The notes under the pieces were generated by a model. It was not told where the DNA came from and did no database searches. It saw only the letters and a program-made list of their open reading frames with translations. Below are positions 1 through 64,000 of a stretch of 64,000 nucleotides of DNA, one piece after another. The stretch is from Halorussus limi (lineage in GTDB: Archaea; Halobacteriota; Halobacteria; Halobacteriales; Haladaptataceae): NCBI RefSeq assembly GCF_023238205.1, contig NZ_CP096659.1, forward strand, positions 930,001 through 994,000, given 5' to 3'. How positions within the stretch are numbered: the stretch's first letter is position 1; each line of letters starts with the position of its first letter. The position numbers and the translations under genes are program-made.

Positions 1-1901
1 CCGCCGGGTCCGTAGTCGGACTGGGCGGACTCGCGGCCGGACGGGACGGCGGGGACGCGGCGGCCGGACAGGAGACGACGACGCAGCAGGGCGGACAGGA
101 GGGCTTCTTCGAGCAGGGAACCGAAGTCGGGACCCAGATGGTCGCGAACGGCGACCTGACCGCGCCGACCGACTTCGCGGTCGCGCAGGGGCAGAACCAG
201 CGCCAGTACGTCACGGACCAGACCGGACAGGTGTACGTCATCACGGAGAACGGCCTCCGGGACGAACCGTTCATGGACGTCACCGACCGGATGGTCGAAC
301 TGGGCCGGTTCTACGGCCTGTACGCCGACGCTCAGCAGAACTACGACGAGCGCGGACTGCTCGGCATCGACTTCCACCCGAACTTCCAGGAGAACCGGAA
401 GTTCTACCTCCACTACAGCGCGCCGCCCACCGACGAGTTGCGGACCATCAACTGGGACCACATCGAGGTCGTCTCGGAGTTTCAGGCGACCGAGGACTTC
501 TCATCCGGCGACCCCGACTCCGAGCGCCAACTGCTCCGTATCCCGTCGCCCCAGTACAACCACGACTCCGGACCGATGGCGTTCGGACCGGACGGCTACC
601 TCTACGTTCCGATGGGCGACGGCGGAGGCGCGAACGACAACATGTACGGCCACGTCCCCGACTGGTACGACCGCAACACGGGCGGCAACGGACAGGACAT
701 CGTCCACAACCTGCTGGGCGACGTTCTCCGCATCGACGTGGACAGCGAAGGCGAGGACACGCCGTACGGAATCCCGGAGGACAACCCCTTCGCGGGCGAG
801 GCGCCGGGGCGAGACGAGATATGGGCCTACGGGTTCCGCAACCCGTTCGGCATCTCGTTCGACAGCGACGGGAACTTGTTCGTCGCGGACGCCGGCCAGA
901 ACCTCTGGGAGGAGGCCGACGTGGTCGAGAAGGGCGGCAACTACGGGTGGAACATCAAGGAGGGTACCCACTGCTTCAGCACGGAGCAACCCAGCAGTCC
1001 GGAGGCCATCACGGACTGCCCCTCGAACGCGCCCGACCAGCCGTACGGCGGCGCGCCGCTTCGGGACCCCATCGTCGAGTTCCCCCACGAGTACGGGGGC
1101 GGATGGGTCGGCATCACCATCATCGGCGGCCACCGCTACGAGCAGTCGACCATCTCCGGCATGCAGGGCAAGTACGTCTACGGCATCTGGACCGAAGACC
1201 CGACGCGGGAGGAACCCGCCGGCCGGATTCTGACCGCCGACCCGCCGGAGAGCTTCGGACAGGGCGGCGGGACGCAGACGACTGCGGCGGGTGAGCAGAC
1301 GACCGCGGCAGGCAACCAGACGACTGCGCCGGGCAACCAGACGACCGCGGCGGGCGAGACCACCGCGGCGGGCGAACAGACGACCACACAGGAGGGTGCG
1401 CTTCAAGACGAGACGACCACGACCGCCAACGAGACCGGCACGCCGACGGTGGAACCGGCCGAGACCGAGAACGTCGAGAAGGCCCCGGCCGAGACCGGCA
1501 CGCCGGGCGACGTGACGACCACGGCCGGTGGTGGCGAGGACGACGTTCCGCCCCAAGGCCCGCAGGTCGTCCCGCGCGACGAACTCTGGGAGATGCGCGA
1601 ACTCCAGATAACTGGCGGATTCGACTGGTTCGTCCGCATGTTCGGTCGGGGCGCGGACGGCGAAATCTACGTCCTCGTGAACAAGCGCGGCGTCCCGGAG
1701 GGCGACACCGGCGCGGTGCTGAAGTTGGTGCCGCCCGGACAGGGCGACGGCGGGCAGACCACGCAGGCGGACGGCGAGACGACGGACGGAGCAGAAGGGA
1801 CCACGACCGTCGGGAAGGACCCTGCCGGAACCGAGACGCCCGGTGCCGAGACGACCACTGTCGATACGGACGAGACGACGACGGCCGCGCAGGACCGCTG
1901 A
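1..1901 (+). CDS. PQQ-dependent sugar dehydrogenase (glucose/sorbosone dehydrogenase family), 5' end missing
   Basis: The reading frame is open from base 3 at the left edge, so the start codon and the beginning of the export signal lie outside the window; 632 residues are visible. The first visible residues (VVGLGGLAA, then Gln/Gly/Thr-rich sequence) look like the end of a Tat-type signal and a surface linker. The body carries family motifs of the soluble-glucose-dehydrogenase beta-propeller: GPDGYLYVPMGDGG, RNPFGISFDSDGNLFVAD and GGNYGW. These enzymes oxidise sugars outside the cell with PQQ as cofactor. A Thr/Ala/Gly/Gln-rich stretch encoded at 1273-1530 interrupts the propeller before its last blade, and a second Thr-rich tail (1750-1890) ends the protein. 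The family is clear; the substrate is unknown. An internal ATG at 138 is not the true start. Confidence 0.85.
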   Translation, partial: AGSVVGLGGLAAGRDGGDAAAGQETTTQQGGQEGFFEQGTEVGTQMVANGDLTAPTDFAVAQGQNQRQYVTDQTGQVYVITENGLRDEPFMDVTDRMVELGRFYGLYADAQQNYDERGLLGIDFHPNFQENRKFYLHYSAPPTDELRTINWDHIEVVSEFQATEDFSSGDPDSERQLLRIPSPQYNHDSGPMAFGPDGYLYVPMGDGGGANDNMYGHVPDWYDRNTGGNGQDIVHNLLGDVLRIDVDSEGEDTPYGIPEDNPFAGEAPGRDEIWAYGFRNPFGISFDSDGNLFVADAGQNLWEEADVVEKGGNYGWNIKEGTHCFSTEQPSSPEAITDCPSNAPDQPYGGAPLRDPIVEFPHEYGGGWVGITIIGGHRYEQSTISGMQGKYVYGIWTEDPTREEPAGRILTADPPESFGQGGGTQTTAAGEQTTAAGNQTTAPGNQTTAAGETTAAGEQTTTQEGALQDETTTTANETGTPTVEPAETENVEKAPAETGTPGDVTTTAGGGEDDVPPQGPQVVPRDELWEMRELQITGGFDWFVRMFGRGADGEIYVLVNKRGVPEGDTGAVLKLVPPGQGDGGQTTQADGETTDGAEGTTTVGKDPAGTETPGAETTTVDTDETTTAAQDR

Positions 1902-2004
1902 AGCGACGGTCCGCTCGCCCGTTCGCCGCTCGTTCTCTGGGCCCGAGTCTGGGTAACTATACCTATTTTAGAGAATGGAAAATGATTGAGAGGGAATCAG
2001 ACAG

Positions 2005-3693
2005 TTAGTCGTCCGCGCTCGCCGCGTCCGAACCGCCAGAAATCCGACTCTGGGGCACCGTCCCGTCGTCGTTCCAGCCCCGGACCTCGTAGTACTCGTC
2101 GAGCGCCGACTCGAAGTTCGGCAGGTCGTAGGGGAGGCGGTCGGCGTCCCGAGCGACCCCCCGCTGATTGTTGAAGTGGCGTTCGAGTTCCACGACGCGG
2201 CCCCCTATCTCGAGCAGGTCCTCGAAGTCGGCGTCGAATAGCGTCTCGTAGCGGTCGGGACTCATGAAGTCCCGGGAGAACTTGCAGACGATGCCGGCGT
2301 CGTTGAGCGCCATCAGGTTCTCGCGCTCGACCAGTCGCTGAGGCTTGCCCTCGAAGCCGGTCGGTTCCATCGCCTCCTCCTTGCCGACGAGGGGGTACTC
2401 GACCGAGTAGAAGGTCGCGTACATGTGGTCGGCCCCGCGGTTGGCGACGGCGTAGCTCAGCCCCTGCCCGTGGAGGACCCGGCCCTCGTGGGCGGCGAAG
2501 TCCATGCCCTTGACGGTCCAGTTCTCGACGCCCAGTTGCTCGTGGGCGCGGTCGATGCCCTCCGCGAGCAGGTCGCCGACGCCTTCTCGGTGGGCGATTT
2601 TCTCGACCAGGTCGAGGACGAGGTCCTCGTCGCCGAACTCGTCCTCGCTGGCGAGGTACGCCGAGACGGTGTTGCCACAGGAGATGGCGTCGAGACCGTA
2701 GCGGTCGCACAGTTCGTTGGACTTCATCACGTCCACGATGTCGTCGATGCCGGCGTTCGACCCGAACGCCATCGCCGTCTCGAACTCCGGTCCCTCTGTC
2801 TCGACGCCCGCCGCCTCGTCTCTGGTGGGAAGCTTGCAGGCGAACGCGCAGGCCGAACAGGTGCCCTTCTTGTACTTCTTCTCGGCGACTGCGGCGCCGT
2901 TGATGCCCTCTGCGCCCTCGAACGACTGCTCGGAGAAGTAGTAGGAGGGGAGACCGTCCATCTCGTTGGCGAGGTCCATCACCGCGACGGTCCCCTGTTC
3001 CTTCATGATGTGGTCGGCCGTGGCCGCCTCGCGGTGAATCTCCATCTGGTCGGCCGGAATCTCGACGTCCGGCCGGGAGTCGCCCGCGAAGGTGACGGCC
3101 TTGACGTTCTTCGCGCCGAGCACCGCGCCGAGTCCGCCCCGACCGAAGGCGCGCTCCTCGGTGGTCATCACGGAGGCGAACCGGACCCGGTTCTCGCCCG
3201 CCGGGCCGATGCAGGCGACGTGCTCGGAGTCGAGTCCGCGCTCGTCCTCGACGTACGCGCAGGTCTCGGGCACCGTCGCACCTTCGAGGTCGGGCGCCTC
3301 CTCGAACTCGACGCCGTCGTCCGTGACGTGGACGACGAGGAGTTCCTCGCTCTCGCCCGCAATCTCGACCGCGCCGAAGCCGGTGTCGGCGACGTGCCGG
3401 GACATGAACCCGCCCGCGTTCGACGACAGCAGGCCGCCGGTGAGCGGGGAGACTCCCGTCAGGTTCGTCCGGCCGGTGAAACTCATGTTCGACATCTGCA
3501 TCGGTCCGGTCGTGAAGAACAGGCTGTTTTCCGGGCCGAAGGGGTCGGCGTCGAACGGAACCCGGTCGTGGGCCAGTTTCGTGGCGACGCCGCGGCCGCC
3601 GACGAACGATTCCAGCACGTCGTCTATCTCCTCGGTGCGGGTCTCGCGTTCGCCTACGTCGATGGTCAGAAGCGGTCCTTTCGCGTGTTTCAT
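2005..3693 (-). CDS. Aldehyde:ferredoxin oxidoreductase (tungsten/molybdenum pterin enzyme)
   Basis: 562 residues, close to the usual 600 of the AOR family. The N-terminal part has the AOR substrate/pterin signature (GGRGVATKL near residue 32; FTGRTNLTGVSPLTG near 72). The 4Fe-4S ligands are visible as CxxCxxxC at residues 279, 282 and 286, with the fourth Cys at 470. The family oxidises aldehydes to carboxylic acids in the cytoplasm and reduces ferredoxin, using a bis-pterin W or Mo cofactor. It is the most distal gene of the minus-strand aldehyde-oxidising series, but a TATA-like TTTTATTA about 28 nt before the ATG suggests its own leaderless promoter. Which aldehyde it uses cannot be told; its position beside three NAD-type aldehyde dehydrogenases suggests a second route for the same intermediates. 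Confidence 0.9.
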   Translation of the reverse strand: MKHAKGPLLTIDVGERETRTEEIDDVLESFVGGRGVATKLAHDRVPFDADPFGPENSLFFTTGPMQMSNMSFTGRTNLTGVSPLTGGLLSSNAGGFMSRHVADTGFGAVEIAGESEELLVVHVTDDGVEFEEAPDLEGATVPETCAYVEDERGLDSEHVACIGPAGENRVRFASVMTTEERAFGRGGLGAVLGAKNVKAVTFAGDSRPDVEIPADQMEIHREAATADHIMKEQGTVAVMDLANEMDGLPSYYFSEQSFEGAEGINGAAVAEKKYKKGTCSACAFACKLPTRDEAAGVETEGPEFETAMAFGSNAGIDDIVDVMKSNELCDRYGLDAISCGNTVSAYLASEDEFGDEDLVLDLVEKIAHREGVGDLLAEGIDRAHEQLGVENWTVKGMDFAAHEGRVLHGQGLSYAVANRGADHMYATFYSVEYPLVGKEEAMEPTGFEGKPQRLVERENLMALNDAGIVCKFSRDFMSPDRYETLFDADFEDLLEIGGRVVELERHFNNQRGVARDADRLPYDLPNFESALDEYYEVRGWNDDGTVPQSRISGGSDAASADD

Positions 3694-3716
3694 GGTCGAT
3701 GATTTCTGTTTTCAGC

Positions 3717-3724
3717 TAATAAAA
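3717..3724 (-). promoter_or_regulatory. TATA box of the AOR gene
   Basis: TTTTATTA on the minus strand, centred about 28 nt before the ATG at 3693. This is the spacing expected for a leaderless haloarchaeal transcript. Confidence 0.6.
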
Positions 3725-3763
3725 TTGTGTCACCCGACAGTGGGGGTCGGTGCGGTCGGCGGG

Positions 3764-5245
3764 TCACTCCTCGGGCCAGCGCTCGATGTACACCGTCTCG
3801 TCGGTGTAGAACCGAATCATGTCCTCGCCCTGCGCGTGGAGGTCCCCGAAGAACGAGTCCTTCCGCCCGCCGAAGTGGAAGAACGCCATCGGGGCGGCCG
3901 TACCGATATTGACGCCGAGGTTGCCCGCCTCAGCCTCGTGGCGGAAGCGCTTGGCCTCGCGGCCGCGCTCGGTGAAGAGGCTGGCCGCGTTGCCGTACTC
4001 GCTCCGGTTGAGAATCGACAGGGCGTCGTCGAAGTCCTCGGCCCGAATCAGCGCGAGCACGGGGCCGAAAATCTCCTCTCGGGCCACGGTCATCTCGGGG
4101 TCCGTGTCACCGAAGACGGTCGGCGCGAGGTAGAACCCCTCGTCGGGGAGGTCGGAGTCGCGCTCCCGACCGTCGAGCAGGAGCGTCGCGCCCTCCTCGA
4201 CGCCGGTCTCGACGTACTCGCGGACCGTCCGCTCGTGGTCGGCGGTGACCAGCGGTCCCATCTCCGTGGCTTCGTCGAGTCCGTCGCCGACTTCGAGGGC
4301 GGCGGCGCGCTCGACGACGCGGTCGGCGAACTCGTCGTAGACGGCGTCGTGGACCACCGCGACCGGATTGGCGAGACAGCGCTGGCCCGAGTTGGCGAAC
4401 GCCGAGGAGACGGTCTGTTCGGCCGCGAACTCGAGATTGGCGGAGTCCGACACCACGATGTGGTTCTTCGCGCCGCCCTGCGCCTGCACGCGCTTGCCGT
4501 GCTTTGCGGCGGTCTCGTAGACGTGTTCGGCCACGGGCGTCGAACCGACGAACGACGCGCCCACCACGTCGTCGTGGGCCAGCAGCGCGTTCACGGTGTC
4601 GGGACCGCCGTGGACGAGGTTGACCACGCCGTCGGGGAAGCCCGCGGCGTCCACGAGTTCGAGGATTCCCATCGCGGTGAACGGGGTGCGCTCGCTCGGT
4701 TTCAGCACGAACGCGTTGCCGGTCGCCACCGCGTAGGGCAGGAACCACAGCGGAATCATGCCCGGGAAGTTGAACGGCGTGACGGCGGTGAACACCCCGA
4801 GAGGCTGTCGAACCGCGGTCTCGTCGATGTCGGGCGCGGCGTTCGGGAGGTGGCCCGCCTGCATCATCGAGGGCATCCCGCACGCGACCTCGACGTTCTC
4901 GATGCCCCGCCGGAGTTCGCCCTTCGCCTCCGCGAGGGTCTTGCCGTGTTCCCGGGCGAGCGTCTCGGCGAGGTCGTCCTGATTCGCTTCGAGGAGGTTC
5001 TTGAGTTCGAACAGGGGCTGGATGCGCTCCTCGACGGGGAGCGCCGACCAGTCCTCGAACGCCTCGTCGGCCGCGGCGACCGCTTCGTTCACGCCGGTCT
5101 CGTCGCTGAAGGGCGTGACGCCGACCGGTTCGCCGGTCGCGGAGTTCACCACGTCCTGCTCGCCCTCGCCGGCGGGGTCGCGCCACTCGCCCGCCACGTA
5201 GTTCTTCGCTTGCTCGGCGGACCGAGCGAATGAGATGTCAGTCAT
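3764..5245 (-). CDS. CoA-acylating methylmalonate-semialdehyde dehydrogenase family protein
   Basis: 493 residues, typical aldehyde dehydrogenase length. The catalytic Cys is C290 in SGQRCL, and the cofactor loop SFVGSTPVAE lies near residue 231. The usual ALDH general-base motif ELGGK is replaced by QGGAKNH at 256-262. That is the hallmark of the CoA-dependent methylmalonate/malonate-semialdehyde branch, where the acyl-enzyme is released by CoA rather than water. The expected reaction is semialdehyde + CoA + NAD+ to acyl-CoA (propionyl- or acetyl-CoA) with CO2 loss. It sits downstream of two other dehydrogenases on the same strand and probably feeds the carbon end of this catabolic block into central metabolism. 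The exact semialdehyde is inferred only from family. Confidence 0.88.
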   Translation of the reverse strand: MTDISFARSAEQAKNYVAGEWRDPAGEGEQDVVNSATGEPVGVTPFSDETGVNEAVAAADEAFEDWSALPVEERIQPLFELKNLLEANQDDLAETLAREHGKTLAEAKGELRRGIENVEVACGMPSMMQAGHLPNAAPDIDETAVRQPLGVFTAVTPFNFPGMIPLWFLPYAVATGNAFVLKPSERTPFTAMGILELVDAAGFPDGVVNLVHGGPDTVNALLAHDDVVGASFVGSTPVAEHVYETAAKHGKRVQAQGGAKNHIVVSDSANLEFAAEQTVSSAFANSGQRCLANPVAVVHDAVYDEFADRVVERAAALEVGDGLDEATEMGPLVTADHERTVREYVETGVEEGATLLLDGRERDSDLPDEGFYLAPTVFGDTDPEMTVAREEIFGPVLALIRAEDFDDALSILNRSEYGNAASLFTERGREAKRFRHEAEAGNLGVNIGTAAPMAFFHFGGRKDSFFGDLHAQGEDMIRFYTDETVYIERWPEE

Positions 5246-5326
5246 GGCGTTACGTGAGCGTCGAGGGGTCCGTGAGCGTCCGTGCGCCTCTCGTGAGTGT
5301 CTCGTGTCGGGTTAGCGTCATCGGTA

Positions 5327-6460
5327 TCACGCCACCTCGGTCTCGACTATCTCGATGTCGCGCTCGGCGAGTTCGTCGATGAACTGCGCGGGGTCGAGTA
5401 TCTCCTCCGGGGGTTTGGCCCCGGTGTCGAGCGCCTCGCCGCGGCCGACGAGGTCGGCCGCGATGCCCATCGGGACGCCGGTCCAGACCGCCGTGGCCTT
5501 CAGTCCCCAGTCGTCGAGGCGCGACTCCACGACGACCTCGTACCGGTAGTGGGCGTCTTCGCCGCCCTCCTCGCCCGTCACGTCCACGCGGAACGACTTC
5601 CACTCCTCGACCGCGCCGGGCTTGGGCTGGCGGTCGAGGTGCCAGTCGAGGAACTCCCGGGGGCTGAACTCCGCGCCCTCGAACTCGACTTCCTCCTCGC
5701 TGGTGAGGTTCAGGCCGATGAGCACGTCGCAGATGTTGACGAGGTCGGGCGAGAACGCCACCCGGAAGTCCACCGTCCGGACGCCCTCGAAGGTGTAGGG
5801 CATCGTGGCGAGTTCGGAGTGGATGCTGTGGAACCCCTCCACCTCGCCCACCGGGTCGGGCATCGTGTAGGTCTCCCGGCCCGAGAGCGGTTCGAGTTCC
5901 TCGTACTCGCCGTCCTCCCAGACGATGGGGTTCATCGTGAGTTCGTCCAGAATCGTCTTGGCGGAGTAGGCGAACCCCTCGCCGCCGCCCTTCGCGCCGG
6001 TCCGAATGTGGACCTCGTCCACCCGGTCGAGATGGCTCGCGCCCTGCGCGGCCGCGACGTTGGTGAGGCCCGGACTCGCGCCGATGCCGAGGACCGCGGT
6101 GAGTCCCGCCTCGTCGAACTCCGCGTCGAGTTCGAGTTGGTCCTGCGTCTTGTGGTAGAGACCTCCGAGGTCGAGGTAGTGGGCGTCGGCCTCCAGACAC
6201 GCCTCCATCACGTCCACGTTGAAGGCGTAGGGAAGCGCGTTCGCCACCACGTCGGCGTCCGCGAGCAGTTCGACCAGCGCGTCGTGGTCGGTCACGTCCA
6301 CCTCCGCCACCTCCACCTCGCCGGGGAGGTCAGCCGCGAGTTCCTCCGCGGCCTCCACGTCGGCGTCCGCGATAGTCAGTTCCGCGTCGCTGTTCTCCGC
6401 GAGTTCGTGGGACGTGGCGCGACCCATCGCGCCGCATCCGCCGAGTGCGATAACGTTCAT
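5327..6460 (-). CDS. Saccharopine dehydrogenase family NAD(P) oxidoreductase (lysine 6-dehydrogenase-like)
   Basis: 377 residues. A Rossmann fold starts at once (MNVIALGGCGAMGRATSHEL), followed by the saccharopine-dehydrogenase-type domain with ANALPYAFNVDVMEA and YLDLGGLYHKT, and a large C-terminal domain. The short saccharopine-dehydrogenase-like architecture beginning with GGxGxMG matches lysine 6-dehydrogenases, which oxidatively deaminate the epsilon-amino group of L-lysine. The start is only 27 nt after the stop of the upstream aldehyde dehydrogenase, so the two are likely co-transcribed, which fits amine oxidation followed by aldehyde oxidation. The substrate could be lysine, ornithine or a diamine; the sequence alone does not decide. 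Confidence 0.75.
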   Translation of the reverse strand: MNVIALGGCGAMGRATSHELAENSDAELTIADADVEAAEELAADLPGEVEVAEVDVTDHDALVELLADADVVANALPYAFNVDVMEACLEADAHYLDLGGLYHKTQDQLELDAEFDEAGLTAVLGIGASPGLTNVAAAQGASHLDRVDEVHIRTGAKGGGEGFAYSAKTILDELTMNPIVWEDGEYEELEPLSGRETYTMPDPVGEVEGFHSIHSELATMPYTFEGVRTVDFRVAFSPDLVNICDVLIGLNLTSEEEVEFEGAEFSPREFLDWHLDRQPKPGAVEEWKSFRVDVTGEEGGEDAHYRYEVVVESRLDDWGLKATAVWTGVPMGIAADLVGRGEALDTGAKPPEEILDPAQFIDELAERDIEIVETEVA

Positions 6461-6487
6461 GTAATTATCTGTAGTGGTTCAGTAAGC

Positions 6488-7912
6488 TCAGTAGTCCTTG
6501 TAGTTCATCATGACCGCCTTCGTCTGGGTCATCGCTTCGAGGTGCCACTTGCTGCCGTACCGGCCGCCCGACCCGCTCTCGCCGTAGCCGCCGAACGGGA
6601 GGAGTCGCTCCCAGTAGTTGTTGGTCTCGTTGACGAACACGCCGCCGGCCTTGAGGCGATTCGCGGCGTCGTGGGCGCGTTCGAGCGAGTCGGTGAAGAT
6701 GGCGGCCTGGAGGCCGAACTTCGAGCGGTTGGCCACCTCGATGGCCGCCTCGTAGTCGTCGACCGAGATAACGGGCGTCACCGGGCCGAACGTCTCCTCG
6801 CGGGCGATGTCCATCTCCTCGGTCACGCCGTCGATGACCGCCGGGTCGAAGAACAGGCCCTCGGTGTCACCGCCGGTCAGCAGGTCGCCGCCCTGTTCGA
6901 CCGCGCCCTCGACGTGGTCGACGACCTTCTGCTGGATGCGCTCGGACACCATCGGTCCGACGTCCGTGCCCTCCTCGAAGGGGTCGCCGAGTTCGAGGGC
7001 CTCTGTCTTCTCGACCACCGCGTCCACCAGTTCGTCGTGAACGCCCTCGGTGGCGATTACGCGCTCGGTGCCACAGCAGACTTGCCCCGCGTTCCAGTTG
7101 CTCCCCATCACGATGCTCTCGGCGGCGTGGTCCACGTCGGCGTCGTCGAGCACGAGGATGGGGTCCTTGCCGCCCATCTCCAGCAGACACTGGGCGTTGC
7201 GCTCGGCCGCGGTCTTCGCTATCTGCTGGCCGACCTCGGTGCTGCCCGTGAACGCGATAAGTCGGATGTCCTGGTGCTCGACCAGCGCCTGTCCGGTCTC
7301 GCCCGCGCCCGTGACGAGGTTGAACGCGCCGTCCGGGAGACTCGACTGGTCGAAGGCCTCGGCGATGTGGTACGCGGTCAGCGGCGTCTCCTCGGCCGGT
7401 TTGAACACCACGGGGTTCGCGGTGGCGATGGCGGAGTAGATGGACCCGCCGGGCACTTCGAGGGGGAAGTTCCACGGACTGATGACCGCGCACGGGCCGT
7501 AGGCTTCCCGCTGCGTGTAGGCGAACCGACCCCGGAACTCCGAGGGCACCACGTCGCCGAACAGTCGGATGGCGTCGTGGGCGTAGTCGTCGCTCGACTC
7601 GATGACGTACTCGGTCTCCTCGTAGGACTCGTGGAGGGGCTTGCCCTCCTCACGGGTAATTCCCTCCGCGATTTCGTCCTCGTGGTCCTCGAAGTAGTCG
7701 GTCACCTCGTCGAGCACCGCGGCGCGCTCGAACGCGGTCATCTCTTCGAGTTCGCGCTGGGCGCGGCGGGCCGCCTCCACGGCCTTCCGTACGTCCTGGG
7801 CCGACCCGGCCGGCACGGTGTCGATGACCTCGCCGTCGACGGGCGAGTCGACGTCGATTCCCGTGCTCGCTTCGGCGTCGACCCACTCGCCGTCTATGTA
7901 GAGCTGTCTCAT
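6488..7912 (-). CDS. NAD(P)-dependent aldehyde dehydrogenase
   Basis: 474 residues with all ALDH landmarks: PWNFPLEVP near 146, FTGSTEVGQQ near 221, general-base Glu245 in LEMGGKDP, and nucleophile Cys279 in GQVCC, directly followed by a second Cys. It therefore should release free acid, unlike the CoA-acylating homologue at 3764-5245. It resembles lactaldehyde/succinate-semialdehyde/aminoaldehyde dehydrogenases; I cannot assign the substrate. It is separated from the next upstream dehydrogenase by a 143-nt gap with AT-rich sequence, so it probably starts its own transcript together with the lysine-6-dehydrogenase-like gene. Confidence 0.9.
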   Translation of the reverse strand: MRQLYIDGEWVDAEASTGIDVDSPVDGEVIDTVPAGSAQDVRKAVEAARRAQRELEEMTAFERAAVLDEVTDYFEDHEDEIAEGITREEGKPLHESYEETEYVIESSDDYAHDAIRLFGDVVPSEFRGRFAYTQREAYGPCAVISPWNFPLEVPGGSIYSAIATANPVVFKPAEETPLTAYHIAEAFDQSSLPDGAFNLVTGAGETGQALVEHQDIRLIAFTGSTEVGQQIAKTAAERNAQCLLEMGGKDPILVLDDADVDHAAESIVMGSNWNAGQVCCGTERVIATEGVHDELVDAVVEKTEALELGDPFEEGTDVGPMVSERIQQKVVDHVEGAVEQGGDLLTGGDTEGLFFDPAVIDGVTEEMDIAREETFGPVTPVISVDDYEAAIEVANRSKFGLQAAIFTDSLERAHDAANRLKAGGVFVNETNNYWERLLPFGGYGESGSGGRYGSKWHLEAMTQTKAVMMNYKDY

Positions 7913-8055
7913 GCGTGAGTCACTCTATCGAATGGTGAGGCGGGCCAAAAATCTTTCTGAAAAATCGTCCTTTATCCGCAAAGACTTCGAGAATCGGGGC
8001 GCGAACTCGAACCGCCGAGAGTTCACCCCCGGCGGAGCGCGGACGACCGGCCCTC

Positions 8056-9567
8056 TCAGAGCGACGGGTCGTCGAGCGCGAGGTGGACGGACTTGCTCTG
8101 GGTGTACTCCGCCAGCGCCTCCTTTCCGCACTCCCTGCCGATGCCGGACTGCTTGAAACCGCCGAACGGCGTTCCGGGGACCGTGCCGAAGTACTGGTTC
8201 ACCCAGATGCTCCCCGCCTCGACGTCGGCGGCCGCACGGTGGGCCCGGGAGGCGTCAGTCGTGAACACGCCGGCCGTGAGACCGTACGACACGTCGTTCG
8301 CGATGTCGATGGCCTCCTCGTACGTCGAGAACGTCGTGACGAACTGGACCGGGCCGAACACCTCCTCCTGAGCGATGCGCATCTCCGGGTTCACGTCGCC
8401 GAACACGGTCGGTTCGACGTAGTAACCCTCGTCGAGTTCCGCGTCGTCGGGGCGGCCGCCGCCCGCGAGTACGGTCGCGCCCTCCTCCTTCCCGAGTTCG
8501 ACGTACTCCTCGACCTTCTCGCGGTGGGCCGCGTAGCAGAGCGGCCCCTGGTTCGCGTCCTGCAAGGGGTCGCCGACGGTTCGGGACTCGACCGCGTCGA
8601 GGTAGTGGTCGAGGAATTCCTCCTCCACGTCTTCGTGGACCAGCAGGCGAGTTCCCGAGTCGCAGGACTGGCCGTTGTTGTAGAGTCCGGCGACGGCCGC
8701 GGTCTCGGCCGCCGATTCGACGTCGGCGTCCGGGAAGACCACGAAGGGGTTCTTCCCGCCGAGTTCCAGCGTGACTGGCGTCACGTCGTCGGCCGCCGCG
8801 CGCATGACCTCGCTGCCGACGGGCACCGACCCCGTGAACGAGACCTTCCGAATCCCGTCGTGGCCGGAGACGGCCGCGCCGGCCTCGTCGCCGAAGCCCG
8901 GGACCACGTTCAGCACGCCGTCGGGCAGGATGTCCTCGGCGAGTTGGGCCGCCCGAATCACCGCGAGCGGAGCCTGCTCGGCGGGTTTCGTCACCGAGGT
9001 GTTGCCGGCCGCGAGCGCCGCGCCGACCTTCCACCCCATCAGGAGGACCGGGTAGTTCCACGGGAGTATCTGGCCGGTGACGCCGTAGGGTTCGCGCCGG
9101 ACGTAGGCGTGCGAGTCGTCGCCGACGTCCGGTACCGACCCTTCCTCGCCCGCCGCCGCGGCGGCGTAGTACTCGAAGAAATCGATGCCCGTCTCCACGT
9201 CCGCACGCGCGGCGTAGAGCGGCTTACCGACCTCCAACGTCTCCAACAGGGCGAGTTCGTCGAGATGGTCCCGGAGGACGGTCGTCCACTCGCGGACGAG
9301 GTCGCCCCGCTCCATCGCGGTCATCTCGCCCCACTCGCCGTCGTAGGCCTCTTCGGCCGCCGACACCGCGGCGTCGACGTCGGCCTCGCGTCCGCGGGCC
9401 ACGTCGGCTATCGGTTCGCCGATAGCGGGGTCTTCGGGCGCGAACGTCTCGCCGTCGGCCGCGGCGGTAGTCTCGCCGGCGACGACGGCGCCGAACTCGA
9501 CGCCCTCGGTCGCCTCTTCGATCGCCGATTCGTGATTCGCTCTGAGTGAGTCGTCGTAGCCTGTCAT
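8056..9567 (-). CDS. Aldehyde dehydrogenase (betaine/aminoaldehyde dehydrogenase-like)
   Basis: 503 residues with complete ALDH motifs: LPWNYPVLLMGWK near 168, SFTGSVPVGSEVM near 243, Glu268 in LELGGKNPF, and nucleophile Cys302 in NGQSCDSG. The start lies 36 nt downstream of the stop of the polyamine-importer ATPase gene, so it is probably the last gene of the potD-potA transcript. That makes an aminoaldehyde derived from an imported amine the most likely substrate (inference). It is the third NAD-type ALDH within 6 kb, and none of the three is a recent copy of another, judging by their divergent active-site surroundings. Confidence 0.9.
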   Translation of the reverse strand: MTGYDDSLRANHESAIEEATEGVEFGAVVAGETTAAADGETFAPEDPAIGEPIADVARGREADVDAAVSAAEEAYDGEWGEMTAMERGDLVREWTTVLRDHLDELALLETLEVGKPLYAARADVETGIDFFEYYAAAAAGEEGSVPDVGDDSHAYVRREPYGVTGQILPWNYPVLLMGWKVGAALAAGNTSVTKPAEQAPLAVIRAAQLAEDILPDGVLNVVPGFGDEAGAAVSGHDGIRKVSFTGSVPVGSEVMRAAADDVTPVTLELGGKNPFVVFPDADVESAAETAAVAGLYNNGQSCDSGTRLLVHEDVEEEFLDHYLDAVESRTVGDPLQDANQGPLCYAAHREKVEEYVELGKEEGATVLAGGGRPDDAELDEGYYVEPTVFGDVNPEMRIAQEEVFGPVQFVTTFSTYEEAIDIANDVSYGLTAGVFTTDASRAHRAAADVEAGSIWVNQYFGTVPGTPFGGFKQSGIGRECGKEALAEYTQSKSVHLALDDPSL

Positions 9568-9603
9568 GGGAAAAGGATGTCGTCTATCGGTTCGATGAGG
9601 GAG

Positions 9604-10734
9604 TCACCGGGTCAGCACGACCACGTTGTCCACGGACCAGCCGACGGTCACGGTTCGGCCGGTCGAGAGGTACTCCCCGCGGTCGGTTATCTGCATGTCC
9701 ACGGTCAGCGTCTTGCCGTTCTCCAGTTCGACGACGAACTTCCCGAGGTTGCCCTTGTAGATTTCGTCGACGACTTCGGCCTCGAACGCGTTGTCGAGCC
9801 CCTGCGCCTCGGAGCCGAGCCGTATCTTCTCGGGGCGGACCGCGAACGAGACCTCGCCGTCGGCCGCGGGTTCGCGGGGGACCCGGAACGACAGTCCGTC
9901 GCTCTCGACCACGGGCCCCTCCTGCGTCTCGGCGTACGCGCCGCGCACGAGGTTGGTCTCGCCGATGAAGTCGGCGACGAACTCGGTCTCGGGCTGTTCG
10001 TAGATTTCGGTCGCCGTGCCCAACTGTTCGAGGTGACCGTCGTTCATCACCGCGATCTCGTCGCTCATCGTCAGCGCCTCCTCCTGGTCGTGGGTGACGT
10101 AGACGAACGTCGTTCCCAGTTCCTCCTGGAGGTTCTTCAGTTCGACCTGCATGTTCTTCCGGAGCTTCAGGTCGAGCGCGCCGAGCGGTTCGTCGAGCAG
10201 GAGCACCGTCGGCTGGGTCACCAACGCCCGCGCGAGTGCGACCCGCTGTTGCTGACCGCCCGAGAGTTCGTCGATCTCCCGGTCCTGATAGTCGGGGAGT
10301 TCGACCAGTTCGAGTATCTCGGCCACGCGGGCGTCTATCTCCTCGCTGCCCGTCCGCTTGGCGAGGCTCTTGAGTCCGCCGCCCGAGGAGCCGCCGTCCG
10401 CGCGCTCGTCGGGGAGCCCCTTCATCTGGAGGCCGAACGCGACGTTCTCTCCCACGGTCATGTGGGGGAACAGCGCGTACGACTGGAACACCATGCTGGT
10501 GTCGCGCTCGAACGGCGGCACGTCGGTCACCCGCTCGCCGTCGATGTACACTTCTCCCTCCGTCGGCGTCTCGAAGCCGTCGATACACCGGAGCAGCGTC
10601 GTCTTGCCACAGCCCGACGGACCCAGCAGCGTGAGGAACTTCCCCTCCTCGATGTCGAGGCTCACGTCGTCCACCGCGACCACGTCGTCGAACCGCTTGG
10701 TGATGCCGTCGAGCTGAACGTCGTAGCTCGTCAT
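9604..10734 (-). CDS. potA: ABC transporter ATPase, spermidine/putrescine type
   Basis: 376 residues. Walker A is GPSGCGKT (about residue 38), the Q-loop region VFQSYALFPHMTVGENV follows, then the signature LSGGQQQR, Walker B LLLDEPLGALD and the switch His in YVTHDQEEA. The C-terminal third is a TOBE-type domain, as in PotA-like importers. It energises uptake through the two permeases encoded at 12057-13921. It starts 3 nt after the stop of the substrate-binding protein gene, so potD and potA form one transcript. A Ser/Gly-rich insertion (GGSSGGG, about residue 120) lies in the helical domain. The subfamily is confident; putrescine versus spermidine, or another amine, is not resolved. Confidence 0.9.
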   Translation of the reverse strand: MTSYDVQLDGITKRFDDVVAVDDVSLDIEEGKFLTLLGPSGCGKTTLLRCIDGFETPTEGEVYIDGERVTDVPPFERDTSMVFQSYALFPHMTVGENVAFGLQMKGLPDERADGGSSGGGLKSLAKRTGSEEIDARVAEILELVELPDYQDREIDELSGGQQQRVALARALVTQPTVLLLDEPLGALDLKLRKNMQVELKNLQEELGTTFVYVTHDQEEALTMSDEIAVMNDGHLEQLGTATEIYEQPETEFVADFIGETNLVRGAYAETQEGPVVESDGLSFRVPREPAADGEVSFAVRPEKIRLGSEAQGLDNAFEAEVVDEIYKGNLGKFVVELENGKTLTVDMQITDRGEYLSTGRTVTVGWSVDNVVVLTR

Positions 10735-10737
10735 CGT

Positions 10738-11937
10738 CTACGCGTTCTGAATCTCGGTCCACGCCCGGCTGTACGTCTGGGTGGCCTGACCGAGGTTCTG
10801 GATGTACTCCAGCTTCTTCATCGTCGAGGAGTCCGGGTAGATGCTCTTGTTGTTGAGGATGTCCTCGCTGATGTGCTTCTCGGCCTGCTCGTTGGGGCTG
10901 CCGTAGTAGGTCCAGTTGGTGATTCGGGCGCCGATCTTCGCGTTGAGGTAGTAGTTGATGAACGCGTGCGCGGCGTTCGGGTGGGGCGCTTTCTTGGTGA
11001 CGGCACCGTTGTCAACCCAGATGACGCCGCCCTCCTTCGGAACCGCGTAGGCGATGGGCGAGGAGCCGTCCTTGTACGTCTCCCAGTAGGCCTGGAACAC
11101 GCCGCCGGACCACGCGTGGACCGGGCTCGCCTGCTTGTTGATGAGGTTGGTGGTGAAGTTCGACGAGTCGTAGGTCTTGAGGAGGCTCTTCTGGTTGATG
11201 AGCATCTCCTTGGCCTCCTCTATCTTCGACTCGTCCTTCGTGTTGAGCGAGTAGCCCAGGCGCTTGAGGGTCGCGCCGATGGTCTCGCGCATGTCGTCGA
11301 GCATCGTCATCTGGCCCTTCCACTGCTCGTTCCACATCGCGTCCCAGGAGTTGATGCTCACGTCGCTCCCGAGCATCTCCTTGTTGTAGCCGATGCCCGA
11401 GGTGCCCCACTGGTACGGCGCGGAGTACGTCCCGGGGTCGGGGTCGTACGGCGTGTCGGTGAACTTCGACCCGAGGTTGCCGTAGTTGGGAATCTTGCTC
11501 TTGTCCAGCTTCTGGAGCATCCCCTGGTCCACGAGGACGTTGATCATGTAGTCGCTCGGGAAGACGAGGTCGTACTGCTTGAGACCGCCCGCCTTCAGCT
11601 TGTTGAACATCTCCTCGTTGGAGGCGTAGTTCGAGACGTTGACCTTCACGCCGTAGGTCTTCTCGAAGTCCTGAACCGTGCCGTCGGGCCAGTAGTCGCC
11701 CCACTGGAAGATGTTCAGCTTGTCCTCCAGTTCGTAGTCGAGTTCCTTCAGCCCGTACTTCTCGCGCGGGTTCTTGGACGCCGCCGTCGTCGTATCGGAA
11801 GCCGTGGTCGTCGTGGCCTGTCCGCCGCCGTCGCCACCGGTACAACCTGCGAGTCCGGTCAGCCCGATAGCCGTGAGCGAACCGGTCGTCTTGAGGAAGC
11901 GCCGCCTGTCGCCGTCCGTCTTTCTTTGCTTGACCAT
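10738..11937 (-). CDS. potD: Extracellular solute-binding lipoprotein, spermidine/putrescine type
   Basis: The ATG at 11937 is preferred over the in-frame GTG at 11946, giving 399 residues. A Tat signal (DRRRFLK) is followed by a hydrophobic run and the lipobox TGLAGC, then a Thr-rich linker, so the protein is exported folded and lipid-anchored. The mature part is a PotD-like periplasmic-binding fold with NIFQWGDYW near the start and SDYMINVLVDQG. It delivers substrate to the PotBC permeases. It heads the potD-potA-ALDH series; the 119-nt gap from the potC stop contains two ataaag boxes (11981-11998) that could form its promoter. Confidence 0.9.
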   Translation of the reverse strand: MVKQRKTDGDRRRFLKTTGSLTAIGLTGLAGCTGGDGGGQATTTTASDTTTAASKNPREKYGLKELDYELEDKLNIFQWGDYWPDGTVQDFEKTYGVKVNVSNYASNEEMFNKLKAGGLKQYDLVFPSDYMINVLVDQGMLQKLDKSKIPNYGNLGSKFTDTPYDPDPGTYSAPYQWGTSGIGYNKEMLGSDVSINSWDAMWNEQWKGQMTMLDDMRETIGATLKRLGYSLNTKDESKIEEAKEMLINQKSLLKTYDSSNFTTNLINKQASPVHAWSGGVFQAYWETYKDGSSPIAYAVPKEGGVIWVDNGAVTKKAPHPNAAHAFINYYLNAKIGARITNWTYYGSPNEQAEKHISEDILNNKSIYPDSSTMKKLEYIQNLGQATQTYSRAWTEIQNA

Positions 11938-12056
11938 CTTTATCACACCGACTCTTTTCGGCTAAAGGGGTGTATATGGCATAAAGATTGGGGATAAAGT
12001 CTTCACGTGCCGAACTTTTTCCACCCCTCGAGCGGCCTGAAACCGGCGGTTCGGGG

Positions 12057-12905
12057 CTACCAGATGGGGCCCTCGAACCACTGCGCGATGCCGACGACCC
12101 CCATGGTCACGACGATGATGAGCGCCGCGACCACGTTGACCCCCGGCGTGATGCCCTGGCGCACCATCGAGAAGAAGAAGATGGGCAGCGTGTTCTGATT
12201 GCCGATGATGAAGAACGTGACGACGAAGTCGTCGAAGCTCATGGCGAACGCCAGCAGCGCGCCCGCGACGATGCCGGGCTTGAGCATGGGCAGGGTGACG
12301 TACCGGAACGTCTCCAGTTCGTTCGCGCCGAGGTCCTTGGCGGCCTCCTCAAGGGTCCGGTCGAACCGCTGGAGACGCGCCAGGACGACGATGGTCACGA
12401 AGCTGATGTCGAACGCGATGTGACCGATGGCGGCGGTGTGGAGTCCGAGCGACATCCCGACGATGTTGAAGAACAACAGCAGCGAGATGCCCATCACGAT
12501 GCTCGGGATGATGATGGGCATGTAGACGATGCCCGTGAACAGTCCCTTCCCGGGGAAGTCGTAGCGGTCGAGCGCGAAGGCGAGCATCGTCCCGAAGACG
12601 ACGCTCGCGACGACGGTGACGAGCGCGATCTCGACCGAGTGGACCAGCGCGGAGAACGCCGCGGAGGGGTTGACGCGTGCGACCGTCTCGCCCGCCAGCA
12701 GCGCTTCGTACCACTCGGTCGTGAACCCCTGCCAGACGAGCGCGTACCGCGAGTCGTTGAACGAGAGCGCGATAAGCACGACGATGGGAAGGTACAGGAA
12801 CAGGTACACCAGCGCCGCTTCGACCGCGAGCAGCGTGCCGCCCCACTCGAAGATTCGGGACCGGAGGCGGGCGAACGGACTGCGATTTCGCGACCCGGTG
12901 CTCAT
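12057..12905 (-). CDS. potC: ABC transporter permease, PotC type
   Basis: 282 residues with six predicted hydrophobic segments (first at about 24-48, last near 255-275). The EAA loop EEAAKDLGANELETFRYVTL, which docks on the ATPase, lies near residue 195. It pairs with PotB to form the membrane channel of the polyamine-type importer. The ATG overlaps the potB stop by 4 nt (ATGA), a clear sign of translational coupling. Confidence 0.9.
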   Translation of the reverse strand: MSTGSRNRSPFARLRSRIFEWGGTLLAVEAALVYLFLYLPIVVLIALSFNDSRYALVWQGFTTEWYEALLAGETVARVNPSAAFSALVHSVEIALVTVVASVVFGTMLAFALDRYDFPGKGLFTGIVYMPIIIPSIVMGISLLLFFNIVGMSLGLHTAAIGHIAFDISFVTIVVLARLQRFDRTLEEAAKDLGANELETFRYVTLPMLKPGIVAGALLAFAMSFDDFVVTFFIIGNQNTLPIFFFSMVRQGITPGVNVVAALIIVVTMGVVGIAQWFEGPIW

Positions 12906-13921
12906 GCGATATCAGCGCTCCCGTACTTCTGGTAGAGCGCGATAGCTAGCAGCATGATTCCCATGAGCGTGAACGACCCCGCCGCGCCGAGCGGCCAGTT
13001 GCCCGCCGCGCCGAACTGCGCGGCGATGAAGTTGCCGATCATCTGGCTGTTGGTCCCGCCGAGCAGGTCGGGGATGACGTACGCGCCGGTACTCGGGATG
13101 AACACCAAAAGGCTCCCCGCGACGACGCCGGGCATCGACAGCGGGAAGATGACCTTCCGAAACGCCTGAAGCTTGTTCGCGCCGAGGTCCATCGCCGCCT
13201 CCTGGAGCGTGAAGTCTATCTCCTCGATGCTGGCGTACACGGGGAGGATCATGAACGGAATCCAGATGTACACCAGTCCCACCATCACCGCGAACTGCGA
13301 GTTCATCAGCGACTGCCCGGCCTCGTAGAACGGGAGGAAGCCGAGCGCGTTCGTGAGGACGCTGTTGCCCGACAGCAGTATCTGAATCGCGTAGATGCGG
13401 ACGAGGAACGACGCCCAGAACGGGAGGATGATGAGCACCAACAGCAGGTCCTGGTACTCCTCCGGGGCGATGCGACCGACGTAGTAGGCGACGGGGTAGC
13501 CGACGGCGAACGACACCAGCGTCGCCAGCAGTCCGTATCCGATGCTCTTGAGCGTCAACTGGACGTACGGAGTGGGTTCGCCCGCGGCGAACTGAAGGTT
13601 CGTCGGCACGATGGCTTCCAGCAACCACGCGACGGTCCACCAGATCGCCTGAAACACCGAGGCGTCCTCCGGGACGAAGAACAGACGATACTGCTGGAGA
13701 CCGAGGTACTTCGGGGCGACGAGCACCTCGCCGAACGCCCCTCGCTGGCCGAAGCTGTAGTAGAACATCACGCCCAAGGGCACGAGGAAGAAGACGAACA
13801 GCCAGAACGCGCTCGGGGTGACGTTGACCGCGAACCCCGTCCACCGGCTCCGCCGGATCCGCTGGCGCAGGCTCGGACCCGACTCGACGTCTCGTTCCCG
13901 CGACTTGTGTTCACTTGCCAT
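12902..13921 (-). CDS. potB: ABC transporter permease, PotB type
   Basis: 339 residues from the ATG at 13921. An in-frame start at 14020 would add 33 residues but would overlap the divergent promoter region, so I reject it. After a basic N-terminus the first membrane segment is at about residues 25-48; the EAA motif QEAAMDLGANKLQAFRKVIF is in the last third. A long extracytoplasmic loop follows the first helix, as in PotB-like permeases. Its start faces the amidohydrolase gene at 14056, and the 134-nt divergent region between them probably carries the promoters of both units. Confidence 0.88.
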   Translation of the reverse strand: MASEHKSRERDVESGPSLRQRIRRSRWTGFAVNVTPSAFWLFVFFLVPLGVMFYYSFGQRGAFGEVLVAPKYLGLQQYRLFFVPEDASVFQAIWWTVAWLLEAIVPTNLQFAAGEPTPYVQLTLKSIGYGLLATLVSFAVGYPVAYYVGRIAPEEYQDLLLVLIILPFWASFLVRIYAIQILLSGNSVLTNALGFLPFYEAGQSLMNSQFAVMVGLVYIWIPFMILPVYASIEEIDFTLQEAAMDLGANKLQAFRKVIFPLSMPGVVAGSLLVFIPSTGAYVIPDLLGGTNSQMIGNFIAAQFGAAGNWPLGAAGSFTLMGIMLLAIALYQKYGSADIA

Positions 13922-14055
13922 GCGTTTCTGTGTCTCATCGTCGTGGCCCCCCGAAATAAGTTTTGCTCTGTTCCGACATCGTCCGATGATTTTCCCGCTC
14001 ATTCGCCCCCATTCAGACAAAGTTTTTGTTACTGTGCCTCAATACGTTCATCAGC
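13922..14055. promoter_or_regulatory. Divergent promoter region between the potBC and amidohydrolase-lrp units
   Basis: 134 nt without a gene. An AT-rich CTTATTT on the minus strand (13954-13960) lies about 36 nt before the potB ATG, and a T-rich element (14021-14030) lies about 30 nt before the plus-strand ATG at 14056. It is the natural site for control by the Lrp-type regulator encoded in the plus-strand unit, but I see no clear long palindrome. Confidence 0.4.
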
Positions 14056-14886
14056 ATGAGTGCGGACCGCGGAACGTTCGACGTCGCCCTCTGCCAGTAC
14101 GAGTTCGGCGGGTGCGAGTCCGTCGAGGCGCTCGGCCGACGAGTCGAGCGACTGTTCGACCGGGCCGGCGAGGCCGACTGCTACGTCCTCCCGGAACTGT
14201 TCGCCAGCGACTGCCTCCCCGCCGACGGGGACCTCTCGACCCTCGACCCGTCCCAGCGGACCGCACTCCACCGCGCGCTCGCCGACGCGGCCGACGACCG
14301 AGAGGCGGTCGTCGTCGGGGGGTCGTACAACGTCACCGAGAACGGGTCGGTGTACAACCGGTGTCCCGTCGCGGTCCCGGGCGAACCCGTCGAGACCTAC
14401 GACAAGTCCCGCCTCATCCCCGAAGAGCGAACGGCCGGGAAGCGTGCGGGCGATGCGCGACCGCCGGTCGTCGAGCACCGCGGCGTCGGGGTCGGCGTCG
14501 CGGTGTGCTACGACGTGGAGTTCCCCGAGTTAGTCCGGGACCTCGCCGACCGCGGGGCCGAGGTCGTCGCGGTCCCCTCGTGGACCGCCAGCGAGGCCGG
14601 TTTCCAGCGCGTCCGCCGGTGTTCGGCGGCCCGGGCGGTCGAGAACCAACTGTACGTCGCGCAGGTCAGCGTCGTGGGCGAGCGGTCGGCGGACCTCCGA
14701 GGGACGGGGCGGTCAGCGGTGTTCGCCCCCTGTGACGACGTCGTGGGAGCGGGCGGCACCCGCCTCTCGCTCCCGCGCGACGAACGCGCGGCCGCGACGT
14801 GTTCGGTGGACGTGGACGCGGTGCGGCGGTCCCGAGCGGACGCGTCGGTTCGGCCCTACACCGACGCGAGACGAGGCGAGGAGTGA
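14056..14886 (+). CDS. Carbon-nitrogen hydrolase (nitrilase superfamily amidohydrolase)
   Basis: 276 residues, usual for the family. The start is the ATG at 14056, not the in-frame codon 30 nt earlier. The catalytic triad is visible: Glu47 in LPELF, Lys117 in YDKSRL and Cys151 in VCYDVEFPE. Family members hydrolyse amides such as omega-amides, N-carbamoyl-amines and beta-ureidopropionate. In a block with a polyamine importer, an N-carbamoylputrescine- or omega-amidase-like role is plausible, but it is inferred only from context. The next gene begins about 50 nt downstream, so this opens a three-gene unit with the Lrp regulator and the deiminase-fold protein. Confidence 0.85.
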   Translation: MSADRGTFDVALCQYEFGGCESVEALGRRVERLFDRAGEADCYVLPELFASDCLPADGDLSTLDPSQRTALHRALADAADDREAVVVGGSYNVTENGSVYNRCPVAVPGEPVETYDKSRLIPEERTAGKRAGDARPPVVEHRGVGVGVAVCYDVEFPELVRDLADRGAEVVAVPSWTASEAGFQRVRRCSAARAVENQLYVAQVSVVGERSADLRGTGRSAVFAPCDDVVGAGGTRLSLPRDERAAATCSVDVDAVRRSRADASVRPYTDARRGEE

Positions 14887-14937
14887 CTCTTGATGAGAAA
14901 CAGAACGAATACGGAAACGCGGACCGAACCTTCCACC

Positions 14938-15390
14938 ATGACTATCGACGAAATAGACGCGAAGATACTCAAGATACTACAGGCCGACGGTCGGACCGCC
15001 CTGTCGGAGATCGCCCGACGGCTCGACATGGGAAGCGCGACCATACACGAGCGAGTCAACACCCTCGAAGAGGAGGGGTACATCCAGGACTATCGGGCGG
15101 TGCTGGACTCCGAACTGCTCGGTCTCGACAACGTGGCGTTCATCCGGGTCCAGACCGACGCGGGGCGGTTCTCGGAGGTGGCGGAACGGCTCGCCGAGGA
15201 GAGCGCGATTCAGGAGATTCACGAACTCACCGGCGAGACCGACCTGCTCCTGAAGGTCAGGGTCGGCAGCCGCGAGGACCTGACCGACTTCCTGAGCAGT
15301 ATCGGCAAATACGAGGGCGTCGTCTCGACCAAGACCGACGTTGCCCTGCGCAGCGTGAAGGAAGAGAATCGGCTGAACGTTCCGGAATGA
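14938..15390 (+). CDS. Lrp/AsnC family transcriptional regulator
   Basis: 150 residues from the ATG at 14938 (MTIDEIDAKILKILQADG); an in-frame start 48 nt upstream would add an atypical tail. The N-terminal winged helix-turn-helix (residues 4-55, with ALSEIARRLDMGSATIHERV) is followed by the RAM/AsnC effector domain with ELTGETDLLLKVRV. Such proteins sense amino acids or related small molecules and act as oligomers on nearby promoters. Its place inside the amine catabolic block makes it the likely local regulator. The stop overlaps the next gene's start (ATGATGA). Confidence 0.92.
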   Translation: MTIDEIDAKILKILQADGRTALSEIARRLDMGSATIHERVNTLEEEGYIQDYRAVLDSELLGLDNVAFIRVQTDAGRFSEVAERLAEESAIQEIHELTGETDLLLKVRVGSREDLTDFLSSIGKYEGVVSTKTDVALRSVKEENRLNVPE

Positions 15391-16265
15391 TGACCGGCTG
15401 GGACCTCTCGCCGTCGGTGCGGAGCGAAGTCGGGCGACTGGAGCGCGTGCTGGTCCACGAGCCCGGACCGGAGTTCTCGACCGTGGTGGACCCAGACGCG
15501 TGGGAGTGGGACGGACTCCCCCGACAGGAGACCGCGGCCGAAGAGCATCGGGCGCTGGTCGAACAACTGGAGAGCGACGGCGTGACGGTCGACCGACTCG
15601 GCGGCGCGTCCGAGGGACTCGCCGAGTCGCTGTTCGTCCGAGACGTCGGACTCGCCGTCGAGGGCGGACTCGTCGTCGGAAAGATGGTCGAGGAGACGCG
15701 TCACGGCGAGGAGCGTCGAGTCGCCGAGCGCGCGCTCGAACTGGGCATCCCCGTCTACCACACAGTCCACGGCTCCGGCGGATTCGAGGCCGGGAACGTG
15801 GTGTGGATAGACGAGACCACCGTGGCCGTCGGCCGGTCCCAGACCACGAACGCCGAAGGCATCCGGCAGGTCCGAAACGTACTGGAAACCTACGACATCG
15901 ACGTCGTCGAGGTCCCCATCTTCGGAAGTACCGAGAGCACCGGCCAGACCCACCTCGCGCTGGTGTTCGCGATGGTCGCCGAGGACCTCGCGCTGGTCTA
16001 CCCGCAGGCGATTCCCCCGGAGTTCCTCGAACTCCTCCACGACCGCGGGATAGAGACCATCAAGGTCCCCATGCGCGAACAGCGGAACCGAGCGACGAGC
16101 ACCATCGTGGTCGAACCCGGCCGCGTGCTCCTTCCCTCGGGCAATCCCCGTGTGCGGGAGTCGCTCACCGAACACGGCATCGACGTGGTCGAACTCGACC
16201 TGCGCGAGATACGGAAGACCGGCGGCGGACTGAAGGGACTGGTCCTCCCGCTAGAGCGAAGCTAG
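15387..16265 (+). CDS. Arginine-deiminase/amidinotransferase-fold protein, catalytically degenerate
   Basis: 292 residues with the pentein fold of the arginine deiminase/dimethylarginine hydrolase family: N-terminal RLERVLVHEPG, FVRDVG (Asp86), FEAGN (Glu134), STGQTHLA (His189) and the C-terminal loop TGGGLKGLVLPLE. In active members this last loop reads GGGxRCxxxP, with Cys as nucleophile. Here that position is Gly284, and the protein contains no cysteine at all. The Asp that follows the catalytic His (HxD) is Ala191. Asp86, Glu134 and His189 remain, so it may still bind a guanidino compound without cleaving it. It is translationally coupled to the Lrp regulator (4-nt overlap), which suggests a sensing or accessory role (inference). 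Confidence 0.8.
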   Translation: MMTGWDLSPSVRSEVGRLERVLVHEPGPEFSTVVDPDAWEWDGLPRQETAAEEHRALVEQLESDGVTVDRLGGASEGLAESLFVRDVGLAVEGGLVVGKMVEETRHGEERRVAERALELGIPVYHTVHGSGGFEAGNVVWIDETTVAVGRSQTTNAEGIRQVRNVLETYDIDVVEVPIFGSTESTGQTHLALVFAMVAEDLALVYPQAIPPEFLELLHDRGIETIKVPMREQRNRATSTIVVEPGRVLLPSGNPRVRESLTEHGIDVVELDLREIRKTGGGLKGLVLPLERS

Positions 16266-16332
16266 CCGGTCTCTTTACTCTGAACGCGATAGAATTTCGT
16301 ATCATTTTCGTGTTTACCATCTTTTTGCCAAA

Positions 16333-16340
16333 GATTTATT
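16333..16340 (+). promoter_or_regulatory. TATA box of the first class-III aminotransferase
   Basis: GATTTATT centred about 29 nt before the ATG at 16366, with purine-rich sequence just upstream (caaa). Leaderless spacing. Confidence 0.55.
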
Positions 16341-16365
16341 GAGTGCCCTTCCGTCGTGTCGGACG

Positions 16366-17754
16366 ATGAGTCTCGGTGACAAAGAGCAAGAACGGGACCA
16401 CGCAGAGCGACTGCGCGACCGAACCGGAAAGAGCAAGCAGTTCTTCGAGCGAGCGTCGGAGGTCACGCCGCTGGGCGTCGAGTCGAACGTCCGGGCGTTC
16501 GACCCCTACCCCTTCTACGTGGAGGAAGCGGACGGCTCGTACCTCTACGACATGGACGGCAACGAGTACCTCGACTTCCTGCTGGCGCTCGGCCCGATCA
16601 TTCTCGGGCACGGCCACCCCGAGGTGAAGGAAGCCGTCAAGGAACAGGTCGACACCTGCGACCTGACCGCCACGCCCCAGCCAATCGCCGTCGAGTTCAT
16701 GGAGAAGGTGGCCGAGATGACACCCAGCATCGAGCGGGTGCGCCTCGCCAACTCCGGCAGCGAGGCCACCATGCACGCGATGCGCGTCGCGCGCTCGTAC
16801 ACGGGCAACGACAAGATAGCGAAACCCGAGGGCGGCTACGCCGGCGCGCACGACTACGCGCTCCAGAGCGTCTACGCCAGCGAGGAGGCGCTCGGCCCCG
16901 CGGACGAACCTAACACCGTCTCCTACGGCACCGGCATCCCGGACGCCGTGAGCGAGACGGTAGTCGCGTTCCCGTTCAACGACGAGGAGGCGACCGAGAA
17001 GATACTCCGCGAGCACGCCGACGATCTGGCGGCGGTCATCATCGAACCAGTGATGTTCTCCTGTGGCTGTCTGAAGCCCGAGGACGGCTACCACGAGTTC
17101 CTCCGGGAACTGACCGAGGAACTCGGCATCGTCCTCATCTGGGACGAGGTGATGACCGGGTTCCGACTCGGCCCCCAGAGCGCGCAGGGCCGGTTCGGAA
17201 TCACTCCCGACATGACCACCTTCGCCAAGGCGGCGGGCGGCGGCTACCAGATGGCCGGGTTCGGCGGGAAGGCAGAGATAATGGAGGAGATAGTCCCGCC
17301 GAGGAAGGAGGAGGCCTCGAAGTGGAACTCCTCGGCGTTCCACGGCGGCACCTACAACGGCCACCCGGTGTCGGCCGCCGCGGGGCTGAAGACCCTCGAA
17401 ATCCTCGACGAGCGCGACGTGTACGACCACATCGAGGAGATGGGCGACCGGCTGTTCGGCGGCCTGCAGGAAGTCGCCGACGACGTGGGTATCGACGCCA
17501 ACGTCCAGCACGTCGGGTCGATGGGACAGGTGTACATGACCGACGCCGAGATTCGCCGGTACCGAGACTCCTGGAAGGCCAACGAGGACCAGTTCGCCGA
17601 CTGGTGGCTCGAAGCCGCGGGTCGCGGCGTCCTGTTCGGCAACCCGATGCAGGGCGAGCGGTTCTTCACCACCTACACCCACACCGACGAGCAGATCGAC
17701 CGAGCGCTCGAAGTCGCCGAGGACGCCTTCCGCGCGGTGGACCACGACTACTGA
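16366..17754 (+). CDS. Class-III aminotransferase (glutamate-1-semialdehyde aminomutase-like)
   Basis: 462 residues from the ATG at 16366. PLP motifs are present: NSGSEATMHAMR near 129, the Asp260 pair in IWDEVMTGFR, and the Schiff-base Lys288 in TTFAKAAGGG. It is most like the GSA-aminomutase/beta-amino-acid aminotransferase branch, but a second such enzyme inside a catabolic block is unlikely to serve heme synthesis. A role in transamination of a diamine, beta- or omega-amino acid is more likely (inference). Three nt separate its stop from the next aminotransferase, so the two are co-transcribed. Confidence 0.88.
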   Translation: MSLGDKEQERDHAERLRDRTGKSKQFFERASEVTPLGVESNVRAFDPYPFYVEEADGSYLYDMDGNEYLDFLLALGPIILGHGHPEVKEAVKEQVDTCDLTATPQPIAVEFMEKVAEMTPSIERVRLANSGSEATMHAMRVARSYTGNDKIAKPEGGYAGAHDYALQSVYASEEALGPADEPNTVSYGTGIPDAVSETVVAFPFNDEEATEKILREHADDLAAVIIEPVMFSCGCLKPEDGYHEFLRELTEELGIVLIWDEVMTGFRLGPQSAQGRFGITPDMTTFAKAAGGGYQMAGFGGKAEIMEEIVPPRKEEASKWNSSAFHGGTYNGHPVSAAAGLKTLEILDERDVYDHIEEMGDRLFGGLQEVADDVGIDANVQHVGSMGQVYMTDAEIRRYRDSWKANEDQFADWWLEAAGRGVLFGNPMQGERFFTTYTHTDEQIDRALEVAEDAFRAVDHDY

Positions 17755-17757
17755 ACC

Positions 17758-19131
17758 ATGAGCGAACAGGAACCGAACGCCGAGCGAGACGGGCAGGAGC
17801 CGACGACGAGTCCGGCCGAGAAGTACGACGAGTACGTCATGCCCATCACGAAGGGCTACGACCCGTTCACGGTCGAGCGCGCGTCGGGCACGACGATGGA
17901 GACGACGGAGGGCGACCAGTACCTCGACTGCTTCTCGGGCATCTCGGTGACGAACGCCGGACACAACAACCCCGAGGTGGTCGCGGCCGCCAAGGACCAA
18001 CTGGACGACCTGATACACACCTGCTCGTACGTCTACCGCAACGAACCGGTGGCGGACCTCGCCGAGCGCATCGCCGAGATAACGCCCGGCGACCTCCAGA
18101 AGACGTTCTTCTGTAACTCCGGCACCGAAGCCGTCGAGGGCGCGATAAAGCTCGCGCGCAAGCACACCGGGAGCAAGGAGGTCGTCGCGCTGGAGATGGC
18201 GTTCCACGGCCGCACCCTCGGCAGCCTCGCGCTCACCGGCAACCACGCCTACAAGCACGAGATGGCCCCGACGATGAACGACGTGGTCCACGCGCCTGCG
18301 CCCTACCAGTTCCGGTCGCCGTACGGCGACTGCTCGGAGGAGGAGTTCGCCGCGCGGGCCGCCGAGGAACTGGAGCGAGTCATCGGCACCCACACCTCGA
18401 CGGACCTCGCGGCCGTCGTCCTCGAACCCGTGATGGGCGAGGGCGGCATCGTCGTCCCGCCGAAGGGATACCTGAAGCGCGTGCAGGAGATAGCCCACGA
18501 CCACGGCGCGCTCCTGATTCTGGACGAGGTCCAGACGGGGTACGGCCGGACCGGCACGATGTTCGCCAGCGAGCAGTTCGACGTGGAACCGGACATCCTG
18601 ACGCAGGCGAAGGGTATCGCGGACGGCCTGCCCCTCGGCGCGTTCACCGCGCCCGCGGACATCGCCGACAGTTTCGAGGCGGGCGACCACCTCTCGACGT
18701 TCGGCGGCAACCCCGTCTGCTGTGCCGCGGCGCTCGCCAACATCGACGCCCTGCAGGACGGCATCGTGGAGAACGCGGCCGAGCAGGGCGAGTGGCTCGC
18801 CGAACGGCTCGCGGACCTCGAAGACGAGTACGACCTCGTCGGCGAGACGCGGGGCCGCGGCCTGATGTTCGGCGTCGAACTGGTCGGGCCGCTGGCCGAG
18901 GAGGACACCGACGCGAGCGACCGCGACGCCGGCACCGCCGAGGGCGAACCCGCGAAGAAGGCGGCCGACGCGGTCAAGGACTACATGCGCGAGGAGCACG
19001 GCGTCCTCGTCGGCGTCGGCGGCTACCACAAGAACGTCATCCGATTCCAGCCACCGCTGACCATCACCCGCGAGGAACTGGAGCGGGCGGTCGGGGCGCT
19101 GGAGGACGGACTCCGAGCGGTCGAAGCCTAA
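17758..19131 (+). CDS. Class-III aminotransferase (4-aminobutyrate aminotransferase-like)
   Basis: 457 residues. PLP motifs: CNSGTEAVEGAIKLAR near 119, HGRTLGSLALTG near 150, Asp256 in LILDEVQTGYGRTG and the Schiff-base Lys285 in LTQAKGIADGLPLGA. This motif set is typical of GABA/ornithine/diamine omega-aminotransferases, which move a terminal amino group to a keto acid and leave a semialdehyde for an aldehyde dehydrogenase. It lies between the other aminotransferase (3 nt) and the FAD oxidase (1 nt) in a tight operon. An acidic insertion around residues 382-397 (TDASDRDAGTAEGE) looks like a halophile-specific loop. Confidence 0.9.
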   Translation: MSEQEPNAERDGQEPTTSPAEKYDEYVMPITKGYDPFTVERASGTTMETTEGDQYLDCFSGISVTNAGHNNPEVVAAAKDQLDDLIHTCSYVYRNEPVADLAERIAEITPGDLQKTFFCNSGTEAVEGAIKLARKHTGSKEVVALEMAFHGRTLGSLALTGNHAYKHEMAPTMNDVVHAPAPYQFRSPYGDCSEEEFAARAAEELERVIGTHTSTDLAAVVLEPVMGEGGIVVPPKGYLKRVQEIAHDHGALLILDEVQTGYGRTGTMFASEQFDVEPDILTQAKGIADGLPLGAFTAPADIADSFEAGDHLSTFGGNPVCCAAALANIDALQDGIVENAAEQGEWLAERLADLEDEYDLVGETRGRGLMFGVELVGPLAEEDTDASDRDAGTAEGEPAKKAADAVKDYMREEHGVLVGVGGYHKNVIRFQPPLTITREELERAVGALEDGLRAVEA

Positions 19132-19132
19132 C

Positions 19133-20326
19133 ATGGAGCACGCCGACCTCACCTCGCGCGACGAGGTCCGCCCCGCCGAGGACGGCTACGACGCGATAAT
19201 CGTCGGCGGCGGCGTCGTCGGCTGTGCGGTTGCCCGCGAACTCGCCGCCGACCGCGACGTGCTGCTCGTCGAGCGCGGCCAAATCGCCGCGGGGGCCACC
19301 GCGCTCGCCGCGGGCGAGATCACCATGTCCCCGTCGTACACCGACGAGTCGGCGGTCGCCGACCACGCCAACGAGTTCTTCCGCGAGTACGACGGCACCG
19401 GCGAGTTCTCGTTCACCGAACGGCCGAGCTTCGAACTCGTCCCGCCGGACCGCGAGGGCGAGGCCCGACGCCGCGTCGAGCGCCTCTCCGACGAAGGCGT
19501 CCGGGTGGCGTTCCTGAACGCCGACGAGGCCGAGCGCCGCCACCCCCGGTTCGACCTCTCGGCGTTCGCGGGGGCGGTTCGCCACGAGGAGACCGGCTTC
19601 GTCGACCCCTACACCTTCGCGGTCACGCTCGCGGAGGACGCGGAGGCGAGGGGCGCGACGGTTGCGACCGACACCGAGGTCACGGGCCTGCGGACGGCCG
19701 GCGGACGAGTCGCGGGCGTCGAAACCGAGGCCGGGGACTTCGACGCGCCCCTCGTGGTCGTCGCCGCGGGGTGGCGGACTGAGCGGTTCCTCCGCGAGCA
19801 CGTCCGTCTCCCCGTCCGCCCCTACCGGACCCAGTGCGTGGTTCTGGACCCCGAAGCGGCGCTCGGCGCGGAGTTCCCGATGGGCTGGGTGCCCGGCGAA
19901 CACGTCTACTTCCGGCCAGAACGCAACGGTGACCTGCTGGTCGGGGGCTGGTCGTTCGCGGAGGACGACCCCGAGGCCGCGAGCGAACGGGAGGACGAGG
20001 CCTTCCGCGACCACGTCGCCGACCTCGTTCCGAGTTTCCTCCGGGAGTTCGACCGGGCGAGGTTCGTCAACGGCTGGGCCGGAGTCGACGGCGCGACCCC
20101 GGACACGCGGCCCATCGTGGACGCCCCCGACGACGCTCCGGAGGGACTGGTCGTCGCCACGGGGTTCCACGGGCGCGGCGTGATGACGGCGCCGGTGGCC
20201 GCGAGCGCGGTTCGGGAACTGGTCGGCGGAGCGGCCGCGCCGTTTCCGCTCACTCCGTTCGCCCTCGACAGATTCGAGTCCCGGAGTCCGGACTTCGAGT
20301 TCTTCAGCATCAGCGCGGGCGACTGA
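19133..20326 (+). CDS. FAD-dependent amine/amino-acid oxidoreductase (DAO family)
   Basis: 397 residues. The dinucleotide-binding motif IIVGGGVVGCAVAREL starts at about residue 21 and is followed by the DAO fold; near the C-terminus are GWAGVDGATPDTRPIVD and TGFHGRGVMTAP, which contact FAD in glycine/sarcosine/D-amino-acid oxidases. It oxidises a C-N bond to an imine. It is the last gene of the aminotransferase operon and starts 1 nt after the previous stop. It supplies a third type of amine removal in the block, besides transamination and the NAD-linked dehydrogenase. Confidence 0.88.
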   Translation: MEHADLTSRDEVRPAEDGYDAIIVGGGVVGCAVARELAADRDVLLVERGQIAAGATALAAGEITMSPSYTDESAVADHANEFFREYDGTGEFSFTERPSFELVPPDREGEARRRVERLSDEGVRVAFLNADEAERRHPRFDLSAFAGAVRHEETGFVDPYTFAVTLAEDAEARGATVATDTEVTGLRTAGGRVAGVETEAGDFDAPLVVVAAGWRTERFLREHVRLPVRPYRTQCVVLDPEAALGAEFPMGWVPGEHVYFRPERNGDLLVGGWSFAEDDPEAASEREDEAFRDHVADLVPSFLREFDRARFVNGWAGVDGATPDTRPIVDAPDDAPEGLVVATGFHGRGVMTAPVAASAVRELVGGAAAPFPLTPFALDRFESRSPDFEFFSISAGD

Positions 20327-20355
20327 TACCGGCGACTCGGGGTACTCTAATCTCG

Positions 20356-20377
20356 AAGTAAACGCGTCGCGTTACTT
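20356..20377. terminator. Hairpin between two convergent genes
   Basis: AAGTAA-A-CGCG-T-CGCG-TTACTT forms a stem with a single bulged A in the 146-nt gap between the FAD oxidase and the antiporter, which converge. It could terminate both transcripts. Confidence 0.45.
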
Positions 20378-20472
20378 TCGCACCATCGTTTCCGTCGGCG
20401 CGAGTTCGACGAATTACAGCCGACAGCGCGACGAGAGAACGGTTCGGCGAACGCGGAGTTACCGCTACCGGC

Positions 20473-22341
20473 TCACGTCGTCGGATGGCAGCGGTTGATG
20501 GCCTGATGGACCGACTCCTTCCGACCGAGGAAGGTGATGTGGTCGCCGTGCTGGAGAGTGAAGTCCTCGTTGGGCACCTCGCTCTCGCCGTTCCGGCCGA
20601 CCAGCGCGATGAGGACGCCGTTCGGGAGTTCGTCGTCGAGTTCCGAGATCGTCTTGCCGACGAGGTCGTCGGCCGTGACCTCTATCTCCTGTACGTCGCC
20701 CGACCGGCCGAGTTCCGTCATCCAGTCCGACAGCGCCGGACGCTCGATGACGTTGTCGATTGCCCACGCGGTCGCCGACGAGGCGTCGATGGTTTTCACA
20801 CCGAGGTCCTCGAAGGCGTCGACGTTGTCGGGGTTGTTGGCCCGTGCGATGACGGTCTCGGCGTCGAACTTCGAGTTCGACAGTTGCGCGACGAGCAGGT
20901 TCGCGTCGTCGTCGCCCGTCGCGGCGACGACTATCTTCGCGTTGTTCGCGCCCGCGCTCCTGAGGACCTCGGTGTCGGTTCCATCGCCGTGATGGACGGT
21001 GAAGTCCTCGCTTCGGGCTAGCTGTACCATCTCCTGGTCTCTCTCGATGATGACCACGTTCTCGCCACGGTCTTCGAGGCGTTCGGCGAGCGAGCGGCCC
21101 ACCTTCCCGCCTCCTACGATGATTACACGCATAGGAATCACGTCCAAGTACTCCGCGATGTGTCGAGCGAACCCGCCCTCGAACACGACCGTCGCCAAGA
21201 TGACGAGGAAGACGGTCCCGACGAGGACGTTCGCAGTCTCGTTCAGTCCCTGGTTCTGCAGTTGGACCGCGAACAGAGTGGCGACCGACGCCGGGATGAT
21301 ACCACGGGGTCCGACGGCGCTCATGAAGATGCGCTCGTTGAGGGTGTAGCGGTCTCCGGTCGTCGAGAGGAGAACGCCGAGCGGGCGGACGACCAGCGCC
21401 ACGGCCACGACGACGACGAGGCCGCCGAGTCCGAGCGCCAGCAGGTTCTCGAACTGGAGCAGGGCCGCCAGCGCGATGAACACGAACGAGAGGACGAGCA
21501 GGGTGATGTCGCCCTTGAACGCCTCGATGTCCTCCTTGTACGGGATGTCGACGTTCCCGAGAACGATGCCCGCGGTGGCGACCGCCGCGATTCCGGCCTC
21601 CGCGGCCAGCGTGTTGGCGCTTCCGAACGCGACCAACGCGCCCGCCAGCGTGATGAGTCGCGCGTTCTGCGGGGCGTTGGTCGGCGAGAGGTCCACGTAC
21701 CGGAGCAGGTACCAGACGATTCCGGCGACGACGAGACCCGCGAGAACGCCGATACCGAGGCGTCGGGCGAAGTCGCCGACGACCTCGTTGACGGTCGGGT
21801 TCTCGAGGACGACGACCTCGAACGTCACGACCGCCAGAATCGCGGCGGTCACGTCGTTGACGACGCCCTCGGTTTCGAGCGCAATCTCGACGCGGTCCCG
21901 GGCGGGAACCACTTCGAGGATGGGCGTGATGACCGTCGGACCGGTCGCGACCAGCAGCGACCCGACGAGCATCGCCACGTCCCAGGCGACCCCGAGCGCG
22001 AGTCTGACCGCGACCGCGGTGCCGACCAGCGCGACGACGGCACCGAGGGTCACGAGTTTGACCGTCTCCCGAGGGGCCTCGCGAAGCTTGTCGGTCGTGA
22101 GGTGGAACGCACCCTCGAAGACGATGATAGCGACCGAGAGGCCGACGATGGCCGACAGCGCGCCGCCGAACGCCTCGGGGGTGATTATCTGCAGGCCCTC
22201 CGGACCGATGATGATACCGGCGAGAATGAGAAACAGCACGCTAGGCACCTGAAAACGGTCGGCTAAGACCTGTGCTCCGACACCGAGACCGATGATTGCG
22301 GCGACGATGGGGACGAGTTGTGTGCCACCTTCTGCTGCCAC
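20473..22341 (-). CDS. Cation/proton antiporter (CPA1 type) with TrkA-N/TrkA-C regulatory domains
   Basis: 622 residues from a GTG start. Residues 1-390 hold about twelve membrane segments with CPA1 family signatures: GPEGL near 48, VFEGAFHL near 94, and ATGPTVITPILE followed by EGVVNDVTAAI. From about residue 398 the Rossmann motif MRVIIVGGGKVGRSLAERL opens a TrkA-N nucleotide-binding domain, and the last 80 residues form a TrkA-C ligand-binding domain. NhaP-like exchangers with this tail move Na+ or K+ out against protons under nucleotide control. It stands alone; a CTTTACAA element (22363-22370) lies about 25 nt before the GTG. Confidence 0.88.
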   Translation of the reverse strand: MAAEGGTQLVPIVAAIIGLGVGAQVLADRFQVPSVLFLILAGIIIGPEGLQIITPEAFGGALSAIVGLSVAIIVFEGAFHLTTDKLREAPRETVKLVTLGAVVALVGTAVAVRLALGVAWDVAMLVGSLLVATGPTVITPILEVVPARDRVEIALETEGVVNDVTAAILAVVTFEVVVLENPTVNEVVGDFARRLGIGVLAGLVVAGIVWYLLRYVDLSPTNAPQNARLITLAGALVAFGSANTLAAEAGIAAVATAGIVLGNVDIPYKEDIEAFKGDITLLVLSFVFIALAALLQFENLLALGLGGLVVVVAVALVVRPLGVLLSTTGDRYTLNERIFMSAVGPRGIIPASVATLFAVQLQNQGLNETANVLVGTVFLVILATVVFEGGFARHIAEYLDVIPMRVIIVGGGKVGRSLAERLEDRGENVVIIERDQEMVQLARSEDFTVHHGDGTDTEVLRSAGANNAKIVVAATGDDDANLLVAQLSNSKFDAETVIARANNPDNVDAFEDLGVKTIDASSATAWAIDNVIERPALSDWMTELGRSGDVQEIEVTADDLVGKTISELDDELPNGVLIALVGRNGESEVPNEDFTLQHGDHITFLGRKESVHQAINRCHPTT

Positions 22342-22447
22342 TCTCTGTAATCCTCCGTACTGTTGTAAAGTGGGGACGGGTGTTTAAACCGGTCGGTAGC
22401 GGCCGGAGAGGAGGGTTGTTCGAGTTCGGACCGCCGAACCGAACCAG

Positions 22448-22457
22448 TATTTAAATA
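22448..22457 (+). promoter_or_regulatory. Strong TATA box of the DNA methylase gene
   Basis: TATTTAAATA centred about 35 nt before the ATG at 22488, predicting a leader of some 8 nt. One of the best promoter matches in the window. Confidence 0.6.
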
Positions 22458-22487
22458 ACCCGACCGCCCCACCGTAGCAACCACGAC

Positions 22488-24707
22488 ATGACCGACGCCG
22501 GAATCGTCGAGGGATGGGGCCGCGAGAGCGCGCTGTACGGGGAGTTCCGAGCCACGGCGCTCGACCTGCTGGCGACCGACGACCGGTTTCGGGACGCCCG
22601 GTCGGAGTGGGAGGAGTTCTTCGTCACCAGCCACGGCGACGCCTTCGCGGACGTGGACCGAGACAGGCCCAAGGACGAGTTGTTCGTGGACTCGCTGTAC
22701 TACGACTTCGTGGTGGACCGCATCGTCGCCCTCGCCGAGCGCGAGTTCGACTTCCGACTCGTCAATCGGGAACCGCGAGCCAACACCGACGCGCTGTCGT
22801 TCGGGTTCCGGGAGTTACACGACCGAATCGCGGGCGAAATCGAGTCGCTCGACGGGAGCGTCCCCGACCCCATCGAGGCGGACCTCTCGAAGTCCGACCT
22901 CCGGACCGCCGACACGGGCTTCCTGCGGACGCTCTACGAGAGCGTCGTCTCCCGCGAGATTCGACTCGCGCTCGGCGAGTACCACACCCCGCGGGGCGTC
23001 GCCGAACTCGCCGTGGACGCGCTCGACGTGGCCGACTTCGAGGCCGCGACGTTCCTCGACCCCGGGTGCGGGTCGGGCGTGTTCCCCGCGGTCTGCATCG
23101 ACCGCAAACTGTCGGCGATGAACGACACCCACTCGCCGGAGGAAGTCTTGGAGAACGTCACGTCCACCGTCGTCGGCATCGACCTGAACCCGGTCGCGGT
23201 CACGAGCACGAAGCTGAACTACCTGCTCTCGCTGTTGCCAGTCCTCGAATCGGCCGACGCGGACGCGGTCGAACTCCCCGTCTTTCTGACCGACGCACTC
23301 GGTCTGACCCGCGACGACGCGCTCTCGTTCGGCGGCGAGCGCTTCGACCCGACCGCCGACTATCTCGTGGGCAACCCGCCGTGGATTCCGTGGAGTCGGC
23401 TCTCGGAGGCGGTGAAAGCCCGCTGGCGCGAGGGGTACGACGGCCTCGACCTGCTCCCCCACGGCGGGGCCGCCTCCCGACTCGGCCACGCGAACGACGA
23501 CGTGTCGCTGCCCTTCGTCTGGGTCTGCATCCGCCGCTACCTGACCGAGGGCGGCGGTGCGAGCTTCGTCCTGAAGCGCGCCGTCTCGAAGGGGCCCGCG
23601 GGCAAACTCCTCCGGACGCTGACCGTGGGCGACCGACCGCTCGCGCTCACCCGAGTCCACGACTTCAACCGCCTCCGACCCTTCGGCGAGCAGGTCGGCG
23701 CGAACGCCGCGATTTACGCGCTCCGGGCCGACGCCGACCACGAGTTCCCCGTCGAGACGGCGTCGTGGACCGCCGGTGAGGAGGAACCGGACTTCTCGAC
23801 GGCAGCTTCGATGCGCCGGACCCTCGACCGCGAGGAGACCGCGCTCGTCCCGGTGGACGCCGATGAGCGCGCGTCGGCGTGGGTCCGCGAGGACGCCGAA
23901 CGCGCCGCGCTCGGCGAGTGCGCCCACGACATCCGCCACGGGGTGAAAGACGACGCTCAGGACGTGTTCTCCATCAGTCGCGAGGAACTGGCCGAGATGG
24001 AGTCGGCGTTCGTCTACCCCTATATCAAATCGAAGCACGTCGTCAAGTACGGCCTGTTCGGTCACGAGTTGCGTCTGGTCCCGATGCGGAAGGCCAACGA
24101 GGACAACGAGGCGGAGTTACGGAATCAGTACCCCGAGACCTACGACTACCTGCGGAGTCACCGCGAGGCGCTGGAGGACCGCGCGTCTTCGTGGCTGGAG
24201 AAGGGACCGTTCTACAACGTCTTCGGACTGGGCGACTACACGTGGAGCGAGTACAAGGTGGTGTGGTGCAGGCTCGGGTTCAAACCCCACTTCGCGGTCG
24301 TCTCGACCGTCGAGGACGAGGACCTCGGCGAGAAATTGGTCGTCCCGGGCGACCACTACATGTTCGTCGCGGCCGGGAGCGAGCGGGAGGCCCACTTCCT
24401 CTGCGCCCTGCTCAACTCGGCGATATACCAGCGGTCGCTCGAGAACGTCGCCTCGGAGGGCAAAGCCAGCCTCTCGAAGACCGTGGTCTCGAAGCTCGAA
24501 CTGCCCGAGTGGCGTGACAGCGAGCAACAGCGGCGACTCGCCGATTTGTCGATGGAAGCGCACGAAATCGTGCCCGAACACACAGACACGTCCAAGCGCG
24601 CTTACAACGCGAAGACGATACCCGAATTGGAGGCCGTTCAGGCCGAAATCGACAGTCTCGTCGAGAAACTGTTGGCCGACGACCGCGGCGCGGCCGGGGG
24701 TAGGTGA
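22488..24707 (+). CDS. N6-adenine DNA methyltransferase, solitary (type I/IIG-like)
   Basis: 739 residues. After an alpha-helical N-terminal domain (1-155), GEYHTPRG at 163-170 and the SAM-binding motif FLDPGCGSG (189-197) begin the methylase core. The catalytic motif is NPPW at 296-299, the (N/D)PPY/W type that methylates the N6 of adenine. The C-terminal half (about 430-720) has the HALL-like target-recognition look of Eco57I/TaqI-type enzymes (FLCALLNSAIYQ and KTVVSKLELP). I see no nuclease motif in the first 155 residues and no restriction gene on either side. It is therefore an orphan methylase or one whose nuclease lies elsewhere. Its neighbours, an antiporter and an acyl-CoA ligase, have no evident connection. 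Confidence 0.85.
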   Translation: MTDAGIVEGWGRESALYGEFRATALDLLATDDRFRDARSEWEEFFVTSHGDAFADVDRDRPKDELFVDSLYYDFVVDRIVALAEREFDFRLVNREPRANTDALSFGFRELHDRIAGEIESLDGSVPDPIEADLSKSDLRTADTGFLRTLYESVVSREIRLALGEYHTPRGVAELAVDALDVADFEAATFLDPGCGSGVFPAVCIDRKLSAMNDTHSPEEVLENVTSTVVGIDLNPVAVTSTKLNYLLSLLPVLESADADAVELPVFLTDALGLTRDDALSFGGERFDPTADYLVGNPPWIPWSRLSEAVKARWREGYDGLDLLPHGGAASRLGHANDDVSLPFVWVCIRRYLTEGGGASFVLKRAVSKGPAGKLLRTLTVGDRPLALTRVHDFNRLRPFGEQVGANAAIYALRADADHEFPVETASWTAGEEEPDFSTAASMRRTLDREETALVPVDADERASAWVREDAERAALGECAHDIRHGVKDDAQDVFSISREELAEMESAFVYPYIKSKHVVKYGLFGHELRLVPMRKANEDNEAELRNQYPETYDYLRSHREALEDRASSWLEKGPFYNVFGLGDYTWSEYKVVWCRLGFKPHFAVVSTVEDEDLGEKLVVPGDHYMFVAAGSEREAHFLCALLNSAIYQRSLENVASEGKASLSKTVVSKLELPEWRDSEQQRRLADLSMEAHEIVPEHTDTSKRAYNAKTIPELEAVQAEIDSLVEKLLADDRGAAGGR

Positions 24708-24778
24708 CGGACAGTCGCGGGGACAGGCTAAGAGCGAGCGTAGAACAGTTGCGAGCGCGGTGCGGACCGGACGGCCGG

Positions 24779-26773
24779 TCAGGCTTCCTCGTACTCGCGG
24801 CCGTAGATTTCGTCTATCTCGTCGGCGAACCGCTCCAAGATGTTCCGGCGCTTCTTCTTCATCGTCGGCGTCAGCAGGTCGTTGTCCTCGGTGAACTCCT
24901 CGCCGACGACCCGGAACTGCTTGATTCGCTCGTGGGACTCGAACTGCTGGTTGACGCGCTCGACCTCCTCGTCCATCCACTCCCGGACCCGGTCGTTCCG
25001 GGTGAGGTCCCGGTCGTCGTCGGGCAGGTCGATGCCCTCGCTCTCGGCCCGCTTCCGGACGCCCTCGAAGTTCGGGACCACGAGCGCGGAGACGAACTTG
25101 TGGCCGTCGCCGACGACCACGACCTGTTCGACCATGTCGCTGGCCGCGAAGGCGTCCTCGATGGGACCCGGCGCGACGTTCTTCCCGGTCGAGAGGACCA
25201 GCAGTTCCTTGGCGCGCTCGCGGAACTCGATGTAGTCGTCGGGCCGGAGTTCCACGATGTCGCCCGTCCGGAACCACCGTTCGCCGGAGTCGTCCTCGGT
25301 GAACGCTCGCTCGGTCGCCTCGGGCATCTCCCAGTAGCCCTCGGTGACGTTCGGCCCTCTGACGAGGAGTTCGCCGACCTCGCCCTCGGAGTCGTCGAAG
25401 GTGTCCTGCGAGACCACCGTGCCATCGACCCGCACCTCCGCGTCCACCACCGGTGGACCGATGGTGCCGACCTTCGGTTCTTCGGACGGGTTGACCGCGA
25501 CGACCGGGGACGTCTCGGTCAGGCCGTACCCCTCCAGAATCGGCATCCCCATCCCGTGGTAGAGCGCGCAGAGTTCGGGCGAGAGGCTTCCGCCGCCGCT
25601 GATGAGGAAGTCGATGTTTCCGCCGAGACCGTTCCTGACCTTCCGGAAGACGAGTTTGTCGGCGACGGCCCGCTTGGCCCGGAGCGCGAGACCCGGATTT
25701 TCGGTCTCGAAGTACTCCCGGCCGACTTCGGTGGCCCACTCGAACAGGCGCTCGGAGACCGGCGAGGACTCGGCCTGCTCGCGGATGGCGTCGTACATGC
25801 GCTCGTAGACCCGCGGGACGCTGGTCCCGGTGGTCGGTTCGACCTTCTGGAAGTCCTCCTGTAGGGTCTCGGGGTCCTCGGCGTAGGCCACGGTCGCACC
25901 CGCCGCGAACATCAGGAAGTGGCCCGCGAGTCGTTCGAGGACGTGAGCCAGCGGCAGGAACGAGACGGTCCGGGCGTTCTCGTCGATGGCGGGTTGGTCG
26001 CCCTTGTCGGGCCGGGGGCCGAACCGCTTGTAACACTGGTTTACGTTCGCCCGGAAGTTCCAGTGGGTGAGTTCGACGCCCTTCGGCTTGCCGGTCGTGC
26101 CGGAGGTGTAGATGAGCGTGGCGAGGTCCTCGGGGTCCCGCGCTTCGAGCCACGACTCGTACTCGTCGGGGTCGAACGCCTCGCTCCCGCGCCGGTATAG
26201 GTCCCCGAGCGTGTGGACCTCGAAGTCGGCGTCCTCCACGAGCGACTCACCGCCACTACTCAGTTCGTCCATCACGACCGCGAATTCGAGGTCGAGCGAG
26301 TCCTGTACCTGAACGACCCGCTCCAGCAGTTCGGCGTTCTCCACGACCACGCCGTCGGCGTCGGGGTCGCCCAGCAGGTACTCGACCTGATTGGGCGACG
26401 ACCCCCGATAGACGGTGGTCACGACAGCGCCCGCCGCGAGCAGGCCGAAGTCTACCTGCGCCCACTCCATGCGCGTGTCGGCGAAGATGCCCACCCGGTC
26501 GTCGGCCTCGACGCCCAACTCGCGGAACCCGGCCGCGAGCGACCGGACGACGTCGCGCATCTCGGCGTACGAGAGCGACCGGAACTCCCCGTCGGCCGCC
26601 GCGGAGACCGCCGACCCCGCGAGCGACCGGTCGTACACCCCGCCCTTGTACTGCTGTGCCGGACGGTTCTCGTGCCGGGCCGCGCTCTCCTCGAACAGTC
26701 GCGGTATCGTGGACCGGCCGACCACTTCGCCGTCGTACTCCCGTTCGGCGTCACGCCACTCCATACCATTCAA
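24779..26773 (-). CDS. AMP-forming long-chain acyl-CoA synthetase
   Basis: 664 residues, with an alternative ATG 9 nt in. The ANL-superfamily P-loop is LIYTSGTTGKPKGVELTH near residue 216; later come GGGSLSPEL, YGLTETSPV and the hinge region GDIVELRPDDYIEFRERAKEL. This is the length and motif set of eukaryote-like/FadD15-type long-chain fatty acid ligases, which activate a carboxylic acid with ATP and CoA. It converges on the methylase gene. Haloarchaea carry several such genes; the substrate is unknown. Confidence 0.9.
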   Translation of the reverse strand: MNGMEWRDAEREYDGEVVGRSTIPRLFEESAARHENRPAQQYKGGVYDRSLAGSAVSAAADGEFRSLSYAEMRDVVRSLAAGFRELGVEADDRVGIFADTRMEWAQVDFGLLAAGAVVTTVYRGSSPNQVEYLLGDPDADGVVVENAELLERVVQVQDSLDLEFAVVMDELSSGGESLVEDADFEVHTLGDLYRRGSEAFDPDEYESWLEARDPEDLATLIYTSGTTGKPKGVELTHWNFRANVNQCYKRFGPRPDKGDQPAIDENARTVSFLPLAHVLERLAGHFLMFAAGATVAYAEDPETLQEDFQKVEPTTGTSVPRVYERMYDAIREQAESSPVSERLFEWATEVGREYFETENPGLALRAKRAVADKLVFRKVRNGLGGNIDFLISGGGSLSPELCALYHGMGMPILEGYGLTETSPVVAVNPSEEPKVGTIGPPVVDAEVRVDGTVVSQDTFDDSEGEVGELLVRGPNVTEGYWEMPEATERAFTEDDSGERWFRTGDIVELRPDDYIEFRERAKELLVLSTGKNVAPGPIEDAFAASDMVEQVVVVGDGHKFVSALVVPNFEGVRKRAESEGIDLPDDDRDLTRNDRVREWMDEEVERVNQQFESHERIKQFRVVGEEFTEDNDLLTPTMKKKRRNILERFADEIDEIYGREYEEA

Positions 26774-26850
26774 TCAGAAGCCCGTGACATTAAGGTACTC
26801 CCGAACTTTCGGAGCGTTCAATCGCGTTTATCGGGCGGCGCCCGGCGGGG

Positions 26851-28113
26851 CTACTCGGTCTCCTCGGCCTCGACGATTTCCTCGCGCGTCACCTCTCGGC
26901 CGAGTTCCGCCGACCGGTAGATGCCGTCGGTGACGACCATCGACTCCAGCGCGATGTCGGCGGTCGGCGGTGCCTCGCTGTGGCCGAGCAGGTCCGTGAC
27001 CCAGTGGTAGAGCGGGTCCGCCCAGAGTCCGGCGTCGTAGGCCGCCCGGCCGCGCTCGCCCCGGAGGTACTGCTGGCGGAACAGGTACTCTTCGAGGTCG
27101 GCGCTGGCGCGCATCTCCACGTCGCCGACCGTGGCGAAGTACTCGAAGGGGTCGAGTCGGACGCCGCCCTGAGTGCCGACGAGCGCACTCGACTCGTCCT
27201 CCATGTAGCGCGACCAACTCGTCCGGACCGAGAGGACCGCCCCGTCCGCCAAGGTGACGAAGGCCACCGCCACGTCCTCCACGTCGTAGCCGGTCTCCTC
27301 GATTCGGCGCTGGTACTCGCTCCCGGTCTCGAAGCGGTCGGGGACGGTCCGGAACGTCTCGGCGCGCACGCGCTCGACGCGGGGTATTTCGAGGGCTGAC
27401 GACCCGCCGGTGGACGACTCGCCGGCCGACGGTCCGCCGCCGGACGACGCGGCCGACCCGAGCAGGTAGAGCAGTTGGCCGACCGTGTAGCTCCCGAGGT
27501 CGAGGACGACGCCGCCGCCGGCCGACTCCTCGCTGACGAAGGCGGGCGTCCCGTAGCCGTCCACGTAGGGCGTCCCGCGGCGGCGCGCGCCGAGCGGAAC
27601 CGCCTCGGGGTCGCCGTCGCCGCCGAACGCCAGTCCGGGCGACCGGGCCGCGGTGGCGTGGTAGACGTCGCCGAGCGCGCCCGCGTCGGCCAGCGCCTTC
27701 GCGGCCAGCGTCTCCTTGGTGTAGAGCAACTGGTTCTGGACCGCGAGCCGATTTCCGGTCCGGTCGGCGGCGTCGGCCATCCGCCGGGCGTCGGCGTAGT
27801 CGCCGGCCATCGGCTTCTCGCAGAAGACCGCCGTACCGGCTTCGAGAGCGTCCACCGCGATGTCGGCGTGGATGGTCGCGTGGACGCAGACGTTCACCGC
27901 GTCGAGGTCGGTCGCGTCGAGCATCGCGCCGTGGGTCGGATAGCTCTCGGCGGCGTACCGCTCGGCGAGCGCCTCCGCCTTCGGTTCGTCCACGTCGGCG
28001 ACGGCGACGATTTCCGCGCCGGGGATTCGGTCGTAACGCGCCGCGTGGTTCCGGCCGCGGTTGCCCGCGCCGACGATACCGATTCGGATTGGCTCGGTGA
28101 GGTGCGCTCCCAT
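26851..28113 (-). CDS. Gfo/Idh/MocA family oxidoreductase
   Basis: 420 residues. The N-terminal Rossmann motif IGIVGAGNRGRNHAARY (about 11) is followed by ADVDEPKAEAL and the catalytic-loop EKP motif in FCEKPMAGD (near 97). The C-terminal alpha/beta substrate domain contains GGVVLDLGSYTVGQLLYLLG. A Ser/Gly-rich loop (about residues 231-248) is an unusual insertion in this domain. Such enzymes are NAD(P)-dependent sugar or polyol dehydrogenases. No sugar-pathway partner lies beside it. Confidence 0.87.
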   Translation of the reverse strand: MGAHLTEPIRIGIVGAGNRGRNHAARYDRIPGAEIVAVADVDEPKAEALAERYAAESYPTHGAMLDATDLDAVNVCVHATIHADIAVDALEAGTAVFCEKPMAGDYADARRMADAADRTGNRLAVQNQLLYTKETLAAKALADAGALGDVYHATAARSPGLAFGGDGDPEAVPLGARRRGTPYVDGYGTPAFVSEESAGGGVVLDLGSYTVGQLLYLLGSAASSGGGPSAGESSTGGSSALEIPRVERVRAETFRTVPDRFETGSEYQRRIEETGYDVEDVAVAFVTLADGAVLSVRTSWSRYMEDESSALVGTQGGVRLDPFEYFATVGDVEMRASADLEEYLFRQQYLRGERGRAAYDAGLWADPLYHWVTDLLGHSEAPPTADIALESMVVTDGIYRSAELGREVTREEIVEAEETE

Positions 28114-28457
28114 CAGAATCAGACAGTCGTGCGACGCGGACCCCTAAACCGCTGATGGTCGCCGCGACCCGAACCCCAGTCCGGCCGGTATCGGCAGCCA
28201 CTTCCTGATTTCTCGACCGTAACGCGGCGTTCGCGGGGCGTTCCGCTCGCCGACCGACTGTTCCGAGCGGCGCGGCGTTTCGGCGGCCGCGGGTTCCGAT
28301 TCGCGGGACGACGAGGCCATATCTCTGGCTTATCGCGAGAAACCGCTTCGTGACGACTGAAACGTGCGATACCACTTTTGTACGTATAGCCGTTCCTACG
28401 GACGCAGCGAGGCGGATGCCGCCGAGAGACGGCACGCGGAAACGGAGAGTTCAATTC
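28114..28457. other. Intergenic region, 344 nt, between divergent genes
   Basis: GC-rich with no convincing gene. It should hold the promoters of the Gfo/Idh gene (minus) and the ferritin-like gene (plus). An AT-richer part (gatacc...gtatagcc, about 28369-28391) lies some 75 nt before the plus-strand ATG. A 58-codon minus-strand frame (28144-28320) is open but has no promoter or recognisable domain. Confidence 0.4.
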
Positions 28458-29186
28458 ATGACAGACGAACGCGACTACGGCGGAAACGAGCGAATCGAAT
28501 CGCTGACCAACGACCTCGGAAGCGCCTTCGAGTCCCGGCGAGGGTTCCTGAAGAAGGGAGCGACCGCGTCGGCGGTCGGTCTCGGACTTTCGGCGGGCGC
28601 CGGCAGCGCCGTGGCGGCCGACGACGAAACCACGACGGAGGGCGAGGGCAGCCAGAAGTACGTCGACACGCTCAACTACGCGCTCACGCTCGAACGACTC
28701 GAGGCGACGTTCTACGTGGAGGGGCTACAGAAGTTCAGCGAGTCGGAAATCGAGGACTCGGAGATCGGCCAGAAGTTCGGAGACAAGGTCCAAGCGTCCA
28801 TCCAAGAGCAACTCGCGACGATTCGGGACCACGAGAAGGCCCACGTCGAGACGCTCGTGAAGACGATAAACGACCTCGGCGGCGACCCCATCGGCGAGGA
28901 CGAACTCGAGTTCCAGTTCCCGCTCGAAAGCCCCGAGGGGTTCATCGAAACGGCCCAGACGCTCGAGACAACCGGCGTCTCGGCCTACGACGGTGCGATA
29001 AACCTGCTGAGCGGGAGCGACCAACTGCTGACCGCGGCGGCGACCATCGCTACGGTCGAAGGCCGCCACTCGGCGTATCTCAACGGACTGACCGGGAAGT
29101 CGCCGTTCCCGCGAGCGTTCGACGAGGCGAAACCGCCCGAGGAGATTATGAAGGCCATTCAGCCGTTCCTCGCGTCCGAAAACTGA
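28458..29186 (+). CDS. Tat-exported ferritin-like domain protein
   Basis: 242 residues from the ATG at 28458; an earlier in-frame ATG (28350) would bury the signal. A Tat motif SRRGFLKKG (about residue 24) is followed by a hydrophobic stretch ending AGSAVAADD. The mature part is a four-helix bundle with helix-internal Glu/His patterns (LNYALTLERLEATFYVEGL, IRDHEKAHVETLV, and VEGRHSAYLNGL), as in the Ferritin_2 family of bacterial and archaeal surface proteins. The Glu and ExxH residues could bind a di-metal centre. The function is not known; the export signal places it outside the membrane. Confidence 0.85.
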   Translation: MTDERDYGGNERIESLTNDLGSAFESRRGFLKKGATASAVGLGLSAGAGSAVAADDETTTEGEGSQKYVDTLNYALTLERLEATFYVEGLQKFSESEIEDSEIGQKFGDKVQASIQEQLATIRDHEKAHVETLVKTINDLGGDPIGEDELEFQFPLESPEGFIETAQTLETTGVSAYDGAINLLSGSDQLLTAAATIATVEGRHSAYLNGLTGKSPFPRAFDEAKPPEEIMKAIQPFLASEN

Positions 29187-29315
29187 CCGTCGGCGTGACA
29201 CTCAGCTGGATATTTCTATCTACGAGGTCGGGAGACCCGCCGAGGTCGAAGTTCGACGGGTGACGACCGGGTACGCGTCTGATTTCGGATGGAGTGGTCC
29301 GAAACGCGCGAGTCG

Positions 29316-29333
29316 GTGAAACGTACGTTTCAC
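29316..29333. promoter_or_regulatory. 18-bp perfect palindrome, likely operator
   Basis: GTGAAACGTACGTTTCAC is identical on both strands. It ends 9 nt before the TATA element of the next gene, overlapping or abutting the expected BRE/TFB contact zone. This is a typical position for a dimeric regulator. Confidence 0.6.
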
Positions 29334-29342
29334 TCTTGCGAC

Positions 29343-29351
29343 GATATTTAT
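29343..29351 (+). promoter_or_regulatory. TATA box of the exported protein gene at 29376
   Basis: GATATTTAT centred about 28 nt before the GTG at 29376; supports a leaderless transcript and that start codon. Confidence 0.6.
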
Positions 29352-29375
29352 CCGTTCGGTGCGCAACGACGCGAC

Positions 29376-29870
29376 GTGAAACGTCGAACGTATCTCGCCT
29401 CTATCGGTGTCGGTGCCGCCGCGCTCTCCGGCGGTATCGTGCTGAATCGGTCCGAAAACGGCTCGGAGAGTCTGGAAAACGAGAACGCGCGCGTCGTCTA
29501 CGAACACGAGGACCTCCGACTAGAGACGCTTCGGGACAGCGTCAGACTCGGAGAGACGATACGGTTCGAGGTCACCAACACCAGCGATTCGACAGTCGTC
29601 CTCGGATGCGACAACGCGTGGATCGTTCAGACGTATTCGGACGGTGAGTGGCGAGACGTTACGGACACGCCGCGGAGTCACTACCAGATGTGTGCGCTCG
29701 AACTACCGCCCGGGGAGTCCCGCGTCGAGAGTGCAACGATGTCCAAAGAGCGACTGGAGACCCAGACTGGGGACCTCCTCGGAGAACTGCGTCCCGGTCG
29801 GCATCGGTTCGTCCTCCTCGAAAGCAGTCCTCGTCTGGCCGCGGACTTCCGGATTATTCCCTCCGAGTGA
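29376..29870 (+). CDS. Small exported protein of unknown function (Tat-type signal)
   Basis: 164 residues from a GTG start, chosen because the TATA element lies 28 nt upstream and the resulting N-terminus (MKRRTYLASIGVGAAALSGG) is a twin-arginine signal. The mature part looks like a single immunoglobulin-like beta sandwich (IRFEVTNTSDSTVVLGCDNAW, then ELPPGESR and RPGRHRFVLL), similar in style to haloarchaeal exported domains that bind no known cofactor. An 18-bp palindrome sits just before its TATA box, so expression is probably regulated. Codon usage is less GC-biased than its neighbours, which hints at later acquisition. A tandem repeat overlaps its stop codon. Confidence 0.7.
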   Translation: MKRRTYLASIGVGAAALSGGIVLNRSENGSESLENENARVVYEHEDLRLETLRDSVRLGETIRFEVTNTSDSTVVLGCDNAWIVQTYSDGEWRDVTDTPRSHYQMCALELPPGESRVESATMSKERLETQTGDLLGELRPGRHRFVLLESSPRLAADFRIIPSE

Positions 29871-29926
29871 CTGTCCAGATAGCTCTCTCCAAGTGACTGT
29901 CCAAATGACTCCATCCGAGTGACTGG
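29862..29926 (+). repeat. 26-bp tandem repeat, about 2.5 copies, over the stop codon
   Basis: Units start at 29862, 29888 and 29914 (partial), each with TCCRAGTGACTG at its head. The TGA of the first unit is the stop codon of the preceding gene. Because 26 is not a multiple of three, later copies are out of frame. Confidence 0.7.
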
Positions 29927-30007
29927 TCTTGCGAGTCAACTGCGTGTTGACGAGCGAAGTCACACTCCCGACCGCTTCGAGACGTTTGGCGAGCGCAGGC
30001 GGAGAGA

Positions 30008-30925
30008 TTACTCGTCGTCGCGGTAGTCCAGATACGTCACGACGCCCCGGACGTTTAGCCGGGCCTCCTCACTGGCCTTGCGTTCGCCCCACACGTCGAC
30101 CATCTCGGCGTTCTCCACGAAGTAGTCCTCCACCTCGTCCGCGTCGCCCAGTTCCTCGTACTTCTCCTCGACCGTCTCGACCCACTCGCGGAGGACATCG
30201 GCGTACTCGTCCATGACGCCCTGCTCGTACTCTCGCGGGCCGAAGTGGGGGTAGAGCAGGGCCTCGGGGTCGAGGTCCCGGATGGTTTCGAGGTCGGTGA
30301 GGCACTGGTCGAGGTCGAAGTTCGAGGGCGGCGACGTCTCCCGAATCGTCTCGACCGAGGGGACCCAGATGCCGGCCGCGTCGGCGGTGAACACCGAATC
30401 GTCGTCCCGGTCGTGAAAGAGAACCTGATGGGGCGCGTGGCCCGGCGCGTGGTACACGTCGAGGTGGTGGTCGCCGAGTTCGATGGTGTCGCCGCCGTTG
30501 AGTTCGACCACGCGGTCCTCTGGCACGGGTTTCGGTTCGACGTAGAACTCCCACTGGTCGCCGACCGCCGCCTTCGTCCCCTCCACGAGGCGTTCCGGGT
30601 CCACGAGGTGGGGCGCACCGATTTCGTGGACCATCACCTCGGCGTTGGGGCAGGCCTCGGCGAGGAATCCGGCACCGCCGGCGTGGTCGAGGTGGACGTG
30701 CGTCGGCGCGATGACCGCCACGTCCTCGCGGGCGATGTCCAACTCGTCCAGCGCGTCCAGAATCAGTTCGTGGTGGGTCCCGATTCCGGTGTCGACGATG
30801 GCGGGCCGAGCGGCATCGTAGATGTAGACCGCGCCGTACTCGTCGGTGTCGTACATCCCGGTGTCGAGGTAGTAGAGGTCCGAACAGTCGCCGACCGTGA
30901 CCTCTCGGAGGTCGCCTCTTGGCAT
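30008..30925 (-). CDS. MBL-fold metallo-hydrolase
   Basis: 305 residues. The metal-binding HxHxDH motif is THVHLDHAGG (about residue 75); further ligands are in HAPGHAPHQ, FTADAAG and LYPHFGP. This is the glyoxalase-II/lactamase fold with two metal sites. The C-terminal helical extension with an acidic YEELGDADEVEDYF segment is typical of haloarchaeal homologues. The substrate is unknown. It is monocistronic, divergent from serS. Confidence 0.87.
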   Translation of the reverse strand: MPRGDLREVTVGDCSDLYYLDTGMYDTDEYGAVYIYDAARPAIVDTGIGTHHELILDALDELDIAREDVAVIAPTHVHLDHAGGAGFLAEACPNAEVMVHEIGAPHLVDPERLVEGTKAAVGDQWEFYVEPKPVPEDRVVELNGGDTIELGDHHLDVYHAPGHAPHQVLFHDRDDDSVFTADAAGIWVPSVETIRETSPPSNFDLDQCLTDLETIRDLDPEALLYPHFGPREYEQGVMDEYADVLREWVETVEEKYEELGDADEVEDYFVENAEMVDVWGERKASEEARLNVRGVVTYLDYRDDE

Positions 30926-31063
30926 GTTCGTTGGTGGGTCGCGGCGGGGTAAAAGGTGTTCGCCCGCGGAAAGGTCGTACGCCGTCTCCGAATCACGCCC
31001 CTGTCAACCCCTGCCCCACGAACGATACGGTTTTTTGCCGGGAGCAGAATTGAGAGAGTAGGA

Positions 31064-32419
31064 ATGCTAGACCGGAACTACATTCGGGACAACCCCGAGG
31101 AGGTCCGCGAGGGACTCCGCGAGCGCGGGGCGGACGTGGACCTCGACGTGATTCTGGAGAAGGACGAGGAGTGGCGCGACCTGAAGGCGCGCGGCGACGA
31201 CCTGCGCCACGAGCGCAACGAGGTCAGCGACCGCATCGGCGAGTTGAAGCAGGCCGGCGAACACGACGAGGCCGACGAGGCCATCGAACGGTCGCAGGAA
31301 CTCAAGGCCGAAATCGAAGAGGTCGAGGAGCGCGCCGCCGAGTTAGAGGAGGAACTGGAGGAGGCGCTCCTGCGCGTTCCCCAAGTCCCCCACGAGAGCG
31401 TCCCCGAGGGCGACGACGAGGACGACAACGTCGAGACCCGCCGCGAGGGCTTCGACGACCTGCGCGACCTGCCCGACGAGGTGACGCCCCACTACGACCT
31501 CGGCGAGGAGTTGGACATCATCGACGAGGCGCGGGCCGCCAAGACCACCGGAAGCGGCTACTACTTCCTCAAGGGCGAGGGGAGCCAACTCGAACACGCC
31601 CTGATGCAATTCATGATGGACGTCCACCGCGAGCAGGGGTATCAGGAGATATTCCCGCCCATCCCCATCAACAGCGAGTCGATGACCGGGACGGGCCAGT
31701 TGCCGAAGTTCGCCGACGACGCCTACAAACTGGAGGACGAGGACCTCTGGCTCTGTCCGACCGCGGAGGTGCCGGTCACGAACATGTACCGCGACGACAT
31801 CCTCCTGAAAGACGACCTCCCGCTGAAGCATCAGGCCTACACGCCGAACTTCCGGCGCGAAGCGGGCGAACACGGCACCGAGACGCGGGGCATCGTCCGG
31901 GTCCACCAGTTCAACAAGGTCGAGATGGTCAACTTCGTGGAACCCGACGAGAGCTACGACCGCCTCCGCGAACTGCTGGACGAGGCCGAGGAGGTCCTCC
32001 GACGCCTCGACCTGCCGTACCGCGTCCTCGAACTCTGCACGGGTGACCTCGGCTTCAAGGCCGCCAAGCAGATAGACCTCGAAATCTGGGCGCCCGGCGA
32101 CGACATGGACGACGGCCCCGAGGAGGGCGGTCGGTGGCTCGAAGTCTCGACGGCCTCGAACTTCGAGGACTTCCAGGCCCGGCGCGCCGGCCTGCGCTAC
32201 CGGCCCGAGCGCCACGAATCGACCGAGTACCTCCACACGCTCAACGCGTCGGGATTGGCCCTGCCGCGCGTGATGGTCGCAATCCTCGAATACTACCAGA
32301 ACGACGACGGCACCGTCACGGTGCCCGAGGCGCTCCGGCCCTACATGGGCGGCAAGGAGGTCATCGAGGGCCACGAACCGGTCGGCGAGAGCGCGCTCGG
32401 CGCGGGCGAGAAGGACTAA
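31064..32419 (+). CDS. serS: Seryl-tRNA synthetase
   Basis: 451 residues from the ATG at 31064 (MLDRNYIRDNPEEVREGL), the standard SerRS start. Residues 1-110 form the long antiparallel coiled-coil arm that contacts the long variable arm of tRNA-Ser. The class-II core follows with motif 2 (FRREAGEHGTETRGIVRVHQF) and motif 3 (GLALPRVMVAILEYYQ). It charges tRNA-Ser in the cytoplasm. Its stop overlaps that of the converging EamA gene by 3 nt. Confidence 0.97.
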   Translation: MLDRNYIRDNPEEVREGLRERGADVDLDVILEKDEEWRDLKARGDDLRHERNEVSDRIGELKQAGEHDEADEAIERSQELKAEIEEVEERAAELEEELEEALLRVPQVPHESVPEGDDEDDNVETRREGFDDLRDLPDEVTPHYDLGEELDIIDEARAAKTTGSGYYFLKGEGSQLEHALMQFMMDVHREQGYQEIFPPIPINSESMTGTGQLPKFADDAYKLEDEDLWLCPTAEVPVTNMYRDDILLKDDLPLKHQAYTPNFRREAGEHGTETRGIVRVHQFNKVEMVNFVEPDESYDRLRELLDEAEEVLRRLDLPYRVLELCTGDLGFKAAKQIDLEIWAPGDDMDDGPEEGGRWLEVSTASNFEDFQARRAGLRYRPERHESTEYLHTLNASGLALPRVMVAILEYYQNDDGTVTVPEALRPYMGGKEVIEGHEPVGESALGAGEKD

Positions 32420-32829
32420 CTCGTCGTCAGGTAGACCCCGACGGCCGCCAGCACGATTCCGAGGGCCTTCTTCGCGGTCAGCGGGTCGTTCAGAAACACG
32501 ACGCCGAGCAGCGAACTGCCGACGAGGAACATGCCGAAGATGGGGACCACGACGCTGACCGGGCCCGCTCCCAGCGCCTGATAGTACGCGATGATGCCGA
32601 CGCTCAGGAAGACTCCCGCCGCGTACATGTAGACCGCGTTCTCGCCCGCGAGGTACGGCGCGACCGACTCGTTCCGGTAGACGATGACGACGGCCGCCGA
32701 CACCGCGAGCATGCTGTTGGCCACCAGCGCGACGACCGTACTCGGAATCTGGTTGGTCGCCAGACTCGCCAGCGGCGTGAAAATCGAGTAGCCGACCAGC
32801 GCGACGACCGCCCACGCGATGTAGTTCAT
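32416..32829 (-). CDS. Small EamA/DMT-family membrane transporter
   Basis: 137 residues, almost entirely four hydrophobic helices with a single EamA repeat (VGYSIFTPLASLA, LGAGPVSVVVPIFGMFLVGSSLLGVVFLNDPLTAKKALGI). Single-repeat DMT proteins work as dual-topology dimers, like EmrE. The substrate is unknown. It converges with serS. Confidence 0.85.
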   Translation of the reverse strand: MNYIAWAVVALVGYSIFTPLASLATNQIPSTVVALVANSMLAVSAAVVIVYRNESVAPYLAGENAVYMYAAGVFLSVGIIAYYQALGAGPVSVVVPIFGMFLVGSSLLGVVFLNDPLTAKKALGIVLAAVGVYLTTS

Positions 32830-32875
32830 GGCGGCCCATTGGAAACTGCCGCACGTATCGGTTGGGATTCCGGAA

Positions 32876-32902
32876 CGCGTCCCGTCCCGCGACCGGGACG
32901 CG
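32876..32902. terminator. Perfect 9-bp hairpin after the zinc-ribbon gene
   Basis: CGCGTCCCG and CGGGACGCG with a 9-nt loop, about 46 nt downstream of the zinc-ribbon stop codon (minus strand). There is no T-tract, so termination is only suggested. Confidence 0.4.
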
Positions 32903-32947
32903 CCGGCGACGCGTCCGCCACGTACGGGCGACCGACTGCCGGCTACC

Positions 32948-33121
32948 TCACTCGCTCAGCGGCGTCACGTCGAAACTCCCGCACTCGGGGCACGTCTCGC
33001 GGTCGGAGAAGAACCGCTCGCCGCAGTCCCGACACTCGTGGCTCGCTTCCTCGTCGGCCGCGGCTTCCGACGCCTGCTTGAACTTCTCGACTTTGTTGCC
33101 GAGGTCTCTGAAGAGGCCCAT
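32948..33121 (-). CDS. Small zinc-ribbon protein
   Basis: 57 residues from the ATG at 33121 (MGLFRDLGNKVEKFKQ); an upstream in-frame start gives a non-halophilic tail and is rejected. Two CxxC knuckles (CRDCGERFFSDRETCPECG) form one zinc ribbon after a short amphipathic helix. Small proteins of this kind are very common in haloarchaea and mostly uncharacterised; they may bind RNA, DNA or protein. Confidence 0.8.
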   Translation of the reverse strand: MGLFRDLGNKVEKFKQASEAAADEEASHECRDCGERFFSDRETCPECGSFDVTPLSE

Positions 33122-33194
33122 AGTAACTAGAGAAGCACAGCCGAGGGATAAGCTTTGGCAGCGAGTGGCATCCGTAGCTACCGGGCGTCGGTAC

Positions 33195-33569
33195 TTACCG
33201 GGTGTAGGTCCGGATTCGAGCGATGCTCGGACGTCCATCACCTCGACCCGCGTCCGCCTCGCTCTCGTCGGGCGCGTCCTCGACGTCGAAGCTGTCTACG
33301 AACGCGAACATCTGAGCGCCGTCGGCGTCCAGCAAGCGACCCTCGACCGCCACCCCGTCGCTCGCGGCGAAGACGGTCCGGACCTCGTGGGACGTGTCCT
33401 TGTTCGGCCGGTCGTCGCGCATGAACCCCACGAGCGTCTCGCGGCCCTCGATGGTCCGGTCCGGGCGCTCGTGGACGACGTCCGGCGCGAGCAGGTCCTC
33501 GAATCGGTCGTAGTCGCCCGCGTCGATGGCGTCGTAGTAACTCCGGGCGAGGTCGGTCGGGTCGGTCAC
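33195..33569 (-). CDS. SnoaL-like (NTF2-fold) polyketide-cyclase family protein
   Basis: 124 residues from a GTG at 33569 (VTDPTDLARSYYDAIDAGDYDRFEDLLAPDVVHERPD). The opening helix-and-strand pattern, the hydrophobic pocket order and GRETLVGFMRD are typical of the SnoaL-like fold used by small isomerases, hydratases and ligand-binding proteins. The start is not certain, because the frame remains open farther upstream into the divergent primase gene. The function is unknown. It diverges from priL across a gap of about 78 nt. Confidence 0.7.
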   Translation of the reverse strand: MTDPTDLARSYYDAIDAGDYDRFEDLLAPDVVHERPDRTIEGRETLVGFMRDDRPNKDTSHEVRTVFAASDGVAVEGRLLDADGAQMFAFVDSFDVEDAPDESEADAGRGDGRPSIARIRTYTR

Positions 33570-33617
33570 GTCGGGACCGACGGTCGTCGGCCGTATCAAC
33601 CCATCCGATTCGTCGCG

Positions 33618-33623
33618 TTTATC
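33618..33623 (+). promoter_or_regulatory. TATA box of priL
   Basis: TTTATC centred 28 nt before the ATG at 33648; supports that start and a leaderless mRNA. Confidence 0.5.
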
Positions 33624-33647
33624 GGGGTCGGCCGAAATGGGGCGAGT

Positions 33648-34730
33648 ATGAACCCGCTTCACGCCCGGTACCCGTTCCTCGCGGCGGCCCGCGAGAGCGT
33701 CCGCGAGGCCGACATCGGTCTCGTCGCCGTCGTGACGGGCGACGAGCGCCACCCCGCCGTCGAGCGCGGCGTCGAGCGGGTGCGCCGCGCGCTCGTCGAC
33801 GGGACGGTTCGTCCCGACCCGGACGGGGAGCGACGCTGGAGCACGCGCGCGGAACTGCTCTCGTATCCGGTCGCGCGCGTGCTGGTGTCGCTCGTGGACG
33901 CGCCCGGCGCGGTCGAGAAGTACGCCAGCGCCGAGGCCGACACCGCCTACGAGCGATTCACCGACGACTTCGAGAACCCCGACGACGGCCTGAAGTCCAC
34001 GGCCGACACCGCAATCACGCTCGACGCGCTCCTCGCGGAGTTCGACCTATCGGACGCGGTCCGGGAGACCGCCGCGGGCGACGGCTACCGCGTCGCCGTC
34101 GGGCGCTATCTCGCGCTCTCCTCGAACCTCGACGGCGAGTCTTGGACGCTCGCCACCCGGCAGTTGGCCGACGGGACCGTGAAAGTCTCCGAGGCCGAAC
34201 TCCACGAACTCCTCCGGGAGGCGGTCCGCCAGCGCGTCGCCGCGGGCCTGCCGACCGACGTGCCCGACGAGATTCGCGACGGTCTGACCGACGAGGTGGC
34301 CGAGTTGCAGGACACCTTCTCGGAAATCGACATCTCGCGGGACATCGACGTACTCGCGCCCGACTGCTTCCCGCCGTGCGTCGCCTCGCTGGTCGAGCGA
34401 GCGCAGGACGGCGAGAGTCTGGACGACCCCGCGGAGTTCGCACTGGTCGCGTTCCTGACCAGCGCCAACGCCGACACCGACGAACTGCTGGCGCTCTGCG
34501 GCGTGGACAGTGACACTCGCGCGAAGGCGGTCCGCTACCGGTCGAATCGGGTCGGCGACGAGTCGGGCGCCCAGTACGCGCCGCCATCCTGCGAGACGAT
34601 GGCGGCCTACGGCGAGTGTCCGGTCGCCGACGAGGCCGACCCGACGACCGACGCCCGCTGTGACTCTGTCTCCCACCCACTGGCCTACTACGAGGACGCA
34701 CTGGCCGCCGCTGAGAGCGCCGGAGACTGA
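33648..34730 (+). CDS. priL: DNA primase large subunit PriL
   Basis: 360 residues from the ATG at 33648 (MNPLHARYPFLAAARE). The N-terminal helical domain is followed by the C-terminal iron-sulfur domain with cysteines in FPPCVASL, LALCGV, APPSCETM and GECPV, the four-ligand 4Fe-4S pattern of archaeal and eukaryotic primases. PriL partners the catalytic PriS to make primers at the replication fork. The small subunit is not in this window. An in-frame open stretch extends far upstream (to 32862), but it crosses the divergent promoter and has no family match. Confidence 0.93.
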   Translation: MNPLHARYPFLAAARESVREADIGLVAVVTGDERHPAVERGVERVRRALVDGTVRPDPDGERRWSTRAELLSYPVARVLVSLVDAPGAVEKYASAEADTAYERFTDDFENPDDGLKSTADTAITLDALLAEFDLSDAVRETAAGDGYRVAVGRYLALSSNLDGESWTLATRQLADGTVKVSEAELHELLREAVRQRVAAGLPTDVPDEIRDGLTDEVAELQDTFSEIDISRDIDVLAPDCFPPCVASLVERAQDGESLDDPAEFALVAFLTSANADTDELLALCGVDSDTRAKAVRYRSNRVGDESGAQYAPPSCETMAAYGECPVADEADPTTDARCDSVSHPLAYYEDALAAAESAGD

Positions 34731-34788
34731 CGGAGTAAAAACGGGGGTGCGGAAATCGAAAGCGAAGACCGCGAAACTCGGTTAGAAT

Positions 34789-34989
34789 TCAGTACTGCCG
34801 CGACATCCAGATTCCGACGCCACTCATCAACAAGACGAACAAGACGATGACGCCCACGACCGCCAACGCTCCCGTCTGCGTGAGGCCGCCGTTGCCGTAC
34901 GTCATGCCCACGCCGACGAGGAGGGCGATGAACAGGCCGACGGACCCCGCACCGACGAGAATCTCGCGGCGCGTCTCCTGGTCTACCAT
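34789..34989 (-). CDS. Small two-helix membrane protein of unknown function
   Basis: 66 residues from the ATG at 34989 (MVDQETRREILVGAGSVG). Two membrane helices (about 12-30 and 40-60) are joined by a short GNGGLTQTG loop. A similar protein commonly accompanies primase genes in haloarchaea, as far as I recall, but no function is known. It converges with priL. Confidence 0.75.
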   Translation of the reverse strand: MVDQETRREILVGAGSVGLFIALLVGVGMTYGNGGLTQTGALAVVGVIVLFVLLMSGVGIWMSRQY

Positions 34990-35441
34990 AGCGGTGGCTT
35001 CCCATGGTATCGGCAAAAGGGCTTCGATAACCACTCTTTCCAGCGGTCGCGCCGCAGGCGGCGCTCCCTCGCGAAAGCGTGGTGAGAAACCGCGGCGTCA
35101 CTTCCTCGCTCGGTCCTCTCCGTTCGGTCGCTCCGTCAAGGGGTTTCGTGGTTCGCTCGCGGTCGAACCGGCGGCGTGCGAGCCGTCGGCCCGGTGAAAC
35201 GTGTCGGTCGAGTTAGGCGCTTTCTCGCCCCCAATTCATTCATCTCCTCGTCCCTCGAATTTACGCGTTATTGAACCATTACCGTCCTGTCTCGCACTTC
35301 TAGCCGTACTGGTAGATGCAACACTTAGGAGCGTCCAGCACCTACACATTCGTACGCGGAACCGACCGAGGGAGAGAGGAGGAGGGGTGGAGACGCCGAT
35401 TTTGCGGACCGTCGGTCGGCCGCACACTGAGAGGGAAGCCC
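34990..35441. other. Gene-poor region, 452 nt
   Basis: No convincing gene. The first 190 nt are GC-rich with repeated CGCTCGGT/CGTTCGGTCGCTCCG patterns that can fold on themselves. The part 35240-35320 is AT-richer (gaatttacgcgttattgaacc) and likely contains the promoter of the SWIM gene. An in-frame ATG at 35316 would add 42 basic, non-halophilic residues to that gene and is not favoured. Confidence 0.4.
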
Positions 35442-36137
35442 ATGGAAAACACAACAGCTTCCGAACGAACGCGAGCATCGCTGCCTCCCGCGGACGGCGT
35501 GACCGACCTCCGGTCACAGCGCGCCCGCATGGAGCGCATGGCAGTTACGGCGCTCGGCGGCGGCGTCTACGAAGTCGAGAGCCAGACTGGCAACACGTAC
35601 TCCGTGGACCTGCTCGGCGGGCGGTGTACCTGTCCGGACCACAACTTCCGGCACGTCAGGTGCAAGCACATCCGACGGGTAGCGATGGAGGTCACGGCGG
35701 GACTCGTCCCGCCGCCCGGCAAGCGGGCGGTGGCCTGCCGAAACTGCGGCGACGAAATATTCGTGGACGAGACCGAGTCGGGGCCTCACTTCTGCGAGGA
35801 GTGCAACCTCGAACCCGGCGACACCGTCGTGGACCGCGAGACCGGCGACCTGCTGGTCGTGATTCGGACGACGAACCGGCGGGCTGACGAGGTCGAAATC
35901 ACCGGCCACGACTGCACCGTCGCGGCGTACTCGACCAACGAGGGCTACCGCGACGACGACGTGGTGGTCGAAGCGATGTACCCGGTTCCGGCGGGCCTCG
36001 GTCCCGACGACCTCGAACCCACGCACCTCCGGCGCTACTCGTTCCCGCGCGGGCGACTCGCCCGCAGGCGCGAGGACGCCCGGCCGGCCGACCGCGAGGA
36101 CCAGTCGGCGCTCGACGACTTCGAGGCGTCCGTCTGA
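35442..36137 (+). CDS. SWIM zinc-finger protein with a second zinc ribbon
   Basis: 231 residues from the ATG at 35442. The SWIM motif (CxCxnCxH) is CTCPDHNFRHVRCKHI, about residues 63-78. It is preceded by a two-strand YEVESQTGNTYSVDLLGG hairpin, as in the known SWIM fold. A second metal site follows (CRNCGD...HFCEECN, about residues 102-125). The C-terminal 90 residues form a beta-rich domain ending in basic RRYSFPRGRLARRRE. SWIM domains bind DNA or protein, for example in Rad51-paralog partners. This architecture suggests a nucleic-acid-related role; its neighbours are a Holliday junction resolvase and primase. No precise function can be given. Confidence 0.82.
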   Translation: MENTTASERTRASLPPADGVTDLRSQRARMERMAVTALGGGVYEVESQTGNTYSVDLLGGRCTCPDHNFRHVRCKHIRRVAMEVTAGLVPPPGKRAVACRNCGDEIFVDETESGPHFCEECNLEPGDTVVDRETGDLLVVIRTTNRRADEVEITGHDCTVAAYSTNEGYRDDDVVVEAMYPVPAGLGPDDLEPTHLRRYSFPRGRLARRREDARPADREDQSALDDFEASV

Positions 36138-36206
36138 GGCATCGGGCGACCGTCCGAGACCGTCGAAGCGGAGAACCGGAACGCCGCGAGAGCGCGGAGA
36201 CCCGTA

Positions 36207-36701
36207 CTACTCCAGCATCGAGGCCGCCTCGTCCGGCGAGAGAACGCCTTGTTCGACCGCGTGAAGCACGTCGCGGATGTCGTGGCCGTCGTCGTCGTCC
36301 GAATCGTCGTCGGTCGCTCTGAGCGCGTCCATCGGGTCGCCGTCTTCGAGCGCCGTCTCCTTCTTGACCCGGTAGTTGCCGCCGTCGGTCTGGTGAATCT
36401 CCGCGGGGTGGAAGAAGTACCAGTCCTCGCGGTCGAACCGGACCCCGATTTTCGGCTTCGCGCCGAAGTTCTGCGAGAAGTAGACCAGCGCCTCTACCTC
36501 CTCGCCGGTGAGGTAGATGGGGTCGCCGGAACTCGACTTCGCCTCGATGGCGTAGAAGGCGACGCCGTCGCCCGCCAGCACGTCCGGGAGTTCGCGTTCG
36601 GTGGCGCTCCCGCTGGCGGGTGCGCGCATGACCGCGAACCCGGCCTCGTCGAGTCGGTTGACGAGTTCGCGCTCGCGCCTGTCGCCCTTCGCGTTGGACA
36701 T
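36207..36701 (-). CDS. hjc: Holliday junction resolvase Hjc
   Basis: 164 residues from the ATG at 36701. The PD-(D/E)xK nuclease residues are in place: [13 protein letters not shown] (Glu near residue 10), [14 protein letters not shown] (metal-binding Asp) and [10 protein letters not shown] (Glu-x-Lys). Archaeal Hjc cuts four-way junctions symmetrically as a dimer during recombination. The C-terminus adds an acidic [11 protein letters not shown] linker and a short helical [22 protein letters not shown] module not found in minimal Hjc (about 120 residues). Confidence 0.93.
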
Positions 36702-36869
36702 CACGGCACCCCCGGAAGACCCGTCGCGTCTGCCATGTCTGGTACTCTCGCCTTCCCCGTGTTAAGTCCCTCGGGAGCGCGGTGGAAGTGAAGCGCCCGG
36801 CCTCGACGCGAGCGTCCGCCTCTCGGGCGGCCAGACCGCTTTTTGTCGAACGGTCCGACGCTATCGGTA

Positions 36870-37709
36870 GTGGCGAAGGAAGAACTCGACCGGCGAATCG
36901 AGACCGAACCGCCGGGTCAGGGCCAGAAGTCCAAGCAGGAGATTCTGGCCGAGGAGATTCAGGAGGGACTGGAGGAACTCAGACGCCCGGCCGACGGTCT
37001 GTTCCTGTCGGGCATCTCGGCCGGACTCGACATCGGGTTCGGTCCGCTGTTCATGGCGGTCCTGCTCACGATAGTCGGCAAGGGATGGGGCGACCCCCTG
37101 ACGCGAATCGTCGTCGCCAACGCCTACGCGGTCGGATTCATCTTCGTCATCGGCGGCCGGTCGGAACTGTTCACCGAACACACCACGCGCGCCAGCCTCC
37201 CCGTCTTCGACGGCCGGGCGAGCGTCGGCGAACTGGCCCGGCTCTGGGCGCTCGTCTACGGCGGGAACATCCTCGGCGGCAGCGTCTTCGCCGTCGCGAT
37301 GGTGTCGTTCGCGCCGGCCTACGGTATCGTCGAGCCCTCGGCGTTCACCGAAATCGCGTCGAACCTGACGTCTCACGGCCCGTGGCTCCTCCTCGCTGGC
37401 GGCGTGGTCGCCGGGTGGCTGATGGGCCTGCTCTCGTGGCTTCTCACGGCGGCCAAAGAGAGCATCTCGCGCATCGCGGTCGTCTGGCTGGTGACGACCG
37501 GCATCGGTCTCGCCCACCTGCCCCACTCCATCGCGGGCAACGTCGAGGTGCTGGCCGGGACGCTCGTCTCGCCGCGCATCTCGTTCGCGCAGTACGCCGG
37601 GTTCCTCGCGCTCGCCACGGTCGGCAACGCCGTCGGCGGGTCGGTCTTCGTCGCCCTGCTGAAGTACGGCCACGTCGTCCGCGGTGGCGGCGAGTCCGAG
37701 ACCGGGTAG
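36870..37709 (+). CDS. Formate/nitrite transporter (FNT) family channel
   Basis: 279 residues from a GTG at 36870 (MAKEELDRRIE); a TTG at 36843 is the alternative. Six membrane helices follow a 60-residue cytoplasmic N-terminus. FNT-family features include SAGLDIGFGPLFMAV (near helix 1), VGFIFVIGGRSELFTEHT (helix 2 and loop, where FNTs have the L/F-T-E-N/H motif) and the HLPHSIAGNVEVL segment. These pentameric channels pass formate, nitrite, hydrosulfide or short acids. There is no formate or nitrite metabolism gene beside it, so the substrate is open. Confidence 0.88.
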   Translation: MAKEELDRRIETEPPGQGQKSKQEILAEEIQEGLEELRRPADGLFLSGISAGLDIGFGPLFMAVLLTIVGKGWGDPLTRIVVANAYAVGFIFVIGGRSELFTEHTTRASLPVFDGRASVGELARLWALVYGGNILGGSVFAVAMVSFAPAYGIVEPSAFTEIASNLTSHGPWLLLAGGVVAGWLMGLLSWLLTAAKESISRIAVVWLVTTGIGLAHLPHSIAGNVEVLAGTLVSPRISFAQYAGFLALATVGNAVGGSVFVALLKYGHVVRGGGESETG

Positions 37710-37723
37710 CCGTTCGGACGAAG

Positions 37724-38677
37724 CTACTCGGGACCGACCTCGCCCGTCAGAAACGCCACCGCGGCCTCGACGGCCTCGTCGTCGGGTTCCATCCACGGCA
37801 TGTGGCCGCGGTCCGACAGCGTCACGAAGTCGGCGTTCGGCATCGCTCCCGCGACCGGCCGACCCACCGACGGCGGCCAGAAGTAGTCCTCGGTGCCCCA
37901 GACGAACCGGGTCGGGAGCGCGAGGTCCCGGACCTCCTCGCGGAGGTCGAACTGGGGTCGCATCCCCCGCATCGTGCCGAGGGCCTCCAGCAGCGACCAG
38001 AGGCTCTCGCGCTGGCCGGGCAGGCCCTCGCCGACGACGCCGGGCCGGAAGTAGGCGTCGGGAATCGCCGCGTCGTCCTCGACGTTGATGCGCCGGAACT
38101 CCGCGCGGGCCTCTGGGACCGTCTCGGCCTCGAAGTAGTCGAACAGCCAGCGCCCGACGACCGGCAGGTCGAACAGGCGGAAGAGAAACGGGATGTCGAG
38201 CGAGAGGCCGGCGGGCGCGCCGACGAGGCAGAGTCGCTCGACGCGCTCGGGGCGGTCCACCGCGAGCGCGAGCGACTGGAACCCGCCGAGCGAGTTGCCC
38301 ATCACGGCCGTCTCCTCGACGCCGACCGCGTCGAGGAAGTCGGCGACGTACTCGACCGCGAACTCCCGAAAGCCGGTCTCGCGGTAGTCCACCGCGGTCG
38401 AGAGACCGCGGCCCGGCCGGTCGGGCGCGTAGACGGTGAAGTGGTCCGTCAGGGCGTCGAACATCGGCACCCACGTTGCCCCGTTGGTGCTGAGTCCGTG
38501 GAGGAGCAGGAGAGGCGGACCCTCGCCAGCGGTCAGGTAGTGGACCCGGCCGGCGGGGTCGGGGAGGTCGGCGTATCTGGATTCGGCGTCCGCGTCGTAG
38601 TGGTCGCAGACCTCCGCGAGGGCTTCGACGTAAGGTCGCGCCGTCTCGCTCGGGCGGTGGTCGTACTGAAGCGTCAC
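37724..38677 (-). CDS. Alpha/beta hydrolase
   Basis: 317 residues. The fold starts with the oxyanion loop LLLHGLSTNGATW, the nucleophile elbow is MGNSLGGFQSL (Ser in GNSLG), the acid is probably the Asp in WGTEDYFWPPS, and the base His is in SDRGHMPWMEPD. The cap region around residues 150-220 is large. It is similar to haloalkane-dehalogenase/epoxide-hydrolase-like esterases; no substrate can be named. It converges on the FNT gene with a 14-nt gap. Confidence 0.87.
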   Translation of the reverse strand: MTLQYDHRPSETARPYVEALAEVCDHYDADAESRYADLPDPAGRVHYLTAGEGPPLLLLHGLSTNGATWVPMFDALTDHFTVYAPDRPGRGLSTAVDYRETGFREFAVEYVADFLDAVGVEETAVMGNSLGGFQSLALAVDRPERVERLCLVGAPAGLSLDIPFLFRLFDLPVVGRWLFDYFEAETVPEARAEFRRINVEDDAAIPDAYFRPGVVGEGLPGQRESLWSLLEALGTMRGMRPQFDLREEVRDLALPTRFVWGTEDYFWPPSVGRPVAGAMPNADFVTLSDRGHMPWMEPDDEAVEAAVAFLTGEVGPE

Positions 38678-38713
38678 GGTTCCGATTACGCGCTCGGGAG
38701 GAAAAGCGTTAGC

Positions 38714-38746
38714 GACCGCGGAAGGCGAGAGCCGCGTCCGGCGGTC
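38714..38746. other. Nested hairpin in the gap between ahcY and the hydrolase
   Basis: GACCGC and GCGGTC arms enclose an inner AGGC-gaga-GCC hairpin. It lies in the 188-nt gap downstream of the ahcY stop (minus strand) and upstream of the hydrolase start, so it could be an ahcY terminator. The rest of the gap shows nothing clear. Confidence 0.35.
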
Positions 38747-38865
38747 AGAGCCGGGGCGAGACCTTCATTGGCTGTCGATGCGCCAGCCGTCGGCGGCGTC
38801 AAGGAACCTCGCCTCCACGGTCTCCCGTCCGAAACTACGGCCGTCCGCTGCCCAGTCGACCGGGC

Positions 38866-40149
38866 TTACGTCCCGTGCTGCCAACTGCTCATGTACTCGG
38901 CCTGTTCGTCGGTCAGGTCGTCGTACTCGACGCCCTCGGCGTCCAGCTTGATTTCCGCGATTTCCCGGTCCAGTTCGTCGGGGACCTCGTGGACTCCAGC
39001 GTCGTACTGGTCGCCGTTCTCGACCAGTTCGCGGACGCAGGCGGCCTGCACGCCGAAGCTCTGGTCCATGACCTCGACCGGGTGGCCCAGCGCGATGGGC
39101 GAGGCGAGGTTGACGAGGCGGCCCTCCGCGAGGACGTTGAGGCGGCGGCCGTCGTCCATCTCGTACTCGCGGACGCCGTCGCGTGCCTCGCGCTCGTTCA
39201 CGGCGAGGTCAGAGAGGTCGTCGAGATTGACCTCCACGTCGAAGTGGCCGGCGTTGGCCAGCAGGACGCCGTCGTCCATCTTCTCGAAGTGGTCGCGGGT
39301 GACGACGTTCTTGTTCCCGGTCGTGGTGAGGAACACGTCGCCGACTTCGGCCGCCTCGGCCATCGGCATCACGTCGTAGCCCTCCATGTGGGCTTCGAGC
39401 GCGCGCCGGGGTTCGACCTCGGTCACGATGACGTTCGCGTTCTGGCCCGAGGCCTTCTTGGCGACGCCGCGGCCGCAGTCGCCGTAGCCCGCGACGACGA
39501 CGTTCTTGCCCGCCCACGAGAGGTTCGTGGTCATGGCGATGTTCGCCAGCGACGACTCGCCGGTGCCGTGGACGTTGTCGAACAGGCGCTTCATCGGCGT
39601 GTCGTTCACCGCGAAGACGGGGTAGTCGAGTTCGCCGTCCTCGTCCATCGCGCGCAGGCGGTGGACGCCCGTGGTGGTCTCCTCGGCCCCGCCCACGATG
39701 GAGTCGATGAGTTCGGGGTAGTCCTCGTGGATGGCCGCCACGAGGTCCATGCCGTCGTCCACGGTGATGGTCGGTTCGTGGGAGATGACCGCCTCGATGG
39801 CGGCGTAGTACTCCTCGTCGTCCACCTCGCGCTTGGCGTAGGAGGTGATGTTGGGGTGTTCGTCGAGCGCGGCGCTCACGTCGTCGTGGGTCGAGAGCGG
39901 GTTACAGCCGGTGATGGCGACTTCCGCGCCGCCCTCGGCGAGGGTCTCGACCAGCACCGCGGTCTTTGCCTCGACGTGCATCGCCATCCCGATGCGCTGG
40001 CCTTCGAATGGCTGGTTCGCCTCGAAGTCGCCTTGCATCGCGGTCAGAATCGGCATGTGTTCTCGCGCCCAGTCCATCTTGCGATGGCCCTCGGTGCGAG
40101 CAGATTCTACGTCCTCGACCTGCTCGCTTATCGTCGGATAGTCTGCCAT
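38866..40149 (-). CDS. ahcY: S-adenosylhomocysteinase
   Basis: 427 residues from the ATG at 40149 (MADYPTISEQVEDVESARTE); an in-frame start 27 nt earlier is rejected. Substrate-domain landmarks are EMHV-like MAMHVEAKTAVLVETL and GCNPLSTHDDV. The NAD-binding motif is VVAGYGDCGRGVAKKASG, followed by VTEVEPRRALEAHMEGYDV and TTTGNKNVV. The enzyme splits SAH to adenosine and homocysteine, relieving methyltransferase inhibition. An SAH/MTA-type deaminase gene lies 1.6 kb upstream on the same strand, so both known archaeal ways to dispose of SAH are side by side. Confidence 0.96.
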   Translation of the reverse strand: MADYPTISEQVEDVESARTEGHRKMDWAREHMPILTAMQGDFEANQPFEGQRIGMAMHVEAKTAVLVETLAEGGAEVAITGCNPLSTHDDVSAALDEHPNITSYAKREVDDEEYYAAIEAVISHEPTITVDDGMDLVAAIHEDYPELIDSIVGGAEETTTGVHRLRAMDEDGELDYPVFAVNDTPMKRLFDNVHGTGESSLANIAMTTNLSWAGKNVVVAGYGDCGRGVAKKASGQNANVIVTEVEPRRALEAHMEGYDVMPMAEAAEVGDVFLTTTGNKNVVTRDHFEKMDDGVLLANAGHFDVEVNLDDLSDLAVNEREARDGVREYEMDDGRRLNVLAEGRLVNLASPIALGHPVEVMDQSFGVQAACVRELVENGDQYDAGVHEVPDELDREIAEIKLDAEGVEYDDLTDEQAEYMSSWQHGT

Positions 40150-40416
40150 ACCCGAGCAAAGGGCCACCGCGCCCAAAACGCTACCGAAGGTCGACGCGGC
40201 GGCGTTTCGGTGAGCGGTTTCCCCGTCCAGTAATTACCGACACCGCTACCTTCGAATGTGGTCCCGTCACTCGGCGACGACCGACTTGCAAGAAAAGTCA
40301 CTGAGGGAAAAGTCCGCTAACGAACCGGAGCGTCGAGGGCCGAAACGTCGAGCGGGCCGAACGCCGCGAAAAACGTCAGCGGGGACGGAATGTCAGAACG
40401 CGTGGGCGAGTTCGGA

Positions 40417-41463
40417 CTACTTGCCGTTGCCCTTACTCTTCCCGTTGCCGTTGTTGCCCTTCTCGGAGTCGTCTCCGCCGGAACCATCCTCACTAGTGCT
40501 GCCGTCGTCGTTACCCGCGCCTTCGGGCGGGCCCTGCGAGTCGTCGCCGTCCGTGCCGTTCTGCGTGCCCGCGTCGTGCTTACCTTTGTCGCCGGACTTA
40601 CCGGCGTCGTCGGGCTTCCCCTTGTCACCGGATTTGCCAGCGTCGTCGGGCTTTCCGGCGTGGTCGGGTCGCTTCTCGTCGGCATTCCCGGGGTTGTTCT
40701 CGGTCACGAAGTCCGAGATGACCTGTCCGATGGGGCCGCCGTCGTCGCCCGCGTTCATCATCTCGTGGACGAACGAGGAGACGAGGTCGCCGAAGGAACC
40801 GCTCTTCTCACTCTCGGAAACGGTCAGCGTGGCAGTCGCCGTTCCGGTCGCGTTCCCCTTCTCGGCGGTGATTTCGACGGTGACGTTCTCCGACGGGGCG
40901 GGCAGGTCGACCGTGCCGTTCGCGTCGGTCGTGTAGTTGCCGGCGCCGTCGTAGGTGGCGTTCTCGTCGGTGACGCCGACCGTGACGGCGGCGTTCTCGA
41001 CCGCAGAGCCGTTGTGGCTCACCGTCACCGTGGCACCGTCAGTCTGGTCCACCGAGACCGCGAGCGACCCCGAGAGCGGTTCGTCGCTCTCGGGCGCGGT
41101 GGTCAGGGTGACGGTCGTCGTGCCGGTCGCGTTCCCCTTCTCGGCGGTGACCGCGACGGTCACGTTCTCGGCGGGTTCGGGGAGTTCGACCGTGCCGTTC
41201 GCGTCGGTCGCGTAGTCACCGGCACCCGCGTACGTGACGTTCTCGTCGGCAACGCCGACCGTCACGGTGGCGTTCTCGACCGCCGACCCGTTCTGAGTTA
41301 TCGTCACAGTTGCGCCGTCGTTCTCGGCCTGTTCGACCGTGACCGACAGCGAATTCGCGGTCTCGCTGGCTGTCGCGCTACTCGCCGCGCCCGCGGTCGC
41401 GGCGCTCGACAGGAGCAAGGCTCCGACGAGAGCGACCGCGAGGGTGCGATGTTTCGAGTTCAT
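40417..41463 (-). CDS. Secreted protein with duplicated Ig-like domains and a low-complexity tail
   Basis: 348 residues. A Sec signal peptide (residues 1-27, AVALVGALLLSSAATAGA) is followed by two copies of one domain (about 38-122 and 123-216), each with a VTVxxNGSAVENAxVTVGVxDEN core and an ENVTVxxTAEKGNATGT end. Internal duplication is clear at protein and DNA level. The tail (from about 250) is a hydrophilic Lys/Gly/Asp-rich region with a 12-residue repeat (GKPDDAGKSGDK) and ends in GNGKSKGNGK. There is no membrane anchor, so it is probably released or loosely bound at the cell surface. The Ig-like repeats resemble adhesin-type spacer domains; a function is not assigned. Confidence 0.8.
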   Translation of the reverse strand: MNSKHRTLAVALVGALLLSSAATAGAASSATASETANSLSVTVEQAENDGATVTITQNGSAVENATVTVGVADENVTYAGAGDYATDANGTVELPEPAENVTVAVTAEKGNATGTTTVTLTTAPESDEPLSGSLAVSVDQTDGATVTVSHNGSAVENAAVTVGVTDENATYDGAGNYTTDANGTVDLPAPSENVTVEITAEKGNATGTATATLTVSESEKSGSFGDLVSSFVHEMMNAGDDGGPIGQVISDFVTENNPGNADEKRPDHAGKPDDAGKSGDKGKPDDAGKSGDKGKHDAGTQNGTDGDDSQGPPEGAGNDDGSTSEDGSGGDDSEKGNNGNGKSKGNGK

Positions 41464-41710
41464 GCACTCGTTCAGAGGGGAAATGGGAGATTAAACCCCG
41501 CCTGCCGTCCAATCTGTTTTCGCAGTTCAATATGACCGATAGAAAGGCTCAGAGCATCCGATAAAGTTTAAGACTCGTTTTAACCGTTCAATTGAAACGT
41601 TCAACGTCTCGTTTCCGGAGCGAGAATGCGAGAATTAGCTCGGAGTTCCGACAGACGGGACGACCGGGCCGCTGTGCCGACGGTCAGGAGAGACGGTCCG
41701 GCGCTCTACA

Positions 41711-41775
41711 CGTTCGACCGCGGTGGCGGCGCGCTACTCTGCGCGTTCGACCGCGGCGGCGGCGCGCTCCTCTGC
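41711..41775. repeat. 33-bp tandem duplication spanning a stop codon
   Basis: Two units (41711-41743 and 41744-41775) differ at two or three positions. The TAG stop of the amidohydrolase lies in the first unit; the matching triplet in the second unit is GAG (Glu) on the coding strand. Confidence 0.75.
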
Positions 41776-43032
41776 TTGCTCTCTGACCGCCGCGGCGTCG
41801 AGGGGCAGGACCTCCCGGTCGCGCATCAGGACCGCGCCGTCGCAGAGCGTGTGGCGCACGTCCGACCCGCGGGCCGCGTACACGAGGTGGCTCACGAGGT
41901 CGTGATGGGGCGTAAGGTGGGCGGCGTCGAGGTCCACCACGGCGAGGTCGGCGTTCGCGCCCTCCTCGATGCGGCCGCTGTCGAACCCGAGCGCCGACGC
42001 GCTACCTTCGGTCGCCATCCGGACGACGCTCTCGGCCGGGACCGCGCTGGCGTCGTCCGCCGCGAGTTTGCCGAGCATCGCGGCGTCGCGCATCTCGTCG
42101 AACACGTCGAGGTCGTTGTTCGACGCCGCGCCGTCGGTGCCGAGACCGACCGTCACGCCCGCGTCGAGGAGTTTCTGGACCGGAGCCATCCCGCTGGCGA
42201 GTTTCATGTTCGAGGCCGGGCAGTGGATTACGCTCGTGCCGGTCTCGGCCAGCAGGTCGATTTCTGCGCCGTCGAGGTGGACGCCGTGGGCCACGAAGTC
42301 CGACCCGTCGGTCATGTCGAGGTCGCGGGCGTATTCGAGGGGACGCTCGCCCTCCTCCTCGACGATGGGGTCGACCTCGTCTTCGGTCTCGTTGGCGTGG
42401 TAGTGGAGCGGAATCCCCTCCTCGCGGGCAGTTGCGACGTACTCCCGGAGGTACTCCTCGCCGACGGTCGTGAGGCTATGGGGCATGAACGCTGTCTTCA
42501 CCCGGCCGTCGGCCGCGCCGTCGAACTCCCGCGCGACTTCGAGACTCTGTTCGCAGTCGTCGCGTGCGCCCGCCTCGTCCTTCCCGACCGTGACGATGCC
42601 GTAGCCGAGTCGGGCGCGCAGGCCGGCGTCCTCGACCGCTTCGACGACCTCCTCCTCGTGGAAGTACATGTCCGCGAACGCGGTGGTACCCGACCGAATC
42701 ATCTCCAGCAGACCGAGTTCGGTCCCGGCGCGCACGTCCTCGGGCGTGAGTTCGGCCTCGACCGGCCAGATGTCTTCCTGCAACCACGCGTCGAGTTCCT
42801 TGTCGTCGGCGTGCCCCCGCAGGAGCGTCATGGCGACGTGGGTGTGAGCGTTGACGAGACCGGGCGTCACCAGTCCGTCCTCGGCGTCCAGCGTCTCGTC
42901 GCCCTCGGGCACGTCGTCGGGGTCCCCCACCGCGGCGATGTCGCCGGACTCGGAGTCGACCAGTACGTCGGCGCGTTCGACGGTCGCGTCGGGACGGAGA
43001 ACCTGTCCGCCCGCGATTCGGAGTTTCGTCAT
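41734..43032 (-). CDS. Amidohydrolase, 5'-methylthioadenosine/S-adenosylhomocysteine deaminase family
   Basis: 432 residues from the ATG at 43032 (MTKLRIAGGQVLRPDATV); in-frame sequence farther upstream is antisense to threonine synthase and rejected. The metal site is complete: VNAHTHVAM (HxH), HYHANETEDE, a later His in VHLDGAEIDLL, and the Asp in GLGTDGAASNN. Family members remove the 6-amino group of SAH, MTA or adenosine to give the inosyl compound. Beside ahcY this fits SAH recycling by deamination. The extreme C-terminus (AEERAAAAVERAE) comes from a tandem duplication. Confidence 0.88.
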   Translation of the reverse strand: MTKLRIAGGQVLRPDATVERADVLVDSESGDIAAVGDPDDVPEGDETLDAEDGLVTPGLVNAHTHVAMTLLRGHADDKELDAWLQEDIWPVEAELTPEDVRAGTELGLLEMIRSGTTAFADMYFHEEEVVEAVEDAGLRARLGYGIVTVGKDEAGARDDCEQSLEVAREFDGAADGRVKTAFMPHSLTTVGEEYLREYVATAREEGIPLHYHANETEDEVDPIVEEEGERPLEYARDLDMTDGSDFVAHGVHLDGAEIDLLAETGTSVIHCPASNMKLASGMAPVQKLLDAGVTVGLGTDGAASNNDLDVFDEMRDAAMLGKLAADDASAVPAESVVRMATEGSASALGFDSGRIEEGANADLAVVDLDAAHLTPHHDLVSHLVYAARGSDVRHTLCDGAVLMRDREVLPLDAAAVREQAEERAAAAVERAE

Positions 43033-43072
43033 GACCGAGGGTTTTCCCCGAGGGTGCCTGAAACCTCCGGCT

Positions 43073-44332
43073 TCAGTCCAGTTCGAGACCCGTCGCGTCC
43101 GCGATTGCGTCCAGCGTCGGTTCGACGGTCGGCGACTCTCCGACCGCGCTCGCCGTCTTCTCGGGCCACGCGACGCCCGAACCCGTCCCGACGGTGACCA
43201 CGGTGTCGTCGGCACCGACCACGCCGTCGGCGACCGCCTGCGAGACCACGGCCGGCGCGAGCGCAGAGGCCGGTTCGAGGAAGACCCCGTCGCGCCCGGC
43301 GGTCCGAATCGCCGCCTCGACCGCCTCGCGGTCGGCGGCGTAGGCCGCGCCGTCCGAGGCCCGGACCGCGGCCAGCGCGTGGTCGCCGGAGGTGGTGCCC
43401 ATCGTGGAGGTGCTGAGCGGTTCCGGACCGTCGTCGCGCCCGACCGACTCCGCGCCCGCCTCGAACGCCGCCGCGAGCGGGTGGCGCTCCGCCGATTCGG
43501 CGCTTATCACGCGGGGCTTGTCGGCGACGACGCCGCGGGCCGCGAGTTCCCGGAAGCCCTTCCAGATGCCGTAGAGACCGTCGCCCGCGCCGACCGGGAC
43601 GACCACGGCGTCGGGGACCTCGCCCAACTGCTCGACCAGTTCGTACGCGATGGTCTTGTAGCCCTCGTAGACGTAGGGTTGGCCGGTGTAGCGGTCGTCG
43701 AGGTCGTACGCCGCGAACCACCCCCGGTCGGCGAGTTCGCGGAGCAGGCGCTTGCGCTCGCCGTAGTCAGTCAGGCCGAGCGCCTCCCCGCCGTAGGCCC
43801 GAATCTGCCGGTGGTGGGGCGGTTCGCTCGACGGCGAGAGGAACGCGAGGACTCGCTCGACTCCGGCCCGCGAGGCGTAGGCCGCGATTGCGCTGGCGTG
43901 GTTCCCGGTCGAGGCGGTGGCGATGCGGTCGGCGCCGTCGCGGTCCGACGGGCCTCCGGCGACCGCGTGGGGCACGACCACCGCGGCGAGGCGGTCCTTC
44001 CACGACCACGTCGGGTTGGTGGTCTCGTTCTTCAGGTAGCAGTCCGGCGTCGCGTCCTCGAACTCGGCGGCCGCGGTCGCGACGAGTCGCGGCGTCTCCA
44101 CCAGCGGAGTCCACCCCTCGCCCATCGACACCGGGGCGTCGACGCTCGACTCGCCGAGCGAGGGAAGCCAGTCGGCGTAGCGCCGGAGGTCGGTCCGGTC
44201 CGAGTCGGGGAGGGCGTCGGGAAGGTCGTCGTGGGCGACTTCGAGCGGACCGCCGCACTCGGGGCACCCCGCGGGGCGCTCGTCGGGGTCGGTGGTCGCG
44301 CCGCACGACAGGCACTCGAAGGCGTGTGTCAT
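43073..44332 (-). CDS. thrC: Threonine synthase-like PLP enzyme with zinc ribbon
   Basis: 419 residues. An N-terminal zinc ribbon (CLSCG...CPECGG, residues 7-28) precedes the fold-type-II PLP domain. The PLP Lys is in [11 protein letters not shown], the phosphate loop in [14 protein letters not shown], and later comes [15 protein letters not shown]. Threonine synthase converts O-phosphohomoserine to threonine. The typical Lys motif is NPTGSFKDR; here it is NPTWSWKDR, a noticeable change next to the active-site lysine, so a related beta-elimination/replacement activity cannot be excluded. Its stop is 40 nt from the start of the amidohydrolase on the same strand. Confidence 0.8.
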
Positions 44333-44540
44333 GGTCGTCGTGTTGGTTCGGCGGACGAATAGTGGTTCGGGAATCGGCGATACGGCGCGCTACGAGCGGC
44401 GAGTCCGGCCGCGGCGACGGCCGCTCTCGGTCGGGTCGGTCCCGCAGGACGCCGAGAGTGGCGCGCACCGACGGGTATCGGCGAGGCTTGCGGGCGGACG
44501 AAAGCTAGTTCCGCCGCGAACGCCAACCCGGAAACGACAC

Positions 44541-45413
44541 ATGAGAATCGCCGTCCCGAACAAGGGCCGACTCCACGACCCGGCGATGGAACTGCTCGAA
44601 AGCGCCGGACTCCACGCCGTCGACGGTGCCGACCGGAAACTGTACGCCGACACGGTCGACCCCGACGTGACCCTGCTGTTCGCCCGTGCGGCCGACATCC
44701 CGGAGTACGTCAGCGACGGCGCGGCCGAGGTGGGCATCACGGGCCTCGACCAGGTCCGCGAGGCCGACCCCGGCAACGTCGAGGAGATGCTCGACCTCGA
44801 GTTCGGTCGATGCCGACTCGTCCTCGCGGCCCCCGAGGACGGCGACATCGAATCGGTCGCGGACGTGGCTGGCAAGACGGTCGCGACCGAGTTCCCCCAC
44901 ATCGCCGAGCGGTACTTCGCGGAGAAGGACGTGGAGGCCGACATCGTGGAGGTCAGCGGCGCGACCGAACTCACCCCGCACGTCGAGATGGCCGACGCTA
45001 TCATCGACATCACCAGCACCGGGACGACGCTGAAGGTGAACAGTCTGGCCGTCGTGGACGAGGTGCTGTCGAGTTCGGCGCACCTGTTCGCCCGCGACGA
45101 CGTGGTCGAGGACTCGAAGGTCCGGCAGGTCGTGATGGCGCTCCGGTCGGTCCTCTCGGCCGACGGCAAGCGCTACCTGATGATGAACGCGCCGGAGGAC
45201 CGTCTCGCGGAAGTGCGCGACGTGATTCCCGGGTTGGGCGGCCCGACGGTGATGAACGTCGAGGACAGGGAGGACGGCGAGAGCGAAGACGACGGAACGG
45301 TCGCGGTCCACGCCGTCGTGGACGAACGGGACGTGTTCGAGACCATCAACGAGTTGAAGTCGGTCGGCGCGAGCGGGATTCTCGTCACCGAAATCGAGCG
45401 ACTGGTGGAGTAG
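44541..45413 (+). CDS. hisG: ATP phosphoribosyltransferase
   Basis: 290 residues from the ATG at 44541 ([19 protein letters not shown]), the conserved HisG start. The catalytic domain has [12 protein letters not shown] and [12 protein letters not shown]; the PRPP loop is [17 protein letters not shown]. The last about 85 residues form the ACT-like regulatory domain of the long form, which binds histidine as feedback inhibitor. An acidic insert ([12 protein letters not shown]) precedes the final strands. It catalyses the first step of histidine synthesis; no other his gene is near. Confidence 0.96.
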
Positions 45414-45428
45414 CGGGTCCGTCCGCGC

Positions 45429-45773
45429 TTACACCGGCGCGGTCGAGAGCAGACGGACCAGATTGAAGATAGTGATGCCGGCGAGCGCGCTCACCGTGTA
45501 GTGAGCCATCGCGACGACGACCGCGGTTCGGTACTTCAGCCGGTACACTGCCCGAATCGTGAAGAAGTCCGCCGTGGCGCTGACGAGGATGACGACGCCC
45601 GGATGGTAGGCTTGCAGCGCGAACGAGATGATTGCGGGGACGACGCCGACGACGAACGCGCGGAGTATCGGCACGTCGCCGAGGACGTACCGGGCGGCGA
45701 TGTGAGCCGTAACGCCGTAGAACAGTACCGCCAACAGGAACGTGCCGACCAGCGCGACGATGGGGACCGCCAT
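45429..45773 (-). CDS. Integral membrane protein of unknown function
   Basis: 114 residues from the ATG at 45773 (MAVPIVALVGTFLLAVLFYG). Four membrane helices with few charges; the third contains LQAYHPGVVILVSATADFFTIRAVYRL. No family with a known function is recognisable. It lies tail to tail with hisG and upstream of nothing obvious. Confidence 0.75.
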   Translation of the reverse strand: MAVPIVALVGTFLLAVLFYGVTAHIAARYVLGDVPILRAFVVGVVPAIISFALQAYHPGVVILVSATADFFTIRAVYRLKYRTAVVVAMAHYTVSALAGITIFNLVRLLSTAPV

Positions 45774-45890
45774 GTGGGCCACTCGGGAGGCACGGGCCAA
45801 GGAAGTAGCGATTCGGGGCGACGTGAACCGGAGCGTCGGACCCGCCGCGCCGGAAAAACGAAGTACCGGCCGTTCCGTCGTTCGACCGCG

Positions 45891-46451
45891 CTATTCCAGC
45901 AGACCGAGTTCTTCGAGTCGAGAGACGATCTTGTCGACCGCCTGCTCGGCGTCTTCGGGTTTCTTCCCGCCGGTGATGACGAGTTTGCCGGAACCGAACA
46001 GCAGCGCGACGACCTCGGGTTCGTCGAGTCGGTAGACGAGACCGGGGAACTGCTCGGGTTCGTACTCGATGTTCTCCAGTCCGAGACCGATAGCGATGGC
46101 GTTGAGGTTGAGATTACGCCCGAGGTCCGCGGACGTGACGATGTTCTGGACGACGATTTCGGGGTCCTCGTTCACGTCGATCTGGAGTTCACGGAGTTTG
46201 TCGAAGACGATTTCGAGACTCTCGTGTACGTCGGCCGTGCTCTTGGCGCCGGTACAGACGATTTTGCCGGACCGGAAGATGAGCGCCGCGGACTTGGGGT
46301 TCTGGGTCCGGTAGACGAGACCGGGGAACTGCTCCGGGTCGTAGTCGGCCCCTTCGAGGTCCATCGCCACGCTCTGCAGGTCGAGTTCCTGCCCGATACC
46401 GGTGGAGGCGACCACGTTTTCAATGTTGATGGTCTCCTTTGGGTCGGTCAT
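45891..46451 (-). CDS. tbp: TATA-box-binding protein
   Basis: 186 residues built of two direct repeats (about 8-92 and 98-183), each with the EQFPGLVYR and ALIFxSGKxVxTGxK signature of TBP. Conserved DNA-wedging Phe positions are present (FPGLVYR, LIFRSGK). The C-terminus is acidic, as in halophilic TBPs. It recruits TFB and RNA polymerase to promoters. The start codon lies beside an unusually AT-rich control region (46455-46485) with several TATA-like boxes. Confidence 0.97.
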   Translation of the reverse strand: MTDPKETINIENVVASTGIGQELDLQSVAMDLEGADYDPEQFPGLVYRTQNPKSAALIFRSGKIVCTGAKSTADVHESLEIVFDKLRELQIDVNEDPEIVVQNIVTSADLGRNLNLNAIAIGLGLENIEYEPEQFPGLVYRLDEPEVVALLFGSGKLVITGGKKPEDAEQAVDKIVSRLEELGLLE

Positions 46452-46454
46452 ATG

Positions 46455-46485
46455 CGACTTAAATGTCGTATTTAAGGTTTATAAA
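46455..46485. promoter_or_regulatory. tbp control region with overlapping AT boxes
   Basis: Contains the inverted repeat TTAAAT-gtcgt-ATTTAA (46459-46475) and the self-complementary box TTTATAAA (46478-46485), centred 30 nt before the tbp ATG. TTTATAAA reads as a TATA box in both directions. Confidence 0.6.
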
Positions 46486-46541
46486 GGTTGGTACTCCCTC
46501 CTGACAGATGCCGTCGCGGTTTTAATACGGATGCGCCCGCC

Positions 46542-47687
46542 GTGAGGGAGTCGCCCGACGGAGGCGGCCCGGACGAGCGCGGCGCAGACGAAACCCCCAA
46601 GAGCCACCGCCGAGTCCGGTACACCGTGTACGCGCTCGAACTCGGCGGAGAGGACGACCGATTCGCGGCCGCGGAGGCGGCGAGCGCCGCGACCGGCGTC
46701 GAAGTCGTCGCGCCCGGACTCGCCACCGCCAACGCCGTCACCGACCGCGTGCGGAATCTGGCCTACACCCACCGCGCCAGCGAGTTGGTCGGGACGACCG
46801 ACGCGAGCGTCGAATCCGCGCGCGTCCTGCTCGAAGCCGGACTCGACCGCGAGGAAACCGCGTCCGACGCTGCGCCCGACCGCGAGGGGACCGTGGCTGT
46901 CCGCGCCCGCGACGTGCGAGAGACCGCCGGAATCGACACTCAGCGCGCCGAGCGCGTCCTCGGCGGAGTGCTGACCGACTGCGGCTTCGCGGTGGACTTG
47001 GACGACCCCGACCACGAGCTCCGAGCGCTGTTCTCCGACGATACCTGCCTGCTCGGCTGGCTCGAAGCCGAGAGCGTCCGCGACTTCGGCACCCGGAAGC
47101 CGACCGACCGGCCCTTCTTCCAACCCGGCGGGATGGACCCGCTGCTGGCCCGCGCACTGGTCAATCTCGCGGGTGCCCGGCCCGGCGCGACCGTACTGGA
47201 CCCGATGTGTGGCACCGGCGGCGGCCTCATCGAGGCCGGACTGGTCGGTGCGAACGTACTCGGCGCGGACGCCCAGACGAAGATGGCCCGCGGCGCGGCC
47301 GAGAACCTGTCGCGCTACCTCGACGGCGAGGAGCGAGCGACGGGCGAGTGGGCGACCCTACTGGGCGACGCGACCCACCTACCGTTGCCCGACGACTCGG
47401 TGGACGCCGTGGTCTTCGACGCGCCGTACGGCCGCCAGTCGAAGATAGCGAACCTGAACTTGGACGACCTCGTGGCGGGCGCGCTGGCGGAGGCCCGCCG
47501 GGTCGCCGACCGGGCCGTCGTCGTCGGCGACCGGTCGTGGGGCGAGGCGGCCCGCGCGGCGGGGTGGACCGTCGAGGACGAGTTCGAGCGCCGAGTGCAT
47601 CGGTCGCTCGTGCGCCACATCGCGGTGTTGGACGCGAGCGACGGGTCGTCGCCCGACCGAATTGGCGACTCGATGGGCGTCGAGTGA
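46542..47687 (+). CDS. trmG10: tRNA (guanine-N2-)-dimethyltransferase (G10, Trm11 family)
   Basis: 381 residues from a GTG at 46542; the start is the least certain part, with a TTG at 46488 as an alternative. The N-terminal half is a THUMP-type RNA-binding region. The Rossmann methylase core begins with DPMCGTGGGLIEAGL (SAM motif I) and has the catalytic FDAPYGR (D/N-PPY-like, here DAPY). It methylates G10 of tRNAs in archaea. Divergent from tbp. Confidence 0.88.
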   Translation: MRESPDGGGPDERGADETPKSHRRVRYTVYALELGGEDDRFAAAEAASAATGVEVVAPGLATANAVTDRVRNLAYTHRASELVGTTDASVESARVLLEAGLDREETASDAAPDREGTVAVRARDVRETAGIDTQRAERVLGGVLTDCGFAVDLDDPDHELRALFSDDTCLLGWLEAESVRDFGTRKPTDRPFFQPGGMDPLLARALVNLAGARPGATVLDPMCGTGGGLIEAGLVGANVLGADAQTKMARGAAENLSRYLDGEERATGEWATLLGDATHLPLPDDSVDAVVFDAPYGRQSKIANLNLDDLVAGALAEARRVADRAVVVGDRSWGEAARAAGWTVEDEFERRVHRSLVRHIAVLDASDGSSPDRIGDSMGVE

Positions 47688-47688
47688 T

Positions 47689-48126
47689 TCAGTTTTCGGC
47701 CTCGCGGGCGGCCTCGCGGAGTTCTCGCTCCTCGTCCGTCTCGACTGTCAGTTCGGGCACCGGTACCGGCTTTCCTTCCTCGCCCAACGCGACGAAGGTG
47801 AAGCTCGACCCGGTGGTGCGCTCGGTGTCGCCGGTTCGGGGGTTCTCGCGCCACGCGCGGAGTCGGACCTTGACGCTGGTCCGACCGGCGTCGTAGACGT
47901 AGGCCTCTATGAGCGCGACTTCGCCGACCGGGACCGGGCGGTGAAAGGAGAAGTCGTCGACGCCCGCGGTGACGCAGGTCTCGCCCGCGAAGCGCATCGC
48001 GGACATCGCGCCGAGTTCGTCCATCCACTTCATGAGTTCGCCGCCGTGGAGCGTCTCGTAGTTGTTGGCGTCGTTCGGTTGGACGCGGTAGCGGTTCTGG
48101 ATGCGAGTCTCCGAGAGCGTCGGCAT
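47689..48126 (-). CDS. Acyl-CoA thioesterase, hotdog fold
   Basis: 145 residues. The hotdog core has NYETLHGGELMKWMDELGAMSA (central helix with catalytic Asp after GG) and VTAGVDDFSFHRPVPVGEV, the pattern of YciA/BFIT-type acyl-CoA hydrolases, which release free fatty acid and CoA. The last 25 residues are charged and helical. It is tail to tail with the tRNA methyltransferase gene. Confidence 0.9.
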   Translation of the reverse strand: MPTLSETRIQNRYRVQPNDANNYETLHGGELMKWMDELGAMSAMRFAGETCVTAGVDDFSFHRPVPVGEVALIEAYVYDAGRTSVKVRLRAWRENPRTGDTERTTGSSFTFVALGEEGKPVPVPELTVETDEERELREAAREAEN

Positions 48127-48173
48127 GGCCGTGGCTTCGCGGGCGACGCTGAAGAAACGTGGGTCGGCGCTCG

Positions 48174-49190
48174 CTACGCCTCGCCCGCGCCGAGTTCCGC
48201 GAGCAGGTGGCCGATGTGGACGCGGTCGTTCGCGCCCTCCGCGAGGTCAGCGTCGATTTCGCCGGCGAGGCGGGTCAGTTCCGCGAGTTCGTCGCCGGTG
48301 TACCGGCCGGAGTGGGCCACGTCGAGAATCTCCCGTAGCACTTCCTCGCCGCTGTACCCCTCGTCGACGAGCAGGTCGTCCAAGGTCTTGCGGGCGTCGC
48401 TGAACTCGCCCGCCTCGGCGTCGTCCAGCATCGACTCGATTTCGGCCGCGACGCCCACCTCGCCAAGCACCTCGTAGGCGGCGTTCATCGTCACCTCGCC
48501 CTCCTTCTGGGCGGTGGTCTGGGCGCTCAGAATCGCCTTCCGGAGGTCGCCGCTGGCGTACCCCGCGACGTATTCGAGGCCGTTGTCGTCGTACTCGACG
48601 CCCTCCGCCTCCACGATGCCTTCGAGCACCGCGACGATTTCCGGCACCGAGGGCGCGCGCATCGCCACCGGGAAACACCGCGAGCGAATCGGCGGGATGA
48701 GTTTGGTCGGTTGGCGCGTCGTGATGACGAACTGGGTCGCCTCGTGGTGGCGCTCCATCACCCGGCGGAGCGCCTGCTGGAAGTCCTCGCGGATGGCCTC
48801 GGCGTTGTCCAGCACGACGGTCTTGTACGTCCCCGAGACGGGTGAATAGCTCGCCGACTCCTTGAGGACGTGGTTGATGAGGTCGGCCTTCGAGGAGTTG
48901 CGCTTGCGCTTGCTGTCGATGAACGACGAGAAGCGCGGGTCCGATGCTATCTCCTTTTTCGTCATTCCGAAGAAGTCCGCGACGTTTATCTCCACGAGGT
49001 CGTTGTCCGGGTCGTCGTGGGCTTCGCGGGCCAGCGCCCGCACTGCCGCGGTCTTGCCCGCCCCGGCCGGGCCGTGAATGACGAGGTTGATGGGGTCCTC
49101 GACGGCCTTCTGGAGGTAGTCGCGGACCTCTTCCTGCGGGAGGTCGGCGAGGTCGGGGGCGTACCGTTCGGTCCACAGCGGCGCGTCCAT
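48174..49190 (-). CDS. rfcC: Replication factor C small subunit paralogue with altered Walker B
   Basis: 338 residues from the ATG at 49190 (MDAPLWTERYAPDLADLP). Clamp-loader landmarks: RFC box II-like WTERYAP, Walker A GPAGAGKT (40-47), RFC box with SSKADLINH, arginine finger SRC at 170-172, and the C-terminal collar helices. The Walker B/DEAD box reads VVLDNAEAI (125-133) instead of the usual LDEAD, so the catalytic Glu is Asn. Haloarchaea encode two small-subunit-like RFC genes (rfcA, rfcC) and a large one (rfcB). This one is likely the second small subunit, binding ATP but perhaps not hydrolysing it efficiently. Confidence 0.88.
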   Translation of the reverse strand: MDAPLWTERYAPDLADLPQEEVRDYLQKAVEDPINLVIHGPAGAGKTAAVRALAREAHDDPDNDLVEINVADFFGMTKKEIASDPRFSSFIDSKRKRNSSKADLINHVLKESASYSPVSGTYKTVVLDNAEAIREDFQQALRRVMERHHEATQFVITTRQPTKLIPPIRSRCFPVAMRAPSVPEIVAVLEGIVEAEGVEYDDNGLEYVAGYASGDLRKAILSAQTTAQKEGEVTMNAAYEVLGEVGVAAEIESMLDDAEAGEFSDARKTLDDLLVDEGYSGEEVLREILDVAHSGRYTGDELAELTRLAGEIDADLAEGANDRVHIGHLLAELGAGEA

Positions 49191-49387
49191 TACCGGTAGG
49201 TAGGGAGTCGGCGGGTAAGAATCGGTCGGTCCGGTCCGAGCGTCCGCGCTCGGACACGCCCGCCGTGACACCACTGCGGGAATTTTAGACAGCTATAGTC
49301 ACGTCTAAGACGTGAAGTTCCACTCGAAAGAATCGTGTATATTGTTTTACAGCCTACACACGCGAGTACGGTCGTCGGGTCGCGGCG
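49191..49387. other. Gap with two inverted repeats between rfc and a lipoprotein gene
   Basis: An 8-bp stem (GTCCGAGC/GCTCGGAC) lies at 49234-49255, just beyond the rfc promoter. A near-perfect palindrome CACGTCT-A-AGACGTG at 49300-49314 overlaps a second pair, TTAGAC (49285) with GTCTAA (49303). A T-rich run on the plus strand (49340-49350) adds AT content. Either could terminate the lipoprotein transcript or bind a regulator. Confidence 0.5.
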
Positions 49388-50422
49388 TCAGTTCCCGCCG
49401 TCGCCCCGTTCACCGTTCCCCGTCTCGCCACTTCCCGTCCCGTCGTCGCCGGACTCGAACTCGGTTTCGAGTTTGGCCGACCCGTTCTCGGTCTCGATTT
49501 CGACTTCGAGTTCGTCGGCGTCGGGCACCGCGAACGTCAGGGTCCCGTCGGCGGCCGTCCGGCCGACGGTCTCGCCGTTCACCGCGACCGTCGCGTTCGC
49601 CGCGGCGCTTCCGTTCTGCGCGACCGAGACGGTGGCGTTCTCGCCGCGGGTGACGTTGCCGACGAACGTCGCGTTCAGCGCGGCCTCGTCATCCGCTGTC
49701 GTCTCGTCGTCCTTCTCGGCCTTCTCGTCGTCTTTCGCGTCCTCGTCGCCTTCGCGCTCCTCACGCTCGTTCTTGTCGTCCTCGTCGTCCACCGACTCGA
49801 TTTTCTTGTCGGTCCCCGACTCGCTGATGACCGGCTTGAGGATGTACTTCCCGCTCTTGCCCGCCTTAAACACGGAGGTGTCGAAGACGTAATCGACCGA
49901 CTGGTTCGCGCCGACGGTGAACGACTGGTGAATCTGAAGCTTCTGGCTCGGCAACTTGACTCGGACCTGCTCGCCGTTCGTCAGCGTCCCGTTCACCTCG
50001 GCGATGTGGACGAACACCGTGTCGTACGTGCCGTTGGACGCGTCGAAGGTGCCGAGTCGGGTCGCGTTCGCGCCCGTCAGCGTGGTCAAGTCCACGGTGC
50101 GGTTGTCCACGTCGTAGTTCGTCCACTTACCGTCGGCGCGTTTCATTCCGACCTTCGAGACGGTGACGTTCAGATGCTCGAAGTCACCCATCGCGTTCCG
50201 TTCGTCGCTCAGGTAGAAGTTCACCGCGCTGGCGTCGCTGGTGGTTTCCCCGCCGCCGGTCGCGCCTCCTCCGGCGGTCGTTCCGGCGACCTCCGTCGTT
50301 TCGGCGACTGTCGTCGTTTCGGCGTCGCCGGGCGCGGGCGACGTCGTCGTTCCTCCCTGCCCGCCGACACATCCGGCGAGCAGTAGCGCGACCGCGAGAC
50401 AAACCGCTGCGTATCGACTCAT
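49388..50422 (-). CDS. DUF4382-type surface lipoprotein
   Basis: 344 residues. A short Sec signal ends in the lipobox LLLAGC (Cys at 18), followed by a Thr/Ala/Gly linker. The DUF4382 domain (about 65-205) has NFYLSDERNAMGDFEHLNVTVSKVG and the FDASNGTYDTVFVHI strand pair. A very acidic, charged linker (DDEDDKNEREEREGDEDAKDDEKAE region, about 210-240) leads to a small Ig-like repeat with VSVAQNGSAAANATVAVNGETV and ends in a Gly/Asp tail. The protein is lipid-anchored outside the cell. The last Ig-like repeat resembles those of the secreted protein at 40417-41463. Confidence 0.82.
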   Translation of the reverse strand: MSRYAAVCLAVALLLAGCVGGQGGTTTSPAPGDAETTTVAETTEVAGTTAGGGATGGGETTSDASAVNFYLSDERNAMGDFEHLNVTVSKVGMKRADGKWTNYDVDNRTVDLTTLTGANATRLGTFDASNGTYDTVFVHIAEVNGTLTNGEQVRVKLPSQKLQIHQSFTVGANQSVDYVFDTSVFKAGKSGKYILKPVISESGTDKKIESVDDEDDKNEREEREGDEDAKDDEKAEKDDETTADDEAALNATFVGNVTRGENATVSVAQNGSAAANATVAVNGETVGRTAADGTLTFAVPDADELEVEIETENGSAKLETEFESGDDGTGSGETGNGERGDGGN

Positions 50423-50572
50423 GACGGTTCGTTCGGACTCAGCACGGGTTGATAAATCGTCGTTCTCGTTCGTATCCGTTTTCGACCCGCCGTTGTCTTG
50501 CGTTTCAACGATTTTGAACGGCGAAAATAGTGAGAAATTTGAGTCGTCCGCGTCGAGTCGCCGGCGTCGAGA

Positions 50573-52426
50573 TTACGCGGCGGCCGTGGTCGTCTCGTTA
50601 CCGGGCGTCTCGGTCTCCGCGGCGGCGGTCGTCTCTTCGCTCGGTTCCTCTATCACGATGACCCCGAGTTCACCGAAGTCGCGGGTGTACACCCCGTGGA
50701 TGTACTGACCCGCGGGCACGCCTTCGGTGCCGACCTCGAACTCGACGGTGGTCTGTTCGCCCGCGTCGAGCGTGACGTTCTGACGCGCGACGACGGTCCC
50801 CTCGAGCCGGAACGCGACCTGCTGGGTCGCCTGCTGGTCGTTGGGGTTGCTGACCGTGGCGCTCACGGTGACGTTGTCGCCCGCCGTTGCGCTGTCGGGC
50901 GCGTCGAGTTGCGCGACCTCGAAGGACTGGACGCCAGCGGCCGTGCCCTGACCCTCTTCGGTGGTCGTGGTTTCACCGACCACTTCCTCGGTCGTGGTGG
51001 TCTCCTCGACCTCTCCTTCGGTGGTCGTCGTTTCCTCGGCTTCCTCCTCGGTGGTCGTGGTCTCCTCGACCTCTTCTTCGGTGGTCGTGGTCTCTTCGAC
51101 GACCTCCTCGGTCGTCGTAGTCTCCTCGACCTCCTCCGTGGTCGTAGTCTCGTTAACTACGTCCTCGGTCGTGGTCGTGGTCTCCTCGACGACTTCCTCG
51201 GTCGTCGTCGTTTCCTCGACCTCTTCTTCGGTGGTCGTGGTCTCTTCGGGTTGCGCCGTCGTGGTCGTCATCGGCGGCTGAGGCAGTTCGATGTCCTCGG
51301 GAGCCGTGACGACGAACGTCACGTTCTCGATGGTGACGTCGCTGATGACGTAGCGGACGGTCTGAAGGTCCTGCGAGAGGTTCTCCTCTATCATCTGCTC
51401 GGCCTTCTCGGGACTCACGGTCGTTATCGGTCCCGCCTGCTGCTGGGCCGCGGCGCTCTGCTGGAGAACCTTGGTCAGGTTGATGGTGACGCGCCGGTCG
51501 GTGATGGTGACGTTACTGATCGTCTGCGTCCGGTCGGGCGTCTCCTCGTCACCGATGACGAAGGACCATCGGTCGATGTTCATCTGCTCGATTTTGAAGA
51601 CGAACTGCTCCATTCCCTCGGGAGCCTCGGCGGTCGTCGTCTCCTCGACCTCTCCCTCGGTCGTCGTCTCGTCGACTACTTCTTCGGTGGTGGTGGTCTC
51701 CTCAGCGTCCGCCTCGGTCGTGGTTTCCTCGACGTCCGCTTCGGTGGTGGTGGTCTCCTCGACCTCTTCCTCAGTAGTGGTCGTCTCCACGACGTCCTCC
51801 TCGGTCGTCGTGGTTTCCTCGACTTCTTCCTCGGTGGTGGTGGTCTCCTCGGCTTCCGCCTCGGTGGTCGTCGTCTCTTCCTGCGCGACGGTCACGTTGG
51901 CTTGGTCGACGAGAACTTGGCCGTCGGTCGTGTACGGACCGTCGACCTCACCGGTCGAGAGAACGAAGTCGTAGACCTGGTTGTTGTTCGTGTCGAAGTG
52001 CGGCATCGCGACGAGCGTCTGGCTCTCGGTGATAGGCCGGGCGAGCGTGATAGTCACGTTCTCGTGAGTGCCCGGTTCGAGGTACACCGAGTTGCCGAGG
52101 ACGCTCGCGAGCGGAGCCTCGGCGACCGACGAGTCGTGGATGGCGATGAAGCCGCCCTCCGGGAGGGTCGCCGACTCGACGACGATCCGCTCACCGTTGG
52201 ACTGCTGCTCGTTGATCGTCACGTTCGCTCCGCCGTTGGCCGGTTCGTCGGCCTGTCTGGTCGTCTCCTCGCCGTTCTGCGCGGTGGTCGTCTCCTGAAC
52301 CCCCACGGCGTTCGCACCTGCGTCTGCTGTACTCCCCGTCACGGCGAGCGATACCGCTGTTCCGCTCGCCAAAACCAGCAACACCGCCATGAAGACGGCG
52401 CTAAGTGTCTTTTTGTCACGTGTCAT
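50573..52426 (-). CDS. Secreted surface protein with Thr/Glu repeat blocks
   Basis: 617 residues. A signal peptide (FMAVLLVLASGTAVSLA, to about residue 32) precedes a first beta domain (70-180: VVESATLPEGGFIAIHDSS, a DUF7282-like unit). A first ETTTTEEE repeat block (about 184-270) is followed by a second beta domain (272-385, FKIEQMNIDRWSFVIGDEETP). A second, larger ETTTTEEVVEE block (about 394-490) precedes a C-terminal CARDB-like domain (about 500-600, VTVSATVSNPNDQQATQQVAFRLEG). The Thr-rich, acidic repeats are likely O-glycosylated stalks. No sortase-type or membrane C-terminal anchor is seen. Function unknown, probably cell-surface. Confidence 0.85.
   Translation of the reverse strand: MTRDKKTLSAVFMAVLLVLASGTAVSLAVTGSTADAGANAVGVQETTTAQNGEETTRQADEPANGGANVTINEQQSNGERIVVESATLPEGGFIAIHDSSVAEAPLASVLGNSVYLEPGTHENVTITLARPITESQTLVAMPHFDTNNNQVYDFVLSTGEVDGPYTTDGQVLVDQANVTVAQEETTTTEAEAEETTTTEEEVEETTTTEEDVVETTTTEEEVEETTTTEADVEETTTEADAEETTTTEEVVDETTTEGEVEETTTAEAPEGMEQFVFKIEQMNIDRWSFVIGDEETPDRTQTISNVTITDRRVTINLTKVLQQSAAAQQQAGPITTVSPEKAEQMIEENLSQDLQTVRYVISDVTIENVTFVVTAPEDIELPQPPMTTTTAQPEETTTTEEEVEETTTTEEVVEETTTTTEDVVNETTTTEEVEETTTTEEVVEETTTTEEEVEETTTTEEEAEETTTTEGEVEETTTTEEVVGETTTTEEGQGTAAGVQSFEVAQLDAPDSATAGDNVTVSATVSNPNDQQATQQVAFRLEGTVVARQNVTLDAGEQTTVEFEVGTEGVPAGQYIHGVYTRDFGELGVIVIEEPSEETTAAAETETPGNETTTAAA
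50960..51255 (-). repeat. Coding repeat block encoding ETTTTEE units (C-terminal block)
   Basis: About ten near-repeats of 27-36 nt in the surface-protein gene, all in frame. Variation is mostly at third positions and in whole-codon insertions, so length probably changes by slippage. Confidence 0.75.
51630..51890 (-). repeat. Coding repeat block encoding ETTTTEE units (N-terminal block)
   Basis: Second in-frame array of the same unit as at 50960-51255, separated from it by a folded domain of about 110 residues. Confidence 0.75.
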
Positions 52427-52649
52427 GTGTAACCCCCAATCGGCAGAGTAAGCGACGGCGAGGCCGCGAATAAACGGGCGCGACCGTTCACGGCCGTAAC
52501 AGGCTGATACGCCGGTTTAGGCCCGGACTATCCGATGATTCTCCGATGCGTCTTCGAGTCGTAACCCGCTGTTTCCGCGTTAGTAACGCAGCGTACCGCG
52601 CTCGGGATTTCGAAGGCGCTTTCCCGCGCGCTCTCCGAGTCTCTCTGAG

Positions 52650-53576
52650 ATGTCGATGCGCGTTACCTTTCTCGGAACCGGCGGGGCAGTGCCAACCACA
52701 GAGCGAAACCCGAGTTCGGTGCTGGTCAACCGCGAGGGTGACCGGTTGCTGTTCGACGCGGGCGAGGGCACCCAGCGCCAGATGATGCGCTTCGGCACGG
52801 GGTTCACCATCTCCGAAATCTTCGTCACGCACCTCCACGGCGACCACGTGCTGGGACTCCCCGGACTGGTTCAGACCCTCGACTTCAACGACCGCGAGGA
52901 GGCTCTGACCGTCTACACGCCCGCCGGAACCGAGGAGGAAATCGACGCGCTGATTCACGCCGCCGACAACCGCCCGTCGTTTCCGGTCCACGTCTACGGC
53001 GTCGGACCCGACGAGGCCGCGGTCCGGCGCGACGACTACGAGGTCCGGACAGTCCGGACCGACCACGACACCAACTCGCTGGGTTACGTACTCGTCGAGG
53101 ACGACCGCAAGGGCCGGTTCGACCGCGAGAAGGCCGAGGAACTGGGCGTCCCGGTCGGCCCGAAGTTCTCGCGACTCCACGAGGGCGAATCGGTCGAACT
53201 CGACGACGGCACGGTCGTCGACCCCGAACAGGTCGTCGGCGACCCCCGACCCGGCCGCCGGTTCGTCTACACCGGCGACACCCGGCCGAGCGCCGAGGTC
53301 GCGGAAGTCGCCGACGAGGCCGACCTGCTCGTCCACGACGCCACCTTCGCCGAGGACCGGGCCGACCGCGCGAGCGACACCGGCCACTCGACCGCTCGAC
53401 AGGCCGGAGAAATCGCCAGCAGGGCCGACGTTCGGCGTCTCGCACTGACCCACATCTCCTCGCGGTACGCGGGCGATATCTCCGACCATCTCGCAGAGGC
53501 CCGGGAGGTCTTCGACGGCGAGGCGTTCGTCCCCGACGACGGCGAGACGCTCGACGTTCCGTACCCCGACGAGTAA
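52650..53576 (+). CDS. rnz: Ribonuclease Z (tRNA 3' endonuclease)
   Basis: 308 residues (MSMRVTFLGTGGAVPTTERN). The metallo-beta-lactamase motif is THLHGDHVLGLPGL; the rest of the tRNase Z set follows: YTGDTRPS, LVHDATF, GHSTARQAGEIA and LTHISSRY. The exosite-like arm lies around residues 150-190. It cuts tRNA precursors after the discriminator base in the cytoplasm. A second in-frame ATG lies 6 nt inside. Confidence 0.95.
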   Translation: MSMRVTFLGTGGAVPTTERNPSSVLVNREGDRLLFDAGEGTQRQMMRFGTGFTISEIFVTHLHGDHVLGLPGLVQTLDFNDREEALTVYTPAGTEEEIDALIHAADNRPSFPVHVYGVGPDEAAVRRDDYEVRTVRTDHDTNSLGYVLVEDDRKGRFDREKAEELGVPVGPKFSRLHEGESVELDDGTVVDPEQVVGDPRPGRRFVYTGDTRPSAEVAEVADEADLLVHDATFAEDRADRASDTGHSTARQAGEIASRADVRRLALTHISSRYAGDISDHLAEAREVFDGEAFVPDDGETLDVPYPDE

Positions 53577-53700
53577 TCCGCACTCCCCGGTGCGCGGGTT
53601 CATTTCGAGGATAGTCGCAAAAACCATTACTGTGACATCGTTTGACTAATTATCAGGAAATAGCTGGTTTTATTCTGAGGTTCTCCGATTGGCCGAACGC

Positions 53701-55788
53701 ATGCGCAAATCCGCAACGTTGTTCCTGATTCTCTCTCTCGTCGTCGCGGGTGCGGTGCCGCCCGCCGCGGCGAGCGCCTCCGATTCGCACAGCACGACCG
53801 GGACCGCTGCGCCCGCACCGACCGCGGCGCAGACCCCGACGAACAACACGTCCGACGGCGCGACGACGCTGACCATCCTGTCGTACAACGACGTGCAGAC
53901 CGCGGCCGCCCAGAACGGGACTCTGCCGCGGATGGTCACGCTCATCAACCAGCGCCGCGCCGCTCACGACAACCCGACCGTCGTGGTCGGCGGCGGTGAC
54001 GAAGTGAGTCCTCACTCGCTCTCGCCGCTCACGCAGTGGCGAACCCCGGTCGAGGTCCTGAACGTCCTCGACCCGGCCGCCGAGGTCATCGGGAACCACG
54101 ACCTCGACTACGGCTTCGACGCCGTGGCGAACTTCAGCGAGAACTCGGAGTTCCCGTGGCTGATGGCCAACGTCGTGGACGAGGAGACCGGCGAACCGAT
54201 TCCCGGCACGAAGCCCTACACCGTCGTCGAGCGACGAGGCGTGAAGGTCGGCATCGTCGGCGTGGCCGACCGGAAGATCAAGTCCAAGACCTCGGTGGAC
54301 TTCGACGAGCAGGGCTACGAACTGAAGAACTACTCCGACACCGCGAGCGAGTACGCCACGATGCTCAAACAGGAGAAGAACGTCGACGTGGTCGTCGTCT
54401 CGGCCCACCTCGGCGTTCCCGTGGCGAAGACCCTCGCCAACACCACCGAGAACGTCGACGCCATCGTGGTCGGCGACGACGAAATCGAGTACCCGCCCGC
54501 CGAAACCGGCGGCGCGGTCATCATGGAGGCCGAGGCCCGCGCGGAACACGTCGCGGAACTCAACCTCACCGTCGAGAACGGCAACGTGACGGGGTGGAAC
54601 GGTCGCCTCCTCGACGTTACCGAGAACGTCTCGAAGAACGAGACCGTCTCGAACATCGTCACCGACGCCCGCAAGGCGGAACTCTCGAAGGTCGCCGGGC
54701 GGACGACGGTCGAACTCGACGCTCGGTTCGCCTCGAACTACCACGACGAGACCGCGCTCGGGAACATGATAGGCGACTCGTTCCGGGCACAGACCGGCGC
54801 AGAGGTCGCCATCACCAACGCGGGCGGCATCCGCTCGAACGGCGTCTACGGACCCGGCAACCTGACCGTCGGTGACGCGTACAACATGCTGCCGTTCAGC
54901 AACACGCTGGTCACCGTCGAACTCACCGGCGCGCAACTGGAGCAGTTGCTCGCCAGTCAGGTCGTCACGCTCGAAAGCGAGGAGGGCCAGCAGTACGGCG
55001 CGGAGTCCAAGTTGCAGGTCAGCGGCGTGACCTACGAGTGGGTCGGCCACAACGGCACGGACCGGATTCGGGACGCGTGGGTCGGCGGTGAACCGGTGAG
55101 CGACGACGAGACGTACAACGTCACGGTCAACTCCTACATGGCCGGGTGGGACGACTCGGTGCTCCAGAACGCCACCGTCGTCAGCGAGTCTCACATGCTG
55201 TACGGGACGGCCCTCGTGAAGTACGTCCGGTCGAACAGCCCCGTCTCGCCGACCGACGAGAACCGCATCCGGCGCGTCGACGCCGAGGTCGAGACGAAGT
55301 CCGTGACCGCGAGCGAGAGGACCGCGACGGTCGAACTCGCCGCGCCGAACGGCACCCAGAACCTCAGCGAGTTCTACGCGACGACCGGCGACGCGAGCGA
55401 CCGCCTCGCGGCAGAATCGGTCTCGCTGTCGAACGGCACGGTGACGGTCGCGTTCGACATCGCCGAACTCCGCGAACTGTCGAGCGGCGACGCCGTCCAG
55501 ATTTACGGCGGGTACAACACCTCGGCCTACCAGCGCGTCTACTTCAACAACTCCGTGCTGAACGCCGAGGTGTCGGCCGACGAGTTCGGCGCGGAGACGA
55601 CCACGGCGACCACCACGGAGCCTGCTACCACGGTCGACACCACCACGGCGACGACCCGGGAGGCTCCGGTCGAGGACGGGACCGAGACGACGACCGGCGA
55701 GACCCACACCGACATTCCCGGCTTCACCCCGGTGACCGGCGTCGTCGCGCTGCTCGCGGCCGTGTTCGTGGTGCTGCGTCGAGTCTGA
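53701..55788 (+). CDS. Surface 5'-nucleotidase/metallophosphatase-like protein with PGF-type C-terminus
   Basis: 695 residues from the ATG at 53701. A signal peptide (3-25) and Thr/Ala linker are followed by a metallophosphatase domain (56-300). Two-metal landmarks are partly altered: YNDVQ (Asp64; usual DxH has Gln66), GGGD (Asp100), GNHDLDYG (Asn132, His133) and SAHLG remain, but the usual GHxH/GHSQ is GDDE. The C-terminal 5'-nucleotidase domain is well kept (ETALGNMIGDSF, NAGGIRSNGVYGPG, MLPFSNTLVTVELTG). A Thr-rich linker, the PGF tripeptide in DIPGFTPVTG, a hydrophobic helix and RRV end the protein. This matches archaeosortase-processed (PGF-CTERM) surface proteins. It probably hydrolyses nucleotides outside the cell if active. 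Confidence 0.85.
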   Translation: MRKSATLFLILSLVVAGAVPPAAASASDSHSTTGTAAPAPTAAQTPTNNTSDGATTLTILSYNDVQTAAAQNGTLPRMVTLINQRRAAHDNPTVVVGGGDEVSPHSLSPLTQWRTPVEVLNVLDPAAEVIGNHDLDYGFDAVANFSENSEFPWLMANVVDEETGEPIPGTKPYTVVERRGVKVGIVGVADRKIKSKTSVDFDEQGYELKNYSDTASEYATMLKQEKNVDVVVVSAHLGVPVAKTLANTTENVDAIVVGDDEIEYPPAETGGAVIMEAEARAEHVAELNLTVENGNVTGWNGRLLDVTENVSKNETVSNIVTDARKAELSKVAGRTTVELDARFASNYHDETALGNMIGDSFRAQTGAEVAITNAGGIRSNGVYGPGNLTVGDAYNMLPFSNTLVTVELTGAQLEQLLASQVVTLESEEGQQYGAESKLQVSGVTYEWVGHNGTDRIRDAWVGGEPVSDDETYNVTVNSYMAGWDDSVLQNATVVSESHMLYGTALVKYVRSNSPVSPTDENRIRRVDAEVETKSVTASERTATVELAAPNGTQNLSEFYATTGDASDRLAAESVSLSNGTVTVAFDIAELRELSSGDAVQIYGGYNTSAYQRVYFNNSVLNAEVSADEFGAETTTATTTEPATTVDTTTATTREAPVEDGTETTTGETHTDIPGFTPVTGVVALLAAVFVVLRRV

Positions 55789-55798
55789 CCGACGCCCG

Positions 55799-55809
55799 TT
55801 TTCTTTTTC
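55799..55809 (+). terminator. T-rich terminator after the 5'-nucleotidase gene
   Basis: A ttttcttttt tract about 10 nt after the stop codon; archaeal termination is driven by such T-runs. Confidence 0.55.
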
Positions 55810-55884
55810 TCGCGCTACGTCGATGGTCGTCTCGGACGGTTCCCCGGCGTCGCCTCGTGCCGGAAATCGAGACCCCCGCGTCGG

Positions 55885-55892
55885 ATTTATAT
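55885..55892 (+). promoter_or_regulatory. TATA box of the DUF460 gene
   Basis: ATTTATAT centred about 27 nt before the GTG at 55916; supports that start and a leaderless mRNA. Confidence 0.6.
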
Positions 55893-55915
55893 CCGCCGAC
55901 ACCCTACTCCGGAGC

Positions 55916-57922
55916 GTGAACGCCCGCACGAGTGCCCTCGACACGCTCGTCTTCGGCGTGGACGTCCAGAGCGGGGACGTCCGCGGCGACGCACCCTCCT
56001 ACGCGCTCGTCGCGTTCGATGGCGAGAACATCGACCGCGACGTGGTATCTCACCGAAAGCTACGGCGACTCGTCGAGCGCGAAGAACCCACCCTCGTCGC
56101 GACCGACAACATGTACGAGTTGGCGTCCGACAAGGACGCGCTCGTCCACTTCCTGCGCGACCTCCCGGACGGGACTCGTCTCGTCCAGGTCACGGGTGCC
56201 GAGCGCCCCGAACCACTCTCGCGGGTCGCCTCGCGCCACGGGGTCCCCTACGGCAAGAAGCCGATGAAGGAGGCCGAGGCCGCCGCGCGACTCGCGGCCG
56301 GGAACGTCGGCTACGAGGTCGCTGCCTTCACCAACACCACCGAGATAAAGGTCTCGCGGGGGCGCTCGACCGGCAAGGGCGGATGGAGCGAGGACCGATA
56401 CACCCGCCGGATTCACGGCGCGGTCCGGAAGCGAAGTCGAGAAATCGAGAGCGAACTGGACTCGGCGGGCCTCGACTACGAGCGCGACGCGACCGAGAAG
56501 TACGGCGGGTTCTCGAACGCCGTCTTCGAGGTCGAGGGCCGCCCCGAGGACATCCCGGTGTCGAACGAGCGCTCGGGCGACGTGCGCGTCGAGGTCGAAC
56601 GCCAGCGCCGAGACGGCATCGAGTTCGAACCGCTCGCCAAGCGCCGCGACCACGTGCTGGTCGGCATCGACCCCGGAACCACCACTGCGGTCGCGGTGGC
56701 GGACTTGGACGGGAACCTCCTCGACGTGCTCAGCACGCGGACCGCCGACACCGCCGAAGTCATCGAGTGGATAATCGAGCGGGGCCGGCCGGTCGTGGTC
56801 GCCGCCGACGTGGAACCGATGCCCGAGACCGTCGAGAAGATTCGCCGAAGCTTCGACGCCGCCGGGTGGATTCCCCAGTCGGACCTGCCGGTCGACGAGA
56901 AGCAACACCGGACCCGCGACGACGACTACGACAACGACCACGAACGCGACGCGATGGCGGCCGCGCTCTTCGCGTTCGACGACCACGAGGACCAGTTCCA
57001 GCGCATCGCCGAGAAGGTGCCCCCGCGGATGGACCGCGGGGAAGTCACCGCGCGCGTGGTGGCGGGCGAAGACTCGGTGGAGACGGCGCTGGCCGCGCTC
57101 TCGGACGACGAGGAGACCGAGGAGGAGGAGACCGAACACACGCCCCGGGAACTCACCGCCGAGGAGAAGCGAATCAAGCAGTTGGAGGCCCAAGTCGAGC
57201 GCCTCGAAGACCACGTCGAGGACCTGAACGACACCATCGAGAGCAAGGAGGGCCGCATCGGGCAACTGGAGGGCGACCTCGAAGCCGCCAGAAGCGAGGA
57301 GCGCAAGGACGTTCGCGAGCGCCGGGAGGTCTCCCGACTCGAACGCGAGAACGACCGACTGGAGCGCGAACTCGACCAGAAGGACGAGCGCATCGAGGAA
57401 CTGGAGGGCAAACTCGCGCGCCTCAAGGAACTCTGGAAACTCGACCACTCGAACTTCAGCGACGTCTCCGAGAAGAAGGCCGGACTCACGCCGGTCAAGC
57501 CCGTCGAGAAGTTCACCAAGGTCGCGATAGAGTCGGCCCATGAGAGCTTCGGACTGGCGACCGACGACATCGTGTACCTCCGGGACGCCTCGGGGGCGGG
57601 GCGCTCGACCGCCGAGCGACTCGCCGAGGTCGACCCGAAGGTCGTGCTAATCGGGGAAGGCGGACTCTCCGACGCGGCCGACCGCGTCCTCTTCGAGAAC
57701 GAGATTCCGGTCGGTCCCGCCGACGACGTGACGATTCAGGAGGTCGACGAACTGGCCGTGACCCGCGAGCGGGAGGTCGAGGCGGTCATCGAGGACTGGG
57801 AGGAGGACGCCGAGAGCCGCCGAAAGGAGCAGAAGGCCGAGCAGTTGGACCGACTCATCAGCGAACACCGTGCCGACCGAAAGTACGACGCGGGGTCGGA
57901 GGCCAGCGGGCAGAGTCCGTGA
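55916..57922 (+). CDS. DUF460 (COG2433-type) protein with RNase H-like fold and coiled coil
   Basis: 668 residues from the GTG at 55916. The N-terminal part (about 8-120) starts with FGVDVQSGDVRG. A second domain (about 245-360) has VLVGIDPGTTTAVAVADLDG, an RNase H/actin-like metal site, followed by HERDAMAAALFAF. A long charged coiled coil spans about 430-535. The C-terminal domain contains KVVLIGEGGLSDAADRVLFEN. Proteins of this family are conserved across archaea and combine a RuvC-like nuclease fold with a coiled coil; their role is not established. It is a good candidate nucleic-acid processing factor, given Asp residues at nuclease positions. Confidence 0.85.
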   Translation: MNARTSALDTLVFGVDVQSGDVRGDAPSYALVAFDGENIDRDVVSHRKLRRLVEREEPTLVATDNMYELASDKDALVHFLRDLPDGTRLVQVTGAERPEPLSRVASRHGVPYGKKPMKEAEAAARLAAGNVGYEVAAFTNTTEIKVSRGRSTGKGGWSEDRYTRRIHGAVRKRSREIESELDSAGLDYERDATEKYGGFSNAVFEVEGRPEDIPVSNERSGDVRVEVERQRRDGIEFEPLAKRRDHVLVGIDPGTTTAVAVADLDGNLLDVLSTRTADTAEVIEWIIERGRPVVVAADVEPMPETVEKIRRSFDAAGWIPQSDLPVDEKQHRTRDDDYDNDHERDAMAAALFAFDDHEDQFQRIAEKVPPRMDRGEVTARVVAGEDSVETALAALSDDEETEEEETEHTPRELTAEEKRIKQLEAQVERLEDHVEDLNDTIESKEGRIGQLEGDLEAARSEERKDVRERREVSRLERENDRLERELDQKDERIEELEGKLARLKELWKLDHSNFSDVSEKKAGLTPVKPVEKFTKVAIESAHESFGLATDDIVYLRDASGAGRSTAERLAEVDPKVVLIGEGGLSDAADRVLFENEIPVGPADDVTIQEVDELAVTREREVEAVIEDWEEDAESRRKEQKAEQLDRLISEHRADRKYDAGSEASGQSP

Positions 57923-57940
57923 CGTAAATTTCGTCTTTTA
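57921..57940 (+). terminator. Hairpin plus T-run after the DUF460 gene
   Basis: GACG-taaattt-CGTC immediately followed by TTTTATT, starting inside the stop codon. A second, larger stem (CGAGAAC/GTTCTCG, 57958-57980) follows. Confidence 0.5.
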
Positions 57941-58034
57941 TTCGAGAAGAAATACCGCGAGAACCGCCGACGCGTTCTCGAATCGTTGGCACAGTCCCGG
58001 AACGCTAAAGCCGCGCGCGAGACACAGGTCGCGT

Positions 58035-59015
58035 ATGGACGCCTACGAGTTGATTTCGCGGAACACCGAGGAGGTCGTGACCGAGGAGGAGGTCGAAGCG
58101 CTCGCCGAGGACCCCGAAGGCAAGCGCGTCTACGTCGGCTACGAGCCGTCGGGTGTCCTCCACATCGGGCACATGCTCACGGCGAACAAACTCATCGACC
58201 TCCAAGAGGCGGGGATGGAGGTCGTCATCCTGCTGGCGGACGTACACGCCTACCTCAACGGGAAGGGCACCTTCGAGGAGATAGAGGAGACCGCCGAGAA
58301 GATGCGCAAGCAGTTCCTCGCATACGGACTCGACGAAGACAAGACGGAGTTCGTCTACGGGTCGGAGTACCAACTGGACGACGACTACGCGCTGGACCTC
58401 CACAAACTGGAACTCGACACGACCCTCAACCGGGCCCAGCGCGCGATGGCCGAGATTCAGGGCGGCGAGACCGCGAAGGTCAGCCACGTGGTCTACCCCC
58501 TGATGCAGGCGCTGGACATAGAGTACCTCGATTTGGACCTCGCGGTGGGCGGACTCGACCAGCGCAAGGTCCACATGCTGATGCGCGAGGAGTTGCCCGA
58601 AATCGGCTACGAGGCGCGGCCGTGTCTGCACACGCCCATCCTCGCCGACCTCGGCACGGGCGAGGGCAAGATGTCGAGCAGTTCGGGCGTCACCATCTCG
58701 ATGGAGGACTCGACCGAGGACATCGAGGAGAAGGTCAACTCGGCGTTCTGCCCGCCGACCCGCGACCCCGAGGACGACCTCGAGAACCCGGTCCTCGAAA
58801 TCTTCCAGTACCACGTCTTCCCGCGGTTCGAGACCGTCGTGGTCGAGCGACCCGACGAGTACGGCGGGAATCTGGAGTACGACGACTACGAGGCGCTGGC
58901 CGAGGACCTCGAGAGCGGCGAACTCCATCCGGCGGACGCGAAGGGCGCGCTGGCGAACTACCTCGACGAGTTGGTCGCGCCGGGCCGCGAGAAGTTGCGA
59001 GAGATAGAGCAGTAA
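58035..59015 (+). CDS. tyrS: Tyrosyl-tRNA synthetase
   Basis: 326 residues from the ATG at 58035 (MDAYELISRNTEEVV); a CTAAAG element 27 nt upstream supports a leaderless start. The class-I HIGH motif is HIGHM (about residue 43), and the KMSKS-type motif is KMSSSSG (about 213). Tyr-pocket residues YVGYEPSG and the YPLMQALDI segment are as in archaeal TyrRS, which is short and lacks the bacterial S4 domain. It charges tRNA-Tyr. Confidence 0.96.
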   Translation: MDAYELISRNTEEVVTEEEVEALAEDPEGKRVYVGYEPSGVLHIGHMLTANKLIDLQEAGMEVVILLADVHAYLNGKGTFEEIEETAEKMRKQFLAYGLDEDKTEFVYGSEYQLDDDYALDLHKLELDTTLNRAQRAMAEIQGGETAKVSHVVYPLMQALDIEYLDLDLAVGGLDQRKVHMLMREELPEIGYEARPCLHTPILADLGTGEGKMSSSSGVTISMEDSTEDIEEKVNSAFCPPTRDPEDDLENPVLEIFQYHVFPRFETVVVERPDEYGGNLEYDDYEALAEDLESGELHPADAKGALANYLDELVAPGREKLREIEQ

Positions 59016-59115
59016 TCGCCTCGTTCTCTCTCCAATCGAGCGGACGCGTCGAACGATATTCTTCGTTCGTCAGTCGGCCAGAGTCGGTCGGACAGAAGTC
59101 GTACCGCGAACGGTT

Positions 59116-59328
59116 CTACTGGAAGCCACCGCCACCGCCGCCCATCATCCCGCCGAGACCGAAACTCGACATGAGGCCCGAGACGAGGCCCCACGCCGTG
59201 AGGACGAATCCGAGGACGACGAGTCCGATTCCGGCCGCGATGATGAGGTTCTGGAGTGCGATGACTGCGATTCCGCCGAGCAGGAGCAACACCCCGACGA
59301 TGCCTTTCGCGCCGAGTTTGTCGAACAT
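59116..59328 (-). CDS. Small membrane protein with Gly-rich tail
   Basis: 70 residues from the ATG at 59328 (MFDKLGAKGIVGVLLLLGG). Two membrane helices are joined by a short turn, followed by a flexible Met/Gly-rich end (SFGLGGMMGGGGGGFQ). An AGTTTAAG box 28 nt upstream supports the start. Function unknown; it diverges from the eIF1A gene. Confidence 0.75.
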   Translation of the reverse strand: MFDKLGAKGIVGVLLLLGGIAVIALQNLIIAAGIGLVVLGFVLTAWGLVSGLMSSFGLGGMMGGGGGGFQ

Positions 59329-59352
59329 ACGTCGGGGTGGGTTCGGGCGTAA

Positions 59353-59360
59353 CTTAAACT
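59353..59360 (-). promoter_or_regulatory. TATA box of the small membrane protein gene
   Basis: AGTTTAAG on the minus strand, 28 nt before the ATG at 59328. Confidence 0.55.
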
Positions 59361-59396
59361 CCCTTGCTCCGGCGGCGGGACGACGAACGACGGCGG

Positions 59397-59403
59397 ATTT
59401 AAA
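59397..59403 (+). promoter_or_regulatory. TATA box of the eIF1A gene
   Basis: ATTTAAA centred 28 nt before the ATG at 59428; leaderless spacing. Confidence 0.6.
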
Positions 59404-59427
59404 CCTCCCCGTCTCCAAACCGGAAAT

Positions 59428-59718
59428 ATGAGTGACAACGACGGCGGACGGCGGAAGAACCTCCGCATGCCCGACGACGACGAGGTTTTCGCCACTGTCA
59501 CGAATATGCTCGGGGCGAACCGCGTAAAAGTACGATGTGCCGACGGAACTGAGCGCACCGCTCGGATTCCGGGCAAGATGCAAAAGCGCATTTGGATTCG
59601 AGAGGACGACGTGGTGCTGGTCGAACCGTGGGACTGGCAGGACGAGAAGGCCGACATCAAGTGGCGCTACGACAAGCAGGAAGCCGACCAACTCCGCGAA
59701 GAAGGCCACATCCAGTAG
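59428..59718 (+). CDS. eif1A: Translation initiation factor aIF-1A
   Basis: 96 residues, the usual size. An S1/OB-fold domain runs from about 15 to 85 with [37 protein letters not shown] and [15 protein letters not shown], the archaeal/eukaryotic IF1A signatures. It binds the A-site of the small ribosomal subunit during initiation. Two stem-loops (59739-59760 and 59775-59795) lie just after it and could end the transcript. Confidence 0.97.
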
Positions 59719-59738
59719 AGACGCGGGCCGTCCTCCGG

Positions 59739-59795
59739 CGCTCTCGCTCGCGGGAGAGCGACCGGTCGGACGACGTTCGGCCGCTTCGCCCGAAC
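59739..59795 (+). terminator. Two tandem stem-loops after eIF1A
   Basis: CGCTCTC/GAGAGCG (59739-59760) and GTTCGG/CCGAAC (59775-59795), 20 nt after the stop codon. There is no T-run directly adjacent. Confidence 0.4.
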
Positions 59796-59952
59796 GGCTC
59801 TGACGCTACCTCCGACGGAAGTAGTTGGACTTTTTCACCGACAAAGTAACGTCGGCGTCGGGTGGTTACGTCTGTGTCAGGGCACCAGACCCCAATAGGC
59901 AAGAACGCGGGATTGCGATTACCCGTTAAGTGTTTAGTCCCTACTGTTCGGT

Positions 59953-60621
59953 ATGTCATCACAGCAGTCCGAAACCGACGACCCCGAGGTAGCCCACGAC
60001 GAGGAGATTCCGACCGCAATCGAGGCCATCCGGTCCCGACGGTCGGGTCACAACTTCGACCCCGACGCCAAGCTCGACGACGAGACGCTCGAAGCGCTGA
60101 TTCGAGACGCCGCGCTCGCGCCCTCGTCGTACAACCTCCAGCCGTGGGAGTTCGTCGCCGTGCAGAACGACGACGCGCTCGACGAGGTCGTGGAACTGGC
60201 TTACGGGCAGGAACACGTCAAGGAAGCCGGCACCGCGATTCTGGTGGTCGGCCACACCGAACCCGAGACGGCCGACCGCGTCTTCGAGGAGTGGGTCGAA
60301 GCGGGCCGCTTCGACGCGGAGACCGGCGAGCAGGTCAAAGAGCAGACGGTCGCCGGCTACCAGAGCGAGCAGGCCGGGCGCGACTACGGCATCCGGAACG
60401 CCAGCCTCGCGGCCCAGAACCTGCTGCTGTCGGCCCACGCCCGCGGCCTGACCGCCACGCCGATGAGCGGTTTCGACTTCGAGGGGATGGCCGAGTTCCT
60501 CGACCTGCCCGAGGACAAGATTCCGGTGATGCTCATCGCCGTCGGACCGAGCGGCGGCGAGGAACCCGAGCGACTCCCGCGACGCGACGTCGAGGAGATT
60601 CTCCACCGCGAGACGTACTGA
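59953..60621 (+). CDS. Nitroreductase family flavoprotein
   Basis: 222 residues. FMN-binding landmarks: IRSRRSGHNFDP near 27, the ALAPSSYNLQPWEFVAVQ segment (about 51) and the C-terminal GVG-like region MLIAVGPSGGEEPERLPRR. These enzymes are FMN dimers that reduce nitro compounds or quinones, or remodel cofactors, with NAD(P)H. The substrate is unknown. A TTAAGTG element about 28 nt upstream is a possible TATA box. It sits between eIF1A and rio1. Confidence 0.9.
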   Translation: MSSQQSETDDPEVAHDEEIPTAIEAIRSRRSGHNFDPDAKLDDETLEALIRDAALAPSSYNLQPWEFVAVQNDDALDEVVELAYGQEHVKEAGTAILVVGHTEPETADRVFEEWVEAGRFDAETGEQVKEQTVAGYQSEQAGRDYGIRNASLAAQNLLLSAHARGLTATPMSGFDFEGMAEFLDLPEDKIPVMLIAVGPSGGEEPERLPRRDVEEILHRETY

Positions 60622-60649
60622 AGTCTACTCCCTCGTACCGAAGCCCACC

Positions 60650-60657
60650 CTTTTATC
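60650..60657 (+). promoter_or_regulatory. TATA box of rio1
   Basis: CTTTTATC centred 28 nt before the ATG at 60682. Confidence 0.55.
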
Positions 60658-60681
60658 GCTGGGCGCGCTAGGTCCGGTCAG

Positions 60682-61545
60682 ATGACGGAGGAGCACAGCC
60701 TGCTCGAACCCGAGAACGTCGAGGGCGTCGGGGACGAGTGGGAGGAGATAGACGTATCCGACACCGAGGCCGACAAAGTCCAGCGCCAGCGCGACCGGGA
60801 GTTCAACGAGTTCCGCGAGCGATTGAAGAACACCGAACAGTTCAAAGTCGAGCAGTCGGTGTTCGACGACGCCACGCTGGCGGCCCTCTACAAACTGGTT
60901 CAGGACGGCTACGTGCAGGCGTTCGGCGGCCCCATCTCCTCGGGGAAAGAGGCGAACGTCTACACCGCACTCGGGAGCGAGGAACGCGGCGAGGTAGCGG
61001 TGAAGGTCTACCGCATCAACGCCTCGGACTTCCGGGACATGCGCGAGTACCTCGTCGGCGACCCCCGGTTCGAGGAGTTGGGCGGCAACAAGAAGCGGGT
61101 CGTCCTCGCGTGGACCCGCAAGGAGTTCGCCAACCTCAAGCGCGCCCGGAAGGCCGGCGTGCGCGTCCCCGAACCCATCGCGGTCCAACGGAACGTCCTC
61201 GTCATGGAGTTTCTGGGGTCCGACGGCGAGCGCGCGCCGACCCTCGACGACGCCCACCTCGAAAATCCCGAGACCACCTTCGAGGTGGTCCGCGAGTACA
61301 TGCGACGACTCTACGACGCCGGACTGGTCCACGGCGACCTGAGCGAGTACAACATCATCGTCCACGACGGCGAACTCGTCATCATCGACCTCGGTCAGGC
61401 CGTGACGATTCACCACCCTAACAGCGACGACTTCCTGACGCGGGACTGCGCCAACGTCGCCTCCTTCTTCCAGCGACAGGGGATGGACGTTCACGGCGAC
61501 GAGTTGGAGGCGTGGATTCGGGAGAACGCCGACCCGGACAAGTGA
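60682..61545 (+). CDS. rio1: Rio1 family serine/threonine kinase
   Basis: 287 residues. The kinase loop GPISSGKEANVYTAL (about 87) with invariant Lys in VAVKVYRINASDF, the catalytic loop VHGDLSEYNIIV (Asp) and metal-binding IIDLGQAV mark Rio1. The family acts in late maturation of the small ribosomal subunit. Its place next to eIF1A, and before a KH-domain protein at 63109, is a widespread archaeal arrangement, here interrupted by trpS. Confidence 0.95.
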   Translation: MTEEHSLLEPENVEGVGDEWEEIDVSDTEADKVQRQRDREFNEFRERLKNTEQFKVEQSVFDDATLAALYKLVQDGYVQAFGGPISSGKEANVYTALGSEERGEVAVKVYRINASDFRDMREYLVGDPRFEELGGNKKRVVLAWTRKEFANLKRARKAGVRVPEPIAVQRNVLVMEFLGSDGERAPTLDDAHLENPETTFEVVREYMRRLYDAGLVHGDLSEYNIIVHDGELVIIDLGQAVTIHHPNSDDFLTRDCANVASFFQRQGMDVHGDELEAWIRENADPDK

Positions 61546-61617
61546 GTCGGAGCGTCGGCCGGGCGAGCGGTCGGCGAAACGCTGATACTCCCGGAGCGGC
61601 TACGTGAACTCGATGGA

Positions 61618-61662
61618 GTCCGCTCTCCGCACTTGGCGCTGGCAGTCGCCCGGAGAGCGGAC
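61618..61662 (+). ncRNA. Strong perfect-stem hairpin between rio1 and trpS, possible structured RNA
   Basis: GTCCGCTCTCCG (61618-61629) pairs without mismatch with CGGAGAGCGGAC (61651-61662). Inside, GGCG (61635) pairs with CGCC (61647), extending the stem with a 5-nt one-sided bulge (cactt). ACA follows the stem at once. It may be a terminator, an untranslated-leader structure of trpS, or an independent small RNA; only the fold is seen. Confidence 0.5.
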
Positions 61663-61771
61663 AGTGTCGTAACCGAGGGCGCACCGGCCTTCACCGGGCG
61701 TCCGAGGCGGCGGCGCTCACTCGCTTTCTCGCGCATCGACTTCCGAGCGCCAGCCACCCGTATCCAGACAC

Positions 61772-63037
61772 ATGGCAGAAGACACCACGACAGACGACAC
61801 CGCAACCGAAAACGCCGCGACGGACGACGCGACGCGAGACGCCGAGTTCACCGTCACCCCCGACACCGTCGAGGGCGACGTCGACTACCGCGAACTGCTC
61901 GAACGCTTCGGCGCGGACGAACTGACCGACGAACAGGTAGCCCGCTTCCCCGACCCGCACCCGATGGTTCGCCGGAAGGTGTTCTACGCGGGCCGGGACG
62001 TTGACAGGTTCCTCGACGCCGTAGAGCGTGGCTCTGCAGGCAACTCGACGCAGGTCGACGAGGCCGCGGAGTCGGGCGAGACCGTCTCGCTCGTGACAGG
62101 CGTCGGCCCCTCGGGACCGATGCACGTCGGCCACGCGATGCACTTCTACCACGCCAAGCACCTCCAAGAGCGGACCGGCGCGCACGTCTACGTCCCCGTG
62201 TCGGACGACGAGAAGTACTTCGGGAAGGACCTCTCGCTGGCCGAGGTCGGCGAGTACGCGCGCGAGAACCTGCGCGACCTGCTGGCAGTCGGCTTCGACC
62301 CCGAGCGAACCCGCATCGTGGTCGATACCGCCGACGCTGACGTGATATATCCGCTCGCGGCCCAGTTCGCCAAGCACGTCACCCAGTCGACGATGGAGGC
62401 GACGTATGGGCGACCCGACAACGTCGGGGCGTCGTTCTACCCCGCCGTCCAAATCGCCCATCTGCTCTTGCCCCAACTGGTCCACGGGCGACACGCCAGC
62501 CTCGTTCCCATCGCGGCCGACCAAGACCCCCACGTCCGCCTCGCGCGCGACGTTGCGGGGAAAGAGCGCTTCGACGTGGACAAGCCCGCGGCCCTGCTGA
62601 GCAAGTTCCTGCCGACGCTCGACGGGCCGGGGAAGATGAGCAGTTCGGACAGCGCGCCCGCCATCTACCTCACCGACGACCGCGAGACGGTCGAGGAGAA
62701 GGTCCAGACCCACGCCTACTCCGGCGGACGGTCGAGCCTCGACGCTCACCGCGAACACGGCGGCGCCCCCGAGGTGGACGTCGCCTACCAACTGCTCGCG
62801 TTCTTCTTCGAGGAGGACGACGCGACCCTCGATAGACTCGCTCGGGAGTACCGGGCGGGCGACCTCCTCAGCGGGGAACTCAAGGCCTACGCCGCCGAGA
62901 AAATCGGAGACCTCCTCGAAGGCCATCGGGAGCGCCGCGAGCGCATCGACGACCTCGAAGCCGAGTTCGAGAAGTACCGGCTCACCGACGACGAACGCGA
63001 GCGCGCGCTCCCGGAGGGCGTCGGTCGCTTCGACTGA
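61772..63037 (+). CDS. trpS: Tryptophanyl-tRNA synthetase
   Basis: 421 residues. A Thr/Asp-rich, disordered N-terminal stretch (about 1-28) precedes the archaeal TrpRS fold with the HIGH-type motif MHVGHAMHFYH (about 112) and KMSSSDSAP (about 289). VGPSGPMHVGH and ADQDPHVRLARDVAG are Trp-family specific. The class-I enzyme charges tRNA-Trp. Haloarchaea often have two TrpRS paralogues, and the acidic N-tail could mark one of them. The 226-nt gap upstream contains the hairpin at 61618-61662. Confidence 0.95.
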   Translation: MAEDTTTDDTATENAATDDATRDAEFTVTPDTVEGDVDYRELLERFGADELTDEQVARFPDPHPMVRRKVFYAGRDVDRFLDAVERGSAGNSTQVDEAAESGETVSLVTGVGPSGPMHVGHAMHFYHAKHLQERTGAHVYVPVSDDEKYFGKDLSLAEVGEYARENLRDLLAVGFDPERTRIVVDTADADVIYPLAAQFAKHVTQSTMEATYGRPDNVGASFYPAVQIAHLLLPQLVHGRHASLVPIAADQDPHVRLARDVAGKERFDVDKPAALLSKFLPTLDGPGKMSSSDSAPAIYLTDDRETVEEKVQTHAYSGGRSSLDAHREHGGAPEVDVAYQLLAFFFEEDDATLDRLAREYRAGDLLSGELKAYAAEKIGDLLEGHRERRERIDDLEAEFEKYRLTDDERERALPEGVGRFD

Positions 63038-63045
63038 CCAGTGGC

Positions 63046-63050
63046 GGTTT
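63046..63050 (+). terminator. T-run after trpS
   Basis: TTTTT 8 nt after the stop codon, enough for archaeal termination. Confidence 0.45.
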
Positions 63051-63077
63051 TTCTATTCGTTCGCACGCGGACGAAGG

Positions 63078-63085
63078 CTTAAAAG
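63078..63085 (+). promoter_or_regulatory. TATA box of the KH-domain gene
   Basis: CTTAAAAG centred 27 nt before the ATG at 63109; leaderless spacing. Confidence 0.55.
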
Positions 63086-63108
63086 ACCCCGAGCGAGTAC
63101 GTATTCGC

Positions 63109-63657
63109 ATGCAACACGTGAAGATTCCGCAGGACCGAATCGGTGTTCTCATCGGCGAAGGAGGTGAGACGATGCGCGAAATCGAGAGTCGCGCGGAGGT
63201 GCGACTCGACATCGACTCCGAGAACGGGAAGGTCGAGATCGAGAAGAACGGCGACCCCATCCTCGGCCTCAAGGGACCGGAGATCGTGAAGGCCATCGGC
63301 CGCGGGTTCGCGCCCGACGAGGCGCTCACGCTTCTGGACGACGACATGATGATGTTCGACATCATCGACATCGACGCCGCCGCCCGGAACAAGAACGACC
63401 TCGAACGCCAGAAGGGGCGACTCATCGGCGAGAACGGCCGGACTCGGGAACTCATGGAGGAGTTGACCGGCGCGAGCGTCGTCATCTACGGCACCACGAT
63501 GGGCGTCATCGGCAGTCCCAAGCAGGTCGACGTCGTCCGGAGCGCCGCCGAGATGATTCTCGACGGTGCGCCCCACGGGTCGGTGTACTCGTTCCTCGAA
63601 CGCAAGCGCAACGAGATGAAGCGCGAGGGGATGGAGTTCCACCAGTTCCCCGGATAG
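63109..63657 (+). CDS. KH-domain RNA-binding protein (Pno1/Dim2-like)
   Basis: 182 residues with two KH domains. The first (5-75) has VLIGEGGETMREIES in the GxxG loop position; the second (about 88-165) has RLIGENGRTRELMEELTGA. This is the archaeal counterpart of eukaryotic Pno1/Dim2, which helps mature the 3' end of small-subunit rRNA. Its co-location with rio1 and eIF1A supports a shared role in small-subunit assembly. Confidence 0.92.
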   Translation: MQHVKIPQDRIGVLIGEGGETMREIESRAEVRLDIDSENGKVEIEKNGDPILGLKGPEIVKAIGRGFAPDEALTLLDDDMMMFDIIDIDAAARNKNDLERQKGRLIGENGRTRELMEELTGASVVIYGTTMGVIGSPKQVDVVRSAAEMILDGAPHGSVYSFLERKRNEMKREGMEFHQFPG

Positions 63658-63776
63658 GCGTCCTCTTCTTTCGGAGCGTTCGGCAGTTTCGGCTCGGGGT
63701 TTCGTTGTCACAGCGGTATCGTCGAGCGTTCCCTCAGTAATGTTACTCTTCTAATATGTAGAGAAGCGATGAAATA

Positions 63777-63817
63777 CAGAGACGCCCGTCTCGGAATCGA
63801 AATCGAGTGCGTCTCTG
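63777..63817. ncRNA. Nested hairpin next to a bidirectional TATA element
   Basis: CAGAGACGC (63777) pairs perfectly with GCGTCTCTG (63809); inside, CTCG pairs with CGAG. It lies 26-30 nt on the minus-strand side of the TATA element at 63843, exactly where a minus-strand transcript would begin. It could instead end the KH-gene transcript. Confidence 0.4.
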
Positions 63818-63842
63818 TCCGAGCCGACGGTTCGCACCATAG

Positions 63843-63850
63843 TATATAAA
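63843..63850. promoter_or_regulatory. Strong TATA element without an assigned gene
   Basis: GTATATAAAA context, near-symmetric, so it could drive either strand. Plus-strand transcription would start about 90 nt before the thermosome ATG. Confidence 0.45.
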
Positions 63851-63923
63851 ACCCGATGTGATAACCATTCCCATATCATGTGTCGGCTTCTGTGCATGGC
63901 GTTCTCACGGCGTTTAGGGAAAG

Positions 63924-63931
63924 GTTTATGT
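63924..63931 (+). promoter_or_regulatory. TATA box of the thermosome gene
   Basis: GTTTATGT preceded by purine-rich aaag (BRE-like), centred about 32 nt before the ATG at 63960. Confidence 0.55.
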
Positions 63932-63959
63932 AGAATGGCAATCAATCATTGCAACGAAC

Positions 63960-64000
63960 ATGGCACAACGAATGGGCAACCAGCCGATGATTGTACTTTC
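63960..64000 (+). CDS. Thermosome (group II chaperonin) subunit, 3' end missing
   Basis: Only the first 13 codons are in the window. They read MAQRMGNQPMIVL, the standard N-terminus of haloarchaeal thermosome (Cct) subunits. The complete protein would be about 550 residues and form a ring-shaped ATP-driven folding machine. Two TATA-like elements lie upstream, as expected for a strongly expressed, heat-inducible gene. The identity rests on this short N-terminus. Confidence 0.8.
   Translation, partial: MAQRMGNQPMIVL

Follow-up and report, generated by a model that had tools for sequence, protein, structure and literature searches.

Leader-peptide attenuation is a textbook mechanism of gene regulation in bacteria. 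In the E. coli trpL and pheM-pheST systems, a short ORF with tandem codons for the cognate amino acid is combined with mutually exclusive hairpins positioned by the ribosome, and a cognate biosynthetic or synthetase gene lies downstream. To our knowledge, Archaea possess neither bacterial-type intrinsic terminators nor Rho. Attenuators with a Trp leader peptide before the TrpRS gene have been predicted for trpS and trpS2 of Streptomyces, and trpS2 of S. avermitilis is a case of a second TrpRS (PMC1262725); these systems are bacterial and are likened to the present one by description. In Haloferax volcanii, dRNA-seq revealed a uORF of 23 aa within the 5'-UTR (150-250 nt) of HVO_A0127, which encodes a tryptophan--tRNA ligase and has no separate TSS itself, and a 26-aa uORF precedes pheS, HVO_2948 (PMC4983044, Table 2). 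These uORFs are reported there as small proteins, the section that lists them analyses neither their codons nor structure nor regulation, and the string 'attenuat' is absent from the main text of that article. Among the open-licence full texts searched, none describing leader-peptide attenuation in an archaeon was found; older subscription papers were not covered by this search.

Here, we analyzed a window of 64,000 nucleotides from Halorussus limi, in which a gap of 226 bases separates rio1 (NCBIfam NF041310, 517 bits) from a tryptophanyl-tRNA synthetase gene. With a probability of about 80%, this gap contains a ribosome-mediated leader-peptide attenuator of the synthetase gene, trpS2, that senses charged tRNA-Trp (Table 1). 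TrpS2 scores 513 bits against NCBIfam PRK12285.1-4 (cut-off 478), and the genome carries a second, longer TrpRS-like gene (C1:1308192-1309661). The locus resembles trpL and pheM in that a short ORF repeats the codon of the very amino acid handled by the downstream gene product and in that two RNA structures exclude each other, one of them being broken by a stalled ribosome in our computations. It differs from them in its archaeal host, in a leader without Shine-Dalgarno sequence near the 5' end of the transcript, in Trp codons that lie in the 1:2 loop and not in a separate segment, and in a module, almost constant in length, that separates segment 2 from segment 3. The bacterial-type intrinsic terminator, a hairpin plus U run, is lacking and is replaced by a T-rich tract, which is segment 3 itself; no intrinsic-terminator-like site was found on the + strand.

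Table 1. Features of the trpS2 leader locus (positions in the window)
Feature	Coordinates	Strand	Basis or remark
Putative promoter of the leader transcript, BRE-like CGAAAC and degenerate TATA-like GCTGATAC	61575..61588	+	sequence
Leader ORF, ATG to TAA, 19 codons, unannotated, MESALRTWRWQSPGERTVS followed by stop	61613..61672	+	sequence, comparison
Leader Trp codons	61634-61636, 61640-61642	+	in P1 loop
Leader stop codon TAA	61670-61672	+	sequence
Segment 1, 5' arm of P1, GTCCGCTCTCCG	61618..61629	+	fold, pair exchanges, covariation
Segment 2, 3' arm of P1, CGGAGAGCGGAC; partner segment 1 or alternatively segment 3	61651..61662	+	pairing counts, permutations, ribosome model
Conserved module of near-fixed length, P2 enclosing central hairpin P3	61663..61717	+	covariation
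P2 helix, AGTGTCG with CGGCGCT	61663-61669 with 61711-61717	+	first three pairs in 104/104 loci
P3 central hairpin	61684-61697	+	
Segment 3, pyrimidine tract rich in T, CACTCGCTTTCTC; in its free state the proposed site of termination/processing	61718..61730	+	pairing; resembles Haloferax terminators
2:3 helix, 9 bp	61652-61660 with 61721-61729	+	
TrpS2, accessory tryptophanyl-tRNA synthetase, 421 aa, regulated gene	61772..63037	+	NCBIfam PRK12285.1-4

The initial annotation, which was made from the sequence of the window, had drawn attention to a perfect 12-bp hairpin between rio1 and trpS. This description is exact, as the arms of P1 pair at 12 of 12 positions, and the inner 4-bp stem (GGCG/CGCC, 61635-61638 with 61647-61650) that it placed after a one-sided bulge, here of 5 nt, is present in the predicted fold. 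By eye, this inner stem is retained in alignment A1 within the genus of the window and not elsewhere. An ACA said to follow the hairpin directly in fact lies at 61661-61663, so that its first two bases still belong to the arm; the arm itself is followed by AGTGTCG. We cannot agree that the regularity of the hairpin excludes an accidental origin: the window contains two perfect inverted repeats of 12 bp with a loop of at most 30, at 33840 and at 61618, and the counts in six first-order Markov resamples of it were 0, 0, 2, 0, 1 and 2. The only other such repeat in the window, at 33840, has a loop of 20. For the fold of 61590-61690, z was -2.83 and 2 of 200 shuffles were equally good. Taken alone, the hairpin is no rarer than expected by chance, and its significance derives from the overlapping ORF with Trp codons and from the comparative evidence. 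Both arms of P1 are codons of this leader ORF, and the two Trp codons lie inside the loop. The ORF had escaped the initial annotation and lends support to one of the options offered there, an attenuator-like leader for trpS.

The leader ORF was then compared across the order. Matches to the TrpS2 protein of the window at E <= 1e-40 were obtained in 119 of 293 genomes of Halobacteriales. The survey covered the upstream DNA of 110 places, of which 109 could be oriented (L135 had no tblastn match); ten places in genus g3, with identities of about 40%, were omitted, together with matches that were partial or broken (those in G011, G012 and G065 and the second of G208). DNA of the rio1-trpS gap was matched in 19 of 59 relatives. 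A small upstream ORF with adjacent or near-adjacent Trp codons (W.?W) was present at 101 of the 109 trpS2 loci, starting with ATG in 93 cases and with GTG in eight; a few of these leaders are atypical (L042, L056, L117, L129). Of the eight loci that lack W.?W, six still have the hairpin by eye, and their ORF contains one Trp codon or terminates early. At L046 (G017) and L076 (G013), which belong to the same genus, trpS2 has a different upstream region and no element. Of two plasmid-borne copies, the one in Halobaculum lipolyticum has no leader element and the one in Natrinema zhouii has, by eye, the one-Trp form. Between the start and the 3' arm, TGG occurs 228 times in frame versus 18 and 7 times in the other frames, and the distance from start to arm keeps a single reading phase in 86 of 99 cases. 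The frame in which the 3' arm is read varies with the lineage, giving ERTVS in the genus of the window and ADS in most others from the same bases, and the Trp codons are in frame in both cases. Some leaders of the longer TrpRS, TrpS1, end directly past the Trp codons (MTPALAGIARWRWR, then stop). These comparisons argue that what is conserved is the codons and the RNA and not the peptide, at least at its C-terminus.

A promoter-like box lies about 25-38 nt 5' of the leader ATG, and by eye CGAAAC and a T/A-rich box are similarly placed at most of the 101 leader loci. This position fits a start that is leaderless or nearly so, which is the usual mode in haloarchaea and accounts for 72% in Hfx. 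volcanii according to the part of the dRNA-seq study consulted (PMC4983044). The tyrS gene of the window has no small ORF of 6-45 aa within 400 nt upstream.

The initial annotation had proposed to look for covariation of the hairpin in relatives, and compensatory changes were indeed found. A paired 5' arm (1:2) was found for the 3' arm in 105 of 109 trpS2 loci, and pairs d2-d9 of P1 are formed in 102-105 of these 105. Exchanges are numerous and affect both arms, e.g., between GC and AT (92/13), CG, TA and GC (84/12/8) and TA, CG and GC (50/42/7). The covariation score of P1 in alignment A1 (61 trpS2 loci) was 0.210 compared with 0.115 +- 0.007 for shuffled alignments, none of 500 shuffles reached it, and it was far above slid versions. 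Beyond the 3' arm, the AGT that begins P2 pairs with a GCT 52-54 bases further on; counted by eye, about 98 of 104 loci have this spacing, and the outliers lie at 43-66. In alignment A2 (63 sequences, other targets included), covariation was 0.220 versus 0.129 (0/500 shuffles). The central motif of P3 is conserved as GGCNTMACC. Its loop, GGC-N-T-A/C-ACC in columns 35-44 of A2, is strongly conserved irrespective of the target gene, which suggests a binding site or tertiary contact. Mutual information across the 54-nt module was too noisy to resolve inner pairs other than those of P2 and P3, and RNAalifold, run without ribosum scoring, produced only a weak fold for it.

Segment 2 has a second possible partner in the tract. 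The tract contains 34% T compared with 17% in the window and TTC in 100 of 104 loci; at least four T are found in just 22 of 104, so it is not a classic strong terminator. A 2:3 helix of at least 8 contiguous bp is possible in 86 of 104 loci, with a mean of 8.31 versus 5.81 for shuffled tracts, and four loci have none of at least 6 bp. Pairing of each arm with its own tract was better than permuted pairings in 1999 of 2000 permutations. In three loci, arm and tract have changed jointly at one position (TA replacing CG or TG). The same pairings recurred at 33 loci outside the trpS2 set that were unused in discovery, with 2:3 of at least 8 bp in 26 and 1:2 in all 33. Because segment 2 pairs with either segment 1 or segment 3, the helices 1:2 and 2:3 compete and are mutually exclusive. 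When the RNA was folded to 61745 without a ribosome, 1:2 formed and tract bases 61725-61730 were free; in the full 5' region to 61790, also without a ribosome, both helices were about equally likely. A modelled ribosome on the first Trp codon made 1:2 give way to 2:3 and covered the tract, whereas a ribosome placed on the second Trp codon left the outer 6 bp of 1:2 in place.

These results suggest the following mechanism. As judged from the promoter position, transcription would start just before or at the leader ATG, and the leader would therefore be translated first. With ample Trp-tRNA, the ribosome would clear both Trp codons, 1:2 would re-form behind it or the ribosome, having reached the stop codon, would occupy segment 2; either way, the tract would remain single-stranded. 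When Trp-tRNA is scarce, the ribosome would stall on the first Trp codon and cover segment 1, upon which segment 2 would pair with segment 3 and bury the tract. The P2/P3 module with its near-fixed length probably keeps segments 2 and 3 in register. A free tract would lead to premature termination, of the aCPSF1/FttA type at T stretches, or to cleavage, and a buried tract to read-through. Termination or cleavage is proposed here because intergenic terminators of Haloferax are T stretches with TC, and an inserted T5C stopped 95% of transcripts in the experiments consulted (PMC7237163); the trpS2 tract is milder than these T stretches. What is seen in silico comprises the ORF and the Trp codons of the leader, the cognate targets, both helices and their mutual exclusion, and the sensing part and the RNA architecture are well supported at that level. 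We infer that the transcript is terminated or cleaved at the free tract and that stalling thus turns the synthetase on. Read as an attenuator, the element works like the bacterial trp type but without a bacterial intrinsic terminator.

To learn where else the module occurs, we searched with an RNA model of the whole element (R1) and with one from which the Trp-codon part was left out (R2). R1 had matches at E <= 0.01 in 154 of 293 genomes, although the weakest matches probably represent noise, and R2 at E <= 0.001 in 133 of 293, with a single copy in the genome of the window. Among the matches listed in a class-wide search, only genomes of the same order appeared. Away from the surveyed trpS2 genes, 39 model-matched places were sampled. 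The following gene encodes TrpS1 in 21 of them (leader beginning MASTSTDWRWRGPG) and SerRS in three, one of them partial, and is trpD at the head of an operon in one (MLSAFRSWSWRWYRSGKRTVS, then stop); others are GNAT acetyltransferases (five), a methyltransferase (two), an ABC transporter (one) and a trpS2 remnant (one, downstream of the L157 module), and in five places nothing was recognised. L175 and L185-L188, which have no matching target, were taken as false or decayed module matches. The leaders before SerRS are Ser-rich, e.g., those beginning MESTSRSRSQSSFW and MESTSRSRSQSSFWEVDS. Hence the codons in the P1 loop follow the target, Trp or Ser, while the module stays the same. At L156, L165, L166, L176, L177, L160, L161 and L164, the genes behind the module encode GNAT acetyltransferases, of which two bear a weak resemblance to bleomycin acetyltransferases, as well as a methyltransferase and an ABC exporter similar to MsbA. 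Repeated codons of an obvious cognate amino acid are absent from the leaders of these genes, and these copies are possibly drug-sensing.

The module precedes trpD in G042 only, and none of the best 30 trpD loci had a Trp leader within the 420 nt scanned upstream. Small ORFs with at least two W were found upstream in six of these 30; four are the same string, MEWVWADLNCRPPPCQGGVITN, one is a longer variant and one is unrelated. The MEWVWADLNCRPPPCQGGVITN ORFs are, by eye, apparently antisense to a tRNA gene. At L243, L233, L224 and L228, which have no Trp leader, a conserved repeat resembling GTACATT..GTACATTGG lies just before trpD and is perhaps an operator.

The uORF reported in Hfx. volcanii may belong to the same family. 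The leader of Hfx. mediterranei, MVSTSHANCWRWHAFREVDSIAV, has 23 aa and thus the length of the HVO_A0127 uORF, whose mass (2743) and pI (5.4) are only a loose fit to the leader family. For pheS, matches were present in 58 of 59 genomes and 50 loci were examined, in 32 of which a small upstream ORF closes with a run rich in Phe, for instance GFGFFF. In the genome of the window this leader is MPSEPPLGGSARQPRHQRAGFGFFFAS, followed by a stop (L287, C1 ~1292309-1292392). Neither R1 nor R2 recovered the Phe-rich leaders, and the pheS leader, apparently another haloarchaeal attenuator, therefore seems to have a different RNA architecture.

The same sensing part would serve if control were post-transcriptional, with stalling altering cleavage or stability of the mRNA or translation of trpS2 without premature termination. 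The tract is only moderately T-rich, and single-stranded pyrimidine tracts could equally be cleavage sites. Of the alternatives, this is the likeliest one, but we consider it rather unlikely. Against its translational form, the distance from the tract to the aligned start of trpS2 ranges from 19 to 253 nt (median 69), and because of this variation direct masking of the start is unlikely. Moreover, translational coupling in Hfx. volcanii is little or none above about 30 nt according to the portion of a review consulted (PMC12548453), and the leader stop lies 99 nt from trpS here. Direct binding of a ligand or tRNA by the RNA, as in a T-box or riboswitch and with an incidental ORF, would account for the high conservation of P2/P3 in spacing (52-54 nt from A to T) and in central motif. 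However, one module serves Ser, Trp and other targets with only the P1-loop codons changing, the start codon and the frame of the Trp codons are conserved, and the window has no Rfam T-box or riboswitch match at the gathering score, all of which makes such a sensor very improbable.

The two remaining options of the initial annotation fared worse. As a transcription terminator of rio1, the element would be suitably located about 70 nt behind that gene, but a promoter-like box stands between them and the + strand lacks an intrinsic-terminator-like site. Furthermore, the element travels with TrpRS and its other targets also where the upstream gene differs; on plasmid pHME505 of Hfx. mediterranei it lies behind an integrase gene and not behind rio1. 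We give this function hardly any credence. Even less can be said for a box H/ACA-like guide RNA: the ACA triplet does overlap the 3' foot of the stem, but the 12-bp stem is uninterrupted, the fold has no pseudouridylation pocket, and arms and loop encode a conserved ORF. Rfam gave no match at the gathering score and none on the + strand even at E <= 1, the sole match of a permissive scan (E = 0.8) being on the other strand.

Given the attenuator reading of the trpS2 leader, we tentatively propose, with slightly less than even confidence, that the conserved module is a portable archaeal attenuation platform with interchangeable P1-loop codons, Trp for two types of TrpRS and the trp operon and Ser for SerRS, and that compounds which stall ribosomes may be the signal for the copies in front of GNAT, methyltransferase and ABC genes. 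If the unrelated pheS leader is added, ribosome-mediated attenuation via archaeal T-tract termination would then be general in Halobacteria. Direct testing is feasible in Haloferax volcanii and Hfx. mediterranei. If the element works as proposed, coupling of ribosome and RNA polymerase would control archaeal genes through a different termination machinery, since Archaea are, as far as we know, devoid of intrinsic terminators and Rho.
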